A stretch of 64,000 bases of DNA, taken from the NCBI GenBank assembly GCA_022984795.1, contig JALIHJ010000054.1, positions 1 to 64,000 of the forward strand, given 5' to 3'. Within the stretch, counting starts at the first letter, position 1. Each line of letters opens with the position of its first letter. Positions 1-64,000 of this stretch are shown one piece after another. This DNA is from Fabrea salina. Taxonomy: Eukaryota > Ciliophora > Heterotrichea > Heterotrichida > Fabreidae. A model generated the notes under the pieces. The model did not search any database and was not told where the DNA came from. It saw only the letters and a program-made list of their open reading frames with translations. Both the position numbers and the translations under genes were made by a program.

Positions 1-399
1 CACCCCTAACACCCTAACACCCTAACACCTAACACCCTAACACCCTAACACCCTAACACCCTAACACCCTAACACCCTAACACCCTAACACCCTAACACT
101 AACCTAACACCCCTAACACCCTAACACCCTAACACCCTAACACCCTAACACCCTAACACCCTAACACCCTAACACCCTAACACCCTAACACCCTAACACC
201 CTAACACCCTAACACCCTAACACCCTAACACCCTAACACCCCTAACACCCTAACACCCTAACACCTAACACCCTAACACCCTAACACCCTAACACCCTAA
301 CACCCTAACACCCTAACACCCTAACACCCTAACACCCTAACACCCTAACATAACACCCTAACACCTTAACACCCCTAAACACCCTAACACACTAACACC
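1..399. repeat. telomere, (CACCCTAA)n
   Basis: About 48 tandem copies of the 8-mer CACCCTAA start at the first base and fade out near position 399. Most copies are exact; scattered variants have an extra or missing C (cacccctaa, cacctaa) or small deletions, and the last few copies are degenerate. The C-rich strand reads inward, as expected for a left chromosome end. The 8-mer is the heterotrich-ciliate type, unlike the CCCCAA or CCCCAAAA repeats of Tetrahymena and spirotrichs. Confidence 0.97.
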
Positions 400-602
400 A
401 TTCAATAACATCACTAAGTAATCACTAGTAACAGAGTGTCATAAGCACTGTGTAAGTAGAACTGGTTAGTACTTAAATAACTAGTCAGTAACACTTAGAG
501 TAAGCAGAATAAAGACTAGTCAAAATAATACTTAAGCAAATGAAGAACATGCAGGAATGCATCAAGAACTACCAATAAACAAGTTAATCAAGAATTCAAT
601 AA
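400..602. other. subtelomeric spacer, no gene seen
   Basis: AT-rich, low-complexity sequence between the last telomere repeats and the first gene. Short motifs such as ctagtcagtaac and actagtcaaaa recur loosely. I see no open frame or RNA gene. Confidence 0.6.
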
Positions 603-1640
603 TTAAATTAAGTTAACTGACCACACTTCATTAGTATGGCCTTTTAGTTTTTGAGTCTGTTGACCTGTAGAGAGGTCCCAAACTCTCACTGATTTGTCTC
701 TATAGTCACCTCCAGACACTAAGTACTTGTCGTCACTTGATAGCTTGACTGAAAGTACTTGTCCATTGTGTCCTGTGAGTACTTGAATAATTTCCCCAGA
801 AGTGAGACTCCACACTCTAATGATTTTGTCTGCACTTCCTGAGACTACAAACTGCTCGTCACTTGAAATAACTAATGAGAAGACCCAGCCACCATGTCCT
901 TGAAGTACTCTAATCAGGTCTCCAGAAGTAAGACTCCACACTCTAACAGTGCAGTCATCACTCCCGGAAACAATATAATGATCAGTCTTGGAAATAGCTA
1001 CTGAATTGACCATATCACTATGGCCTTGAAGGACTCTAATCACTTCTCCAGTAGTTAGACTCCACACTCTGAGTGCATTGTCGTCACTACCAGAGACAAT
1101 GAATTGGTCATTGCTAGAAATGGCCACTGACCTAACAGTATGACTATGGCCATTGAGTACTAGAGTGGTTAGTCCAGAAGCTAGACTCCACACCCTAAGT
1201 GTATTGTCCCAACTCCCCGACACAACCCACTCGCCATCACTAGAAATGGCCACAGACAATACCCCATCACTATGCCCATTGAGTACTTGGGTTACTTGTG
1301 CGGTAGCTAGACTCCACACTCGAATGGTGGAATCCTCGCTAGCAGACACTAGTATCCCTTTCTTCAGAGACACAGCAACTGATAAGACACTTTCAGTATG
1401 GCCTTCAAGAACCTTGGTCTGTCTAAAGCTAGGTTTCCATACTTCGGAGTTGAAGGAGGCTTCATAGAATTGCTGGTTGACTCTTGCAATTCCAATGACC
1501 TCTTCAGGACTCAAGAATTTAAACACCTCGAGAATAGGTCTTAGATTACCTACTCTTTCGAATGTGAATAGTTTCTTTGGCCCTCTCCAAATCCTGACAG
1601 TCTCATCCTGACTTCCACTTACAATCATTCTGGGTTCCAT
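603..1640 (-). CDS. F-box-like / WD40-repeat protein
   Basis: The 345-residue product has an N-terminal half WD repeat (residues 5-19, IVSGSQDETVRIW), then an F-box-like helix block (about 31-68: LRPILEVFKFLSPEEV...FNSEVW), then six WD40 units with GH and SGS..D..(I/V)RVW motifs, ending in another half repeat (KLKGHTNEVWSV). The two half repeats can pair to close a seven-blade propeller. F-box/WD40 proteins usually act as substrate receptors of SCF ubiquitin ligases. An in-frame TAA lies directly before the ATG, which fixes the start; the stop is TAA. It is the gene nearest the telomere. The function is inferred from the fold only. Confidence 0.85.
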   Translation of the reverse strand: MEPRMIVSGSQDETVRIWRGPKKLFTFERVGNLRPILEVFKFLSPEEVIGIARVNQQFYEASFNSEVWKPSFRQTKVLEGHTESVLSVAVSLKKGILVSASEDSTIRVWSLATAQVTQVLNGHSDGVLSVAISSDGEWVVSGSWDNTLRVWSLASGLTTLVLNGHSHTVRSVAISSNDQFIVSGSDDNALRVWSLTTGEVIRVLQGHSDMVNSVAISKTDHYIVSGSDDCTVRVWSLTSGDLIRVLQGHGGWVFSLVISSDEQFVVSGSADKIIRVWSLTSGEIIQVLTGHNGQVLSVKLSSDDKYLVSGGDYRDKSVRVWDLSTGQQTQKLKGHTNEVWSVNLI

Positions 1641-2676
1641 TTATCAGACAGTACCAGAAAAGGCCCAAGGACACTTTAAAGGAACTCATGAACTCTTACA
1701 AAGATTAACTTTAACTATTTGATTGGGATTCCAGTCTTGCTTGGTTATTGTAGCTAGAGTATTAAAGAATTGTCTAGCTATTGTTTGTGAATTGGACATA
1801 GACAACCAAGCATTCAAGCATTACATCTGGGAACTAGTGCTTAATACCTTGGCTATTGACTCTAGGAACTCAGAGTTTAAAGTAATTCTTAAACGCTCAA
1901 GGGACCAAGTCTTCTGAGAGTACTTCTATAGTCCTAGAAACTTTCCATAGGCAATAATCTTCCTGGAGTTAGGGTCAATTCTTTGGTAGGAACTCAGTAA
2001 CTTAGATCTATTTGATTACATCATGCTAGTTGAACAAAAACTCATGCACATCACAGTCTGATTTATTAGGTATAATAACTAGATGTATTTGTTGGAGTTA
2101 TGCAGAAGCCTTTCACAAAACTGCAGCCTGGAATAGTAGAAAGGGATTCTAACAAACAGTGAAAACTAGGTTGTCAGAAACACAGTCTAAGAGTAAAGAG
2201 TGTAGTTTTGGAATTACAGGAATGAAACCTGGATCCATCAAAGTAATGCTTGAGTCGCTCAAAAACATCAAAGAAATAGGCAAAGTCCAAATTCTGACCA
2301 ATAGACAAGGACTGGCATGAAATCAAATTGAAGTGTACGATATAGTGCTTTACATAATAAACTTTAGTTCAGTGACTCTACGTCTTGTTCAGCACACTAA
2401 CAAAGACAAAGATTATAAAGAAGTTGTTGAGTTTAACAAAAGAAGGAGTCAGAAAGAAAACTCAATACAACTTAGCATTCGGCTACTTTAAAGAACTCAG
2501 ACAAGAAGAGTTGTGGTATGCTGCTTAAAGACTGTAGAGTCAAACAAGTGTTCACACAGTATACTGAAAGAGTCATCAAGGAACTATTAAACACTTGTTA
2601 GGGCGTTATCCCCTTAAATTTAGTAATTTAATTAAATTGACCCCCAAGTAGTTGCTGTGAAGGGCCTAATATTATT
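1641..2676. other. subtelomeric region without a supported gene
   Basis: About 1 kb, much longer than other spacers in this window. A 64-codon open stretch at 1723-1917 has no recognisable features. Frames around 2200-2560 are short and broken and look like decayed coding sequence, but I cannot name a source. The palindromic AT-rich tract at 2620-2638 (taatttaattaaatt) is the only other structure seen. Confidence 0.5.
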
Positions 2677-3033
2677 ATGCAAACCGGAAGCAAGAAATCG
2701 CCCCAACAAGCCAGATCTCCAGGCAAAGAGGATATGCCTGGAGAAGGCTCGAAACTGGATTCCAGAAAAAAGATGACCAGAAAAGGGATTGTGGAGGACC
2801 AACCTGAACATGAATTTTTCAGGGTTCATAAGGATGTTCAAGAACTCAGGGATGTGGCTAACGCAAACCAGAGGGACATCCGGGCTCTGTCTGAAAGGTT
2901 GGAGAATGACATCCGAGCTCTCTCTGAAAGGCTGGAGAACCTCCACTGGAAAATCAATGTGCTTTGGATGGTTCAACTACTGACGATTGCTTATGTCTTT
3001 TTGGGAGCAAACTTCAACCCTCAAGACTTCTAA
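2677..3033 (+). CDS. small coiled-coil protein with C-terminal membrane anchor
   Basis: 118 residues. A basic, charged N-terminus (residues 1-45) is followed by a coiled coil (about 50-90) that contains a perfect tandem 11-residue repeat (DIRALSERLEN twice), then one hydrophobic segment (about 93-112, LWMVQLLTIAYVFLG) and a short tail. This is the layout of a tail-anchored or single-pass protein. No family is recognised. The reading frame is favoured over the overlapping minus-strand frame because it has heptad structure and a clean membrane segment. It sits alone between two non-coding subtelomeric stretches, so it could be a young or decaying gene. Confidence 0.5.
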   Translation: MQTGSKKSPQQARSPGKEDMPGEGSKLDSRKKMTRKGIVEDQPEHEFFRVHKDVQELRDVANANQRDIRALSERLENDIRALSERLENLHWKINVLWMVQLLTIAYVFLGANFNPQDF

Positions 3034-3846
3034 AAGGTAAATAATTAATTAATCAATTAACTTTTAGTTTAGGGTTTCAAGTACTTTGAATAGGTTAGTG
3101 AGTCTTGTTCTAACCAACAATGGTTCGAGTAAGAGCAGACTCTGGAGCACTGATCTACCACTTAGTACTTGAAGCAGAGAAAGAAGAACTATTGTAAAAG
3201 TATCTTCAACTAGGAACCCTACGAGAAGAACATGAAGTAATGGTTACTACTAAGCAGTATTCAAGAATTAACAAAAGTTATGAACTTAAAGAAGAGTTAT
3301 GAATCACTCAAAGATGTCTCCAACCAAAACAATAAGTTTATTTAGAAAGAAGATGAAAAAGAGCCTGTCGGAATGAACTTCCAGACTTGAACAGACTTCT
3401 CTAAGAATTGGTATCAGAAAGTTCTTTGGTTTCCTCCCAATACTGATAGTCTTATCCTGAATCTACTAACAACCAGCCTGAATCTTTAAACCTAGTGAGT
3501 CACCAGCATAACTTTAGGATAAGATTCTTCAAAACGGAAACCTATTAGACAATTTGTCCTCTCATGTTCTTAATCTGCTCACAGTACTAATCTAGAAACT
3601 TAGAAGAGAATGAGCCATTTGGCTTAGCTTAGAGAACTTGCTTGTTAGGTCTACTTCTAAGCACCTATAAGTACTGAAAACACGTGCAATAGAGAAATAT
3701 AACACTTAAGAACTAGTTAATAGTATACAATATAGATGCGAGTAAAAACAATAAGTATTTAGACTACACAAAACACCTAACAAATTAAGAGTGGAGCAAA
3801 CTAAGTAAACCATAACTAAAGTGACTTTTACAGCTTGTGTAATTAC
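3034..3846. other. subtelomeric region with decayed coding scraps
   Basis: About 800 bases without a supported gene. Codon-like charged stretches (around 3160-3350, rich in GAA and AAA) are broken by stops in all frames. One scrap at 3421-3473 resembles the start of the WD40 gene at 603-1640 and is listed separately. Confidence 0.5.
3421..3473 (-). pseudogene. relic of the subtelomeric WD40 gene
   Basis: About 53 bases align by eye at roughly 70 percent identity with 1571-1626, the segment that encodes the first WD half repeat of the F-box/WD40 gene, in the same orientation. Shared blocks include ctttgg, tcctg and agtct.atcctga. It looks like a decayed duplicate fragment. The short length limits certainty. 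Confidence 0.5.
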
Positions 3847-5886
3847 TTAGTGACAAAGTGTGAAAGTGATACTTACAGACTCCAAAGCACTTTTGAAGAG
3901 ACTAGCTACTCTTGAGTGACCCTGCTTGCAGTCAGTAGCTGTTACATAAGCACCCTGGTTCTCCAAAACGTACTTTTGAAACTGTACCAAAGAGCTCATC
4001 TCTAAAGGACGAGAAATATCCACTGCAAAGTACCTCTGGACTCCTCCACAAGTTTCAGCAAACACAGACTTAAGCGCTTGGTCAACTGTGTAAACAGCAA
4101 GTGACACCAGCAGTTTCCTTGTCCAGTAAAGACAGTCAGTCCACTGCAAGTTTCCTTGAGGAAAAACAACGTCGTAAAGTGCTTTAGTTAGAGTCCCAAA
4201 AGCACCCAGAGTGAAGAAAAGGTTCTTTCCATAAAAGCAATAAAGTGCTTGCCAGTGGAGAGGCTTTTGGAGAAAAGAACTGTACTCTTGCAAAACACTC
4301 TGGCCCCCCATGAGAGCGTAGTCTGCAGGCAACAGACCCTCAGAGTCTGTGCAGTTGAGCAAAGAAGAGTCTTTGAGGACAATGAAGTTCACTGCAGTGT
4401 TTTGGAGTGCTGCAATGTGCAGGTAAGTAAAGTTCCAGTTGTCCAAGAACTGGATTTCTCCACCTCCGTAAAAAGTCTCAACTACTTCTTTAAACTTGCC
4501 TTGGACAATAGCTTCAAAGACTGCTTTGACCTTTTGGACCTTGGCTCTGGAAAGTATTGGCTTCTTCAACCTGCACTTTAGAACTTTGTTGTTCAAAAGG
4601 GTGTTGACTTCTTGGTTAGGAACTACAAAACTTAACTGGCACTGGCCGTCTAAGTAAACAGGGGAGTCTTTGAGAGTAAGGTAGCCAGTGTAAAGCAACA
4701 GAAGCCAAACAGACTCGCCTTCTAGAGAAAGCACAGTGTCTTCAACATCTAAGAGTTTGGTGACTGAGTTTCCTTGAACCAAGCTTGAAACTTCTTCTTG
4801 GATCTCGTTGTCCAAAAGACTGCAAACCAAACTGTTGTCAGCTGTGTTGACCCAGTGCGGAATCAAGCTACGAGTTTCAATGAAAAGCAGCACAGACCAA
4901 GGATTGTAGACCTGGAGTCCTCCTACGTTGTAGCCGTTGTAGAAACTCCGAATCTGGTCTGTGTACTCCAGACCTAGTTTTGAGTCAACTAGTAGTTGTT
5001 CAACTTCTTCTTGGAGGAACCCGTAGTGTTTGTGAAACTTGCTAGACTGCACTAAGTTGTCTTCAACGAAGTTGTTGAGTCCTGAAAATAGTGAAGCCCT
5101 TGCAATGCGGTAGATGCCTGTCATGACTCCTCTCTGCACGTAGTTGTTGGTTTTCAGAGTTGCTTGGAAGAGTTTCTTCATAAAGTGCAGAGCCTCTTCT
5201 AGGTACCCGTTGTAGTAAGCTGAAATGATCGGAGTGTCGTACTCGTCTATCAGAACTAGCACCTTTTTTGAGTGGTGTTGGTACAATAGCCTAGCTAGTA
5301 TAGCTATCCAATTAGTAAGGGGACCTTTGAAGTATTTCTCAGCTTGCTCAATGAATCCGTTTTCGGTCCAATTTTTGATGGGACTTACATAGCTAAATTC
5401 ATGCAGCAATTCAATTAAAAGAACTTCGACTGAACTCAGCATTTCTTGGTAAGTTCTGGCTGAGATGTTTTTCAGACTGATGAAAATCACAGGTCTAGAC
5501 CCTTGCTCAAGAGAATAAGTGCTATTCCAAAGGATATCTTGAGCTAGCTTGGACTTAGGAATTCCTCGGTCAGAACTTCCTTCAAACAAAAAACGATTAG
5601 GTTGGGGACTCAGAGGCTTTCCTTGGTCATCAACTTCTTGGTTGAAGAAGTGCTTGATCATAGACAAACTGAGGGTTTTGCCCCAGCGCCTTGGACGTGT
5701 GATTAGGAAGTTTACGTTTGGGCGTTTGATGAGCTCTTTGATCAGCAAGGTTTTATCTACAAGGAAGTTGCTGTTAGTTACAAAGTCTTTGTAGTCCTCA
5801 CAGCCCACAGTTCCAGTGTCCAGAATTTCTTCATTAGAAACGCAGAAGTGGTTGAAGGCACTTAAGAAAAGGAGTATCTTTAGCAT
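3847..5886 (-). CDS. secreted or luminal AAA-ATPase-like protein with ankyrin-like tail
   Basis: 679 residues. The N-terminus (1-17) is a good signal peptide. Residues 30-75 match the AAA-ATPase-like family (Pfam PF09820 type): FLVDKTLLIKE followed by the RPRRWGKT P-loop (about 64-71). A Walker B-like VLVLIDEYD lies near residue 217. A segment at about 488-535 (TYLHIAALQN...DSEGLLPADYAL) resembles one or two ankyrin repeats. The C-terminus is unassigned; bacterial members often carry a PD-(D/E)XK nuclease there, which I do not see clearly. The family is best known from bacteria and expanded in some protists, so ancient transfer is possible. A signal peptide on this ATPase family is odd. The downstream gene on the same strand is unrelated. 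Confidence 0.8.
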   Translation of the reverse strand: MLKILLFLSAFNHFCVSNEEILDTGTVGCEDYKDFVTNSNFLVDKTLLIKELIKRPNVNFLITRPRRWGKTLSLSMIKHFFNQEVDDQGKPLSPQPNRFLFEGSSDRGIPKSKLAQDILWNSTYSLEQGSRPVIFISLKNISARTYQEMLSSVEVLLIELLHEFSYVSPIKNWTENGFIEQAEKYFKGPLTNWIAILARLLYQHHSKKVLVLIDEYDTPIISAYYNGYLEEALHFMKKLFQATLKTNNYVQRGVMTGIYRIARASLFSGLNNFVEDNLVQSSKFHKHYGFLQEEVEQLLVDSKLGLEYTDQIRSFYNGYNVGGLQVYNPWSVLLFIETRSLIPHWVNTADNSLVCSLLDNEIQEEVSSLVQGNSVTKLLDVEDTVLSLEGESVWLLLLYTGYLTLKDSPVYLDGQCQLSFVVPNQEVNTLLNNKVLKCRLKKPILSRAKVQKVKAVFEAIVQGKFKEVVETFYGGGEIQFLDNWNFTYLHIAALQNTAVNFIVLKDSSLLNCTDSEGLLPADYALMGGQSVLQEYSSFLQKPLHWQALYCFYGKNLFFTLGAFGTLTKALYDVVFPQGNLQWTDCLYWTRKLLVSLAVYTVDQALKSVFAETCGGVQRYFAVDISRPLEMSSLVQFQKYVLENQGAYVTATDCKQGHSRVASLFKSALESVSITFTLCH

Positions 5887-5914
5887 TTATAGAAGATACT
5901 AGAAAGTATGATTA

Positions 5915-6973
5915 CTACAATCTCATCGAGTTATTTACGTAGTCTCTGTAAAGTGTCATGAACTTGGCAAGAAAAGCTTCTAAATGTACTATTGGCTTGC
6001 TTCCGTTTTTGGCCTGCAACTCATAAGTAGATGCTTGACTTACGACTTGGGGCTTCAAAGGACTAGGGCACTTTTTGCAGAGTTCATTAGCTAAGAAAAT
6101 AAAGATTGTTGTTGGGGGAATGCAACTTGCAAGTACTTCAAAAAGCTTTCCACGAACTAACTTCAAAGTCTGGGGCGTTTGGTCTCTCAGTACGTTTTGA
6201 ACAACTTCTCCAAGGTACTTTTCCCACTCAGGAACAGGGACTTGGGGATTAGGGGGGATTTTTGAGTGCTCGATGTGAATGGCCTGCAGAGTCATAATGG
6301 CTCGGCGTAGGTTGCGGTTGGACTCAAGACTTATGCGTTGAGCAAGTTCGTTGGAGATTTGGAGTCCCTCCTCTGAACTAATTTTGGCCAAAACTTGGCA
6401 GATCTGGTCACTTGAGGGAGAAGGAACTCTGATACCTAAGCATCTGCTTCTCAAGGGAGAAATTACTTTGCACAAAGAGTTGCAAATCAAAATAAGGCGT
6501 GTAGTTGGTGTGTACTTCTCAAGGGTTCTTCTAAGGGCAGCTTGGGCTTCAGCTGAAAGTGAGTCTGCTTGGTTAAGAATCACAACTTTAAAAGGAAAGC
6601 GGGGGTCTGGGTTTTTACTTGAACCTATTTCCTTGATGATTTGCTGAATAACTACTTTGTCTCGGTAAGCAACGTCACTAGGAGTCATGTCTATGTGGTA
6701 GTTGCTTTGGAGGAGGTTTATTTCGACATTAACAGTCCCGGCTTTGAAGTTCCTTACTTCGCATTTGGTTTTGTGGACTCCCCCGCCAAAAACCTTGCTT
6801 AGCAAGGCAAGCACCCGGGTCTTTTTGCCTGCCCCAGAGGGTCCGTAAAACAGCAGGTGGGGTATGTCCACTTGCTGGGCCAGACCTTGGAGCAAAAAAC
6901 TCAGTTCAGTGTTGAAGTCGAGTTCGTCTATTGAAAGAGGTCTGTACTTGTCTACCCACAAGCGAGTTACCAT
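5915..6973 (-). CDS. RFC3: replication factor C subunit 3 (clamp-loader small subunit)
   Basis: 352 residues, close to human RFC3 (356). It begins with LWVDKYRPLSIDELDF, typical of the subunit, and has the Walker A GPSGAGKKT (about 45-53), the SNYHIDMTPSD segment, ALRRTLEKY, the SRC motif in SPLRSRCLGIRVPSPS and the family C-terminal collar. A Walker B-like NQAD replaces the usual acidic box, as in other RFC3 proteins where the ATPase box is degenerate. It acts with RFC1, 2, 4 and 5 to load PCNA at primer ends in the nucleus. Its ATG is 3 bases downstream of the ARMC8 stop codon on the same strand. Confidence 0.95.
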   Translation of the reverse strand: MVTRLWVDKYRPLSIDELDFNTELSFLLQGLAQQVDIPHLLFYGPSGAGKKTRVLALLSKVFGGGVHKTKCEVRNFKAGTVNVEINLLQSNYHIDMTPSDVAYRDKVVIQQIIKEIGSSKNPDPRFPFKVVILNQADSLSAEAQAALRRTLEKYTPTTRLILICNSLCKVISPLRSRCLGIRVPSPSSDQICQVLAKISSEEGLQISNELAQRISLESNRNLRRAIMTLQAIHIEHSKIPPNPQVPVPEWEKYLGEVVQNVLRDQTPQTLKLVRGKLFEVLASCIPPTTIFIFLANELCKKCPSPLKPQVVSQASTYELQAKNGSKPIVHLEAFLAKFMTLYRDYVNNSMRL

Positions 6974-6976
6974 TTA

Positions 6977-8845
6977 TTAAGAAGAGTTTACTTTGTTGAT
7001 GGCTTCTTGCAAGTAAAACTTTACTTCGATTTCTGGGTCTTGAAGTAACTTTTCCATGATGCCCACAACCCCTACTTGCTTCAAGGTTGCTATTCTTTGG
7101 GGGTCTGAAGAGTCCCCAGTTTCCCAAGTCAAGTTTATGAGCAAGGAAGCCACAGCTACTCTCAGTTGGGGGTCTGGGGAAGCTGAAAACTCCAGGGACT
7201 TACTAAACAGATCGGAGTGCAGCACTAAGTCTTTGTGCTTGGGGAGTCCTGAAGCAATGTTGGCTAAAATGATTAAAAGGTGCACGAGGAAAGGACACGA
7301 AGGGTGCATGTACTTTCTCAGGAGTTCCAAAAGTTCACTTGAAATTTTACACAGCACAAACTCGATTCCTTCTGAGTCTGAAAGGAGGTTGCGCACAATT
7401 AAAACTGCTTGTTCTTGAATTGGCAAGTGAGGGTCGTCTGTAAGTGTCAAGAGGTGCTTGAAAGTAAGTAAGTTCATTATGTCAATTCTCTCGTCTGTGC
7501 TTGACTTGTACAGAATGTTTTTGAGTGCAAAGACTGAGTTGTGTCGGAGTTTGTTGTGAGGAGAGTTGCTTAGTTCAACTAGGGTCTCAATGATTCCACA
7601 AGGCCTGATGTTTGCAAAGTCAATGAAAATGTTAGCCAAAATAGCAGTGACGAGTTCTCTTATTTTGATCACAGGGTCTTGGAGCAACTTAACCAGAGGC
7701 TCAGCAATTCCACTGTCTAGGACTCCAGCTTTGATGTTTTTGCTGGAACGGCTCAGGTGGAAGGCGCACTGGCAAGCTTGTTTCCTTACAGCAAGTATTT
7801 TACAGTTCATGCACTTAACGATAGCCTCAAGCAGCTGGGCGTTGTCTATAATTGCTTGGCGTGTTTCTTCACACTGTTCGCAAATCCAAGCAAGGCACTT
7901 GAGTCCGTAAACTAGGCCTTTGAGTTTCGATTTTTCAGATGTTGTTGGGAGTCCGGGAGTGCAGCTTTCTACTTGGTCAGTTTCCCAAAGGGTGTTTCCT
8001 AGTTTGGTGTAGAAGTTGTAAGTTTTCTCAATAACTTCATAGGTAAGGTTCACTTTAGAAATCTTGATTTGAAGGTTCTGACTGCACTTTGCAAGTTGCG
8101 CAAGGACTTTCAGGACTTTGGGGGACAACTCAGGTTTTAGCACGAGTTGGCCTACGTTCATCACTAGCCAACTCAGTTTTTCCACTTGGGTTTTAGTTAG
8201 TTTTTTGTGTTTGTAGAGTTCAGATATGCACTTTGCAGAGTAGATTTTACAAAGAGAGTCACTCACCCTTGAAAACTGAAAAACCTGCTCAGTCAACTCG
8301 GGGTCTTGGAAAGGCTTTACAGTGAGCAACTTTGACAGTAACTTTAGAGTGCGTGTTTTTGTTTTGTGTGAGTACTGGGAGTCAAGCAGTTGGCTTTTAA
8401 GAATGGGAACGAGTTTTTCTATAGGAACTGAGTTGAAGTGTTTGAAACAACAAAACAGCTCCAGACAAGTTGCAGCCAGTTGAGGAGTCTGGACTGCATT
8501 CATAACCCAAGTTGTGCAATCTTCTAATGAAGACCCCTTAGACGCAAGAAGCAGCAGTCCCCGCAAACCAACTAGTTTCAAAGGTACTTGGGGCGCTGCA
8601 ACTAAACTCTTTGCAGCAGTTTGCAAGTCCTGCGTTTGGAAGTTGTTTGTTACTTCAGAATTGTCCCTGGCTAAGGATAGAACCAGCGACAGACTTTGGT
8701 ACTGGAGTTGGAGGTCAGGTGACCTAAGTGCAGGCAATAAGTCTAGGTATGCACATTCAGAGATTACTTTTTGTTTCTTGTGGGGAAGTCCCACCACGCT
8801 GTCTTTGAGTTGCTTTATTTTGTTGTGTTGAGGAGAACCCATCAT
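6977..8845 (-). CDS. ARMC8: ARMC8-like armadillo protein (GID/CTLH E3 ligase subunit)
   Basis: 622 residues from the ATG at 8845 (MMGSPQHNK...); a longer open frame upstream runs into the divergent ferlin gene and is probably not used. The whole protein is armadillo/HEAT helices. Segments align with human ARMC8: SAKCISELY, SVFALKNILYKS, VLIVRNLLSDSEG and the C-terminal SLLINLTWETGDSSDPQR...GVVGIMEKLLQDPE. ARMC8/Gid5 is the scaffold that joins substrate receptors to the CTLH ubiquitin ligase. The start codon is 44 bases from the ferlin start on the other strand, and RFC3 follows 3 bases after the stop. Confidence 0.85.
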   Translation of the reverse strand: MMGSPQHNKIKQLKDSVVGLPHKKQKVISECAYLDLLPALRSPDLQLQYQSLSLVLSLARDNSEVTNNFQTQDLQTAAKSLVAAPQVPLKLVGLRGLLLLASKGSSLEDCTTWVMNAVQTPQLAATCLELFCCFKHFNSVPIEKLVPILKSQLLDSQYSHKTKTRTLKLLSKLLTVKPFQDPELTEQVFQFSRVSDSLCKIYSAKCISELYKHKKLTKTQVEKLSWLVMNVGQLVLKPELSPKVLKVLAQLAKCSQNLQIKISKVNLTYEVIEKTYNFYTKLGNTLWETDQVESCTPGLPTTSEKSKLKGLVYGLKCLAWICEQCEETRQAIIDNAQLLEAIVKCMNCKILAVRKQACQCAFHLSRSSKNIKAGVLDSGIAEPLVKLLQDPVIKIRELVTAILANIFIDFANIRPCGIIETLVELSNSPHNKLRHNSVFALKNILYKSSTDERIDIMNLLTFKHLLTLTDDPHLPIQEQAVLIVRNLLSDSEGIEFVLCKISSELLELLRKYMHPSCPFLVHLLIILANIASGLPKHKDLVLHSDLFSKSLEFSASPDPQLRVAVASLLINLTWETGDSSDPQRIATLKQVGVVGIMEKLLQDPEIEVKFYLQEAINKVNSS

Positions 8846-8889
8846 AATCAATACAAATTCAAAAGAACGAACATTAGAAACCGAAATAA
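8846..8889. promoter_or_regulatory. 44-base divergent promoter, ARMC8 / ferlin
   Basis: The 44 bases between the two divergent ATGs are AT-rich (atcaatacaaattcaaaa...) and must hold both 5' leaders or place transcription starts inside the neighbouring gene. No clear TATA box is visible. Confidence 0.5.
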
Positions 8890-11800
8890 ATGTCAAGTCT
8901 GAAAAAAGAGTACTTGTGTCAGGTAACAATAATCGAAGCTCGGGACCTTGCAGCAACCGACCCGAACGGTTCTTGTGACCCCTTTATAAAGGTGAAATGT
9001 GGGAACTCTGGAGTCCAAGCCACTACTTGTGAAGAAAGCACCAATAGCCCTTGCTGGAACCAGTCCTTTACCTTTTCCAAACTACTTTTGACCGACGTGG
9101 AAATGGAAACTTGGGAACTGAAAATAGATTGTTACGATTACAATGCTTTTTTTGCAAACAAGTTCATTGGTGGATTTTCAATAGGTTTGGCAACATTGCA
9201 CCGAAACAGCAACCACGAGTTCTACAACGTGTGGGTGAGTTTACTTAACTCGGAAACAGGTTCTACTCCCCAAGGGTACTTACTCATTAACTGCTTCATT
9301 GTGGGGCCAGAAGACTTGCCTCCCACTCACTCTAAAAACGAAAAAGCAGGTTTGGACGAAGACGCAGAAAGTAGTGACGAAGAGTTCCTTGATCAGATAT
9401 TGACTCCTGCCCAAAAAAAGGAACGTAAAGCAAAGCAGGCCCAAATCAAGGTAGTGGGGGCTCCTATGTTGGCCCAGAAGAGTTACCAACTCTCTGTGAA
9501 CATCTACAAAGCTGAAAGTTTAGAAGGAGACCCCTCAGTTTTTGTGAGTGTGAGGTCACTTGGACTAGTTGAAAGGACTAGTGTTGTGCAGAACTCAAAC
9601 AACCCTGTCTGGAACACCAAGATTTCTTTTCCAGCCTACAAACCTATTTTGAACGACAGAATCACTATAAGACTCTGGGACTACAAACCTAGAGCCAGAG
9701 ACAAGTTACTGGGTACTTTGCCTGAAGTTCCAAGTGACCACGACTTTTTTAGCATAAACAGTCTGCTCAGTAAAGGAGGAGTTATGCCTTGCAGGTGGAT
9801 TAACTTATACGGCCAAGACCCTCAAGAGGACACTTTTTGGAACTCCATCAAAAAAGCCACAGGTTCACGGAAAAAAACCTACTTCGGAACAAAGTACCTG
9901 GGAAGAGTACTTGTTTCTATGGCTGTTTCTCCAAACGAGGACCCTGAAACTGGAGTTAGTCGTGCTGCTCCCTACCGAGAACCCCTGTCTAAGTTGTGCA
10001 GCTTAAGAGTTGTGTTGTTTGAACTCAAAAACGCCAAAAACTGCGGAGATGCCATAACTCTGAGGGTGTCAATCGGGCCACACTACGTTTACTCAAAAAA
10101 GTCGCGGAAAAAGGAAGTTGAGGACAAAGACACAGGGGAGTTAAGCGAGTACTTCCAGTGGGGAAGTGCTTACTCTGGGGAGATGCTTTCTGAAATCAAA
10201 GAGCCCTTTCCCCTGGACCCTTCTCAAATCCCAGACGTTAATTTGGAAATAATCTCTGAAGGAACCTTTGGAGAAAAAAAGGTTGGTTACAAAAGAGTCT
10301 CTGCAGTGGAGTTGATAGGCAACGAAAGAGCAAGGTGGCTGCCTTTCAAGTCCTTCGAAACTCACTCAGACATTGGGAAATACTGTCCGGGAATTCTTTT
10401 GGCGTGCATTTCTTTGGGGGTGGAAGGAAGCATGTCCAAGAAAGTTGAAAGGTCTAAACCTCGCAAAGCTGAAAGGTTTTTGTGCTACAACGTATACAGT
10501 GGTTTGGACATGGCGCCTTTGGTCAAGGACAGCGAAGTCTTTTTGAGACTTAAGATTTACTGTGGAAGTTCAGTTATAACTATGGACGACGAAAAGGCCA
10601 GCTGTTCTTCCAAAAACAGGAACCCTATTTGGAACTGGACTGGGTGCAAAAAACTCCAACTGCACGAAGACCTTAAGTTCGAAAACAACTTAAGAGTGGA
10701 AGTAGAAAACAGGTTTGCCTTTATTGGTTTGAAGAAGTACTGGAAAGACATTGGGGAGTTTTCGGTTCCTTTGGAGTCTTGTGAAACTAAGTGGAAGCAA
10801 CCCCACTTTTTCCATGTGATGAATGCTGCACAAGAAGGCATGTCTCACGGAAGAGTGCTGGCTGAGTTTTACATCAGCAAAGTCCCTGTGGAAAACCAAA
10901 GCAACCCCCTCAACAGAAACTTTGAAACACACACCTGCAGTGTGGAGGTGGCTTTGATAGGTTTGAGGGACTTGATTCCTAAGTACGAAAAGCCCCAGTT
11001 AACTCTGAAGATTCCAGGGTACACCATGGGAGACAGCAAAGAGGAAGCTGTAATAAACATAGCACCTGAAGAGTTCGGCAACTTAACAGACAAGTCAAAC
11101 CCGAACGTATTGAAGGTAAAAACCTTTGAAAAGTTAGAATTGCCTGTTGAACCAATTTACTTACCCTCTATGTACTTGCATGTAAAGGACATTGCTTTTA
11201 TGTCAGCAAACGAGTGCTTTACCTACATTCCTTTGATTAGTTACGCAGACTGGATTGAAGATGAGTACTCCAAAAGAGAAGCCCTGGAACTTTACAACAA
11301 AAACTTTACTGAAAAAGACTTCCATGAACAAAAACCCAACTCACTGAAGCCCTTAGTTGCCCAGAAAAAGAAAAAAGGGGATTCCTTTACTGATTATGAC
11401 TACAGTGACGAAAGTGACGATGAAGAAAGTGAACTCAAGAGGCTTAGCACTCCTGAGTTAAGTGGAATTTTTGAACCCAAGAACTTTAAGGTATCCAAAA
11501 GGATCCAATTCGACAAAGTGGTGGACGACGAACTCAACGAAGAAAGTCTTATGAACCTGAAAAAACAAGAACTTCAAGACGAAATACACTCACTGGAGTC
11601 TGAGTCCAAAAAGATCTTTGAGAAAAAGGGAGAAGTGCCTGAAGAACTCAGGAACAAACTAAAGAAACTTTCAAAGGAACTAGAAGTAGTTGAAAAAGGA
11701 AAAATGACAGTGGAAAGGTTCTTGAAAGTTGACGAGAGTTTAGAAGAAGACTACAACTTTAACCGACCTGTTCACAAAAACGGGCTTTTGGAAGACTCTT

Positions 11801-13317
11801 TGGTGCTTCCTTACGACCGGTACTTGCTTTTCAGAAAGTCCAAAAACACAGAAAAACTCTCAATATACAGAGTCGGAGAACCTACAGGTGCCATTCTCAA
11901 AATGGGAATCAAGATTAAAGTACTGGGGAAGTCTTGGGACGAGGAATCAAGTTCTGGGTTCGACTTCTTCCATCCAGCATTTGAAGGTTCAGATGTACTT
12001 ATGAAGGCTTTTGACAACCAACAGTACGTTTCCAGAATATACTTGTTGAGAGGCCTTTCTTTAAGTGCCGTGGACAACGCACCTGATCTAGTGGCTTTTG
12101 CTGCAGGACTCGCTGCGATGTCAAGTGCTGACACTTACCCAGAAATTCTTTTGGGCAGTGGTGGAAAGCAAGACGGAAAGTACATTTGCGAGCAAAACTG
12201 CCCTGTCAAGCAGAACCTAAACCCTGACTACTACAGGTTTTATGAACTGAGACCAAAGTTTCCTTGGGACTGGAAACTAGAAATCCGCATCTGGGACTTT
12301 TCTGAGTACGGGTTTGACAACTTAATAGGTTCAACTATGATAGACCTAGAAGACAGATACTTTGGAGACCCCTACATCAGTAACTCAATAATGCTCAAGA
12401 CTCTTAAAGAGTTCTGTGAGGCCAAAGCTGACTCCACCGAAGACCCAGAAAAAAGGGAGTGGCTTCTGAAGACTAAAAAAGATACCAAAAGGAAACTGAT
12501 TGAGTTAGAAAGTTCAAGTCCTTTGTCTCCTATAGAGTATAGACCACTTAGTCACAAAGACAAAAAAACATCCCAGGGAATGCTTGAAATGTTTGTTGAG
12601 GTATTTGACAATGAAACTGCAAAGTTAGTTCCAGCCTCCAAAATATCCCAGCCTGTGCCTGAAGACTACGAGTTAAGACTTATCATTTGGAACTGCGAAG
12701 GAATACCCAAAGGCGAGAGGGAAGCGGTTGACATTTACTTTTCAGTCCAGTTTGACCCTACAGGGTGGCTTGAAGAAGCAGAATGCAAAGAAACTGACAC
12801 GCACTTAGGGTCAAGCGACGGGTCAGGAGTTTTTAACTGGAGAATGAAGTTTAACTTCCAGATTCCCTGCACGTTTGCAAGGCTCAGAATAGTTTCTTTT
12901 GACTTTTCAACCTTTGGAGACGACGAAGTTCTGAGTGAAGTTGTGCTGGACCTGTCCAGGTACTTCAGACAAGTCCAGAAGTTAGGCAAACTTTCTGTAG
13001 ATGAACAGTTAGTTAATCTCAGCTTGCCCAACAAGCCCAACACTGACGGAGGAAGTGTTTTGATATCCTTTAGTATTTTGAGTTTAGCAGAGGCTGACCA
13101 AAGACCAGTTGGAGAAGGCCAAGAGGAACCCAACAGAGATCCCGAACTAGAGAAACCCCAAGAAGGAAGGGGAATTACTGACTTTTTGAAGGGGACTGCT
13201 TTCGACGTTTCTAAGTGGAGTTTCAACTTAGGACTTTTGAAGAAACTGATACTTCTAGGGTCTATAGGGTCAGTGTTGGTTGTATTGTTTATTTACCCAG
13301 GGTTCTTAGCCAACTAG
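8890..13317 (+). CDS. ferlin, multi-C2 membrane-fusion protein
   Basis: 1475 residues with a C-terminal transmembrane anchor (about 1451-1472) and a very short tail, the ferlin plan. C2 domains are seen at about 8-140 (loops DPNGSCDP and YDYN retain some Ca2+-type acidic residues), 198-300, 370-480, 527-640, 682-790, 1044-1170 and 1259-1360. The segment MPCRWINLYG...YLGRVLVSMAV matches the ferlin inter-C2 region, and DLEIRIWDF-like, IGSTMIDLEDR and SGVFNWRM motifs match ferlin C2E/C2F. The acidic linker (about 150-180) and the mid-protein coiled charged region are lineage-specific. Ferlins bind Ca2+ and phospholipid and drive vesicle fusion and membrane repair; in ciliates a role in exocytosis of cortical organelles is plausible. 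No frame break is visible over 4.4 kb. Confidence 0.92.
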   Translation: MSSLKKEYLCQVTIIEARDLAATDPNGSCDPFIKVKCGNSGVQATTCEESTNSPCWNQSFTFSKLLLTDVEMETWELKIDCYDYNAFFANKFIGGFSIGLATLHRNSNHEFYNVWVSLLNSETGSTPQGYLLINCFIVGPEDLPPTHSKNEKAGLDEDAESSDEEFLDQILTPAQKKERKAKQAQIKVVGAPMLAQKSYQLSVNIYKAESLEGDPSVFVSVRSLGLVERTSVVQNSNNPVWNTKISFPAYKPILNDRITIRLWDYKPRARDKLLGTLPEVPSDHDFFSINSLLSKGGVMPCRWINLYGQDPQEDTFWNSIKKATGSRKKTYFGTKYLGRVLVSMAVSPNEDPETGVSRAAPYREPLSKLCSLRVVLFELKNAKNCGDAITLRVSIGPHYVYSKKSRKKEVEDKDTGELSEYFQWGSAYSGEMLSEIKEPFPLDPSQIPDVNLEIISEGTFGEKKVGYKRVSAVELIGNERARWLPFKSFETHSDIGKYCPGILLACISLGVEGSMSKKVERSKPRKAERFLCYNVYSGLDMAPLVKDSEVFLRLKIYCGSSVITMDDEKASCSSKNRNPIWNWTGCKKLQLHEDLKFENNLRVEVENRFAFIGLKKYWKDIGEFSVPLESCETKWKQPHFFHVMNAAQEGMSHGRVLAEFYISKVPVENQSNPLNRNFETHTCSVEVALIGLRDLIPKYEKPQLTLKIPGYTMGDSKEEAVINIAPEEFGNLTDKSNPNVLKVKTFEKLELPVEPIYLPSMYLHVKDIAFMSANECFTYIPLISYADWIEDEYSKREALELYNKNFTEKDFHEQKPNSLKPLVAQKKKKGDSFTDYDYSDESDDEESELKRLSTPELSGIFEPKNFKVSKRIQFDKVVDDELNEESLMNLKKQELQDEIHSLESESKKIFEKKGEVPEELRNKLKKLSKELEVVEKGKMTVERFLKVDESLEEDYNFNRPVHKNGLLEDSLVLPYDRYLLFRKSKNTEKLSIYRVGEPTGAILKMGIKIKVLGKSWDEESSSGFDFFHPAFEGSDVLMKAFDNQQYVSRIYLLRGLSLSAVDNAPDLVAFAAGLAAMSSADTYPEILLGSGGKQDGKYICEQNCPVKQNLNPDYYRFYELRPKFPWDWKLEIRIWDFSEYGFDNLIGSTMIDLEDRYFGDPYISNSIMLKTLKEFCEAKADSTEDPEKREWLLKTKKDTKRKLIELESSSPLSPIEYRPLSHKDKKTSQGMLEMFVEVFDNETAKLVPASKISQPVPEDYELRLIIWNCEGIPKGEREAVDIYFSVQFDPTGWLEEAECKETDTHLGSSDGSGVFNWRMKFNFQIPCTFARLRIVSFDFSTFGDDEVLSEVVLDLSRYFRQVQKLGKLSVDEQLVNLSLPNKPNTDGGSVLISFSILSLAEADQRPVGEGQEEPNRDPELEKPQEGRGITDFLKGTAFDVSKWSFNLGLLKKLILLGSIGSVLVVLFIYPGFLAN

Positions 13318-13342
13318 TAATTAACTGTTTAAATTTAAGCAA

Positions 13343-13588
13343 CTAGTCGTAAGCACTTTGGTCAGTAGATCCACTTTGAGCTCTTTTGTCATAGTCACAA
13401 GGTTTAGGAGCACGTCGGTTTGAATCCTGCCACTGAAAAGACTCGCCTTGTTCCTTGGTTCTGAAGTACACAGCAGCAAACTCAATTATGTCAAGAGGTT
13501 GCTCTCTAAGGACTTCCTTAATGAAGTCTTGGAGAATAGGAGTGAAGCCTTCGGGAATGCTGAACCTTTTCCTGTACTTGCTTGCCAT
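13343..13588 (-). CDS. RIIa-domain (dimerization/docking) axonemal-type protein
   Basis: 81 residues from the ATG at 13588. Residues 9-42 ([13 protein letters not shown]...[12 protein letters not shown]) form the RIIa dimerization/docking fold found in PKA regulatory subunits, ROPN1, SPA17 and radial-spoke protein RSP11. The rest is a short hydrophilic tail. Such small proteins dock A-kinase-anchor helices in radial spokes. The start is only 9 bases from the CFAP70 start on the opposite strand, so two axonemal genes share one micro-promoter. A longer frame starting at 13627 would overlap CFAP70 and is not favoured. Confidence 0.85.
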
Positions 13589-13597
13589 GAAACTAAT
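13589..13597. promoter_or_regulatory. 9-base gap between divergent start codons (RIIa gene / CFAP70)
   Basis: gaaactaat is all that separates the ATG at 13588 (minus) from the ATG at 13598 (plus). Promoter elements or leaders must overlap the coding sequence of the partner, or the mRNAs are nearly leaderless. Confidence 0.5.
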
Positions 13598-16281
13598 ATG
13601 GACCGGAGTCTCGAAAGCCAACTTCAAAAAGTATACAAACCGCTGAGTGAGATAGACTTGACTGTAGAGGTCAAAGGTGTTTTTGCACTCCCAGAGACGT
13701 GGAAGGCAGACTCAGACAACCAAGACCTGCACTACCAAGTAACTGTAGCAGGAGTGGTTTTCAGCAACGGCAGAGTGCGAAAGAGGGAACTTACTGAAGA
13801 AGAAGTCCGCCAAGCAGAAGAAGCCAAAAGTCGGAAAAAAGACGCAGGGAAGAAAAAGCCTGAAGAACCTACTCCTGAGGAACTGGAAGAACAACAGAGA
13901 ATCCAGGCTTTGAAAGAAGAAGAAGAAGCTAGAGTCAAGGCTGAGTGGGACCTTTTGGACGAAGAAACTAAGTTTTACAGAACAATGGAAGACCTGTACC
14001 AGCATCCCTGCGTTGTTTGGGAACAAGAAGACGAAGAAGACCAACGACTCGTTAAGTCCTACGAAATCACCCAACACAAAGAAGACAGAGAACTTGTGGA
14101 CTTTGAAGAAAGTGTACTTGGAGCTGGAGGAGTCCACATTGAAGTTGCAAGGCTGCCCAAAACTGACGAAGAGTCCAAAAAGAAAGCTAAGAAAGCCCAT
14201 GAAGAGGTGAAAAGCAGTTACTGCCAAGCTTGGCTAGACTTGAGTGAACTGAAAAAGCCCTTTGTGAGTGAAGTTGAACTTAGAAGCAAACTCCAGTCAG
14301 AAGAGGAAGCAGACTTGCAAGACTGTTATGTTTTGGTTAAACTTAAAGTGAACCCACCAATTGTGCAAACCCCAGAAAAGCCACCAAAGCAGCCACACGA
14401 CTTAATACCTCAGTTGCCTCCAGTGCCTAAGTTCCGGCCATCTAAGGACGGAACAGAGGACTTCAACAGGCAAATAAAACTAGCTGTTAAAGCCATTGCA
14501 GCAGAGTTCCACGCTATGTACTCTGATCAACTTTCCCAGAACGAAAAACAACTGCCTTACTCGAAACAGAAAGAACTAGTAGAAGCCCGCAAAGAAGACT
14601 TTTTGCAAGAATTCAACTACTCAGGCAAAGCCCAAGTGCTGAAAAACAAACTCAGAAAAAGCATTGTGAAGATTGCTAAAGAAAAGTTCACAAGAGAAGG
14701 AGGACTTAAAGGGCTGAAGTATGACGAAACGGACAAACTGTTTTCAGAAGTTTATTCTTACTTGGTCAAGGAGATGCAAAAAAGCTTCAAAGAAGTAGTT
14801 AAGGAGAAAAAAAGAACACTTAAAGAAAAACTCAGTTTGCCTGAAGAAGTGGCTGAAAAAGAAAAAGAAACACTAGTTACTGAGTTGACAGAAGAAAGCT
14901 TTGACTCAAGGCTAGCCCGTTTGGCTAGGGAGTATGAAATGTGCGGAAACTTAGAAGTGGCTGAGAGTTACCTCAAGCGCAGAACTCAGAAACTCAGCAG
15001 GAGTCCAGAGGCTTGGTTGGAACTTTCGAAGTTTGCACTGCGGAAAGGAGACTTAGAGCAAGCTGAAGAGAGTTTGAACAAAGTAGTTGGTTTGTCAGAG
15101 CCAGACTCTGCAGAAGTGTTTTTGCTGATGGGTGCAATTCTGCTCCAAAAAAACAAGTTTGAAGAAGCAAGTGTGTTTTTGTCTTCTTACATAAACTTGG
15201 AACCAAAAAGCATACCTGGGAACTTGTTGATGTCTTTGCTTTTTGGCTTTTTGGGACACGAAAAACTCCACAACAAGTACAGTGCCTTGGCCCAAAAAGC
15301 ATTTTCTGCTCAAAAAGAAGAACTGGAAAGTGCCCAGCAAGAACTAAGTCAAGAAAGTAACCCAGAGAGTTTTGAGTTCATGTACTTCCTGCTTGTTGAG
15401 TACTTGTTTGACCAAAGACTTGTAGGTTTGGCTGAAACTGTGGTGGAAAAGTTCCTGAGCAAAACAGAACCTAACTTGAAACTACTCCAAATCAAGGCAG
15501 AGATTGAGTACTTCAAAGAAAACTACCAAGAGTGCAAAGCAACTCTAAACCAAGTACTGGAAATTGAACCAAGGGACTCTAAAGCGTGGTTTTTGCTAGG
15601 CAATGCTATGCAGAAACTAGGTGACTCACCTGAAGCTGAAGAAAGTTACATTAAAGCACTTAGGTATCTCAAAGCTTAATAATTGTAATGGAAGTAGAAG
15701 TTTTACTCAAACTAGGCAACTTGTACTTAGAAAGGAAGGCTTGGGAAGAAGCCAAGTTGGTCTTTTTGAGGATTTGCAAACAAACCAAACTTGCAGTGGC
15801 TTGGCACGGACTAGGTGTGGCTTACTTGTTTTTGGAGGAACTAAGTAACGCAGAACAAGCACTCAATCAGGCCAACTTGCTTAACGACGAAAACTGCTAT
15901 ACTTGGGGTGCACTGGCTCTTTTATGCCTCAAGAGCATAGAAGGGACTCCTGGAAGGTACTTTGAGTTCAAACAAACCATCAGGCGGGCACTGGATTTAG
16001 GTTTGGACGACCCTCAGTTGCTTACAGCTATTGGCCACGAGTACGTAAGGAAGGTGTACTTGCACGGCACAACTGAGGTGAGTAAGTTTGACCACTCAGA
16101 AGCATTGGTGTGCTACAAGTTAGCTTTTAGTTCACTGAAGGAAAAAGACTCTGTGCTTGAAGAAGTGAAAGAAGAATTCGACAAACTCAAGGCTAAAAAC
16201 AACAACCACCTAGACAAAGATACTCTTAATAGAATCGAAAGTTCTAAAGAGTCAGTGGTCAGTGCTTTAAGTAGAGATTAA
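13598..16281 (+). CDS. CFAP70: CFAP70, axonemal TPR protein (frame break near 15664-15690)
   Basis: Two collinear open frames together give a full CFAP70. The first (13598-15679, about 693 residues) has the N-terminal beta-type domain, a Lys/Glu-rich linker and TPR repeats from about residue 430. The second (15688-16281) continues the TPR array with the family signature [24 protein letters not shown]...[13 protein letters not shown]. The junction needs a shift of one base (frame 2 to frame 1). No 15- or 16-base GT-AG intron does this; an 11-base GT-AG (gtatctcaaag, 15664-15674) or a one-base assembly loss would. CFAP70 is a subunit near the outer dynein arm base and regulates ciliary beating. 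The start is the ATG 9 bases from the divergent RIIa gene. Confidence 0.82.
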
Positions 16282-16300
16282 ACTTGATAACTGTTAAATA

Positions 16301-16939
16301 ATGGATTTAAAAGAAGACACAGAAAATAACCCAGAAGGAACCCCCAAAAGAAGTACTTCCGTGAAAGAAAGTGCAACTTCGATGGAGCATTCCCAAAAAG
16401 GACTGCCTACAATAAGATCACAAAACTCATCCAGAAATAAAACCTTTTGCAAGCCAAACGCAACAACTATGAGCTCTTTTAAGCATGGTCACTTGTTTGC
16501 GTACACTTCACAACCGAAAAAGAAGTACTACGACCCACTGCAGTTCTACTACGCACTTAACTTAGCCAAACGAAATTTCAACCAAGAGCACAAAAGCGCC
16601 TTTCTAGAGTACAAACAACCTAAAAGGACCTACATTTCCAGCAGGGATGAAATGGGAGGAGCGATTACTGCTGACAACTGGAACGACTTCATGGAGAAAC
16701 TCAGAACTAAAACGCAAAAAGGCTCTAAAAGACTCAAAAGGAAGAGAAAAAGTGTGCCTGAAAGGTCCAACTTGAAGAAAAACGACTTGTGGAAAAGAGT
16801 TTTTATACAAGAAACCTCTGAAAGTCTAAAGTTAGGTCTCAAACAACAAGCCCACAAAAGAAAACCTAAGTTGGATTTTATTGACTCGCCAGTAAATAAA
16901 CATTCCCCTGCTCGTCATAAACTCAAATCAGTTAAATAA
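16301..16939 (+). CDS. basic protein of unknown function
   Basis: 212 residues, unrecognised. The first 60 residues are Ser/Thr-rich and disordered; a middle block (about 62-125: FKHGHLFAY..., KKKYYDPLQFYYALNLA) is aromatic-rich and could fold; the C-terminal third is very basic (KRLKRKRK, HKRKPK) with possible nuclear-localization or microtubule-binding character. It lies 19 bases downstream of CFAP70 on the same strand and converges with the V-ATPase E gene 11 bases away. Confidence 0.75.
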   Translation: MDLKEDTENNPEGTPKRSTSVKESATSMEHSQKGLPTIRSQNSSRNKTFCKPNATTMSSFKHGHLFAYTSQPKKKYYDPLQFYYALNLAKRNFNQEHKSAFLEYKQPKRTYISSRDEMGGAITADNWNDFMEKLRTKTQKGSKRLKRKRKSVPERSNLKKNDLWKRVFIQETSESLKLGLKQQAHKRKPKLDFIDSPVNKHSPARHKLKSVK

Positions 16940-16950
16940 TTGTTATTAAC

Positions 16951-17646
16951 TTAACTAAAAAGCATCTTCCTGATGAGAGGAAGTGTGGAACTAAAAGTCA
17001 AGTCCAGTCTGTCGTCTAAAGTATTTTGGCATCTGATCTTTCCGTTGTGCGACATAAGAATAACTCCGCCTGAACAACTAGGGTTATGCGAGTCAGGTTC
17101 AGGTGCAGGGGGCAAGTAAGTGTCTGCGTCCAGTTTCACACTGAGAGTGTAGGTCTTGCCAGTTTCTCTTTGCATGATTTCTTGGAATTGGGCTTTGGCT
17201 TCGTCAAGTACTTGTTGAACTAAGTTTTCGTCTTCTTGTCTGCAGCGAACAACCACTTCTTGGTCTAGTAGTTTTATGAAGCCCTGCACCAAAAGCATTT
17301 TCAAGAGTTGTTTGTACTCTTCTTGGTCGTTGCTTACTCTTTCAGCCAAGGCAATTCTTGCTTCTTCAAGCAGTGAGTTGACGCACTCGTTCCTGGCCTT
17401 CATGATATTGAGTCTTGAGGCGTTGATAGATGTGCTGCGAGTTATTCTTTTTTGGACTTCGAGTTGTTTCCACTTTTTGTCGAACTCAGCTTTGACTTTA
17501 TCCTTGCCTTCTTTCAAGTATTGGTTTTTGGCTGAGTTATAATTTTCTTCAGTGTCTCTTTTGATCTCTTCTTCTTTTGAGTGGCCTATTTTCTCGATGA
17601 TTGAAGTCAGCTTCTCTAGCCTTTCTTGGGCTTGCCTTTCGTTCAT
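16951..17646 (-). CDS. ATP6V1E: V-type H+-ATPase subunit E (peripheral stalk)
   Basis: 231 residues, the normal length. The N-terminal half is a long charged helix (the stalk), and the C-terminal half carries the conserved globular block: PSCSGGVILMSHNGKI, NTLDDRLDL and STLPLIRKMLF. Subunit E pairs with subunit G to form the peripheral stators of the vacuolar proton pump, which acidifies vacuoles and the contractile-vacuole system. The ATG lies 5 bases after the stop of the upstream gene on the same strand. Confidence 0.96.
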   Translation of the reverse strand: MNERQAQERLEKLTSIIEKIGHSKEEEIKRDTEENYNSAKNQYLKEGKDKVKAEFDKKWKQLEVQKRITRSTSINASRLNIMKARNECVNSLLEEARIALAERVSNDQEEYKQLLKMLLVQGFIKLLDQEVVVRCRQEDENLVQQVLDEAKAQFQEIMQRETGKTYTLSVKLDADTYLPPAPEPDSHNPSCSGGVILMSHNGKIRCQNTLDDRLDLTFSSTLPLIRKMLFS

Positions 17647-17651
17647 TTTTA

Positions 17652-18506
17652 TTAATTAGTGTCGGAAAGCTCTGACTCTTCTAGAGCTTGGAGTCTTTTC
17701 TTTTCTCTTAAGTGGAAAAGTTTCACTCTGAGTTTCCCAACTGAAATGGCTACTTGGAGCAGCAGTGTTTGGTTTGAAAGTTTTACTTTCTCAGCTGTTT
17801 TTATTTGGTCAAACCTTTTGCTTAGGGTTCCAATTCCGGTTAAGAAGGCCATGAACCCTGCAAAGCTCTTTAGAATGTTTTTGTGGTCTTTGTGCTGGAG
17901 TTTCTGTTCTATTTTTTCTAACTTTAGTTGCAGTTTCCTTTGTTTTTGTTCTTGTGTTTGGGAGTCAATAAACATCTTGGTGACTTTCTGGACTTCACTT
18001 CTGAAGTTGTTTTTGATTGACTTGGCTAGGTTCTCTGCAGCTTTGTTTTCAGGACTGAATTTCCCCAAAAAGGTGTTTTTCTGAATTAAGTCATTGGAGC
18101 CAGTTTGCTTTTTTAAAGGAGTTAACTGCAACCTAGAGTCATTTTCGAAGCGCGGAGACTGGGAAAAGGTAGCTCCTTTACTTACTAGGTTCTCAGGACG
18201 GTAGTAGTGTCCAGGACCTGGTTTGGGTTCTTTAGTTAGGGTTTTAAAGTTTATGTTGTAGATCTTGGGTTTGGGGATGGTGTACTCCTTTTCTTTGGAC
18301 TTTTCGTCTAAACTGGAAGTTCTTCTCTTTTTTGGCTTTGTTTTTTTGAGGGTGGGCAGTCTTAAAGGGGGGAACTTTTTACGCTGGAAGGAGTGAATTT
18401 TAGTGTCTAGCTTTTTGAGACTTTCGAAGTCCAAAGTAGAGTCGGCAAAGGCTGCTTTTTGCTTATTGGAAAAAGTAGTGTGTTCATAGTGCTTTTTTTT
18501 AAACAT
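17652..18506 (-). CDS. PG-rich (STPGR/SHIPPO-like) basic protein with C-terminal helices
   Basis: 284 residues. The N-terminal half is basic and disordered (KKTKPKKRR near 55). At about 93-118 there is a sperm-tail PG-rich-type motif (PKPGPGHYYRPE followed by GATFSQSPRF), a repeat found in proteins that line doublet microtubules. The C-terminal half (about 160-284) is helical and Lys/Gln-rich. A cytoskeletal, ciliary role is inferred. It sits between the J-protein (7 bases upstream) and V-ATPase E (5 bases downstream), all on one strand. Confidence 0.7.
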   Translation of the reverse strand: MFKKKHYEHTTFSNKQKAAFADSTLDFESLKKLDTKIHSFQRKKFPPLRLPTLKKTKPKKRRTSSLDEKSKEKEYTIPKPKIYNINFKTLTKEPKPGPGHYYRPENLVSKGATFSQSPRFENDSRLQLTPLKKQTGSNDLIQKNTFLGKFSPENKAAENLAKSIKNNFRSEVQKVTKMFIDSQTQEQKQRKLQLKLEKIEQKLQHKDHKNILKSFAGFMAFLTGIGTLSKRFDQIKTAEKVKLSNQTLLLQVAISVGKLRVKLFHLREKKRLQALEESELSDTN

Positions 18507-18513
18507 TTATAAG

Positions 18514-19068
18514 TTACTGTCTTTTATTTCTTTCAACTGCTTCGAGATAAGCCTCGAAGTTCTTCCTGTCTTCCTCAACTTCTCGCAGGTAGTCGTTAAC
18601 TAGTTCTTCCTGTTTCTTGTCTCTGGTGAGGTTCCCTCCCAAAAAAAGAGGAATCAAAAAGAAAACAAGCACTCCAAGTCTGTTTAGCCATTACAGCATC
18701 ATATTTTGTTGCTTCACCAGTTGTTCTTCAGTAACGTCTCCTTTAGGGTCGTCCCTCCGAGCTCCTCTGTAGAATTCTTCACTCATGTTAGGCCTGTAGG
18801 TTTGTTGCTGGTTTTGGTTAGGGTGTGAGTAGGTGCCTTGGGCTGAATTTCCTTTTTGACTACTGAGGGCGGAGTAAGCTTCATTGATTCTTTTGAATAT
18901 TTCCTGAGTGAACTTTACTGGATTTTGGGGATGCAGGTCGGGGTGGTACTTTTTTGCAAGTTCAAAGTAGGTCTTTTTGATCTGTTCTTGGGTGGCGTTT
19001 CGACTCAGACCTAAAGTTTGGTAAGGACACTGGCTGTTGTGAAGGAACCTTGCAATTCTCCTGTTCAT
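18514..19068 (-). CDS. small J-domain protein with C-terminal membrane anchor, one 15-base intron
   Basis: Two exons joined by the intron at 18680-18694 give 179 residues. Residues 1-15 ([11 protein letters not shown]) look like a mitochondrial targeting sequence. The J domain follows ([15 protein letters not shown]...), with the HPD motif in YHPDLHP, then a Gln/Asn-rich linker. The second exon adds a transmembrane helix ([15 protein letters not shown]) and an acidic helical tail ([19 protein letters not shown]). Without splicing the frame would stop just before the membrane helix. J proteins stimulate Hsp70; this layout suggests a mitochondrial membrane co-chaperone. The start at 19068 is favoured over 19080, leaving 12 bases to the divergent TPR gene. 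Confidence 0.88.
18680..18694 (-). other. 15-base spliceosomal intron in the J-protein gene
   Basis: Sequence gtaatggctaaacag on the minus strand: GT start, AG end, A at position 10. It holds the in-frame TAA, and its removal joins the J domain to a membrane helix and tail in frame. Confidence 0.9.
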
Positions 19069-19080
19069 GAAATAATACAA

Positions 19081-21534
19081 ATGGATAACGCGACTGCAAC
19101 CTTTGCAAGTCCTGAAAACTTCTATTCGGCTTGCAAGTCAAACATAAAGCTTTCTAAAAGAAACCGTGTGCTGAACCAAAGGCTGAAGAAGTCCTTTGAA
19201 AACACTGAACTTCCAGAGCTGAATGTTGACAATGTGGGCGAGGCCTGGGAAATGGCTTTGAAGATAGCTCGGAAGAAAAGGAAACTAAACTCTTCAGTCA
19301 AGATTTGGGACTACAAAGACCTAAGTCAAGGCAACCGTTCAGACCCTACAAGTTGCTTTTTTTGGTTTGTGTTGAGAAAAAGAGACGTCAAGGAACTCAT
19401 GCCTGACTTCGAACTCCAGAAGTACAAACTAGTGTGTGAAAACATGATGAGTAAGTCTGAGTCCTGCCACGAAGCCCACTATGCGTTTGCCAGACTCTGT
19501 GCAAAAGAAGGAAACTACCTCAAGTCGCTTGAATTTGCCAATAAAGCTTTTTCAATATCCCCAAACGACCAAATGTATAAGGTCTGGCTCTGTGTTATGA
19601 AACTGATGTGTGCAGAGTCGCGCAAAGACGCTTCTGAAGCCAGAGACCTTTGTTACGAGTTCATCAACGAAGGCAAAAGAGTCATTGAAATATATTGGGG
19701 GTTGCTGGAACTGTCCCAAAGAGAAGTTTTAACTGCTTCGGTAGAAATTGAACCTCCTGAGCACTACGCTTCCTGCATCAAGCAACTTGACAGCTACTTT
19801 GGGTACCTTGCGTGGAGTCACTTGTTTATTTGGACACAAGACCCACTTAAACAAGCCAAAGGAGAAAACGTTTTGTTGGAACTCATAGACAAAGTTCCAG
19901 ACCGGCCCGAAGCGTACTTGAAACTGTGGCACTACTACTACTACATAAGGAACGACTACTTGAAGGCCAACTTAGTAATTGAAAAGGCCTTTTTGAAACT
20001 TTCAGGGGACAACGACCAGTACTCTGCGTTGTTCAACATATACTACTCTAAAACTCTGTACAGAATAAAGAAGTTCTCCAACTGCTTTGAATTGCTCCAA
20101 CTGACCTACATGAAGAACCCCACTTTTTCAGTGTACCTGTACCACTATGGAAGACTCAGCATCAAAAGTGGGGACTTTAAGTTCTTGGGTTCAGCCATAG
20201 GGGCTTTGCTGGAGTGCTACCGGACTTGTGCAGAGTACAGACAAGGACAAGTCTTGTTTTGGCTGAGCAAAGGGTACTTGCTGTGCAAAGAAAGAGTCAA
20301 GGCCTACAACACCATGAAGTCAGCTGTAAGTATACTTTCCAAAAGTATTGAAAACTACCAGTACGAAAAACCCTACGAAAGGAAAATCATGTCCAAAGTG
20401 AGTCAGTTAAAAGAAAGCATGAGGTCTATGGAAAAGGACATGATCAACATTGAGATTCTCCAAAAGAAACTTGAAACTGAAGTTAGTGAAGACGAATTGC
20501 TGAAGTATTGCTCTTTCATAAGCAACTTCGACCCTCTCGAAGCTGAAATCTGGAGGGCCAAGATTTTCTGGAAACTCAATAGAAAGCAAGAAGCCATTAA
20601 CCTTCTTTACACATGCAAAAGCCAGTCCAAAATCCTTATGAAACTGTTTTTCATGCTTACAGAATACCTACTTGGACAAAAGAAGTTCCAAGAAGCTAAG
20701 TCCGTAAGTAGAGAACTCATCCAAAGGTGCAAAGACTCCATTGTGCCAGTCCAGATATGGGTCAAAGCACACATGTACCACGCCAGAGCACTTAAAAAAA
20801 CCCAAGAAGTGGAAACTGCTATTTTAGTTTACAAAGGCTTAGCCAACGTACTGCCTAACTTAAACTTGAGTGAAGTAAACTACACCAAAGCCCTTCAACT
20901 TGCTGCAAGCAAGCAAGACTTAGAGTCAGCTTACGAAAACAAACAGAAGTTTGAAAGCTACACTGAACTAATAAACATTTCTAGAGAAAGGAACAAACTC
21001 AGTCAAAACAGACGCTTGATCACTTCAACTGTTATAGGAGAAAGCAAAACTAACTTTTCTGAGGAAAACCCCAAACAAAACAAAAAAGTTGCCCTTTTCA
21101 GCCAAACCCAGTCAGCAGCCCAGAACAAATTTAAAACCCTTTCAATTGAAACCAACCTTGACGACGAAACCGACATGACAACGCCCCGTCCCCACTCCTT
21201 CTTTTACTTGTCTGCTCAAAAAAGTGACCACTCCGAAACAGGGTTTTCTATTTGCTATGACTACAGTTTTTTGCTGAAAATCGGCAAAACTTGTGCAGAA
21301 CACTCAATCAAACTCCAAGAAGGCTTGGAAGCCCTAAACGACTACTTGTGTCTCCAAAACTACTTTGGCCAACTCAAGCCAAACTCTAGTTCAAAAGCCA
21401 CTGCTGAGTTCTGGAAAGGAGTTTTACTGAGCAAACTAGGCAAGTCCCAAGAAGCTAAGTATATCTTCCAGAGTCTCAGTGAAACTCCAAACCTTCCCCA
21501 AAAGCTTAAAGAGCACTTAGCTTCATATGACTAA
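19081..21534 (+). CDS. large TPR-like helical repeat protein
   Basis: 817 residues from the ATG at 19081; an upstream in-frame ATG at 19018 lies inside the divergent J-protein gene and is less likely. From about residue 120 to 640 the protein is helical repeats of TPR type (for example [25 protein letters not shown] and [14 protein letters not shown]), and a last pair sits near the C-terminus ([22 protein letters not shown]). The N-terminal 110 residues are basic. I cannot assign a family. Its neighbourhood and style suit a ciliary or vesicle-trafficking scaffold, but this is only a guess. It converges with the DHODH-like gene 4 bases away. Confidence 0.85.
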
Positions 21535-21538
21535 TATC

Positions 21539-22579
21539 TTAATTAATACTTACGCCAAATGCTTCGCTCAGAGTTGAAAAGCCTTGCTCCTTCATAGCTT
21601 CAAAAAGTTCTTGGTTGAGTCTGTGTATAACTTGGGGACCTTCTAAAACTACTAAAGAGTACACCTGCACTAGACTAGCTCCGTGCTTAATTCTTTCTAG
21701 TACTTCCTTTCCACTAGTGACTCCTCCACAACTAATAATCACTAACTTTCCTTTGGAGTGTGTGTAAACTTCTTCAAGGGTTTCTAAAGAAGACTTAGTT
21801 AAGTGTGTGCCTCCTTGGCCCTGGGAGTCTGTGCCTCCTACTAAGAGTCCTTCTACTCCTTCTTGAATGCACAAGTCAACTAGTTCCTTTGGTTTCTCGT
21901 AGTTGCTTTCGACCTTCACTAGAATAGAGGGCACTAGCTTTTTAGGCTTTGGAAGGTTGTGTCCAGTTAGGTGGCAGGCAACACTCATGCCTATTTGGAC
22001 GTCTCTTGCGTCTACAAGCTTCCTAATCAGTTTCCTGAGTCTTTGTAGGTCTTTGTATTGAGAGAGTTTGTTTGGTTGGGTGTCAGCTACGTTAACTACT
22101 AAGTAGTCAGCAAAGGGGTACATTTCGTTGAAGCATAGAACATACTCCTCGTCACAGAAGTGAGGAATGGCCCTTTGGGACTCTGAGTTGGGCTGTATGC
22201 TGATGCCTCTGAAGGAGTTTCCCCAGTCCTTGAGTTTGAACTTGACCCAGTTAACTCCAAGTCTTTCCTCAGTTGCAGTCCATTTGGAGCCTAAGTGGTT
22301 GATTTCCTCAGCACTGGAACTTCTGCGTTCAGCAACTGGAACAACTGACCCTATTTCAAGAAAGCCAAAGCCTAGTTTGTAGAGGTGAGGAGCTAAAGCA
22401 TTAGGGTCGATTCCAGCAGCAGTTCCAATTGGGGACTGCAACTCTGAGTTGAAAACTTTGGTTGTGAGTTCTTGGGGAGGAGGGTTGGTTGTGGAGTAGT
22501 TGCTGGCCCAAAGAGAAAAGTCATGCAGAGTAGAAGCTGCTAAGTTGTTTTTCAAAAAAGGATAAATAGCCCCTCCCAT
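21539..22579 (-). CDS. dihydroorotate dehydrogenase-like protein lacking catalytic residues
   Basis: 346 residues. The class-2 DHODH barrel is clear: SPIGTAAGIDP, LYKLGFGFLEIGSVVP, YLVVNVAD, ILVKVE, and the C-terminal FMN-phosphate region IISCGGVTSGKEVL...GASLVQVYSLVV. In the family, the segment after NV is NVSSPNT and holds the Ser that acts as base; here it reads NVADTQPN. The TNTT motif is replaced by GGTD, and NRYGFNS by ERLGVNW. The orotate-forming reaction is therefore unlikely. The N-terminus has a hydrophobic amphipathic helix that could touch the mitochondrial membrane. It may be a pseudoenzyme or use another substrate. Its start codon is 8 bases from that of TAF11. Confidence 0.85.
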   Translation of the reverse strand: MGGAIYPFLKNNLAASTLHDFSLWASNYSTTNPPPQELTTKVFNSELQSPIGTAAGIDPNALAPHLYKLGFGFLEIGSVVPVAERRSSSAEEINHLGSKWTATEERLGVNWVKFKLKDWGNSFRGISIQPNSESQRAIPHFCDEEYVLCFNEMYPFADYLVVNVADTQPNKLSQYKDLQRLRKLIRKLVDARDVQIGMSVACHLTGHNLPKPKKLVPSILVKVESNYEKPKELVDLCIQEGVEGLLVGGTDSQGQGGTHLTKSSLETLEEVYTHSKGKLVIISCGGVTSGKEVLERIKHGASLVQVYSLVVLEGPQVIHRLNQELFEAMKEQGFSTLSEAFGVSIN

Positions 22580-22587
22580 GTTATAAA

Positions 22588-23019
22588 ATGGAAAATGAAG
22601 ACTACGACTTAGACATTTCGGACGAAGAACTTTTAGAAGAAGAAGAAGAAATCAAAGTTGACGAAGAAAAAGCCAGAATAGCCAAGATCCTAGAAAACGC
22701 CACTACAGAGCAGTTCCGGAGATACGAAGCCATGAAAAACACATTCTTGTTCCGACCTAAGGGAGAGTCCAAAGCCCAAAGCCAAACAAAAGGCAAGGAA
22801 GAACACCCCTTCAAAAAGCTAACTAGGAACATCATCGGCCAGGAACTCAGTGACAACACCCTAACTATATTGTCAGGGGCTTCCAAAATATACATAGGAG
22901 AACTAGTTGAAAAAGCCCTTGAAGTAGCTAAACAACAAGGAGACGAGGGACCTCTGCAGCCCTTCCACCTGCAAGAAGCCAGACGGATGCTTAGAAGCAC
23001 TACTAAAAGGATTCTATAG
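22588..23019 (+). CDS. TAF11: TAF11, TFIID subunit with histone fold
   Basis: 143 residues. After a short acidic N-terminus (residues 1-25) comes EQFRRYEAMKNTFLF and the histone fold FKKLTRNIIGQELSDNTLTI...SKIYIGELVEKALEVA, ending with PLQPFHLQEARRML. All are diagnostic of TAF11, which pairs with TAF13 in TFIID and contacts TBP/TFIIA. The start is 8 bases from the divergent DHODH-like gene, and its TAG stop is directly followed by the complement of the CorA stop, with no base between. Confidence 0.95.
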   Translation: MENEDYDLDISDEELLEEEEEIKVDEEKARIAKILENATTEQFRRYEAMKNTFLFRPKGESKAQSQTKGKEEHPFKKLTRNIIGQELSDNTLTILSGASKIYIGELVEKALEVAKQQGDEGPLQPFHLQEARRMLRSTTKRIL

Positions 23020-24252
23020 TTAAATTAAGTTTTTCTTCCTCATCCAGAAGGAAAGCGAAGCCACTACAGACAAAGAAGTAACTACTATCAAAGCAAAAGG
23101 CCAGTAGCCGTCTTGGTCCTGCATTGGAACCATTATGTTCATTCCCCAGAGTCCAGAAATCCAGTGAAGGGGCAAAAAGATAGTTGCTATTGCTGAAAAG
23201 TGCAAAAATATTTCATTAAGTCTATTAGTAGAGTTAGTCATGGTGTCATCTACAGTAGCTTCGTATATTTTTTCTGCGGTTTTCATTAACTCAGAAGCGT
23301 AGTTGAGTTTTTCGTAAAGAGCAAAGCACCTAGACTTCATGCTTTTCAAGTAAACTTTGAGTTCCTTAGAAATCAAACTAGACTTTTTGAGTTTCTTAAC
23401 TAAGTGCTTTTTGGGCTTAATCAAGTCCCTTAAAAAGATCATGTTTTTCTCTGAAAGTGAGAGTCTCAGAATGAAGTCAGACCTTTCTTTGTAGGTAAGT
23501 CCTCTTGAGTACTCAAAGCAAATCCTAGCTTCACTGTCCATCCTCAGCACCATTTGCTCGAACCTTTCAAACATCACTTCTAACAACTTCACAAATATTG
23601 CCTCTACTTCTGTGCAGCCTTGTTCTAGCCCTATTTCTACGTGTGTGTGTTTGCGAGTTAAGTTGATTTGTGGAAATATTTCTTCAGGAGAAGTTGCTTC
23701 TCCCCAGTCATCAACTTTGCACTCCTCCACAAAGTCCAGTTCGTCCCAAAACACCTTTTTGATGCAGTAAAGAGTGTCGCTGCTAAATATCATCAAAAGG
23801 TCCTCAAAAAAGATCATTCGGATAGAAACCATCTTTCCAGAGGTGGCTTCGAAGTCTACGTCAGTCATAGTTACTAGGAGGTGTTGGTAGAACCTCAAAA
23901 GGTGGTTCTTGAAAGTGAAGTAAGAACCAGAACACTCTTGGTCTATCACAGGGTGCAGGTTGTAAGCTTTGCGGATCTGAACGACTTTTTCGTTGTCGAG
24001 GGCTTGGAAGACCATTACGAAGTTTTGGTGGTTGGAGGAGTCCTTGAAGGATATAGCTTCTTCTAAAGAAAGACTCCTTATAGTTTTCCTGGTGAGATCA
24101 AACAGCAGAATTTTGTTTTTCTTCGTGGAAATTACTCTTTCGGTAGAGGGTTCTTTGTAGTCAACTTCGTAGTCTTCGTCGTTGGAATTGACTGGAAAGG
24201 ACTCTGAGTTGTGTGGGTTTTCACCCTTTTTGAAGAGGTTGAGGATGTTCAT
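23020..24252 (-). CDS. CorA/Mrs2-type divalent-cation channel
   Basis: 410 residues. A long N-terminal cytosolic domain ends in a stalk helix; two transmembrane helices lie at the C-terminus (about 355-375 and 385-404). The signature GMN is present in WISGLWGMNIMVPM at the end of TM1, with the short loop before TM2. CorA/Mrs2 proteins form pentameric Mg2+ (or Zn2+) channels. No clear targeting peptide is visible, so a plasma-membrane or endomembrane site is as likely as mitochondria. Ends are tightly packed: 0 bases to TAF11 and 32 bases to the divergent TTLL3 gene. Confidence 0.92.
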   Translation of the reverse strand: MNILNLFKKGENPHNSESFPVNSNDEDYEVDYKEPSTERVISTKKNKILLFDLTRKTIRSLSLEEAISFKDSSNHQNFVMVFQALDNEKVVQIRKAYNLHPVIDQECSGSYFTFKNHLLRFYQHLLVTMTDVDFEATSGKMVSIRMIFFEDLLMIFSSDTLYCIKKVFWDELDFVEECKVDDWGEATSPEEIFPQINLTRKHTHVEIGLEQGCTEVEAIFVKLLEVMFERFEQMVLRMDSEARICFEYSRGLTYKERSDFILRLSLSEKNMIFLRDLIKPKKHLVKKLKKSSLISKELKVYLKSMKSRCFALYEKLNYASELMKTAEKIYEATVDDTMTNSTNRLNEIFLHFSAIATIFLPLHWISGLWGMNIMVPMQDQDGYWPFALIVVTSLSVVASLSFWMRKKNLI

Positions 24253-24284
24253 AATGAATTCTTATTCAAGCATATTTTTCAGAC

Positions 24285-26646
24285 ATGGAAGAAGCTGTTG
24301 AAAAGGTGCAAACTCCCCGGCACCACTGCGTTGAGCACTCTAGGAACTTCCCTAACTTCAGATACAACGACAGACCTAGAACTACTTACTCGCAGTCCAA
24401 GTCTCCTTTGTCCAACAAAAACTACCATCAACGGAATGTTGACTACTTGAAAGAACTTTCTAAAAAGAACCACAAAAAACACCTGGACTTCCAAAAAACC
24501 AAAGAAAAGGAAGAGGAAACCAGGAAGAGACTAGCTGACCTAGTGCTTTCAAAACAAAACAAGCAAGAACTACCTTCTCTGCAAAAGGACTCTGAGAAAA
24601 GCCGGACTTCGGACTTCAAGTCCAGGTACTTCAGCCTGATCCAGAACTTACAAGAAAGCAACCGAGCTAGAAAACAACAGGAAATGCTTCAGCAACAAAA
24701 AAAACAACTCAAACAAAAAAAACTCAAAGAAGAACTGGGGTTTGAAAATGTCACTTCTAAGTTGTCGAATCCTACAGTGTGCAGTTTGCTCAACAAAAAG
24801 AAAGTTACGGAGTCTGAACTCGCCCAACTCAAAGGAGACAAGTACGTAGAAGCCCTGCCTGTCTTTCCAAAAAACCAAGGGTCCACTGAAGACCCTAAGA
24901 AAATGAGTCCCAAAAAAGAAACAGAAACCTGCATTGTGAAAAAAGCCAGGGAGTACCTAGACAAACTCTCCCAGAAAAAAGAAGAAGAACTCAAAAAGGA
25001 AAAAGAAACCCTGGAAAAAGAAGCTAAAAAAAGAGCTGCACTCCGACAGTTAGTTCTTGCTAGAAGCAAAACCATTGAAAAACCCAAACCTCCTCCAATG
25101 GAACAAAAAGTCATTCCTAAGAAACCGCCTAGGAAACTAGACGAAGAAGCCATCAACAGACTCAGCCAAGCCCCCAGGAGACACTCTGGACCTATAATGA
25201 CTGATTTTTTGAGTTTCCGCAAAAAACACAAACTCGACGACTCAACTAAAATATTCATACTAAGTACTTACCACGAAACCATAAGGGAGTCCCTACTTGC
25301 AAGAAGTAATCTTTATCTAGGCAGACTGGTTCGAGAACCCTGAAAAGGACTCCCCTTGCTTCCACTTCAAGTGGACTTTAAGTGCAAAAGAAATCGACTT
25401 TGCAAACCTGCAAGACTTCCAACTGTGCAACCATTTCCAGAAGACTTCAATGATCACTACTAAAGTAGGACTTACCAACAGTCTTAAGAACTTAATTTGG
25501 TTTAACAATGTTGACAAGGACACCTTTTTTCCTAAGAGTTTTGACTTGTCCGAACAAGAAGAAAGGGAAGACTTCATCCTTGAGTACAAAATGCTGCATG
25601 CTGAAGGTTTACTTAAAAGGTACTTAGAAGGCCAACACATAGGCCTAGATAAAGTCAAAGCAGCTTTAGAAGTCACCAACAGACGAACCAAAGACTTAGA
25701 CGACATAATAGACGAAAGCACACACCAAAAAAGCGTGACTGAAAAGGAGTGGGAAGTTTTATGTAGAGAAGACTCCCAAACCAACGACTCGCTGAAATCT
25801 GAAGCCAAAGGTGTTTTGGAGAAACTCCAGCCTAAGTGCCCACAGTTTTCTCTCAACGGAAAAGAAAACATATGGATAGTGAAACCAGCTGGTTTGTCAC
25901 GTGGAAGAGGAATAACCTGCTACAACCAACTAAGGGACATACTAGATCGCCAAGAAAAGGAACCCCAAATCGTAGTGCAGAAGTACATAGAGAACCCACT
26001 GGTTATCAGCAACAAAAAGTTTGACATCAGACAGTGGGTGCTAGTGACTGACTGGAACCCTATCACAGTGTGGTTTTACGAAAGGTGTTACTTGAGGTTC
26101 GGAGTGGAGGACTTTGAACTCTCAGACCTTTCAAACCGGTTCAAGCACTTAACGAATAACTCAGTAGTGAAGCACTCCGAAAACTTTGAAAAAACCGAAA
26201 TCAAAGGAAGCATGTGGCACAGTGAAGACTTTGGCAAGTACTTACAAGAACTAGTTAACTTCGATATTTGGGAACAAGAAATCAAACCCCAAGTCAAAGA
26301 AATCATTAAGAACTCCCTGGAATGCGTCCAAGACATGGTTAACAACCGGAAAAACTGTGCAGAACTATACGGCTACGACATAATGATAGACGAAAACTAC
26401 CGTCCTTGGCTGATAGAAGTCAACTGCTCACCTGCCATGGACTACTCCACAGAAGTCACACACCAACTAGTGAAGCAAGTCCAGGAAGACTGCATCAAAG
26501 TAATGGTGGACTACCGTTACGCAAAAACCAAGTCGAAAGTAGACACTGGGAACTTTTCTTTGTTGTACAGGGCAAAACACGCAGTTGAACGTCCTCTGCA
26601 TGCAATAGGACTCAACTTAGTGTGTGAAGGCAAAGCTATAAAGTAA
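24285..26646 (+). CDS. TTLL3: TTLL3-type tubulin glycine ligase, split frame at 25306-25324
   Basis: Exon 1 (24285 to about 25305) encodes a basic coiled-coil N-terminus of about 340 residues. Exon 2 carries the TTL ligase: FENPEKDSP, FKWTLS, WIVKPAGLSRGRGI, VVQKYIENPL, KFDIRQWVLVTDWNP, FKHLTNNSV, the DIMID metal site and WLIEVNCSPAMD. This is the TTLL3/8 glycylase subgroup, which adds the first glycine to axonemal tubulin. A canonical 15-base intron candidate (gtaatctttatctag) does not restore the frame; the 19-base GT-AG version (25306-25324) does, reading N-W-F-E-N-P across the junction. A one-base extra A plus the 15-base intron would fit equally. Divergent from the CorA gene by 32 bases. 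Confidence 0.9.
25306..25324 (+). other. candidate intron in TTLL3 (19 bases, or 15 plus an indel)
   Basis: gtaatctttatctaggcag. The first 15 bases match the window's intron pattern (GTA start, A at position 10, TAG end), but only the 19-base version keeps the frame. Confidence 0.55.
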
Positions 26647-26647
26647 G

Positions 26648-26884
26648 TTAAGTTTTTTTAGAGTCTGTTTGGGCTCCTTGCAAAGCAGCGCTTTCGTATT
26701 CTTTAAGAAGTTTTTGGTAGTGGTAAGCCTTTTTGCGTTCTTGGCTTGTAGGACTGGGGGGCTCTAAGAAACTTTGGGTTGTGTTTTGTTTGAAGGCACT
26801 AGGAATGTACTCGATTTGGACACTTAACTCAACATAGCAGTCTCCGAATTCCTTAATGTTGATTTCGCTTTCCGAAGAAGACAT
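26648..26884 (-). CDS. small acidic/polar protein of unknown function
   Basis: 78 residues from the ATG at 26884 (MSSSESEINIKEFGDC). The first half may be a short beta unit (CYVELSVQIEYIP), and the second half is a charged helix (ERKKAYHYQKLLKEYESA). No family recognised. It fits exactly between two genes: 1 base from the TTLL3 stop and 10 bases after the stop of the coiled-coil gene upstream on the same strand, which supports it as a real gene. Confidence 0.6.
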   Translation of the reverse strand: MSSSESEINIKEFGDCYVELSVQIEYIPSAFKQNTTQSFLEPPSPTSQERKKAYHYQKLLKEYESAALQGAQTDSKKT

Positions 26885-26894
26885 ATTATTACAA

Positions 26895-29159
26895 TTACTT
26901 CTTAGACTTCCGCATTTGCCGACGTTGCTTCTCATATTCTTTGGCCTTTTCCATCCTGAGTTTGGCTGCTTGTCTTTTTTCTTCTTCTTGTTTTTTCTTT
27001 TTGACTTCAGGCAGCATTTGGTAGTTCTTAGACGTCAGTTGTTTCATTTCTCTTTTGGAAACTTTAGTGCGTTCTCCGTTTGCTAGTCTTTCCATCAGTT
27101 CTGAGTTGCCTGTTTTTTTCTGCTCCATGTCTACTTCCAGGGCTGGTTCTTGGTTCTTTTTCACGTTCACTCTGGGTTTCTTCAGCATGTTTTTCCTTAT
27201 TTCAAGGAGTTCTTCCTTGGTTTTTTCTTTGTGTTGCTTTTTGGGAACGGTCTTTTCTCGGTTCTGGATCCTGTCTACAAAAGCTTTTCGTTTTTGGCTG
27301 AACGCGTCTGCTAGTGTTTTGTGCTCGTCCCCAAACTCAAGCAGCACTCCTTTCTTAGTGGGTGCTTGATAGTCTTCTTCGTACCTAGGTTCTAAGTAGT
27401 CTTCGAAGTCGTCTACTTTAATGTAACTTTGTTTGTCTCCAAACTCAGACTTAACGTTTTGGTATATACTTAACTCTTGCTTCTGAGTCAGGTCCTTTCC
27501 AGGGTCTTCTTCTAGGTAACTTTCAAGCGAAATTACAGACTCAGGGGGAGAATGGTCCTTCTCGAGTTTAGGTTTGTACTCAGGAAAAGACGGGTAAGGC
27601 ACAGGGGGGTTTTCGACCTCAGCAGCGTAGTCTTTGTGAGAAGAAGACTCAGAGTACTCACTCAAAGAACTTTCTGAGCTTTCGTACCTTTTGGGAGGGG
27701 AGTCTTGGGAGTACTTGTTCCAGGAACCCTCTGGGTTCTCATAAACTTGAAACTTAGGCACCATGTCTTCCGAAGCATCAGACAGTGGTTCCTCTAGGTC
27801 TTCAAGGTCTTCGGGGTACTTAGGCATTGCACTGGAGGAGTACTTTAAACTATCCAACTTGCTGCTTCCAGTTTTGTAACTTGCTTTTAAGTCTTTACTG
27901 AAAGAGATTTGTGGGTAGTTAGCACTTTCAAACTTGCTTTCAGACTTGAAGTTTTGGAAGTTTTCAGTTGACTTGTCCGGAGACTGGATTGAGGACGAAA
28001 ACTGGAAACTCTCGTCTTTAGAACTTTGGGGCTGAGAAACGTAGGAGTTTTTCTTAAGACTTTCGAAGGGATCTACTTTAGGAGTTTCATCGATGTAGAT
28101 TTTTTTAGCCCCATCAGAGGTGCTTTCTACTCTGACTGAGGCCTGTTCAGACTTGACCTGGGGAATATCCAAAGCAGTTTCTTTTTTAGGGGCTTTTTTG
28201 GGGACTTTTTGTTTCCACTCTTGTTTTTCGGATATTTTGCTGAAAAGCAACTCTTCAAACTTCTTTTCAAGGTCTTTTTGCTTTTTTTTGTGGGAGTGGG
28301 CGTTTTTGGCTGTGGTTCTGTTGACCTCAATAGCTTCTTCAGCTTTGTGGTTTCCGTCAGCTACTCTTAGTTTTTCCAAGTCAGAGTTCACGTGGGAAAT
28401 GTGTTGCTTCATGTGTTCAGAAAACAAAGCTTGTTCTCCCCTTTCTTGAGCACGGGTTCTTTGTTCTTCTTGAGCAGCTTCTAAGTCTTGTTTTCTTTTG
28501 GCTTCAGCTTCAGTTTCTTCCCAAGCTTTGGTTTGTGCGTTTTTGCCTTCGACTTGGTGCTTCACAATCAGGGGGTTGTGGAAGTGGGTTTTGGTGAAGT
28601 CGATGTTTCCCTTAACTACAAGTCCTCCAGGGGGTATGTAGTTAGCTTCTTCTTCTAGCTTCCTCCTTTCTTCTTCTAGTTTTTGTTTTTCTCTGAAAAG
28701 AACTGCTTGTTCTTTGGCGCGCTCGGCTTCTTGCAGTTGGAGTTCTTGGCGTTTTATCCGGAATGCGTTTTCTTCGTCTACTTTTTGTTGGATTTTGGCT
28801 TGTTCGTTCCGCCAGGCAGCAGTTGACCGCTGGGTTTGTCTTTTCTGTGCTTCTTTCAGCCAGGCTGCGCGCTCATTGGCTTTTTGTTCTTGGATGCGGC
28901 GTTCTTCTTCGCCTTTGCGTTGGGCTTCGCCTAGCATGGCAAGTGCTTGTTCTCTTTGTTGCATGAGTAATTCCAGTTGGTTCTTCTTTTCTGAGTAAAT
29001 TTGTTTCTACGTAAACAATACTAGTTTGTCTAGTTTTTGAGAGTACTGAGTAGACTCTCTATAGTACTTAGAGCACTCACGGGCTTGTTGGGTTTGGAGT
29101 TTCCTGACTTCTTGGATGCGGTCTTGTCTTTGTTTTTCCCAGTTTGTTTCGTTCAGCAT
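26895..29159 (-). CDS. coiled-coil protein, possibly CEP295/Ana1-like N-terminus, one intron
   Basis: Two exons give about 749 residues. The 46-codon first exon (MLNETNWEKQRQDRIQ...) and the intron at 29007-29021 extend the gene upstream of the long frame. Residues 1-240 are a continuous charged coiled coil rich in Glu, Gln and Ala; a conserved-looking patch follows (NYIPPGGLVVKGNIDFTKTHFHNP). The middle third (about 300-560) is Ser/Tyr/Pro-rich and disordered, and the C-terminal 130 residues are very basic (KKPRVNVKKN, RRQMRKSKK). The N-terminus loosely resembles CEP295/Ana1 centriolar proteins, but I do not consider this proven. Confidence 0.8.
29007..29021 (-). other. 15-base intron in the coiled-coil gene
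   Basis: gtattgtttacgtag on the minus strand, phase 0, A at position 10, ending in an in-frame TAG. Removal links a 46-codon first exon to the long frame. Confidence 0.9.
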
Positions 29160-29181
29160 TTATTTAAATTATACAGCATTC

Positions 29182-29787
29182 TTAAAAGCCTTGGGGGTTT
29201 TCTTCTATGAACTTAAGTTCTTCTTTGGTGGAATCTCTTCCCAGAACTAAGTTCCTGTGCGGGTACCTTCCGAACCTTTTAATCACTTGTCTGTGCCTTT
29301 CTGCAAAGTGCACCCACATGTTTACCAGTTCCCCTATTGAGCTGTCGCATGACTGAGAAAGTTGGCTTAGTTTCTCAAGCATCAAGTCGTTCATTTCTAG
29401 GTCCTCGCAGTGCTCCATAGGCATGTACAAAAACATCCTTTCGAAGGGGTAGAGTTCGTTGTCCTGCTTCCGCTCTATGGCACTTAAGCAAACGTCCAGG
29501 GCCTTTTGGTCGTACTTAAAAGCTTCAGGTTGGTTTCTAAACATGTTCCGGGGAAACTGGTCCAGCAGTATAGTTAAAGCTAAGGAACCCCTTGCGAAGC
29601 TTTTCCAGGAGTCGTAGTTTCCCTCCAGTCCTTGATCCAATTGGTTTCGGAAACGCAGTGTGACTTCTTTGTCGAATTCAGAGTCAGTTTGGAACCACTT
29701 CTGCACAGTCTGGGAACTTATTTTGTTGGGACTACTGACTTCTCTAAACCAGAACCCTAAGATGTTGTTGACCTTTGCAAAAGACAT
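29182..29787 (-). CDS. DUF924 family protein
   Basis: 201 residues from the ATG at 29787. It matches DUF924 (Pfam PF06041): ILGFWFREV near the start, WFQTDSEFDKEVTLRF, the core LALTILLDQFPRNMFR, FLYMPMEHCEDLEMN and FAERHRQVIKRFGRYPHRN with LGRDST near the end. The fold is an all-helical TPR-like bundle; it is common in bacteria and scattered in eukaryotes, and its biochemical role is not established. The start codon is separated from the divergent ketoacyl-synthase-like gene by a single base. Confidence 0.93.
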   Translation of the reverse strand: MSFAKVNNILGFWFREVSSPNKISSQTVQKWFQTDSEFDKEVTLRFRNQLDQGLEGNYDSWKSFARGSLALTILLDQFPRNMFRNQPEAFKYDQKALDVCLSAIERKQDNELYPFERMFLYMPMEHCEDLEMNDLMLEKLSQLSQSCDSSIGELVNMWVHFAERHRQVIKRFGRYPHRNLVLGRDSTKEELKFIEENPQGF

Positions 29788-29788
29788 A

Positions 29789-30946
29789 ATGAAAAGAGTA
29801 GTAATAAGTGGAGGAGGCTTGGTATGCGGACTTGGAAACAACTTGCAAACTGCTTGGCAAGCCCTGACTCAGGGTGTTTCTGGAGTGAAGAGGTTCCCTG
29901 GAGCTAGTTTTAGTGAGGAAGGAGTTCAGATAGCAGCTATTCCTAGTTTAGACACAACTAAGCTCCTAGAAGAACTAACTGTGAAAAGTAAAGCTGCAGC
30001 CTATAGCATGCTTGCGGTCCAAGAAGCCCTGGAGACCTCCCAACTCCCGATGGAAAACACTGACTCTACCTCTCTGCTTGCAGAAATTACTGGTCAAAAC
30101 ACTCACTCTGGAAACAAACTTTCGGGCTTAAAAAGGATATTTCACTCCTTCGGCAGTCAGTTAGCTCTCAACTTTAAGGTAAGAGGCAGAGTGCAAACCT
30201 TTATTTCTCCTTTTGGGGAAATGAACGCACTTGGGGAGGCCTTTAACGCAATTAAGTGGGGAGAACAAGACAGAGTTATTTTAGTAGGGGCTTCACCTGA
30301 AGTAGACCAAGACTTAGTTAGGTCCTTTGTGAACTTAGGCTTTTTAAACACCGAAGAAAACGCAAGACCCGAATTTGGTTTCCAGCCCTACGGAGAACAC
30401 GCCAAAGGAACAGTCTTAGGAGAAGGAGCAGCGTGTTTAGTTTTGGAAGAACTTGAGTCTGCCCAAAAGCGTTCTGCACCTATTTTGGCAGAAGTGGTTT
30501 CTTACGCTTCAAGTAACGACGCTGCCTTTTTGACTAAGCCTAGTGAAGAAGCAGAGGGCTTGACAAGAGCTATTACTCAAGCTTTGGAGAGAGCAGGGCT
30601 TTCGAATGTAGACTTAGTTGTGGGCGAGGGGACTAGCATTCCTGAACGCGACCGGGCTGAACTCATTGCAATCAAAAATGTGTTTTCAAACGCCAAAGTA
30701 ACTTCAAGTAAGCCTTCAACTGGACACACCCTTTCTGCTTCTTCAGCAATGCAGACTCTGTTTGCTGCCAAAGCAGTTAGTGACAAAGCTTTTCCGATAC
30801 TTAACATAAACAAGCCACTGAAGATCGACTCCAAACACCCTGTTGAGTACCTAGAAACAGACCAACTGAAACCCCAAAGCGTTTTGGTGACTTCGATGGG
30901 ACTAGGAGGACACAACTCTTCCTTAATACTTAAAATGCTTAATTAA
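29789..30946 (+). CDS. beta-ketoacyl synthase-like protein lacking the active-site Cys
   Basis: 385 residues with the KAS II/FabF fold: VVISGGGLVCGLGNN at the start, GEQDRVILVGASPEVD, FQPYGEHAKGTVLGEGAACLVLEEL, KPSTGHTLSAS and the SMGLGGHNSSLIL C-terminus. FabF enzymes use Cys-His-His. Here the nucleophile region (family ...TACTSG) reads FISPFGEMNALG, with Phe at the Cys position by my alignment; the first His motif NAHGTST reads VGEGTSI; only the second His (TGH) remains. Condensation is therefore unlikely, though decarboxylation or a partner role like the KS-beta chain-length factors is possible. No targeting peptide is visible at the chosen start. Confidence 0.87.
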   Translation: MKRVVISGGGLVCGLGNNLQTAWQALTQGVSGVKRFPGASFSEEGVQIAAIPSLDTTKLLEELTVKSKAAAYSMLAVQEALETSQLPMENTDSTSLLAEITGQNTHSGNKLSGLKRIFHSFGSQLALNFKVRGRVQTFISPFGEMNALGEAFNAIKWGEQDRVILVGASPEVDQDLVRSFVNLGFLNTEENARPEFGFQPYGEHAKGTVLGEGAACLVLEELESAQKRSAPILAEVVSYASSNDAAFLTKPSEEAEGLTRAITQALERAGLSNVDLVVGEGTSIPERDRAELIAIKNVFSNAKVTSSKPSTGHTLSASSAMQTLFAAKAVSDKAFPILNINKPLKIDSKHPVEYLETDQLKPQSVLVTSMGLGGHNSSLILKMLN

Positions 30947-30963
30947 AGACTACTTAAAATAAA

Positions 30964-32946
30964 ATGCAGCCCCGCAAAAACCCACCAATTACCCAAGCCG
31001 ACAAAAATCGGGAACGCCTCAAAAACGCCAGAGAACTGCAAGTGCAGAAAAAAGCCCAGCAAATAGACTGCATGTCGAAAGAAGAACTAACAAATGAACT
31101 AAAGAACAAAGGACTGCCCACTTACGGAACCAACAAAGAAAAAGCAGACAGACTGAAAAAAGCAAACGGACTCCCAAGCAACCAAGAAGCTGCCCCCAAG
31201 AAGTCAAATGTAGTCAGCAACATCGAAGCTATATCCAAACGAAGAGAAGAAAGACGGCGCAAAATGGAAGAAGAACGAATCCAAAAAGAAGAACAAAGAA
31301 TCGAAAACGAAGCCTTAGGCAAACTAGGTGACGTGGACTTCGAACTCATGATCCGGCAGTTTCGCGAGCAAATTCCTAGTTCCAACAAACACACCCCTGC
31401 AAGCGACCTTAAGATTTGTGTGTGTGTGCGCAAACGGCCTATTTTCTCTAAAGAACAAAGCAACGGCGAAATAGACGCAGTTACCTGCATCAACCCCAGC
31501 GTCATGGTGCACGAAACTAAATTTAAAGTGGACGGAATCACTAAGTACTTAGAAAACCATACTTACACATACGACAACACTTTTGGCGAAAACGAAGATA
31601 CAGCGAATGTTTACGAGTACTCTTTAAAGCCACTTTGCAACTTCGTTTTGAAGGGCGGAACTGCTACTTGCTTTGCGTACGGACAGACAGGCTCTGGAAA
31701 GACTTACACTATGAAAGGACTGCAGGAGTCTGTGGTAAGGGACTTAAACACCCTCACTAAAGGAAAAGCCACCTTCCACGTTAGCTTTTTCGAAATATAC
31801 GGAGGGCGTTGCTTTGACTTGCTCAACGAAAGAAACAAACTCCAGATACTTGAAGACGGCTCAGGCAACATACAAATGCAGGGACTGGCTGAGCACTCTG
31901 CAGACTCCTACGAAGAAGTAATCCAGATGATTGAGTACGGACACTCTGTTAGAACTACCCACGCCACCACTTCCAACGAAGACTCTTCCCGGTCACATGC
32001 TATCTGCACCATCACTCTCAAACAAGGCTCCCGCTACATAGGCCGTTTGCGTTTAGTAGACCTTGCAGGTTCAGAACGAGCTCAGGACTGCATAAGTAAC
32101 AACCGGCAGCGGAGAATGGAAGGTGCTGAAATCAACAAGTCTTTGCTTGCGCTGAAGGAGTGCATCAGAGCACTGCGGGGAGAAGGAGGCCACGTTCCTT
32201 ACCGTGGATCTAAACTTACCTTAGTTCTGAGGGATTCCTTTGAAGGAGGTGCTGAGGAAAAGCGAGTTTTGATGATTACCTGTATCTGTCCAGGCCACTC
32301 TAGTTCTGACCATACACTTAATTCTTTGAGGTATGCAGACAGACTTAAGGAACAAAGCACCTCCAACGTTGTTAAGGCATTCCAGCCCAAGCCTGAGCCT
32401 AGGGAAGCTAGAGAGCCTAGAGAACCTAGGGAAGCTAAGGAGCCTAGAGAACCCAAACAGGAAAATAGGCCTGAGCCTAAAAACCCCAGACCTGAACCCA
32501 AACCTGCCAACAGGCCTGAACCCAAAAAGAACCCTCCTAAAAGCCTACCCAAAAACCAAGGCAGGAAGTCTCCTGGAAAGTCCAGGAAGGACATGGAGTA
32601 CATCCAGCAACACGCAGGAGAAGACAAGATGTCAAGGGAGTTACTTGACTTCCACGAAAAAGTAGAAACTATACTGGAAGAAGAAGAGGAACTCCTGGAA
32701 ACCCACGTAAACGCAATAAAGGAAGACGCCAAAATACTCACAGAAGAGGGGGAACTCATTGCCATGGCCCAAGGAGAAGGTTACGACGACTATGACATAG
32801 ACGCTTACGTCCAGCGAATGGAAGTTTTAGTTAAGCACAAGCTCACGGTTTACGAAAACCTGTACAAAAAGCTCATAAGTTTCAAATCCCACTTAAACGA
32901 AGAAGAAGAGTTTTCTCACCACTTATCCCAAAACTTCCGCAAGTAA
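30964..32946 (+). CDS. kinesin-13 with N-terminal SAP-like motif
   Basis: 660 residues. A SAP-like helix pair (about 37-68: MSKEELTNELKNKGLPTYG) precedes a charged helical neck (RREERRRKMEEE, about 92-125). The motor domain spans about 149-490: KICVCVRKRPI, the kinesin-13-specific KVDGITKYLENHTYTYDNTF with its KVD loop, P-loop GQTGSGKTYT, switch I NEDSSRSH, switch II LVDLAGSERA. The tail has a Pro/Glu/Arg/Lys low-complexity stretch (about 477-535) and a C-terminal helix. Kinesin-13 depolymerises microtubule ends in spindles and cilia. It follows the KAS-like gene by 17 bases on the same strand. Confidence 0.95.
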   Translation: MQPRKNPPITQADKNRERLKNARELQVQKKAQQIDCMSKEELTNELKNKGLPTYGTNKEKADRLKKANGLPSNQEAAPKKSNVVSNIEAISKRREERRRKMEEERIQKEEQRIENEALGKLGDVDFELMIRQFREQIPSSNKHTPASDLKICVCVRKRPIFSKEQSNGEIDAVTCINPSVMVHETKFKVDGITKYLENHTYTYDNTFGENEDTANVYEYSLKPLCNFVLKGGTATCFAYGQTGSGKTYTMKGLQESVVRDLNTLTKGKATFHVSFFEIYGGRCFDLLNERNKLQILEDGSGNIQMQGLAEHSADSYEEVIQMIEYGHSVRTTHATTSNEDSSRSHAICTITLKQGSRYIGRLRLVDLAGSERAQDCISNNRQRRMEGAEINKSLLALKECIRALRGEGGHVPYRGSKLTLVLRDSFEGGAEEKRVLMITCICPGHSSSDHTLNSLRYADRLKEQSTSNVVKAFQPKPEPREAREPREPREAKEPREPKQENRPEPKNPRPEPKPANRPEPKKNPPKSLPKNQGRKSPGKSRKDMEYIQQHAGEDKMSRELLDFHEKVETILEEEEELLETHVNAIKEDAKILTEEGELIAMAQGEGYDDYDIDAYVQRMEVLVKHKLTVYENLYKKLISFKSHLNEEEEFSHHLSQNFRK

Positions 32947-32950
32947 TTAA

Positions 32951-33907
32951 ATGGATACTCCAACTGACGGTAGAAGTTCCCCAGTGGTTTCGTTACGCGT
33001 TCCTTCAAGGTCTTCTTTGTCCTTGATTAGTTTCCAGTCTGAGTACACTGCTTCTGTTGCTAAGCGAGTAGAGTTCCTGCACACTTGGAACTCAGTTAAA
33101 AACAAGAAACGAGAAGCACTTAAGTACTACTTGATGGAACAAGAACTCAGCCAACTCCAAAGTCCAGAGTTGTCTCCTGTGTCCTTGCAAATCGCTCGCA
33201 ACTCAAGAAGAAGTTTCTCTGTGCAAGACATCCTCATTGCTAAAGGCAAGCACTCTCAAAACAAATTACAAAAGGCCAGAGAAGCCCAAAAGGCATCCGT
33301 AACTCCGAAAGTCACAAAACTCGCCCAAAAAGTCACCAAAGGAACTACTACTTGGCAACGACTTACGCAGAAACCCCAAACTGACACTTCAGACCCCCAA
33401 AAACACCAACGCTTAGAAAAGGCTTACTGCAAGTATAGACAAATCCAAACACCTAAGTCGCCTAAGAAGAACTGGTCTGGAGTAATTAAAAGGAACTCGG
33501 CCTGGATGAATTCCAGAGAAACCAAAATAAACAACCTCAAAAAAGAACTTCAAAGCAAAGAACTCCAAGGCTGCACCTTCAGTCCCCAACTAACTCCTTA
33601 CAAAAGAAAACCCAAGTACTCAAAAAAGGGTTCAGAAACGCCTGAAGTTTCCAACATTGCTCCTAAGCCCTCTAACTTTGCAAGTCCTTCGAATTCTTTT
33701 GCAGAAATTTTCAACAAGTTCCAGCCTGTCCAATTAAAAATACCAAACAAGTCAAGTCCTAAGTTCATAAAGTTCGTTTCATCTAAAAAGTCCAGTAGGA
33801 GGTCGAGCCTTTTCCACGAGATTTCAACTGCAGCAAATTCTTACCGCAAGGACTCCTCGCTTATAGGTGCTATCCATTCTAGAGTAGCTAGTTCTAAAGT
33901 TAATTAA
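32951..33907 (+). CDS. basic disordered protein with a protist cytoskeletal-type motif
   Basis: 318 residues, unrecognised as a family. Ser-rich N-terminus, a helical stretch (about 35-70), and at about 187-220 the pattern WMNSRETKINNLKKEL followed by ELQGCTFSPQL, a motif common in protist basal-body and axonemal proteins (R..KI..L+...E...CTF.P). The C-terminal third is Ser/Lys/Pro-rich. It starts 4 bases after the kinesin-13 stop, and its TAA is immediately followed by the ATG of the next gene, so all three could share transcription. Confidence 0.75.
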   Translation: MDTPTDGRSSPVVSLRVPSRSSLSLISFQSEYTASVAKRVEFLHTWNSVKNKKREALKYYLMEQELSQLQSPELSPVSLQIARNSRRSFSVQDILIAKGKHSQNKLQKAREAQKASVTPKVTKLAQKVTKGTTTWQRLTQKPQTDTSDPQKHQRLEKAYCKYRQIQTPKSPKKNWSGVIKRNSAWMNSRETKINNLKKELQSKELQGCTFSPQLTPYKRKPKYSKKGSETPEVSNIAPKPSNFASPSNSFAEIFNKFQPVQLKIPNKSSPKFIKFVSSKKSSRRSSLFHEISTAANSYRKDSSLIGAIHSRVASSKVN

Positions 33908-34393
33908 ATGGGAAGAGAACTAAGTAGGTTAGTAAGGAAAGCCACTGCCACTACACTAGGTTTCATTGAGTTAGGGTATGTAGTCTCGATTTCGGTTGTG
34001 TTAACTGTGAACCAAGGAACCTGTAACAAACCTATAAGGGCTTGGCTTTGGGGGTTGTTGTGTGTGTTTAGTTTGCACTTGTTACTTTCTATAGTGAGTG
34101 AAGTCCTGTCAACCAGGTACCCCAGACTCTTGACTGGCAAAGTAGGTTTTTACTCCTCTGCCTTGAACTGCTTGCTGGGCTTTTTCATGGTGATTTGGTT
34201 TGTACTAGGAAACGTTTGGTACTACACTTTGAACGAAAACTGCGAAGGAGACTTTTACGAAGGGTACATACTTACATACGTGATTCTGACAGTGTATTAC
34301 TGTTGCCTGGGGTCGGCTTGCTGCATGGGGTGTTTGCTCGTGATACTTATTAGTTTAGGAACTGGAATCACTAACAAAGCCTCGGATTACTAA
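33908..34393 (+). CDS. four-pass membrane protein of unknown function
   Basis: 161 residues with four hydrophobic segments: about 17-34, 45-63, 81-102 and 124-152. The last helix is Cys-rich (YYCCLGSACCMGCLL), which suggests palmitoylation or disulfides. No family recognised. The ATG directly follows the TAA of the upstream gene with no base between, and the stop is 1 base from the stop of the convergent TMEM223-like gene. Confidence 0.75.
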   Translation: MGRELSRLVRKATATTLGFIELGYVVSISVVLTVNQGTCNKPIRAWLWGLLCVFSLHLLLSIVSEVLSTRYPRLLTGKVGFYSSALNCLLGFFMVIWFVLGNVWYYTLNENCEGDFYEGYILTYVILTVYYCCLGSACCMGCLLVILISLGTGITNKASDY

Positions 34394-34394
34394 G

Positions 34395-35018
34395 TTAAAA
34401 GCTCTTAGAGATCTTGTTGATATTTTTGTCGCCCAAAGTGTTGACGTAGTACCCGTGGAGCACTTTGTTGAATAAGCTGGAAAGGTTGGGTTCTTGGATT
34501 TCGTTTCTGTAAAGGTTCACGTAAATGCTTTTGTACCCAGGAGTCTGCAGCTTGTAGTTGTAGCTGGTGATTTCTTCTAGGCCTCTGCAGTGCTTGATGT
34601 CCATAACTAGTTCTCTGTATTTTCTCTAAGTGTTCTTTACGGTGTAAGCTGTGTGGAAAGTGAACCTTAGGTGCTTTCCATCACTCAGCAAGTGCACACT
34701 CCTAACGAACCTCCTTGCGAAGAACTCCACACTGAAAGCCAGTGCTAAGCCCACTCCAACCATACTGGAGCACATAATGAAGTACCCCATTCTTCCAGGA
34801 AGCACAGGGTCAATCCACTCAGACACTGCAAAGTAAGCGTGCACTGCAACGAAGCCGATGTTTATAGGTGCGTAGAATCTAAGAAAGGTCTAAGTGAGTG
34901 TTACTGTTGCACTGGGAGTAGAAAACAACAACAACTGGCCGCTAGGGTCAAACTCCAGAGGAAAGTTAGGTCTGAAGAACTTCACTTGGGAAAACAAACG
35001 AGCAGTAACTTTGATCAT
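34395..35018 (-). CDS. TMEM223: TMEM223-like mitochondrial membrane protein, two 15-base introns
   Basis: Three exons of 38, 83 and 76 codons join in frame to 197 residues. The layout matches TMEM223: basic N-terminus, LLLF before TM1 (FYAPINIGFVAVHAYFAV), TM2 (CSSMVGVGLALAFSV), then FARRFVRSVHLLSDGKHLRF and a soluble C-terminal domain with YRELVMDIKHCRG...YKSIYVNLYR. TMEM223 is a mitochondrial inner-membrane protein linked to cytochrome oxidase assembly. Both introns remove in-frame TAG codons. The start is 8 bases from the divergent CCDC112 start. The family match is from memory of the human protein. Confidence 0.78.
34626..34640 (-). other. 15-base intron 2 of the TMEM223-like gene
   Basis: gtaaagaacacttag on the minus strand; phase 0, A at position 10, contains in-frame TAG. 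Splicing joins the TM-containing exon to the C-terminal domain. Confidence 0.9.
34890..34904 (-). other. 15-base intron 1 of the TMEM223-like gene
   Basis: gtaacactcacttag on the minus strand; phase 0, A at position 10, contains in-frame TAG. Confidence 0.9.
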
Positions 35019-35026
35019 AATTCAAA

Positions 35027-36403
35027 ATGTCTACTCAGGACTATTTAAGGAAGCTAGGAGCCTTCCGCAAAGAACTGAACAACCTTGAAAGGGACAAAAC
35101 CCGCAACTTTTACTCTTCGAAGTCTTTACTCAGAGAAGAACTCAGTTCACTAGAAGAAGAAGAAAACAACTTAACCCAAGCACGCACAGAAGAATCCCGG
35201 TTGCTGGTTTCTTCAATCAGCAAAATCAAACAAAGGGTCTGTCAAGTGTCCAGTAAAGTCACTGGGTTTCTAGAAAGAACCCAACAAGAAGGAGCCTATA
35301 TAGACTACGACTCGTTTGTAGTTTCTTTGCAAAAAGCAGTTGACTCAGTAGACTCAGAACTCAAAGACTTCAAGTCAGCCTCCAAAGAAAACTACGACAA
35401 ACTCCAACATGAAGAAGACCTTTTGTCAGAAGAAATCAACCAGTTAGCTGAAAGGTTTGCTAACTGGGAAAAAGAAACCACCCAACTCAAAACCAAACCT
35501 GTAAAAGAAATAATTAAACCTGACGAAAAAGACCCCCTCAAAAAAGAAGTCCAAAAAATCACTAAGGAAATAGAAGACCTTGGAGGAGTCTACTTAGGAC
35601 TGGACGAAACTGACTTCCAAGAATTCATGAAAGTCAAAATCCAGCACAGAAACAAACTCACTCCTGCTTTTCTAGCAGCTGCCAGAAACGTTCTACCTAT
35701 GCTAGACCAAGACTCAATTAAGCTAGTGTTCCAGAAACACGAAACCTTTTTGCAACTCAACGAGAAAAAAAAAGAAGTAGTTGCAAAGTGGAAACAAAGC
35801 AAACAAACACAACCAGTTAAAGAAGTCGAAGTCGAAGAACCCAAAAAACTCCCCAAACGACCCCAGAGTGCACTGGCTACCAAAAAGAAAATCCAAGAGT
35901 GGAAGCAACAAAAAGCCCAAGAAGAACTATTGAAGCAACAAGAAAAACAAGAACTCCTCAAAAAACAAAAACAAGAACTCCTCAGAAAACAACAAGAAAT
36001 CGAAAGGAAAAAACAAGTAGTTAGTCAGTACAAAGAACAAAAAGAAATCGAAAAAGTCCAACAAGAGTACATCCAAAAGTACGTTGAAAGGCGCAAAACT
36101 GAACTCTCCCTAGAAGACAAAGAACGACTTAAACAACGCGAAGATAAACTAGTCCAACAAAGACTCCAAAGACTCCAACAAAAACAACAAGAAAACCAAA
36201 AACAACTCCAAAAAGCAACTCTTCGCAAGATGAAAACCCAAGCCCAGTGGTCCCACCTGGACTCCCGCCTTACCAAAGAAACAGCTGCAGCTAAGCACCG
36301 CTCAGAAAACAAACAAAGGGAAAACACTGCAAACACCTTTGGAGGAGACTTGCTGAGGAACACAGGAAGAGCTATGCCTGCGTGGAGGGCCCAATTAAGG
36401 TAA
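35027..36403 (+). CDS. CCDC112: CCDC112 homologue, basal-body coiled-coil protein
   Basis: 458 residues. Collinear matches to human CCDC112 include LERDKTRNFYSSKS near residue 19, FMKVKIQHRNK...FLAAARNVLP at about 205-225, ETFLQLNEKKKEVVAKWK, the repeated EWKQQKAQEE coiled coil and the C-terminal DSRLTK...TGRAMPAWRAQLR. The centre and C-terminal third are Gln/Lys/Glu coiled coil. CCDC112 is a centriolar-satellite/basal-body protein in animals. Its last 9 bases overlap the end of the convergent small gene at 36395-36601. Confidence 0.85.
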   Translation: MSTQDYLRKLGAFRKELNNLERDKTRNFYSSKSLLREELSSLEEEENNLTQARTEESRLLVSSISKIKQRVCQVSSKVTGFLERTQQEGAYIDYDSFVVSLQKAVDSVDSELKDFKSASKENYDKLQHEEDLLSEEINQLAERFANWEKETTQLKTKPVKEIIKPDEKDPLKKEVQKITKEIEDLGGVYLGLDETDFQEFMKVKIQHRNKLTPAFLAAARNVLPMLDQDSIKLVFQKHETFLQLNEKKKEVVAKWKQSKQTQPVKEVEVEEPKKLPKRPQSALATKKKIQEWKQQKAQEELLKQQEKQELLKKQKQELLRKQQEIERKKQVVSQYKEQKEIEKVQQEYIQKYVERRKTELSLEDKERLKQREDKLVQQRLQRLQQKQQENQKQLQKATLRKMKTQAQWSHLDSRLTKETAAAKHRSENKQRENTANTFGGDLLRNTGRAMPAWRAQLR

Positions 36404-36601
36404 GTCTTTAGGCTTAATTTCTGCAATCTTGTAAGCTAACGAACGCAGCCAAGAGTTCACAGTGTTGGAGGTTTTGCCGTCTAAAGAGTGATTGGAAAAG
36501 CACCAGGTCAGCAAAAACACCTGGATAGCCACTGGGTGGGAAGCCTTTGCAATGAAGGAGTAGTGTTCTGTGAAGTTAGAAATATATCTTTTGTAAGCCA
36601 T
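36395..36601 (-). CDS. small protein of unknown function
   Basis: 68 residues (MAYKRYISNFTEHYS...). It has one moderately hydrophobic helix (about 23-37, HPVAIQVFLLTWCFS) and a basic C-terminus; no family recognised. A small mitochondrial or membrane-associated subunit is possible. Its stop lies inside the CCDC112 coding sequence, giving a 9-base convergent overlap. The 44-base gap to the divergent gene at 36646 is of normal size for this window, which supports it being real. Confidence 0.55.
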   Translation of the reverse strand: MAYKRYISNFTEHYSFIAKASHPVAIQVFLLTWCFSNHSLDGKTSNTVNSWLRSLAYKIAEIKPKDLP

Positions 36602-36645
36602 AGTAATATTCTAACATATTTTCAGGAATAATTTTATCCGGATAA

Positions 36646-39600
36646 ATGGAAGAACATAGCTATAGAAGGGACAAGCCGCATTCGCGCTTAAGTAGGTACT
36701 TGCCCTACAAACATAAAGCTGAACACCCTACTATTAAAGGCCAAAACGAGTTGCAAGAAGCAAGGGGACTGAAGTGTTTTTCAGAGTGCACTTCGCCCAT
36801 TCCCCAGCAAAGCAATACTAGTTCGCGCTACAGTGTGTCAACTGCAATCAATTCTTCTTGTAATTCCTTGATTTCCCGAGTGTTTAATATTTCTCGAGCC
36901 AACTTAGAAGAACTCTTCAGAAAAGCTAGCTACAAACCCCACGACGTTCTGGATTCTATTAAATCAATAGAAGACAAGTTCTACGAGAAAAGCACCATCG
37001 AAGAAGCCCTGGAGTGCCTAGCTGGTCTGGAAGTGGTCAAGAAAAAGATTGCCTACGAAATCAAGGCCCAGCAAGACCTTTTGTTTTTGAACCAAGAAGT
37101 CGTTGAGGCTTCTGAGAAAACTGCTTTGTTGCTAACCAGACAAAACAAAGACTCCAAACTAGCTGAAATCCTAGCTAGGAAGAACAAAGCAACTAACTCT
37201 ATAGAAGACAGCTTCCGCCTAGTGATCGACTTAGAAAAGTGGAAAACAACCAAACTCACTCTGGACTCTCAAAAAACAAGCAGAAGCAACTCCACCGAAA
37301 CCCAGCGCAGAAACCAAATCATGCACGCTAAAATCAACCAAAAAATCAAAGTCAACGAAGTCAAAGAAAAAATGAACTTAATCAAAGAAGAGTTCGTCAA
37401 CATGAAGTATAACGTTGAGTACTTCATGTTTGAATTCAAACACTCACAGATAAGCAGCTCCTCACAAACCAACTTTCTTTGTTTGGAAAAGAAAATTGCC
37501 CACAAACTCAAAGAGTGCGACGAGTTAGTTCTGGGCAACGCCAAAAAGACCAAAGGAGTTGCTAAGTGCAAGAAAAAACTGTCTAAGTTCAGAATAGACC
37601 TACTTAACCTCAAAGAGTTCGTTAGGTACCAACACGAACGCATGAGTTACCACTTAGTTGAGTTCTTAAGAAACAAGTTGCACAACTACCTCAAAAACTT
37701 AGTTTCCAAAAACAAAGTAGCTAAAAGACAAACCTCCAAAAAGGTGTTTGAAATACAACTTAAACTCAGCGAACTCAAAAGGTACCTTTTTGACAACAAA
37801 AAAACTTTCCAACTAGAAGTCGAAAGCATGCTGAAGGCCAAAGAAGAACTCCAGGAGTTTTGCACCAAACTAGTTGAGTCAGTTAAGAAGCTCCAAAAAG
37901 AAAACTCAGAACTCAAAACTAGTCTCAGTGAGTACCAGAAAGACAAACTCAAGCTCCAAGAAAACTTGTCCCACTACGAAAGGAAAATGAACACAGTCAA
38001 CAACGACTCCCTTTCAAGCGAGAACTCCGAACTCAAAGCCCAAATCCGGTTGTTGAAGACCCAGTACGATAACTTAATCAAAGAGAACGCAGAACTCTAC
38101 AGCAACTTCAACTTGAAAGAATGCATAATCAAAGGCTTGGAAGAGCACATTGAAGAACAGAAAAAACACTCAGACGACTACCACGAAAAAATCCTAGAAA
38201 CTAAGTTCTTGGAACAGAAGTGCAGAGACCTAGAAAGGGAGAAAAAGGTTCTCAACAACAAAAACCACTTTTTAGTTAGGAAACTGTTCAGAATAAAAGA
38301 GTTTATTTTTTCTAGGTTTAAGTCTGAACATGAGAGTCTCAGAATCGAGATGCAAGATATGAAGTCTGACTTCGCAAGCAAAATCATGGAAGCTAGGGAC
38401 ATGATCGCCTCTGTCAAGCACAACAACCAAGTTATGGACCAAAACAACCAACTCCAAGCTGAGTTCCAACTCAGAGAACAAGAGTTCTATTTAAAGGTCT
38501 CTAAAATCACTGAAGAAAACAACCAGACCAAACGCAACATTAAAATGCTGCTTAAAAACTACTTTCTAACTCTAGCTACTATTAAAAACTACTTTTTGGA
38601 GAAAAAGAAAGACATCAGAGACCTAGTCGGAGCAATGGTCTCCGAAAACCAGTCTGTCTTAGCTGACTTCCACCACAAGTTTGCAAGCGTCCACAGAAAC
38701 TTAGTTCACTCCCACCAAAACCAAATACATCAAGCCCAGCGCTTACAGAAGAAGTTAGCTTTCTACCTTCTGCAGCAAGTCCACAGAACTTCCCTGAAAA
38801 AAGTCTTCAAAACCTGGAAAAAAGGAACCAAAGACCCTGAAGAACTAGAAAAGATGGAACTTATTAAAAACAATGTAATCATGAAAAACTTCGTTGAAAA
38901 CGGCAGCATGAACGAAACCCCCATGCAGTCTCCTCAGTTGATGAAAGTTCTGGAAGACATGCTGGATGCCAAGTACGAAAGTGACTGCAGAGACATCAAA
39001 GCTTCACGGAAACCACTAACTATGACTGACTTTATGGTTCAGTACCTCAAAAGGAAGTACGGCATGGACCAACTTGCCTCTACCCACCTAAGTCGCATAA
39101 TCCTTGCTTTGAAGAAACTCAACAAAGAAAACGACATGTACGGAAGGTTTTACTGCCGCATTTTGCAGTTGTTCCACCCGGACCCAGTGCCCTTTGAGTT
39201 GTCTATTTACTTAGTAAAAGAAAGGGCTTCTTTTATCAGGAAAAAAGATAGACTTAAACAAGAACCTGCCTCGCCTCAAAAGTTGCGCAATGAAAACTCG
39301 GTTGCTGTCACCGAGTTAGTGAGTCACGTCATTAAAAAGTTCCAAAGAGAACAAGAAGTGGGGGAAGTCATTATTCACTATTTAAGACCTGACAGTGTAA
39401 CGCATCTCCAGTGGTCTATATTTATAGTACAGTTCATGCTTTCCAGAAAGAGTCTTGAACCTGAAATGGCGTTTGAGTACTGCGACTACGAAGACCGGGG
39501 GTTCATCGGCCAAGATGAGTTTACTACAGGAATAAGAGTTGACTTGGGATGTTTTATTTTGCAAGACTCAGCTGATAAGTTGTACCAGTGGGCACAGAGG

Positions 39601-40092
39601 AACGAGTCAACCCCTTTTATGAGTAAAGAAAGGTTCTGTGAACTTCTCAGAACGAAGGTTCAGCTTGAAAAGGACAAAATTAAAACAAACCAAATTAAGT
39701 ACTTAACAGCTATAATGGAAGGCTACTACTTCATGAGGAAACAACACACTGAAGAGTTAAAAGAGATCTACAAACAAACCATAGGCTGCAAGCCAGTTAC
39801 CTCAATAGAAGAGTTTTTCGAGCTGATGCTGAGAATAGACCCTGAGTTAACTGAAGACAGAATCGAGGACCTATTCACTGAAGTAACTTCTGGTAAAGCA
39901 GAGGTCACTGAGAGCGATTGTTTGAAAGTGATTATGAAGAATAACATTGCTGGGTACGGAATTGGGATCTTTGAAACTAAAAGACTAAGTTATAAAGCCG
40001 AAAGAAGGAGTTTGGAAAACTACATAGGCATGGACCACGACGATGAAAGAATTATTTTCTGGACTGGCAAAAGACAGTCTTCAATCATATAA
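36646..40092 (+). CDS. large coiled-coil protein with C-terminal EF-hand-like region
   Basis: 1148 residues. After a Ser-rich head (1-85), residues about 90-760 are mostly coiled coil with several long uninterrupted heptad stretches. The C-terminal 350 residues are globular; pairs such as MAFEYCDYEDRGFIGQDEFT (about 942-961) look like degenerate EF-hands with few of the Ca2+-binding acidic positions kept. No family is recognised. A structural role at basal bodies or the cortical fibre system is plausible from composition and neighbours (CCDC112, CEP290), but not shown. Confidence 0.85.
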   Translation: MEEHSYRRDKPHSRLSRYLPYKHKAEHPTIKGQNELQEARGLKCFSECTSPIPQQSNTSSRYSVSTAINSSCNSLISRVFNISRANLEELFRKASYKPHDVLDSIKSIEDKFYEKSTIEEALECLAGLEVVKKKIAYEIKAQQDLLFLNQEVVEASEKTALLLTRQNKDSKLAEILARKNKATNSIEDSFRLVIDLEKWKTTKLTLDSQKTSRSNSTETQRRNQIMHAKINQKIKVNEVKEKMNLIKEEFVNMKYNVEYFMFEFKHSQISSSSQTNFLCLEKKIAHKLKECDELVLGNAKKTKGVAKCKKKLSKFRIDLLNLKEFVRYQHERMSYHLVEFLRNKLHNYLKNLVSKNKVAKRQTSKKVFEIQLKLSELKRYLFDNKKTFQLEVESMLKAKEELQEFCTKLVESVKKLQKENSELKTSLSEYQKDKLKLQENLSHYERKMNTVNNDSLSSENSELKAQIRLLKTQYDNLIKENAELYSNFNLKECIIKGLEEHIEEQKKHSDDYHEKILETKFLEQKCRDLEREKKVLNNKNHFLVRKLFRIKEFIFSRFKSEHESLRIEMQDMKSDFASKIMEARDMIASVKHNNQVMDQNNQLQAEFQLREQEFYLKVSKITEENNQTKRNIKMLLKNYFLTLATIKNYFLEKKKDIRDLVGAMVSENQSVLADFHHKFASVHRNLVHSHQNQIHQAQRLQKKLAFYLLQQVHRTSLKKVFKTWKKGTKDPEELEKMELIKNNVIMKNFVENGSMNETPMQSPQLMKVLEDMLDAKYESDCRDIKASRKPLTMTDFMVQYLKRKYGMDQLASTHLSRIILALKKLNKENDMYGRFYCRILQLFHPDPVPFELSIYLVKERASFIRKKDRLKQEPASPQKLRNENSVAVTELVSHVIKKFQREQEVGEVIIHYLRPDSVTHLQWSIFIVQFMLSRKSLEPEMAFEYCDYEDRGFIGQDEFTTGIRVDLGCFILQDSADKLYQWAQRNESTPFMSKERFCELLRTKVQLEKDKIKTNQIKYLTAIMEGYYFMRKQHTEELKEIYKQTIGCKPVTSIEEFFELMLRIDPELTEDRIEDLFTEVTSGKAEVTESDCLKVIMKNNIAGYGIGIFETKRLSYKAERRSLENYIGMDHDDERIIFWTGKRQSSII

Positions 40093-40133
40093 CTACTGCT
40101 ACTTTAGATTAAGTAATTCATATTTTTGCTATC

Positions 40134-41027
40134 ATGGAAGCTTGTTGCCAAGTCATTTCTGAGTGCAGTTGTGGAAGTTGTTTGTGTCAGCACCAAATTA
40201 ATGGGCACATCATGCAAGGCCACACTGTGAGTCCTATGGCTTTTGTCAAAGAGCTTAACTCTCTTAAAGAACTTTTGGGGAAGGTTTATGAGTCCAAATC
40301 AGAGTTGATCCAGAAATACAAGTCATTAGCTAAGCAGGTTGAGGAGGTTTTTTCAGACCAGATGACTCAACTTACTAGTTTAGAAAGTAAGATCTATAGA
40401 CTTCTTTCCGACCCTCCAGAAATAGTTCCAGAATGGACGCAACAAGTCACTGAAGAGTTAAAGGCTATTCAGAACTCCGAGGTGATTTCTTGGCTTACTG
40501 TAGATGAACTTCCCGGAACTAGCAATGTGCTTGAGTTTTCGAAGGAATTAGTTGTAGGAACTTCTGGGTTCCCAAAAGAACTATTTGAAGGAGACTCTTA
40601 CTACTTATTTGAGGTAATTCTTGAGTATGTTTCATATACTCAACAAGACTCTAAACACCTCTGTAAGGAACTCTATGACTTACCTATAGATGATAGATTT
40701 ATGAAATTTCACAACCAGAACTTCCCCTACCTTCAGAGTGCACTTAGTAGTTATGACTACCTGAAGCAGTTATTTCAAAATCCCAACTTCAAGAAGTACC
40801 TTAAGTACATCCACAGCCAAATGTCTCTGGAAAGAAACCTTGATTCTGGGCCCTTAGACCAGCTTCTACTGGAATACGCCAAAGCCCTTCGCCTGAGTGT
40901 GCACCTGCAGAGTGGAAACAACCTTAGAGTGTTTGACTTCGTTGAAGAACAAGTAGTAGTTGAAGTCACTCAAGACCAAGAAAAGTTTTACATTGGGAGT
41001 CCTAATACCCCAATAGAGAGTGACTAA
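40134..41027 (+). CDS. N-terminal part of a zinc-finger gene (B-box-like domain)
   Basis: 297 residues. Residues 4-32 carry a Cys/His cluster (CCQVISECSCGSCLCQHQ...H...GHT) resembling a B-box zinc site and almost identical in pattern to the start of the gene at 48954-50123. A coiled-coil (about 35-85) and a helical domain follow. The same frame continues past the TAA at 41025-41027 with RanBP2-type zinc fingers, so this is probably the first part of one longer gene. An 18-base GT-AG (gtgactaactactaccag, 41020-41037) would remove the stop in frame; it is longer than the 15-base norm. Confidence 0.75.
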   Translation: MEACCQVISECSCGSCLCQHQINGHIMQGHTVSPMAFVKELNSLKELLGKVYESKSELIQKYKSLAKQVEEVFSDQMTQLTSLESKIYRLLSDPPEIVPEWTQQVTEELKAIQNSEVISWLTVDELPGTSNVLEFSKELVVGTSGFPKELFEGDSYYLFEVILEYVSYTQQDSKHLCKELYDLPIDDRFMKFHNQNFPYLQSALSSYDYLKQLFQNPNFKKYLKYIHSQMSLERNLDSGPLDQLLLEYAKALRLSVHLQSGNNLRVFDFVEEQVVVEVTQDQEKFYIGSPNTPIESD

Positions 41028-41351
41028 CTACTACCAGAAGACAAGGTCATTCTATACACAGGGGAAATAGTCAACACTGACGCTAAGCACTCAACCAGAC
41101 TCTACTCTATAGAAAGGCAAACGTCTAGGGGAAGATCAACTCAACCATCCTTTCTACATGACAAAAAAAGGTCCAAAACATCAAATCCCAAGCTTCAGCT
41201 TTGGAAATGCAAGTGTGGAACCTCTAACTCTGGAGAGTGTCCTGTGTGCTCTAATTGCAAAGAACTAAAACCCGGAGAAACAGAATGGGTGTGCAAACAA
41301 TGCACTTGTAAAAACCATCAAGGATCTACCACTTGCGAAGTTTGTAGTTTA

Positions 41352-41490
41352 CAAGAAACTCCTGAAAAGCCCCCATCTTTCAGAAAGGTTTCTACCGAAA
41401 ATTATGAATACTTATCCAATAAACAAGAATCAAAAGAAGTTAGACCTGAAATAGGAAGCTCAATGCCTCCCCAGAAATCAACCCATGAAA
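41352..41490 (+). repeat. internal duplication, copy 1
   Basis: 139 bases encoding a 46-residue linker (ETPEKPPSFRKVSTENYEY...PPQKS) that recurs without gaps at 42562-42700. By eye the two copies are about 85 percent identical. Confidence 0.85.
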
Positions 41491-41597
41491 TAATAAGTGG
41501 ATTCTGGAAATGCAAGTGTGGCATTGATAACTCTAAGGAGTTTGCTGTGTGCTGTAACTGTGGGAGTCTAAAACTAGGGGAACCAGGATGGGTATGC

Positions 41598-41612
41598 AAA
41601 CAATGCACTTAT
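41598..41612. repeat. target-site duplication, left copy (LINE-like insert)
   Basis: aaacaatgcacttat, repeated exactly at 41903-41917 on the other side of the 290-base insert. Confidence 0.92.
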
Positions 41613-41902
41613 TTATTTATTTATTTATTGGAATTGTTGTAAGCCGTCTAGGCCTCTGCTTCGTGTCTTGGGTAGTTTTTTGGTTGGGTTGTCGTTTTCT
41701 TCTGCCGTTCTTTTCCTCTTGAGTTCCGGTCGTGTTTCTTCGTGTATTGGGAGCGTCGTTGTTCCGTCTTCCTGCTTTGTTTCTTCGTGTAGAATCTTTC
41801 TGGTTTTAATGATTGTGTTTACGTAGTTCTTAATTTCTGTGTCTAGTTTTTGCTTTTGCTTCGTCGTGAGCTGGTTCCTTTCGTTTTCTAATTTGTCTGA
41901 CT
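41613..41902 (-). mobile_element. 5'-truncated LINE-like retroposon
   Basis: A 290-base insert flanked by an exact 15-base target-site duplication. Read on the minus strand it starts inside an open frame of about 92 codons (SDKLENERNQLTTKQK... to ...RSRGLDGLQQFQ) that stops at a TAA in the tail, and it ends in (AATA)n directly next to the target-site copy. Truncated 5' end, 3' repeat tail and long duplication are the signature of target-primed reverse transcription by a LINE. No reverse-transcriptase motif remains, so the clade cannot be named. The duplication copies are identical, which argues for a fairly recent insertion. Confidence 0.82.
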
Positions 41903-41917
41903 AAACAATGCACTTAT
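41903..41917. repeat. target-site duplication, right copy (LINE-like insert)
   Basis: Exact copy of 41598-41612; host RanBP2-finger coding resumes within it. Confidence 0.92.
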
Positions 41918-42113
41918 AAAAACAAAGAGGAGCTTAAGTTTTGTGAAGGGTGCTACCAAGGCAAGGAAGAGATTCCTTACATAGGGAAGTTAAACATTGG
42001 AACAGAAATTAACTCAAGTTCACAGACTCGGCAAAAGACTAAGGTATTGACTCCAGTACCCAAAAGTATCAATCGACCACAAGTCTGCACTTCAGGGAGC
42101 AGATTTAGAGAGT

Positions 42114-42125
42114 ATTTTAAGAGTC
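42114..42125. repeat. target-site duplication, left copy (SINE-like insert)
   Basis: attttaagagtc, repeated exactly at 42380-42391. Confidence 0.88.
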
Positions 42126-42379
42126 GGCAATCCCAAGTATGCAAGGACTTGGTGATACCAGGGGAGAAAGCTGGTAGCGGCTGCTTTATGGTACTCGCAG
42201 TGGTACTACCCTTGCTTGCACAAGGGGAGACTTGAGGGACCTCTGAATCCCGCGCACGCTGTGCTGCCATATATGCTATGAGGGCAAGGAACACCGAGGG
42301 CTACGAAGGGTCTCTTCGGAGATAGGGCTAAGACAGCTGACCTTCCGATCGGTAACAAGATTTAATAATAATAATAATA
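42126..42379 (+). mobile_element. SINE-like or truncated LINE retroposon with (TAA)n tail
   Basis: A 254-base insert between exact 12-base duplications, with a (TAA)n tail at its right end. The body has no long open frame, is GC-richer than its surroundings, and contains hairpins such as CCCTTG-cttgca-CAAGGG (42209-42226). A T-arm-like stretch (CTCTGAATCCC, 42241-42251) hints at a tRNA-related origin, but no tRNA can be folded with confidence. The bases before the tail (CGGTAACAAGATTTAATAA) vaguely resemble the end of the LINE-like insert 220 bases upstream, as expected of a SINE borrowing a LINE's 3' end. Confidence 0.75.
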
Positions 42380-42391
42380 ATTTTAAGAGTC
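42380..42391. repeat. target-site duplication, right copy (SINE-like insert)
   Basis: Exact copy of 42114-42125; the first base may belong to the (TAA)n tail. Confidence 0.88.
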
Positions 42392-42561
42392 CATCTGATC
42401 AGCTAAAATTGAACCAATCGCTAACCAGTTTCTTGAGTAAGAATCACTTTTCAAGACCCTACGATGCTTTTAAATACTCGGGCTCAGTTTTCTCTCCAAG
42501 ACAAAACTATGGAAGAGAATTTGGGGGTGCTATTAAACCAGACCATCAAATCCGTGATCTA

Positions 42562-42700
42562 CAAGAAACTCCTAAAAAGCCCTTATTCTCCCAAAGAGAT
42601 GCTACTAAAAATTATGAATACTTATCCAATAAACAAGCATCAAAAGAAGTTAGACCTGTAAGAGGAAGCTCAATGCTTCCCCAGAAATCAAGTTACGATA
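42562..42700 (+). repeat. internal duplication, copy 2
   Basis: Gap-free second copy of 41352-41490 in the same orientation, coding ETPKKPLFSQRDATKNYEY...LPQKS. Conserved core NYEYLSNKQ.SKEVRP in both. Confidence 0.85.
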
Positions 42701-43522
42701 CCAAAGGCAACTTAACTCCAAGCTTAAGAACTCAACTCGAAAGACAAGTGATAGCTCCAGCACAGAAAGATCTCAGTAGTCAACCAAAAGAAACTAAACC
42801 AAGCTATAACCATAGTGAGTGGGTGTGTAAGCATGGCAGTCTTCAAAATGAGAAATATTTTACATACTGTACATTTTGTTCCAAAGACAAAGATGAACCA
42901 CCTAAGTATGCTTACAAAAGAACCAGTTCAGTAAATCCTATTATCCCGCCTGCACGTAACTTCAAAGAAGATAGAGGAGGAAGTGGTTGGATTGATGAAA
43001 GAGGACTTGACCAATCCCCCACTAGTCCTGTCAATAGACATAGGAATGCCTTAGAACACGGAACAAACTACGACCCTTTGAAATACCCTGAAGATTGTAC
43101 TAAGAATTACACTGAAAAGTCAGAAGAACAGAAAAGCTATAGTACCTGGGAAAATCCCTCACAAAGGCCAACTACTAAAAAAGAGCCACCTCTCTCTTCT
43201 AGAGGCACTCAAAAACGATCTAGTGAGTCTAAGCGATCAACCTGTAAAACCCTAAAAACTGAGGAGTACAATAAGAGACCCTACTCCAAAGGACAATCCA
43301 ACCCAATTCCTCCTTGTGTTAACTGTGGAGCAAAAATCACTTTAAAAATACAAAAATCCTGTCCTACTTGCAGAAAGAATCCTTACAAGGAAATTACGAA
43401 ACAACCTTTTAAAACAGTGGAAGAACCTATGGGGTGTGAAATGCTTTAGAGACTGAACCGAATTAATCAATCTTACCTTAATTTAGTTGAACTAATTAGA
43501 TTCTCAAAGGTATTTGTAACCA

Positions 43523-43891
43523 TTATTTAGTTAATCCGGTCTTTATAAGAGCTCTCAAAGATTGGGAAAGTAGCACTTCAAAAGCAATTCCTGCCAAAAG
43601 CGAGTAGGTCCAAAGAATACTCCACACTGCGCAGAACTCTGAGCATAAGTAACCGCTTAGTAAAAAGCAAGCTAAGCCCAATGCTGCTATAAGTGATACA
43701 ATCATAGTTTTCAAAGAACTCTTGAAAACCTTAATAAGTACCTCAGCAGTGCCCAGCACAAGCAAAGTGATGCCTGAAGCTACTAAGACAATAAAAACTT
43801 CTTGCATGTTAAACTTTTCGCTATCTTTGTCTTCTGAGTCAGCGTCTCTCACAATCCATGTAAGCACCTCAATAAGTCCTCCCAAAATCAT
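43523..43891 (-). CDS. four-pass membrane protein of unknown function
   Basis: 122 residues from the ATG at 43891 (MILGGLIEVLTW). Four hydrophobic segments lie at about 2-12, 29-52, 63-82 and 88-108, with a short acidic loop after the first (RDADSEDKDSEK). The frame is open further upstream without an ATG, so an additional 5' exon is possible; a 25-base GT-AG just upstream would join a short ATG exon but is longer than other introns here. No family recognised. It converges with the broken zinc-finger gene 73 bases away. Confidence 0.55.
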   Translation of the reverse strand: MILGGLIEVLTWIVRDADSEDKDSEKFNMQEVFIVLVASGITLLVLGTAEVLIKVFKSSLKTMIVSLIAALGLACFLLSGYLCSEFCAVWSILWTYSLLAGIAFEVLLSQSLRALIKTGLTK

Positions 43892-44052
43892 GTACTCCCT
43901 GTCAAGCAAGCTGAGGAAAGTATTTGACAAGATACGACTTCATGCTGAGAAGCTATCGGGATCTATCCCACAGTAGTTATCCTTTGTGAGTATTCGTAAA
44001 CTTTTTCGCACTAACTCCCTTTTTTGACTGGGATGCCTTCTAATAGTCCATA

Positions 44053-47000
44053 ATGTTTTTGATTGCCTTGATTTTGTGCTTCCAAGTGAGAGAAATGCTT
44101 GCTAGAATTCAGGTCGGAAGAGTCATTCTCGAAGGAACTGATGGCTCTGGAAAAGGAATTCCGACCAGAGTGTACTTTGATGAAGAGTTCACTGACCCAG
44201 TAGTCATTGCTAATGTAGTGACTCATAATGACCCTCGTCCCGCCACTTGCAGAGTAGCTAACTTGGACTCAAGCAAGTTTGACTTGGTGTTGGAGTCCAC
44301 TGAGAAAACAAGTGAAAGGCCAAACCATCCAGCTGAAGAAGCTAGCTACTTTGCGGTTGACATTGCTCAATTGCCTAGCAGTATGCAAGCTGGAAAGCAG
44401 ACTCTGAGTGATGGAAACTGGCATTCTATATCATTTAGTTCTGCTTTTACTGAGACTCCTGTTGTGCTGGCTTTTGTACAAACCAGCAATAATGAAAGAG
44501 TCAACATTAGAATGAGGAATGTTGATTCAAATGGTTTTGAAATTGTGCTTGATAACCTTGATGTGAAAAATATAGCTAGCGGCAATCTTGGAACTAACAC
44601 AATCAACAATCAAGAATTAGCGGGGTGGGTAGCTATTCCTGAAGGAGTTTATGACTTTGGACTGAAAAGTGAATTTGGAACAGTTAGTCTACGGGACGAA
44701 AGAAAATACATAACTACTGCTGAGTCTTTTGCTGGTCCACCTGTTTTTGTTGCTACTTCGAATGTTTTCCAAGGTTTTCATGGTTCATATCCAAGAGGCT
44801 ATGAAAGTAATCTAAACAATCAAATTTCAATGAATCTTGAAGAGACTCAAATACACACTGAAGAACAAAATCGCGACTTCTCTGATGCTACATCATGGGC
44901 AGCATTCTACACTGAACTCTGCTGTTACACTTACAACCTGTTCCAGACTTACTGTCCAACAGGGTTCTCAGAGAATCCAGATCAGTGTACCAAGCAAGCA
45001 AGTCCAGTATTCCAGTTAACTCTTCACCAAATACAAGACACTGTGCAGGACCAAGCACTGGGAATCAGAGTCTACACTGGAGAGGACTCTTCTTTCTACC
45101 CCAACTACAGAACTACTGACCCATGGGCTGCCTACAAAAGAGGCTACTACTTCTCAGGTTCCTCTTACATGAGATTCCCTGATCCCTCTGAACAGGAGTT
45201 TACTTTTTCCCCTCACTTCACAATCACTGCTTGGGTGCGTCCTGACTCTAGCAGTGGAGTCTTACTTTCAAAGGTAGATGAGAACCTCAACCAAGACAAA
45301 CTAGAGTTCAGTCTAGACTCTGGGAGTCCTAAACTCAAAGTGCTACTGAAGGACTCCGAGAGCTTTGAGCTTGCTTCTACCAGTTCAACTACCCTTAAAG
45401 CCTGGAACTTTGTCTGGGCAAAAGTCTATATGGACCCAGACTTCACAATTGAAATGGGAACTAACTTGAACAACAACCTAGATTCTACTCCAGACTCCTG
45501 GTACTCAGACATCAGGCAGAACTACCAAATAACTCTAGGATCTAAGTTCAACTCAGGCATTTACCAAAACCATTTCACTGGGTTCTTATACGAGCTCAGA
45601 ATCTACAATGAGAAGTTCGATGTTTCTGGGTTAGTTACTAGTTCCTGCTCTGAAGGTTGTGGAGTGTGCCCAGATGGAGACTGCATCGTGTCATGCGACA
45701 TAGAGCAGTGGTGGACAGGAACTAACTACAACTCGTGCAATGACTGTGGACCTTGTTCTTATGGCTGCGTGAGCCCAGAAAACTGCAACTTGTGTGAGGA
45801 TGAACTTTGTGAGGAATGCACTAGTTTCGAAGCAGACTGTGTGACTTGCAAGGAGCATTCTGCAAAGCAGTTGGGGATTTGTAAGTGCAATACTGGTTAC
45901 TTCCAAGATAGCGACAAGTGCTCTGAATGCACTGCTAACTGCAACAGGTGCTCTTCTAGCAACTTCTATGACTGCCTAGAGTGCTCAGATGGTTACTACT
46001 TAGTTCAGGGACTGTGCTCTACTACATGCCCTACTGGTTACTCTTGTTCTGGTGACGCTACTTCTGACTTTGTATTTAACGTAAGACTCAACACTATGCA
46101 AAATGTACTTGAAGACTCAGAAAACTCAATTCCAGTACTTACAGGAGTCAACGATCAGTTCCACCCCTTCTTCCATGAAACTGATCCCTATCCCACTAAA
46201 GACAGGGGTTACTACTTTAGAGGAACTTCAGTGATGCAACTGCCTCCTTATGGTGATGTTTCAGAGCCTCTACTCGTGCTGGCTCCCCAGTTCACATTGA
46301 GTATGTGGATTCGACCACTCTTTGGATCAGGTACTTTACTCTCCAAACAGCACTCCAACTACACTAACATCCTAGAAATCGGACTCTCAGACTACAGTCT
46401 CTATGCAACTCTAGACGAAACTTCTCAGTCCACAGACAAGCTAAACAACTACTGGAACTTAGTGACTGTAGGGACTTCTATTGACCAAGATCAATTCAAG
46501 TTAAAGGGTTACTACAACTCTACTCAAGTGCTATCAAAGAGTCTAGGAGAAGACTGGTTCACAGACTCAGATTCCGACTTCTACTTCTCAATAGGGGCCA
46601 AGCACTCTTCAAGTACCCTCAGCAACTTCTTCACTGGCTTCATTTGGGAAATCAGGATCCATAACTCAGTGGTCGAATTAGAAAATCTACTCCAAGACTC
46701 CAACTGCAAAGGTTGCAACTTCTGCCCGGTAGAAAATTCAAACAGGTGTCTACCACGCTGCGATATAAACCAGTTCTGGGATGGCGAACAATGCAGAGAG
46801 TGCTTACCTAACTGTGAATTCGGGTGCATAAACAACTCTACTTGTAGTTTGTGTGGAAATGATTTATGCACTGAGTGTGACTTCCAAGAATGCACTAGTT
46901 GCGTAGGCAACGCATCAGTGAAGAGCAACACCTGTGAGTGCGAGCAAGGCTACTTCTCCCAAAACGGGTTCTGTCAAAGACAACTATTCTATTCCAACTT

Positions 47001-48498
47001 GACTGCAGCAGAAGACAACACTCTGACTCTAACCTTCTCTGAAACTCCTACTTCCCAACTAGCACCAACTGACTACAACATCTACCTGCAAAACAAGTCA
47101 ATTGAGTTCAGCTACTCAAAAGGGGATGACTACAAGTTTGAGCTCAGCTTCCAGTCTTACGTGTCTGAAGGAGAACTGGCCTACTTAGAGTTCACGGATG
47201 CTTCTGGAGTAGTTAGTGAAACCAACTCTATTCTGGAGGACAAAGTACTCCAAGTTCAACTCTACGAGTATGATCCTTCAGCCGAAGAAGCCAAACAAGC
47301 TGAAAGTCAAAGCCAAATTTTAGCCTTCTTGGCAGTAATAATATCTGGAATTTCAGCTGTGTTCAATCCCAATCCTTCAGGACTGTGGGCTACTATGAAC
47401 ACTATCCAGATACTGACCTACATTCCTCTGACTACCAACTCACTCACTCCTAAAACCAAGGGATTCTTGAAAGGGCTCAATACAATGAAAAGCATGATTC
47501 CCAATGCCTTTGACTTGTTTAACTTCGAAAGCAGGCCTAACCCCAACTACTACTCTCAAGACTACGGGTATGAGTCTTACTTGTTTCTCGAAAACTCAGG
47601 AACAGACTTAACTGTACTCATGTTTCTACTAGCTCTGTGGCCTGTGATCTTGCTGCTCTCTAAAATACCCAAGATCGAAGGAGTCTTTGAGAAACTGCTG
47701 GCCAAGTACAAGTACGGAGTCCTTATTCGGTTTTGGATTCAAACTTACTTGGACTTGGTTATCTCTTGCTTCATTCAGCTCTACTTAGTAGACTCAATAG
47801 CAAGAGAAGTGATTAACAACTTCATTCTGGCAGTTGTAGTGGGGGTACTTCTAGCAGTCACTCCAGGTGCAATAGTTGTCTTCTGCAGAAAGAACCAAAC
47901 TACAATCAAGGAATCGCAACAAGAGTCAGAGGAACCACAAGAATCAGAGACCTACAAACGCTACAAGTCACTCCTTGATGAATTCGACTGCACAGAGAGA
48001 TTCGAAGCTAGTTACACCTACGCTTTGTTCACTCTCGTGAGACTGCTGCTAGGAGTCAGTCTCATTCTACTGACAAACTTTCCCTACACACAAGCCACCA
48101 TCAACACTGTTCTGATGGTTGTGTTTGCTGTGTTTCTGTTAGTAGTGAGACCCTACAAAGACAAACTCCAGCAACTAGTCTCTGTGATTATAGAAACAGG
48201 AGTGTTTGTGGTCTACTTAGTTGTGATGTACTTTCTGAGTGATCTGAGAGGCAAACAAAAAGCAGAGGAAGCAGTCATCTACTTAACTTATGGGCTCGTT
48301 GTACTCCGAACTCTGTTTGTTGTTGCAGGTGCACTCCAAAGCATAGCCAAGTTCATCAAAAAGAAGTGCCAGAAGAACCAAGTAGTCCCAGAAATAGTTG
48401 AAACCCAGTTCCAGAACACCTTTGATAATCAAGTAGACCCTAACCTGCATGAAGACCCTCTTTTTCTCAAGACCCACCAAGTCCAAAGTCCCAATTAA
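44053..48498 (+). CDS. surface protein: H-type lectin-like, LamG, Cys-rich repeats, multi-pass tail
   Basis: 1481 residues. A signal peptide (1-11) is followed by two H-type-lectin-like units (about 18-80 and 112-170, e.g. QAGKQTLSDGNWHS...NVDSNGFEIVL). Two laminin-G/concanavalin-like modules (about 330-520 and 680-890) are each followed by furin-like Cys-rich repeats (CSEGCGVCPDGDC; CKGCNFCPVENSNRC). An Ig-like/cadherin-like strand block comes at about 980-1070, then eight or nine hydrophobic segments (about 1089-1435) and a cytosolic tail. This TRP-like or GPCR-like multi-pass end is typical of big ciliate surface proteins. Adhesion, mating or sensing roles are possible; none is demonstrated. 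Confidence 0.88.
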   Translation: MFLIALILCFQVREMLARIQVGRVILEGTDGSGKGIPTRVYFDEEFTDPVVIANVVTHNDPRPATCRVANLDSSKFDLVLESTEKTSERPNHPAEEASYFAVDIAQLPSSMQAGKQTLSDGNWHSISFSSAFTETPVVLAFVQTSNNERVNIRMRNVDSNGFEIVLDNLDVKNIASGNLGTNTINNQELAGWVAIPEGVYDFGLKSEFGTVSLRDERKYITTAESFAGPPVFVATSNVFQGFHGSYPRGYESNLNNQISMNLEETQIHTEEQNRDFSDATSWAAFYTELCCYTYNLFQTYCPTGFSENPDQCTKQASPVFQLTLHQIQDTVQDQALGIRVYTGEDSSFYPNYRTTDPWAAYKRGYYFSGSSYMRFPDPSEQEFTFSPHFTITAWVRPDSSSGVLLSKVDENLNQDKLEFSLDSGSPKLKVLLKDSESFELASTSSTTLKAWNFVWAKVYMDPDFTIEMGTNLNNNLDSTPDSWYSDIRQNYQITLGSKFNSGIYQNHFTGFLYELRIYNEKFDVSGLVTSSCSEGCGVCPDGDCIVSCDIEQWWTGTNYNSCNDCGPCSYGCVSPENCNLCEDELCEECTSFEADCVTCKEHSAKQLGICKCNTGYFQDSDKCSECTANCNRCSSSNFYDCLECSDGYYLVQGLCSTTCPTGYSCSGDATSDFVFNVRLNTMQNVLEDSENSIPVLTGVNDQFHPFFHETDPYPTKDRGYYFRGTSVMQLPPYGDVSEPLLVLAPQFTLSMWIRPLFGSGTLLSKQHSNYTNILEIGLSDYSLYATLDETSQSTDKLNNYWNLVTVGTSIDQDQFKLKGYYNSTQVLSKSLGEDWFTDSDSDFYFSIGAKHSSSTLSNFFTGFIWEIRIHNSVVELENLLQDSNCKGCNFCPVENSNRCLPRCDINQFWDGEQCRECLPNCEFGCINNSTCSLCGNDLCTECDFQECTSCVGNASVKSNTCECEQGYFSQNGFCQRQLFYSNLTAAEDNTLTLTFSETPTSQLAPTDYNIYLQNKSIEFSYSKGDDYKFELSFQSYVSEGELAYLEFTDASGVVSETNSILEDKVLQVQLYEYDPSAEEAKQAESQSQILAFLAVIISGISAVFNPNPSGLWATMNTIQILTYIPLTTNSLTPKTKGFLKGLNTMKSMIPNAFDLFNFESRPNPNYYSQDYGYESYLFLENSGTDLTVLMFLLALWPVILLLSKIPKIEGVFEKLLAKYKYGVLIRFWIQTYLDLVISCFIQLYLVDSIAREVINNFILAVVVGVLLAVTPGAIVVFCRKNQTTIKESQQESEEPQESETYKRYKSLLDEFDCTERFEASYTYALFTLVRLLLGVSLILLTNFPYTQATINTVLMVVFAVFLLVVRPYKDKLQQLVSVIIETGVFVVYLVVMYFLSDLRGKQKAEEAVIYLTYGLVVLRTLFVVAGALQSIAKFIKKKCQKNQVVPEIVETQFQNTFDNQVDPNLHEDPLFLKTHQVQSPN

Positions 48499-48550
48499 AA
48501 TAATAAATTCTAAACCCAAACAGTAACCCTTAAATTTAGTTCTGGGTAAT

Positions 48551-48555
48551 AAAAA
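48551..48555 (-). terminator. Pol III T-run terminator of the 5S gene
   Basis: On the minus strand a TTTTT run follows the 3' end of the 5S sequence after a short spacer, as expected for RNA polymerase III. Confidence 0.7.
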
Positions 48556-48560
48556 TCTAG

Positions 48561-48678
48561 GCTGTCAGCACGAGGGATTCCCTGGCGGTCCCCCACCCAA
48601 GTACTAACCTCGCCTTATGCCGCTTAACTTCAGAGTTCGGATGGGATCTGGTGCGTTAGGCATAGTATGGCCGACAGC
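48561..48678 (-). rRNA. 5S ribosomal RNA
   Basis: 118 bases on the minus strand. It has the conserved 5S blocks GCCATACTA, ATCCCATCCGAACTC, AGTTAAGC, and GTTAGTACTTGGGTGGG...GGGAATCCC. The ends GCTGTC and GACAGC pair as helix I. Internal Pol III control region (around AGTTAAGC and downstream) is present and a T-run follows. It is a single copy here, between two protein genes, not a tandem array. Confidence 0.96.
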
Positions 48679-48953
48679 AATCATATAACTCTAAGTCTCT
48701 TTAAATACACTTTATATGGGTGAGTAACTATTCAGAGTAAACACAATTGCCAAAGCAGGACTATGATTTATATTTTAAGCTTAGATTAAAACTCAAGTCA
48801 AACAAAAACAACTTGCTTTCTAAACTCTTATGGAGTATAACAGGAACTTCTGGGAACTTAAAGACTAAAATACTTTGTGTTTATGAAGAACTCAGAAAGG
48901 TTTTCAGAACAGTTTTAGAAGAAGTTAAGTATGATTAGGTCTAAGATTGTTTA
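48679..48953. other. spacer with a non-ATG open stretch
   Basis: 275 bases between the 5S gene and the zinc-finger/TPR gene. An open stretch of 63 codons at 48747-48938 has no ATG start and no recognised features; it could be a relic. The first 50 bases must hold any 5S upstream elements. Confidence 0.5.
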
Positions 48954-50123
48954 CTAAAGTAGTCTTAAGTTGTTGCACTTAGTTTGTGCAGAAGTACTGA
49001 TTGCTTCTTTGATCTTCAGGCTTTTCAGGTGGTAGGCTTCTGCCTTAGAGTAACTGTTCATTTTATCGTAAAAGTTCCCCAAGTTATGATATGCAATACT
49101 TAAAGTAGTACTTTGAGGAATTACAGTCTCCATGACTGTGATGGCTTTGAGGTAGTAGTGTTCTGACTGGAAGTAGTTATTCATACTTTTGTAAAGCAAG
49201 CCCAAGTTGTGGTATGTAGTACCTAAAGCATTACTTCCAGGAACTAAATTGTCCCTGATCCTCATACTCCTCAAATAGCACTGTTCACTATTGGTGTAGT
49301 CTTTCATGTTGTAGTAAATAAAACCTAACTGGTGCAAACAGTGTGCCTTTTCTAGGTCAAAATCATCTAATTCCAGCATAAGTTGCTCGGTTTTTTCTGG
49401 GTCAATTATTCTTCTTCTGGAATTATCGACTAAGGATTCAATTTTGGTTTTTAACTCTTGGATTCTCTGTTTTCCTGATTCAATTTTTTGGTTCAGTTCA
49501 TTGAATTTCTGATTGAGTTGTTTCTTTTCATTATTGCTTATTTGGAGGTTTCTTTCGAGGTCAACAACTCTTTTTTTGAGCCTCTGGACTCTTTCTTTCG
49601 GTTCTTCAGTTTTAGGGCTCTTGTCGTGTTTTAGTTTAATTTCTTGGAATTCCTTTTTCAGAGTACTTATTCTTTGTTTGAGATGCCGAATTCTCTCGTT
49701 TTTTAAGTGGATTGTCTTTCTGGCTTCGTCTAGTTGTTTAGTGGGCTCATTATTTTTGTCTTTTGAGGTCTCTAGTTTTTGGAGTTGGTTTGAAAACCCT
49801 AATTGATTGATGAGCTGAGTGAATAATTTATTGAATTGGACTTGGTCAAGTTCTTCTGTAGCTTTTTCAATCTTGACTTGTCTGAGCTCTTCTAGTCGGG
49901 CAAGTTGCTGTGAGGCGAACTTCTGTGCCTCTGAAATAACCTTTTCAGTTATTTGGATGACTTCTTTTTTCTTTTGGGAAATCATATCAAATACCCGGTG
50001 TCCGGGCAGAAGACTAGGTGTATGGCCCTTTTTAAAGTGACTATGTGTAATATGATCACACAAAAAACTTCCACAACTGCATTGATAAACAGCTCGGCAA
50101 CCAAGAAGGCAGACTTTTTCCAT
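48954..50123 (-). CDS. B-box-like zinc, coiled-coil and TPR protein
   Basis: 389 residues. The N-terminus (5-35: CLLGCRAVYQCSCGSFLCDHI...H...GHT) shares its Cys/His pattern with the gene at 40134. A coiled coil spans about 48-245. Three to four kinesin-light-chain-type TPRs end the protein (about 258-375), e.g. AYHNLGNFYDKMNSYSKAEAYHLKSL and TTYHNLGLLYKSMNNYFQSEHYYLKA. The arrangement recalls TRIM-like proteins with a protein-binding tail. KLC-type TPRs bind cargo or partner peptides. No introns are evident. A 142-base spacer separates it from the coiled-coil gene upstream. Confidence 0.87.
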   Translation of the reverse strand: MEKVCLLGCRAVYQCSCGSFLCDHITHSHFKKGHTPSLLPGHRVFDMISQKKKEVIQITEKVISEAQKFASQQLARLEELRQVKIEKATEELDQVQFNKLFTQLINQLGFSNQLQKLETSKDKNNEPTKQLDEARKTIHLKNERIRHLKQRISTLKKEFQEIKLKHDKSPKTEEPKERVQRLKKRVVDLERNLQISNNEKKQLNQKFNELNQKIESGKQRIQELKTKIESLVDNSRRRIIDPEKTEQLMLELDDFDLEKAHCLHQLGFIYYNMKDYTNSEQCYLRSMRIRDNLVPGSNALGTTYHNLGLLYKSMNNYFQSEHYYLKAITVMETVIPQSTTLSIAYHNLGNFYDKMNSYSKAEAYHLKSLKIKEAISTSAQTKCNNLRLL

Positions 50124-50265
50124 TGCAAAGTATAACTTAATTAAAAGGAAGTATCGAATGCTTGAGTTAAAGTATTCTTTCTACAGGTGTTTGATTCAGT
50201 TGACTATTGAAACTATACTGAGTACCTAAGCTTAAGTATGAAGTATTGAAGAGTTTAGAAAATTA

Positions 50266-51304
50266 TCAATAATCACCCTTTACTTTAGACTGAGTTTTTA
50301 AGTGAGACAAGTAACTAGCTTTTTCTTCCATTTGGGCAGCTACTTCGTTTAGTTCTTTTTTCAGGTTTCTTTTGTCAGACTGGTCTTCACGGCCTTTTTC
50401 TAAGGAGTTCTTTGTACTTGAGGTTGAGTTCTTTAAGTTCGTTTTCAAGAGTTTCAGTGGTTAGGGGTTCAAAAGACCTTCTTTCAGGTTTGTGTTTTTT
50501 TCTATGTTTGTGGCTTTTAGACTTGATAGCTCTGATTAACTTATCGTTGACTTCAGTTATTTCTTGTGCAAACAACTCAGTTTGTTGGAGTTTGTCTAGA
50601 AGAGTGGCTTTGTTTTCTTCGAGTTCTTCGATGGTTTGGCGCAGGATCTTGATTTCTTTTCTTTGGTTCTCGATTTCTTGCTGTTGGCTTTCTGAGACTT
50701 CTTCGATGAAGCTGTACTTGTGTTCTAGGTCTCTTGACTTCTGTTCACTGTAGAAGCTTTGACTGGTTTGTTTTTTCTGGGACTGTTTGTGGGCTTTGAG
50801 TTCTTGCTTCAACACTTCAATTTGGGCTTTGAGTTCGGAGGGGTCTGGTTCGAAGCTTTTGGTGAGCATTTCGGCTTCGCTTCTTTGGTTTAGTTTGGTT
50901 ATGAGGGTGTTATTTTTGTGTTTTTCTTGGTCAAGTAGGTCTTGGTACCTGTTTAGTTCTTGGTTTAAGCCTTCGACTTGGTTTCCGAGTTCAGAGTTGG
51001 ACTTTTGGAGTTGGTTGATGAAGTACAGTTGGTAAGTGTTGTCGTCTTCTAGTATTTTGATTTGTTCTTTCAAAGCGTTTTGGCTCTCAGAAAGGGCTTT
51101 TTGTTCTTGTAAACTGAAAGAAAAGTCTTCTTTTTCTTTCTCTAGTGACTGCTTTAACTCCTCCACCTTTTCTCTGAGTGTCTGGTTTTCACTGTGGGTT
51201 TGCTGGATTTTTTCGTTCAGTGAGCGAATGCACTTAGCCACTGCATTGGACTTAGTGGTCGCTTGGAAGGACTCTTTGAGTCCACTAAGTGTTTGTTCTG
51301 ACAT
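50266..51304 (-). CDS. coiled-coil protein (frame break near 50395)
   Basis: The first frame (51304 to 50387, 305 residues) is coiled coil almost throughout (LREKVEELKQSLEKEKE...IEELEENKATLLDKL) with a basic patch KSKSHKHRKKHK. It ends at a TGA right after a run of five A (agaaaaagg). In the +1 frame the coiled coil continues without interruption to 50266 (GREDQSDKRNLKKELNEV...). One A fewer would join them; a 22-base GT-AG (gtgaagaccagtctgacaaaag) would also do so but is longer than other introns. The end is TGA followed at once by an in-frame TAA. The gene is divergent from CEP290 by 21 bases, so a shared basal-body role is possible. Confidence 0.75.
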
Positions 51305-51325
51305 TTAAACACAAATATAATTTAA
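51305..51325. promoter_or_regulatory. 21-base divergent promoter, coiled-coil gene / CEP290
   Basis: ttaaacacaaatataatttaa, fully AT-rich, separates the two start codons. It could pair the expression of two coiled-coil genes. Confidence 0.45.
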
Positions 51326-54300
51326 ATGTCTCAGGTGCTCGAGTTAAAAAGAGAACTAGAGTCACGTCGGCGCCAAATAGTCAGACTCGAACAAGAACTC
51401 CGTGACAGAGATAACCGAATCATCGAACTCGAACAAAGCTCCCGCAAGTTCCAAGAAGAAAACCGCCAAGCCCACAAAACTATGCTGGACATCGAACAAC
51501 TAGTTGAAGAACGCACCCAAAAAGCCATTGCTGTCGAACAAGAAAAGCTCCGAAAAACCATTGACGACCTTAAAAACCAAAACGACAGGTACAAAACAGA
51601 CATCCAGAAACTAGAAGTCAACCAAAAAAGGCTGGAAGAAAAAGACGACGAAGTTGCTTTTCTTCAGAGGAAACTTCAAGACCTCTCTGACGCCCGCGGA
51701 ATGAGTAACTACATGGGCGAAGTTAAGGCTGAAAAGACCGAAAACACTTCTTTAAAAAGAGAACTTGAAAGAGTCACTAAAGAATGGACTACTCTAAGCG
51801 GGCAAATGGAAGAAGTGCTTTCAGAAAACAAAGTACTCAGGGAGATGGCTGGAGTCCCCGAAAACTACGGATTCAACCTCAAAGAAATTAGACTCACTGA
51901 GCAACAAAAAATCGAAGAGTACAAAGGCAGAGTCATGCGCCTGGAAGAAGAAGTTGAAGAACTCGAAAAAGACAGGGCTGACTTGAGGTACCGCCTCAGA
52001 AACCTTTCTACACTTTACGGAGAAAAAGGCGTCAGGTTCCACAACTTAACTGCTGAACAAATGAAGAAAGTAGACGAGTTCGCCCAGAACTTAAGAGAAG
52101 GCAGACTAGAACTTCCCCTCAACGACAGGTCTAGAGAACTACTTCGCGAAGTAGAGAAACTCAAAGCCCAAATTGAAATACTGCAAAACCACTCTTGGGG
52201 CCGCCCTGGGAAGCAAGTCCCTGATAACCTCATAGAACAAATCCGCAACGAAAACAAAGAAGTAAAAGACTTACTTGTGAAACTCCACTCTGGGTTCAAA
52301 ACCACCTCTGAAGAAGACCAAAAGGTAGCAAGGCATACCCTGCAGTTACCACCTGTGCCAGTGAAGGACTCCCGGGGCGAGTACTCTGAAGGCTACTCTT
52401 ACAGGTTTGGGTCGAGTTTGCCAGTGTCGCAAATCTGGACTGGAGACTCGAAAAGGGACTTGTCTGCTCTGCAGCTCCAAGTAGTGGAACTGGTGGAACT
52501 CCTCAACAGAAGAGACGAGAACGAGAAACTCACTAGCTTCGAACTAGAAGAGTTCAGAAACAAGTTGAGGGAAATCCTTTTAGTCCAAGAACAACTTTAC
52601 AAAGAGTACTCAAAAAAGGTGACCAACTGGGACGAGTACAAAAGAAGCATTGAAGACCAGTACGAAAACGCCATGCAGGAACTCCGGGAAGCAAGGGCCC
52701 AAGTGTCAGTTTACGAAGACATGGCCAAAACCATACAAGCAAACAACCCCAAAACAGAGAAAGCAAAGGTTGCTGAACTCTCCAGCAAAATTGCTCTGCA
52801 CGAAGTAAACAACTTAAGACTCTCCAGGAAGTACGACTGCCTTCAAGCTGAAGAAAGAGACCTAAGGCAGTCCTACCACAAACTTGAAGCAGAACACTCT
52901 GAAAAAGACGTTTTGGTCCAAAAAAGACTAGGCAAACTTAGGGAGTGGAGAGTAAGTGCCACTTACCAGTTGCAGTTTTTGTTTAAGCAACTAAGACAGT
53001 CAGTTCCCAACGACCACTTCGAAGGAGTGTCCCAGCAACTAGAACTCCTGCGGGAAAAGCAGGCAGACTGGCTAATAAGGGAAGCTAACCTTTACAAAAG
53101 ACTATCTAAGTTCGAAAACCTAGAACGCGAGAACCACGACTTAAAAGAGTCAGCTAAGAACCAAGAAGAACTTAACTACGAACTAGAAACAGAACTAGCA
53201 AGTGTGAGCAGACGCTTAGAAGGAGTAGACCCTGACTTCAGACTTGAGCAAGCAGCTATTAAGAAACTAGTGCACAATATCAAGTCCAGGTACTTAAGTC
53301 CACAAAGCACCTTTGCTATGATCGACAAAAACAAAGACGGAAAACTCACTAGAGGAGAGTTCACTTCAGCTTTAAACAGCATGGGCATCAAACTCCAGCC
53401 TGTAGAAGTAGAGTCCCTTATGAGAAGCATCGGTGTAGACATTGAAGGCAACATTAAGTACCCTGAGTTCCTGAGGAAACTGCAAGTCCACGGAGTGAAG
53501 AACTTAAGTGAAGAGCAGCAGTTAGTTCAGTACATTTACGACAGTATTAAGAAACTCAACTACACTCTTTACGACGTGTTCACGATATTTGACAGAGACG
53601 GTGACGCCAAGATTTCGAGACAAGACCTGATAGACTCGTTCCACAACTTTGGACTGGGAATCAGCACTAAGCAAGTTGAGAACTTTTTGAGACTCATTGA
53701 CACTGATAGAGACGGGTTAATTGAGTACCCTGAGTTCAAAAGAGTGTTTGAAAGGGAAATTGAGATTCAGTCAAAAGAAGGACTTAAAATTGACTGGAAG
53801 GACGAACTTATTTCTAAAGTCAACGAAGCCATGAGGGCTAACGGAATAACTATCAACGAAGCCTTTTCAGCCTTTGACAGCGACAAAGACGGCAAAATCA
53901 GCAAAAGCGAGTTCGGGCGTGCTTTTTCAAGCATGGGAGCAACTTTGAGTATGCATCAGTTAGAAGAGCTTTGGAACTCTATGAACACTAACTCTGACGG
54001 GTCGATTTCTTACTACGAGTTTATTTCTAAGTTCAAAACTTCTGTGAGAGAAAAAGAAACTGCTGACATCATTCGTGAAGCTGAGCAGTCTTATGGAGTA
54101 GCTAGAGTCACATACGACCACGACCGAGACAGACGCCAAGTCGCAGTGCTTGAAGCCCGTGAAAAAGCTGCACTGTCAAAGTGCGAAAGGTACCAGCAAC
54201 GCATGAAGAACTTAGAAGACATGCTTTCGGAAACTGAAAAAGAACTCAACCAACTAGAAAGCAACCACTTAGAACTCACCAAAAAGTACCACGTCTCCAG

Positions 54301-57082
54301 GGAAGAAGAAGTTTACCTCAGAAACCAACTTTCCAACACTGTTTCGAAAAGCGAAGCTGAGAGGCTCAGACAACACAACGAAACCCTTCAACAAGAAGTT
54401 GCTGAGTGCAGAGCAGCTATGCAAACTTACAAAAACTTAGTGACTGTCAGTTCAGATCACGCCCGGGCCCTACAGTTAACTATTGAACGCAGAAAAGACG
54501 AAGTGCACATGTTCCAACAAGCCATTAGGGAACTCCAAGCTAACTCTCAGGACTCAGCTACTGTGGGGAAACTCTACCACCAACTAATGGTTGCTAGGTG
54601 GTCTGAAGCTTCTTCCAACCGGAAGTATGACAGTTTACTTAACGAAACAAGGAACTTGAGGACTGAGTCTTTCCGACTCGAAAACGAGTGCATGGAACGA
54701 GAAAAGTCACTTTTCGACGTGCAGCAGATTCTGACTGAAAAGATTTCAAGTTACGAAGCCCGGATCAAAGACCTCAAACTCAGAGCAGAACACAACATAA
54801 GCATAGAAAAAGCCAACGAACTCGTAGCCCAAATCAGACAAGCTGGAGAGAAAAAGAGCGAACTCGAAGACATGAACAGGAAACTCAGAAGCAAGGTACA
54901 AGAAATCGAAGGCCAAACTGAAGAAGCCAAAATCATGAAAGAAGCTGCAGAAGAACTTTACCAACTAATGCGCACTGGAAGCCAAGACGAACTATCTGAC
55001 AAACTAGTAGACATGGCTGAGAAGATGAGTGGACTGAGACTTGGAGAACTCAAAGCTAAGAGAGAAATGAACCAAGCTAAAGAAAAAGAAGAGTACTTAA
55101 ACAGACTGCACATCCAAGACCAAGAAACCCTCCGACACCTTGAGCAAGAAGTAGCTAAGTGGGAGTCAATACTAGCCAAGAAAGAAGAAGCCTGGAGAAA
55201 AAAAGACGACGAAAGACAAAAACTACTCCTCAACCCCAAGTTCCGCCCTCACGTTGAAGTCAAACAAAACGTGTCTTCTGAAGACCTCAACAAAAAAGAC
55301 GAAGAGATCAGCATCCTCAAACAACAACTCCAGTCTGCCGAACACAAAATCTCTATTAAAAACGAACAGATTGAGCACTTAACTAAACTCAGAGAAGACG
55401 GTCAGTCTGCAGAACCCTCAAAAACTGTTTTTGGCCAAGAAGAACTCATGAGGATCCACGACGAACACGAAGCTGACCGTCTAGCCCAAGCAGCCAACAC
55501 CACTATTTCTACACTGCAAGAAATGATTGACCACAAGAACTCCCAACTCCAACGCAAAGACCAAACCATCGAAGACCTGAAAAACCAAGTGATGGAAATC
55601 CAACAAAGCCATGCTAGAGAAGTCCAAAAACTCCAGTTTGAAATGGAGCACCGCACAGAAGGTATCTCTGAACTTAAGTTTGAACTGAACCCTTCAAAAA
55701 GAACCCAGCACTTCAAAAAGCCAGACCTAGACTCACTGCTTAACCACAAAGACTCAAGGATCTCTCAACTAGCTCAACAACTGAAGTCCACTTTGACTCA
55801 AAAAGAAAAACTAGAAACTCAACTTTCACAAACCAAAAGAGAACTTGAAGAAACTAAGTACCAACTCAACATTGAGTCCACCAAAAACACTGGCGAACAG
55901 TACAAAAAAGAACTAGAAAACGCCCGAAAACAAATCACGAACAAAAACAAAGAACTCAACGGACTCAAAAAGTCCCTTGCAGACCTCAGAACAGACCTAC
56001 TCAACGCAGCAGAAACCAACGAAAGGAACGAAAAAGAAATGCGCGAAAGAGTGCTGAAAGAAGGCTCTGACAACACAGTGACTATCCAGAACATCAAAAA
56101 GGCCGAACAAAGAATCCAGATGTTAACTAAACAACTCAAAGAAGCCCGAGAAGAAATCAACAAACTCAAAACTGAAAACATAGAAGCCAGAGAAACCCAA
56201 ACTAAACTCAAGGAAGAAAACAAAAGGATCACAGACAACCAATACAAGAAACAAGAAATGGTCACCAAACTCATGAAAGAGAACTCATCACTGAAGAAAA
56301 AATCTGAAGAAACCAAAAAAGAACCCCAAGACACCCAACAACTCAAAAACATGCAAAACACCATTTCTAAACTCGAGTCCGAAAACTCCAAACTTTCTAA
56401 GGAAAACAATGAACTAAAAAAGAAAACCCAACTCAAAGCTAAAAACAAAGAAAAACTCAAACAAGCCAAGTCCCTCTCTGAAAACTACAGACAACTCCAA
56501 GAAACCCTTGCCAAACTCGAAGCCGAAAACAAGAACCTCAAAGAAACCAACAAAGAAAGAAACCAAGAAATCTCCAGGTTCCAAAGAAGAGTCAGGGACC
56601 TCGAGAACTTCAAAAACAAAGCTGTCAAAGACGGCTTCAACGCCAGAGAAGAAGAAATCCAAACCATGAAGTTCGCCGAAACCACAGACATTCCTGAGTC
56701 AATCCGCAAAGACTCCGAAGTCCAAACCCTCAAAAACGTAGTAGAAAGACTCAGGACCGAAAACGAACACCTCAAAAGAACCTCCAAACCACCACCCAAA
56801 CAACCTGACACCTCTCAAAACGAAAAACTCCTCCAAAACAAACTCCAAAGCTTAGAACAGGAACTCAAAGAACTGCGTTCTCGAGAACTCATCAACAAAG
56901 ATCTTGAAATCAAGATGAAAAAGGTCAACGAAGCCAACGACTACCTACGCAAAGAAATGGAAAAAGAAATCCACATGGTTGAAGAAGCTGACAACAAGTA
57001 CAGGGCTTTACTGCTCCAACACGAAAGTCTCCAAAAAGACCATGAAAGACTCCGCAAAGTTCTTTACGAACTCACTCAGTAA
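51326..57082 (+). CDS. CEP290: CEP290-like transition-zone protein with six EF-hands
   Basis: 1918 residues, nearly all coiled coil. Segments align with human CEP290: NKVLREMAGVPENYGFNLKE...LTEQQKIEEYKG and the following block, the region around LREWRVSATYQLQFLFKQLR, LERENHDLKE, and KLYHQLMVARWSEASSNRKY. In the middle (about 640-905) six EF-hands in three pairs interrupt the coil: DKNKDGKLTRGEF, VDIEGNIKYPEF, DRDGDAKISRQDL, DTDRDGLIEYPEF, DSDKDGKISKSEF and NTNSDGSISYYEF; at least four keep a full Ca2+ loop. Animal CEP290 lacks these. CEP290 builds the Y-linkers of the ciliary transition zone. The C-terminal 600 residues are lower-complexity Lys/Glu/Asn coil. Confidence 0.85.
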   Translation: MSQVLELKRELESRRRQIVRLEQELRDRDNRIIELEQSSRKFQEENRQAHKTMLDIEQLVEERTQKAIAVEQEKLRKTIDDLKNQNDRYKTDIQKLEVNQKRLEEKDDEVAFLQRKLQDLSDARGMSNYMGEVKAEKTENTSLKRELERVTKEWTTLSGQMEEVLSENKVLREMAGVPENYGFNLKEIRLTEQQKIEEYKGRVMRLEEEVEELEKDRADLRYRLRNLSTLYGEKGVRFHNLTAEQMKKVDEFAQNLREGRLELPLNDRSRELLREVEKLKAQIEILQNHSWGRPGKQVPDNLIEQIRNENKEVKDLLVKLHSGFKTTSEEDQKVARHTLQLPPVPVKDSRGEYSEGYSYRFGSSLPVSQIWTGDSKRDLSALQLQVVELVELLNRRDENEKLTSFELEEFRNKLREILLVQEQLYKEYSKKVTNWDEYKRSIEDQYENAMQELREARAQVSVYEDMAKTIQANNPKTEKAKVAELSSKIALHEVNNLRLSRKYDCLQAEERDLRQSYHKLEAEHSEKDVLVQKRLGKLREWRVSATYQLQFLFKQLRQSVPNDHFEGVSQQLELLREKQADWLIREANLYKRLSKFENLERENHDLKESAKNQEELNYELETELASVSRRLEGVDPDFRLEQAAIKKLVHNIKSRYLSPQSTFAMIDKNKDGKLTRGEFTSALNSMGIKLQPVEVESLMRSIGVDIEGNIKYPEFLRKLQVHGVKNLSEEQQLVQYIYDSIKKLNYTLYDVFTIFDRDGDAKISRQDLIDSFHNFGLGISTKQVENFLRLIDTDRDGLIEYPEFKRVFEREIEIQSKEGLKIDWKDELISKVNEAMRANGITINEAFSAFDSDKDGKISKSEFGRAFSSMGATLSMHQLEELWNSMNTNSDGSISYYEFISKFKTSVREKETADIIREAEQSYGVARVTYDHDRDRRQVAVLEAREKAALSKCERYQQRMKNLEDMLSETEKELNQLESNHLELTKKYHVSREEEVYLRNQLSNTVSKSEAERLRQHNETLQQEVAECRAAMQTYKNLVTVSSDHARALQLTIERRKDEVHMFQQAIRELQANSQDSATVGKLYHQLMVARWSEASSNRKYDSLLNETRNLRTESFRLENECMEREKSLFDVQQILTEKISSYEARIKDLKLRAEHNISIEKANELVAQIRQAGEKKSELEDMNRKLRSKVQEIEGQTEEAKIMKEAAEELYQLMRTGSQDELSDKLVDMAEKMSGLRLGELKAKREMNQAKEKEEYLNRLHIQDQETLRHLEQEVAKWESILAKKEEAWRKKDDERQKLLLNPKFRPHVEVKQNVSSEDLNKKDEEISILKQQLQSAEHKISIKNEQIEHLTKLREDGQSAEPSKTVFGQEELMRIHDEHEADRLAQAANTTISTLQEMIDHKNSQLQRKDQTIEDLKNQVMEIQQSHAREVQKLQFEMEHRTEGISELKFELNPSKRTQHFKKPDLDSLLNHKDSRISQLAQQLKSTLTQKEKLETQLSQTKRELEETKYQLNIESTKNTGEQYKKELENARKQITNKNKELNGLKKSLADLRTDLLNAAETNERNEKEMRERVLKEGSDNTVTIQNIKKAEQRIQMLTKQLKEAREEINKLKTENIEARETQTKLKEENKRITDNQYKKQEMVTKLMKENSSLKKKSEETKKEPQDTQQLKNMQNTISKLESENSKLSKENNELKKKTQLKAKNKEKLKQAKSLSENYRQLQETLAKLEAENKNLKETNKERNQEISRFQRRVRDLENFKNKAVKDGFNAREEEIQTMKFAETTDIPESIRKDSEVQTLKNVVERLRTENEHLKRTSKPPPKQPDTSQNEKLLQNKLQSLEQELKELRSRELINKDLEIKMKKVNEANDYLRKEMEKEIHMVEEADNKYRALLLQHESLQKDHERLRKVLYELTQ

Positions 57083-57089
57083 TTAAATG

Positions 57090-57629
57090 TTACCTTTTAG
57101 AACCCCCAAAAGAACCCTGGAAGTCTTCAGAAAGCACAACTTTCATAGCTCCAAACGAGTTGTGGAACATGATGTCTCCTTCTATAGTTTGGCCTCTAGC
57201 CCACAAAAGGTACACTTTGCCGTTTTTGTAAAGTTTAGTGTCTTTGTAGTCCTCTGTGTCAGTACTTCGTTTCCACTTGTAAACGTAATAGTTGTCTGCT
57301 AGTTCTCCACTGTCACTTAAAGTTTGGATGCTGTGTTTACCTGAAATCAGCACGTCTTTAGGAGGGTACTCGTTGTAGTCAGCGTACCTGTCCTGGATCT
57401 CTCCTGTTTCAAGGATCACTGTTACAAAGTCTCCTTTGGCCATTGACTTGTTTTCCCAGAACTGGTTGAAGCCTACTCCCACCCAGCCCCAACTTTGGGA
57501 GTCTTCAGAAGGCACGTAAAGACTGAAGTAAACGTCTTCTTGGTCCCCAAAACTCCACTCTAGCCAAATGTCGTCTTTGAACTCAGCCAAACCTCCAAAA
57601 CAAATTCTTATAAGGCACAAAAACAGCAT
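57090..57629 (-). CDS. secreted DOMON-domain protein
   Basis: 179 residues. Signal peptide (1-13). A single DOMON domain follows: WLEWSFGDQEDVYFSLYV, WGWVGVGFNQFW...GDFVTVILETGEIQDRYADYNEYPP, and a C-terminal strand block (VYLLWARGQT...). DOMON domains bind haem or sugars in secreted or surface proteins; in many proteins they precede a cytochrome b561, which is absent here. Whether a haem-ligand Met or His is present cannot be judged by eye (an SMAKGD segment is a candidate). It follows the SOD-like gene by 28 bases on the same strand; both are extracytoplasmic-type proteins. Confidence 0.85.
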   Translation of the reverse strand: MLFLCLIRICFGGLAEFKDDIWLEWSFGDQEDVYFSLYVPSEDSQSWGWVGVGFNQFWENKSMAKGDFVTVILETGEIQDRYADYNEYPPKDVLISGKHSIQTLSDSGELADNYYVYKWKRSTDTEDYKDTKLYKNGKVYLLWARGQTIEGDIMFHNSFGAMKVVLSEDFQGSFGGSKR

Positions 57630-57657
57630 TTATACAAACTAAGCAAAAAGTATTGAA

Positions 57658-58185
57658 TTACTGAATAAGTCCAGCAGCCACAACGTTGCCTACGCCGCCG
57701 GTAGTTAAACTGTAGTCCTTTCTGCCGTATCCTAAGTCGTCAGGGTACTCGTGGACCGCTGCTGTGCGTCCTACTACTGAGTAAGGACCGCTGAGTTTTA
57801 TAAAAGGGTCACTTAAGTTGTCTTTGCAGTGGCCTTGGTCATCAGCTTGGACGTTGCCTAGGTCGCCAACTTTGCGCTCTACACTAGAAGGGCCTCCGTG
57901 CTTCTTGGCAAAGGGGTTGTAGGTCTCTCCAGGGTCTTTGGGGTCGCTTCCTTTTTTAACTGAAAACCCATGCTTTTCGTTAGGTTTCAGTCCTTTTAGG
58001 TCTACTGAGATCTGGGTGTTGGCTGAGTAGAACTCTTGAGTGAAAGTGACTGTTCCAGAAACTTCACTGCCTTCAATTTGGCTTACAGCTGTGACTTTAG
58101 TGTTGGCTTTTTCTGCTGAAGCTGAAAGGGCAGAGGCACCCATGACACTTGATAACACGACTGCAGCTTTTTTCCAGAGAGCCAT
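57658..58185 (-). CDS. Cu/Zn superoxide dismutase-like protein without the copper site
   Basis: 175 residues from the ATG at 58185, which starts a signal- or transit-type peptide (MALWKKAAVVLSSVMGASALSAS as split over residues 1-23). The SOD fold is clear: GTVTFTQEF, LKGLKPNEKHGF, NPFAKKHGGP, VGDLGNVQAD, LSGPYSVVGRTAAVHE, DDLGYG. In SOD1 numbering the Cu ligands His46, His48 and His63 are Ser, Lys and Thr, the Zn ligand His80 is Lys, and Arg143 and Cys146 are also gone; His71, Asp83 and His120 remain. Superoxide dismutation is unlikely. The start is 7 bases from the divergent cyclase-like gene. Confidence 0.9.
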   Translation of the reverse strand: MALWKKAAVVLSSVMGASALSASAEKANTKVTAVSQIEGSEVSGTVTFTQEFYSANTQISVDLKGLKPNEKHGFSVKKGSDPKDPGETYNPFAKKHGGPSSVERKVGDLGNVQADDQGHCKDNLSDPFIKLSGPYSVVGRTAAVHEYPDDLGYGRKDYSLTTGGVGNVVAAGLIQ

Positions 58186-58192
58186 ATTTATT

Positions 58193-60655
58193 ATGAAGAC
58201 TGAGAAGAAGTCTAGGCGGCAGGAAGACGACGAAGGCAATATCAGACAGCGAGTAAGGGAGTTCATTGACGGAAAACTAGTTACTTTAGTGATGACTAGC
58301 GTGACTTTGTGGGCTTTGTTCGGGGATGACATTCGGGTGTATGCAACTGACAAACCTGCTGATGTTTATTTTGAAGTGTCTTTTGTGGTGTCTTTGGTGC
58401 TGTTTGTACTGGAACTGTTCGCGACGAGTTTGGTAGTGGACGACTACAAGTACTCATTTTTCTTCTGGCTGGATGTTTTGGCAGCTATTTCGCTGGTGCC
58501 GGACATTCCTTATATGTTCAACCCAATCATTGAGGCTTTTGGAGGGGCTGCTTACACGGCCAACGTTACCATCACTACCTCAAGCACAGACGCAGCCCAG
58601 AACTACGCTTCGTCTATTCTGAAGAGTTTCAGACTGATACGACTGGTAAGGATAGTGAAACTTTACAAGTACTTCACTAAAAAAGAAAGCGAAGAACAAG
58701 AACAAAGACTGCGTGAAGCCCAAAAACAGTCTAAAACTGCTAGACAAGCTGCTATGAACCGAGAAATGGACCCTACTAGGTTAGGCAAAAACCTCTCAGA
58801 CACCACTACTAGGAGAGTAATTATAGTGGTGCTTTTGATGATAATCTTTTTGCCTCTTATGCAGTCAGAAGTGGCTGACTACGCTCCTACGTACGGGCTG
58901 AGGCAGTTATTTTGGTTTGGCAGAAGCAGTTGCAAGTCTTCTTCGCAGTACGAATGCGACACAGAAAAAACTAATTTGGTGTCAAATGACGGCTGGAGGG
59001 ACATGCTGTACAGGTACTCTAAGAGTTCTGAGGAGTCTGAAGGCCAAGAGCCCCCTTCTTCTTTGCTATGGCTTTACATTCCGAATTACTTTGAAAACGG
59101 TGAGATGCAAAGCATTAAGTACATAGAAGACGGCCAAGGTAACACTCTTTGGGAAGAAAACTCTGACTGTGCAGACAAAATCGTGTCTGATGACTGCGAG
59201 TTTAGGGACTCCGAAATGCTGCTTGTAGTGGAAATACCTGGCAACTGCGAAGACGAAGAAGTTAAGGGATGCTCAGAACTGCAGTCCTACGCAAGGTTCG
59301 ACATTAAGCAGAAGACCCAGGAACAAGGCCTTATGAGCATACTAAACACTGTGTTTATAGGGTTAATACTGGCATTAGCTAGTGTAACTTTTACCATTGA
59401 CACTCAAAGAATAGTTATTGTGCCTATCACTAAAATGGTGCTTACAATCAAAAGCTTAGCTGACGACCCTCTCAAAAAGCCCGAAACCCAAGAAACTTCT
59501 GACGACGAAGAAGAGTTTGGAATAAAAGAAAGCAACTCTATGCTAGAAAAAACCATCAACAAGATTAGCAACATGCTTCAACACAGCTTAGGCGAGGAGG
59601 GAGCTGAGATCCTCAGCAGAAACATGATGAGTGGAGACGGGGAACTGAACCTTATGAGGCCAGGAGCTAAAGTAACTTTGGTGTTTTCAGTAGTCAAAGT
59701 TAGGAACTTCGAAGCGATTTCAGAGATCCTTGAAGAAGACACTACTCGGCTGTACAACGAAGTCTGTGAAGTAGTGCATACCTGCTGTACTGAGTGGGGA
59801 GGGCTAGTTTCTAGCAGCAAACAAGGCTACATCAACGTAATCTGGAGGATGCCTGAAATCACTGACAAAGACACTGAAGAAGACAACTTAAACAACCCTG
59901 CTATGAAAAGAACTGACATTGCAAACAGAGCCTTAGTCTCTATGCTGAAAGTCATTGCTGAGCTCAAAAGGAGTTCTTCTGTGAAAGAGTTCTACGAAGA
60001 CCCCCGCGTCAAACCACTGTTTGAAGACGACCAAACTAAGTTTTGCATAGCAATACACTCAGGCTGGGGCATAGAAGGAGTGATAGGTTCTGAGTACAAA
60101 ATCAATCCTACTTACATGTCGCCTCACATCCAGTTGTCACTGCAAGTAGTTGAGAACTACAAGCGTTATAAGTGCAAAATTCTGATGTCTGAGGATTTTT
60201 ACGGGTACTTAGCTGTGTCTGCAAAAGAAGGCTGTAGACGCATAGACACTGTGTATGTAGAGTACCTGCCCAATGCTTTTGGTCTGTACACTTTTGACCT
60301 CAGTGAAAAGGAACTAAGTGCCCCTGCTGGGCACTCTCCAGGGAAGTTGATCAAACTAGCCAAGCTAGAGTGCGTGAACGTAGAGAACTTCCAGCACAGA
60401 GGTGTTGAGTACATGTTTATTCTGGACTCAGACATTAAGGGCTTGCAAGAAGGGATTTCTCCCCACTTAAGAGATACTTTCAGACACGCGTACGTAGACT
60501 ACATTTCAGGGCAGTGGGAAGACGCCAACAGCTTTTTGGACAAAACTCTTTCTTACCTGCCAGACGACGGACCTTCTTTAGCTATTAAAGACTTCATAAA
60601 GCAAAACAATGGCAAACCCCCTGAAGAGTGGTCTAGGTCAAGGGAACTAGAATAA
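58193..60655 (+). CDS. voltage-sensor-linked class III cyclase-like protein
   Basis: 820 residues. The N-terminus has S1-S4-type helices (about 30-165) ending in an Arg-rich S4-like helix (LIRLVRIVKLYKYF). A second pair of helices (about 205-222 and 383-402) brackets a Cys-containing extracellular domain. The cytosolic part is a nucleotide-cyclase homology domain (about 495-700). The metal-binding Asp of the family FxDIxxFT block is absent (VTLVFSVVKVRNFEAI), GD is GY (KQGYINVIW), and the N..R helix reads IQLSLQV. A C-terminal TPR-like region ends in the EEWSRSRELE motif of this ciliate family. Ciliates have active cyclases with channel-like heads; this one looks catalytically dead or dependent on a partner. 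Confidence 0.85.
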   Translation: MKTEKKSRRQEDDEGNIRQRVREFIDGKLVTLVMTSVTLWALFGDDIRVYATDKPADVYFEVSFVVSLVLFVLELFATSLVVDDYKYSFFFWLDVLAAISLVPDIPYMFNPIIEAFGGAAYTANVTITTSSTDAAQNYASSILKSFRLIRLVRIVKLYKYFTKKESEEQEQRLREAQKQSKTARQAAMNREMDPTRLGKNLSDTTTRRVIIVVLLMIIFLPLMQSEVADYAPTYGLRQLFWFGRSSCKSSSQYECDTEKTNLVSNDGWRDMLYRYSKSSEESEGQEPPSSLLWLYIPNYFENGEMQSIKYIEDGQGNTLWEENSDCADKIVSDDCEFRDSEMLLVVEIPGNCEDEEVKGCSELQSYARFDIKQKTQEQGLMSILNTVFIGLILALASVTFTIDTQRIVIVPITKMVLTIKSLADDPLKKPETQETSDDEEEFGIKESNSMLEKTINKISNMLQHSLGEEGAEILSRNMMSGDGELNLMRPGAKVTLVFSVVKVRNFEAISEILEEDTTRLYNEVCEVVHTCCTEWGGLVSSSKQGYINVIWRMPEITDKDTEEDNLNNPAMKRTDIANRALVSMLKVIAELKRSSSVKEFYEDPRVKPLFEDDQTKFCIAIHSGWGIEGVIGSEYKINPTYMSPHIQLSLQVVENYKRYKCKILMSEDFYGYLAVSAKEGCRRIDTVYVEYLPNAFGLYTFDLSEKELSAPAGHSPGKLIKLAKLECVNVENFQHRGVEYMFILDSDIKGLQEGISPHLRDTFRHAYVDYISGQWEDANSFLDKTLSYLPDDGPSLAIKDFIKQNNGKPPEEWSRSRELE

Positions 60656-61110
60656 ATAATTTTATTTTTATGGGAACCAGTGCAAGCATTAGGTAGGGGT
60701 CTTGTTTTTAGAGTGTTTGCTGCTTTTTTCGTTGTTCCTGTTTGCATGAGTTCCTGAAAGCAGACATCTTCAGCATAGGAGTGGTGGTTTACGCCTTACT
60801 AAGTGGAGTGATGCCTTTCTGTGGAAGCTCTGAGGCTGAAGTTATGTTTAAAAACAAGAACTGCCAAGTTGAGTTTCTTCATGAGAACTGGGTTGGAGTC
60901 TCCCAAGAAGCTAAGGACTTAGTGGCTCAGTTAACTAAGAGTGACTCTGATGAGCGGGCTTCAGCTGAAGAAGCACTACTTCACCCTTGGTTCTCTAAAA
61001 TGCTTAAGTCTGATTAATTAAGCCAAGTAAATACAGCTAAATAGAAATAATCCCTACCATTAAAAACTGAGTATAAGTCTAGCAAATTGTCTTAATTTTT
61101 CTGAGTTATA
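60656..61110. other. spacer with kinase remnant
   Basis: 455 bases between two long genes, large for this window. It holds the kinase fragment at 60712-61017 and, at 60670-60693, a short frame MGTSASIR with a myristoylation-like N-terminus. Confidence 0.55.
60712..61017 (+). pseudogene. protein kinase remnant (C-lobe subdomains IX-XI only)
   Basis: The frame encodes KADIFSIGVVVYALLSGVMP, the subdomain IX helix, a middle segment and the subdomain XI block DSDERASAEEALLHPWF, as in CDPK/CAMK-type kinases. The N-lobe, the catalytic HRD and DFG regions are missing, and no ATG precedes the fragment. Forty bases upstream, MGTSASIR looks like a CDPK-style myristoylated start. A gene with its centre deleted would explain both pieces; a 19-base GT-AG lies between them but cannot supply the lost lobe. 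Likely a deletion remnant. Confidence 0.65.
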
Positions 61111-64000
61111 ATGTTTTTCTGGGCGTTGATTTTTGTGTCCCATGCGTGCTACACCGATATCGATCAACCACTTGAGTGTGAAGCACCAACCTTTACCTTT
61201 TCAGGGGGAGACTTTTTTTGTTACCTTGCAACTCATAACTTCAATGGTGCCGAAGAGGTTGTAGTAATCCAGCTTCGGGAAGGAAGAGTTGAGGTTACTG
61301 CTAGCGAGTGTGAGGGTGAAGAATTGATTAAAAACCCTCATTCTGCCAACGAACAACTGGAAGCAGACGCTTTGCACATAAAAGGTGGAGAGTCTACTGA
61401 GCTGGTGCTCAAAACTGACTTTGGGATAGGAGTTGATGGAAGAAGGCTGATTCTTGAGAACTTAACTATAAAACTTGAGGAAGAAGAATCCTTTAATCAA
61501 AGTTTAGTTGGGGCAGGGGAACTCTGGCTTAAGAATGTTAAGTTCGAGGATTTGATAACACGTACAACATTTTTCTCAACAGCAACTCCGAAATTCAGAA
61601 ACGTCACTTTTCAGAATTTTTATTCAGGGGCGCTCTTTTCTTGTTTTTTGGGCCAAGTCGATATATCAGGCCTAAGTATCAAGAATTCCAGTTTTAGTGG
61701 TAGATTTGCTAGAATTGATTCTTGGTCAAAACCTATTCATGTTTCTAATGTAAACATTTCAGATTCCAACTTCAAGAAGTTCATAGAGACCAGCAATGAT
61801 CTTCCATTCACTTATGCAACATTCAACTCCTTTGAAGTAAAATCAAGCACTTTCAGTGAAAGTTTCGTGAATCTCAACGGAGGAGAGTCTGCATCAGTAC
61901 AAAAGATTACTCTAGATGAAATATCACAACAAGAAGGCGCTTTTTTTTCTTTTAAAAGCGTAAATGAAGTAACTCTAGACTCTCTTTTAATAGCTAGTTT
62001 CACAAGCAAAGAGTGCTCCCCTTTGGTTCAAATAAAAGACTTCTCAACTCTTAAAATCAAATCACTGGAAATCAATGGCCACTCTTGTGAAGGATACTAC
62101 AATACAAAGTCTCCTATACTCGACGTAGAGTTTGGTTCTAGTATGTCAATAGCTAACTCGCAGTTTCGGAACATGAACTCAGTTTCGTATGTAGGTTATG
62201 CCATGAGAATTTCTAAAGTCGAATATTTTTACGTTTCAAATGTGACTTTTGAAAATGTTAGCAATCAAAAAGAGTCCATCATAGAACTCGGAAAAGTAGC
62301 ATCACTATCATTCAGTGACTTGGAATTCAAAAACTGCACAGGAGGGTCAAAAGGAGTACTGTTCGCGAACGTGGGACAACTAGAGTTCGTCAGAGTAAAG
62401 TGTTCTTCTTGTGGAAGTCAAAATGGAAACGGGGGAGTCGTATACTACATTCCTTACACGAACAATCTTTTCAACAACAAACTGTCTATCAAGGACTCTA
62501 CCTTCCAGGGATCAACAGCCCAACTAGGCCAAGGAGGAGCTATTTACCTGAAGAGTAACTCTGAGTCTGATCAAGTTGAAGTTCTACTTGAGAACACTCA
62601 GTTCCAAAACTCAAAAGCTGCCAGAGGTTCCGTAATTTATATTGGAGAAACAGTTTCGCTGACCTCTGGAGTTTTGAATGGAGTTGAAATTTCAGGCAGC
62701 TACACCAAGATGGGCGCTCCAATCAACGACCACCACTCTAGTGGAAAACTGCAAATACTCAACTTAAGAATCTCTGACTCTAGTGGGTACTATTGTGGAA
62801 TCTACGGAGAGTACGCCAAAGAAGGAGAGCTCCTGAGCATTTCTAACTCTGACTTTTCAACTGCAAACTGCCAAGATTCACTTATAAGGTTGAATTCTTG
62901 GGTTCAAAACGTGTCTGCAGTGCTTAACAACTGCTCAGTATCAGATGTGGACTACTCTGTTATAGTCCAAAACACTAAGTTAAGCATTCTAGACTCTAAG
63001 TTCTACAAGTACACTCAGAAAACTTTTGAGGAAATTCAAGGTAAACTGAGCCAAACTGATTACTACAAGCAGTATTCAGAACAAGCAACTACAACTATTT
63101 TGAGTCAAAACTCTGAACTCAAAATCATTAGGTCGGAGTTCAAAAACCAAATCGGAGACTTTGGAGGCAGCATCAAACTGGAGTCTTCAAGTGCAGTAGT
63201 TAGAAACTCAGTTTTCGAGAAAGGAATTTCTCTGAAAGAAGCAGGAGCTATCTATCTTATGAGAAGTTCACTGGAAGTTTATGACACTAAATTCAAAGAC
63301 TTGAGTTCTGCTGTGGGAGGAGTTTTTTCAGGAACTTTATCCTCCGAAATCACTACTGGAAACTGCACTTTCAGTGAAGTGTTTGCTTCAAGACTTGGAG
63401 GAGTTGCTTTTATGGACTCTGGAAGCATTAAAGTCCTAGACTCTAAAGTATCACACTCAAAAGGCACAGCATTACTACTTAATAATTGTGAGGACTTTGA
63501 GTTGCAAAGTTCTGAGTTTAAGCATTGCGAAGGAGGAGCACTGAAACTAAGTGACTTAACTAGAATCCACATAGAAAACTCCACATTCTCAAGTGGTTCA
63601 GCAACAAACAACGGAGGAGCTGTTTCTATCAGGAATTCCCAGGAGTCGGACGTAGTATTTACAATCAAAGACTCTACTTTCTTCAACAACTCAGCTGCTA
63701 GGGGAGGGGCTCTTTACTCTGACAACTCTGTGCTCAACATCACTAAGAGTGCCTTTTACAACAACTCAGCTACTGAAGAAGGGGGAGCAGTCTTTTTGGA
63801 GCACACTGGCTTCAACTACAACTCCAGCTCCATCTCTAACTGCTCTTTTATCGAGAACTCAGCCACCAGCAACGGAGGCTCCATACGCTGGCAAAACGTT
63901 AAGCCCCAACTAGAGTCTATTCTCTACCAAAACAACTCTGCAGCTTACGGTGCTGACGTGGCTTCTTATGCAGTGACTATAGCCCCCACTGCCCAACAAA
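61111..64000 (+). CDS. giant beta-helix (pectin-lyase-like) surface protein, partial
   Basis: The frame is open from the ATG at 61111 to the window edge (963 codons) and continues beyond. Signal peptide MFFWALIFVSHACY. The body is built of right-handed beta-helix-type repeats: short strands of the form (S/N)STF..N.A...GGA, such as DSTFFNNSAARGGALY, KSAFYNNSATEEGGAVF and NCSFIENSATSNGGSI. Similar ciliate proteins end with Cys-rich repeats and several membrane helices, which may lie past the edge. It probably faces the cell exterior. The repeats sharpen toward the C-terminal side, and the first 250 codons are more diverged and AT-rich. Confidence 0.85.
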   Translation, partial: MFFWALIFVSHACYTDIDQPLECEAPTFTFSGGDFFCYLATHNFNGAEEVVVIQLREGRVEVTASECEGEELIKNPHSANEQLEADALHIKGGESTELVLKTDFGIGVDGRRLILENLTIKLEEEESFNQSLVGAGELWLKNVKFEDLITRTTFFSTATPKFRNVTFQNFYSGALFSCFLGQVDISGLSIKNSSFSGRFARIDSWSKPIHVSNVNISDSNFKKFIETSNDLPFTYATFNSFEVKSSTFSESFVNLNGGESASVQKITLDEISQQEGAFFSFKSVNEVTLDSLLIASFTSKECSPLVQIKDFSTLKIKSLEINGHSCEGYYNTKSPILDVEFGSSMSIANSQFRNMNSVSYVGYAMRISKVEYFYVSNVTFENVSNQKESIIELGKVASLSFSDLEFKNCTGGSKGVLFANVGQLEFVRVKCSSCGSQNGNGGVVYYIPYTNNLFNNKLSIKDSTFQGSTAQLGQGGAIYLKSNSESDQVEVLLENTQFQNSKAARGSVIYIGETVSLTSGVLNGVEISGSYTKMGAPINDHHSSGKLQILNLRISDSSGYYCGIYGEYAKEGELLSISNSDFSTANCQDSLIRLNSWVQNVSAVLNNCSVSDVDYSVIVQNTKLSILDSKFYKYTQKTFEEIQGKLSQTDYYKQYSEQATTTILSQNSELKIIRSEFKNQIGDFGGSIKLESSSAVVRNSVFEKGISLKEAGAIYLMRSSLEVYDTKFKDLSSAVGGVFSGTLSSEITTGNCTFSEVFASRLGGVAFMDSGSIKVLDSKVSHSKGTALLLNNCEDFELQSSEFKHCEGGALKLSDLTRIHIENSTFSSGSATNNGGAVSIRNSQESDVVFTIKDSTFFNNSAARGGALYSDNSVLNITKSAFYNNSATEEGGAVFLEHTGFNYNSSSISNCSFIENSATSNGGSIRWQNVKPQLESILYQNNSAAYGADVASYAVTIAPTAQQ

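Follow-up and report, generated by a model that had tools for sequence, protein, structure and literature searches.

Two retroposon insertions, empty in a paralog, in one gene on a telomere-bearing contig of the ciliate Fabrea salina

The locus described here is a cysteine-rich, plus-strand reading frame of Fabrea salina (40113..43449) that is twice interrupted by inserted DNA. It lies in a window of 64,000 nucleotides, bases 1-64000 of contig C53 (183,908 bp), in a genome of 103 contigs and 18,328,466 bp. The window begins at C53 base 1 with the telomere repeat (CCCTAACA)n of the contig end (1..389), the final full repeat stopping at base 389; no telomere repeat was seen at the right end of C53. 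Permutations of a (CCCTAACA)n repeat are also described for the telomeres of Blepharisma (PMC9942806). Elsewhere in the genome, the 11,532-bp contig C4 has the telomere repeat at both ends, one of them fused directly to a copy of the LINE family found in the window (LINE-A), and C13, which carries another LINE-A copy, has a telomere at its end. These repeats point to the macronucleus of a heterotrich ciliate, and the contigs bearing them look like macronuclear minichromosomes. The ciliate macronuclear setting proposed in an earlier note on this DNA is thus upheld, both by the telomere repeat of the window and by the LINE copy on an 11.5-kb contig that is telomeric at both ends. A non-standard code, with TAA and TAG read as glutamine, was considered and rejected, since TAA or TAG ends 22 of the 24 window frames of at least 300 codons, TGA terminating just two. 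The window also holds a 5S rRNA gene on the minus strand (48560-48678; Rfam RF00001, 113.5 bits).

Both insertions are real and are defined to the base. The first is a 5'-truncated LINE-A copy on the minus strand (41613..41902, 290 bp), assigned by DNA identity to other copies of the family, and it comprises the end of a reading frame followed by an (AATA)n tail that contains the stop codon. Its target-site duplication, AAACAATGCACTTAT, is an exact repeat of 15 bp starting at 41598 and 41903 (left copy 41598..41612, right copy 41903..41917), for a net addition of 305 bp. The second is a 5'-truncated SINE-like retroposon on the plus strand (42126..42379, 254 bp) with a (TAA)n tail, which begins at base 191 of a 440-bp element, as judged by identity to a full-length copy on contig C68. 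It lies between exact 12-bp copies of ATTTTAAGAGTC starting at 42114 and 42380 (42114..42125 and 42380..42391) and adds a net 266 bp. The coordinates, strands, tails and duplications given for both inserts in the earlier note all proved base-exact. Its reading of the 254-base piece as SINE-like is supported, but the piece is not a whole element, since the full-length C68 copy measures 440 bp. The note had also held that the host frame is restored at both sites; when the inserts were removed by script and one target copy was kept, 41028-43449 was indeed open for 616 codons across both.

An empty-site control is provided by a paralog on contig C47, an open frame of 760 codons (C47:95635-97914) in which both insertion sites are empty and each target sequence occurs once. 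Identity between the two genes amounts to 975 of 1050 bases left of the LINE insert, 214 of 223 between the inserts and 953 of 1039 right of the SINE-like insert (92-96%). The alignment begins only at window base 40563, and the gene starts differ. Because the paralog shows what the unoccupied sites look like, with neither target repeated, the duplications and inserts are not products of chance. The same observation bears on whether the assembly misjoined repeats into the host gene. Both inserts are genomic repeats, as a misjoin would have it, but a misjoin does not create target duplications, and here each site has an exact one whose sequence the paralog holds only once, in a pattern that recurs at 26 of 30 LINE loci and 15 of 17 SINE-like loci, which makes an artefact of this kind vanishingly improbable.

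Besides the two inserts, the host copy carries a third lesion, a premature TAA (41025..41027) where the aligned paralog has CAA, which divides the host frame into 40113-41027 and, with the inserts removed, 41028-43449. Because of this third lesion beside the inserts, the host cannot be regarded as a healthy gene. Differences between host and paralog number 53, 42 and 49 at codon positions 1, 2 and 3, and the pairwise, unpolarised dN/dS over 749 codons is 0.73, so that the two genes show little constraint as a pair. When the genome was searched with the paralog protein, 13 matches were obtained, all partial except C47 itself and the window gene; two of the partial matches, also on C47, show 94% identity over residues 2-200 and 81% over residues 8-182, and neither reaches the insert sites. 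The zinc-finger label previously given to this gene rests on cysteine pairs, which are plain in the translation, and is not borne out by Pfam, in which neither the paralog nor the first frame of the window gene region reaches a cut-off. For the paralog, the best of these sub-threshold matches are to DUF7577 (E 0.027) and to Zn_ribbon_15 (E 0.03). The premature TAA, the low constraint on host and paralog and the truncation of the SINE-like piece had been overlooked.

The restored frame raises the question of whether the inserts are germline-limited DNA, similar to internal eliminated sequences (IESs), that was caught by the assembly and is lacking from most macronuclear molecules. The frame would indeed be restored wherever an insert was lost along with one copy of its target, and partial excision as IESs is described for some retrotransposon loci of Blepharisma (PMC9942856). 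However, a TAA would still stand in the host frame after such removal, and sister copies occur on telomere-bearing contigs, including the one fused to a telomere on the 11.5-kb contig. Nothing observed in these sequences appears to call for a germline-type copy, and we consider this explanation very unlikely, even if the inserts may be excised in part, be spliced from the RNA or be absent from some macronuclear copies.

Both inserts belong to small families with further copies in the genome, which have different flanks and duplications of their own, as expected if the earlier calls of a LINE and a SINE-like element were correct. LINE-A occupies at least 29 loci among the scored candidates, and the 30 LINE loci considered here are these 29 plus one distant relative on C40. 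Seven copies that match almost the whole span of the window piece are 96.6-99.0% identical to it, and the window copy is, by this identity of up to 99.0%, young. Longer copies on C4, C20 and C68, which were placed in LINE-A by DNA identity, contain pieces of the reverse transcriptase domain PF00078, above cut-off on C4 and C20 and below the curated cut-off on C68. The window piece is coding as far as its tail, with a TAA stop within the AATA repeat (seen on the C4 copy). Copies of the family fall into two classes at the 3' end, one of which has an internal repeat of about 125 bp that the other lacks. All this is accompanied by 5' truncation graded across copies and by the (AATA)n 3' tail. An exact flanking duplication of 10-21 bp is present at 26 of the 30 LINE loci, lengths that may be inflated by overlap with the tail. 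The four exceptions are a copy cut short on C4, one at the contig edge of C102, a degraded one on C44 and the distant relative on C40. Full-length LINE-A was absent from the loci examined. One of the copies (C19:212300-213900, L056) sits deep in a 240-codon frame, where its net insert of 249 bp is a multiple of three.

The possibility that the LINE-A piece is a defined unit, always starting at one 5' position, was also considered, as four copies (window, C13, C70 and C43) start within 6 bases of each other. It was rejected: the remaining 22 ends scatter over a broader range and P is 0.037 in a smoothed simulation, and the description as a truncated LINE was therefore kept. The LINE-A copies examined are strongly truncated, and an APE-type endonuclease domain was seen in the related LINE-B on C51, where PF03372/PF14529 and reverse transcriptase domains share a reading frame that two TGA codons interrupt. 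Apart from these in-frame TGA, the LINE-B frame of 1358 codons (C51:170500-177500, L015; minus strand, 6136-2060) is free of TAA and TAG up to its end; in Blepharisma, TGA is described as encoding tryptophan (PMC9942806). Among solved structures, the LINE-B reverse transcriptase is closest to the LINE-1 ORF2 protein (E 1.7e-31), followed by R2. A third family, LINE-C, is represented by a 314-codon frame that Pfam does not recognise; it yields 36 matches, 18 of which, including the eight best, reach the last residue. A reverse transcriptase match on C18 was rejected as a LINE, being the telomerase reverse transcriptase gene (C18:199771-200430, L019; PF12009, PF11474 and PF00078).

The SINE-like family comprises 18 genome matches, the window's own included. 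Its complete member, on C68, measures 440 bp and has no long frame, and a copy on C48 has the same 5' start, is 88% identical and is shorter through internal deletions; the 440-bp element is defined by the upstream sequence common to these two. The window piece matches the full-length C68 copy at 99.6% over 250 bases, and it too is young. Flanking duplications are found at 15 of 17 loci, a count that omits the 18th locus (C40, beside another copy) and scores a composite on C81 by its outer duplication; the exceptions are C29:92071, with a degenerate repeat only, and C30, with none. Many copies are 5'-truncated, and three (C29, C81 and C16) have a different 3' end with a (TTAA)n tail. Apart from these three, the family has what is expected of a SINE, being a short non-coding element with target duplications and a constant 3' tail. 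A search with its 3'-end pattern gave 14 matches, 13 at SINE-like loci and one in a short C81 fragment, and when its 3' end is set beside those of LINE-A, LINE-B and LINE-C, the likeness is limited to a short A/T-rich stretch. The C81 composite belongs to a nest of retroposons (C81 381-1750, L048), where a LINE-C copy lies in a SINE-like tail between copies of GATCGGTAACAAGATTT (404 and 1350) and is followed by a copy of a second SINE-like subfamily, with TTTACCCATAACT occurring three times (381, 1378 and 1738).

We use the term SINE-like instead of SINE because a Pol III head is not recognisable. Rfam at relaxed thresholds returned only sub-threshold chance matches for the element (two, with one more outside it), ARAGORN found 0 tRNA in it, and its best A/B-box pair scores 12 against a mean of 12.46 in 200 shuffles, which is not above chance. 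It also contains internal T6 and T5 runs. By these tests, the element has no recognisable Pol III-derived head (tRNA, 5S or 7SL) with an internal promoter. Its folding energy is -154.2 kcal/mol (z -1.6, 100 shuffles). One truncated 5' end recurs, at base 290 in 4 of 12 copies (P 0.00015 under uniform truncation), the 12 excluding the two full-length copies, the two lacking an exact duplication and the C81 composite. RNA hairpins as the cause of recurring 5' ends were rejected, as the effect is not significant over eight distinct ends (0.125).

Retroposons this similar could conceivably have been copied within the soma itself. The macronucleus is inherited through vegetative divisions, and insertions that arose there might be transmitted by asexual division, for which the near identity of the copies would leave room. 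However, somatic retroposition is not required by anything observed here, and we judge it improbable.

When target sites were rebuilt, 6 of 26 LINE-A sites and 8 of 15 SINE-like sites fell in a stop-free frame of at least 150 codons, compared with 88% of random window positions (n=2000). These 14 sites include the window's two, and 11 of the other 12 were inspected (C35 was left out): seven are at a frame edge and four are deep inside (SINE-like on C76, C40 and C48; LINE-A on C19). Because four of the 11 lie deep inside frames, finding an insert in the assembly does not require that its host be broken. The in-frame shortage is not proof of selection, because ten LINE-A loci have shorter flanks than the background positions and an endonuclease preference for A/T-rich DNA may account for part of it. 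We think it improbable that the case reveals a compact ciliate genome with a currently active LINE and a new kind of SINE-like parasite, a 440-nt RNA with no recognisable Pol III head, which jumps in, or is inherited through, the somatic macronucleus, most genic insertions being purged by selection among macronuclear copies. The insertion sites can be counted, so that one can examine whether genes stay free of inserts through selection or through the choice of target.

Based upon these features, the locus very probably records two independent and recent target-primed reverse transcription events in one member of a duplicated gene, on a macronuclear contig. Presumably, LINE machinery would nick A/T-rich target DNA and prime reverse transcription at the simple-repeat tail of the LINE's RNA, an early stop leaving a stub, here the 290-bp LINE-A piece. 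LINE machinery, not necessarily that of LINE-A, would likewise yield the 254-bp piece when acting in trans on the RNA of the non-autonomous 440-bp element. A host copy that was dispensable from the outset, or became so, may explain why both inserts were tolerated. We infer this mechanism, the mobilisation of the SINE-like element by a LINE and the dispensability of the host, as we would any order of the nonsense codon and the inserts.

Retention of such elements in a ciliate soma has precedents. According to accounts of the Blepharisma macronuclear genome, its non-LTR retrotransposons are of the APE type and seem to have spread recently, with partial excision as IESs at some loci and uniform coverage at plenty (PMC9942806, PMC9942856). 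In Loxodes magnus, LINEs with endonuclease and reverse transcriptase are reported in macronuclear DNA, with about 2,700 reverse transcriptase domain copies kept in both nuclear genomes (PMC11441545). The statement in the earlier note that ciliates usually remove mobile DNA from the macronucleus is therefore too general for this case, and the surprise it expressed has already been answered in print, because Blepharisma and Loxodes keep non-LTR retrotransposons there. By published description, Blepharisma stoltei is alike in being a heterotrich and in macronuclear location, APE endonuclease and reverse transcriptase, high copy identity and truncated copies (PMC9942806, PMC9942856), but the passages on it mention no SINE-like partner, and the word "sine" has 0 occurrences in the main text of PMC9942856. 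Loxodes magnus is alike in retaining LINEs in macronuclear DNA, at about 2,700 reverse transcriptase domain copies (PMC11441545) versus the at least 29 LINE-A loci here. Alongside both, the present locus speaks against somatic clearance of retroelements as a rule without exception in ciliates. The REP family of Tetrahymena, also a ciliate non-LTR family, is reportedly, by the title of its description, restricted to the germline micronucleus, whereas the copies described here are on telomere-bearing contigs of macronuclear type.

What this locus adds is the precise double insertion with its empty-site control and the SINE-like companion. A very compact ciliate genome thereby offers, in DNA of macronuclear type, a case of LINE and SINE-like insertion resolved to the base. 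SINEs are short and non-coding, have target duplications and a simple-repeat tail, and depend on LINE enzymes. The element described here shares the first four of these properties and would presumably share the fifth. Unlike them, it has no recognisable tRNA, 5S or 7SL head and no Pol III boxes above shuffles, and many of its copies are truncated at the 5' end. In a case that is mostly ordinary, what stands out most is a SINE-like family in which no Pol III head can be recognised.
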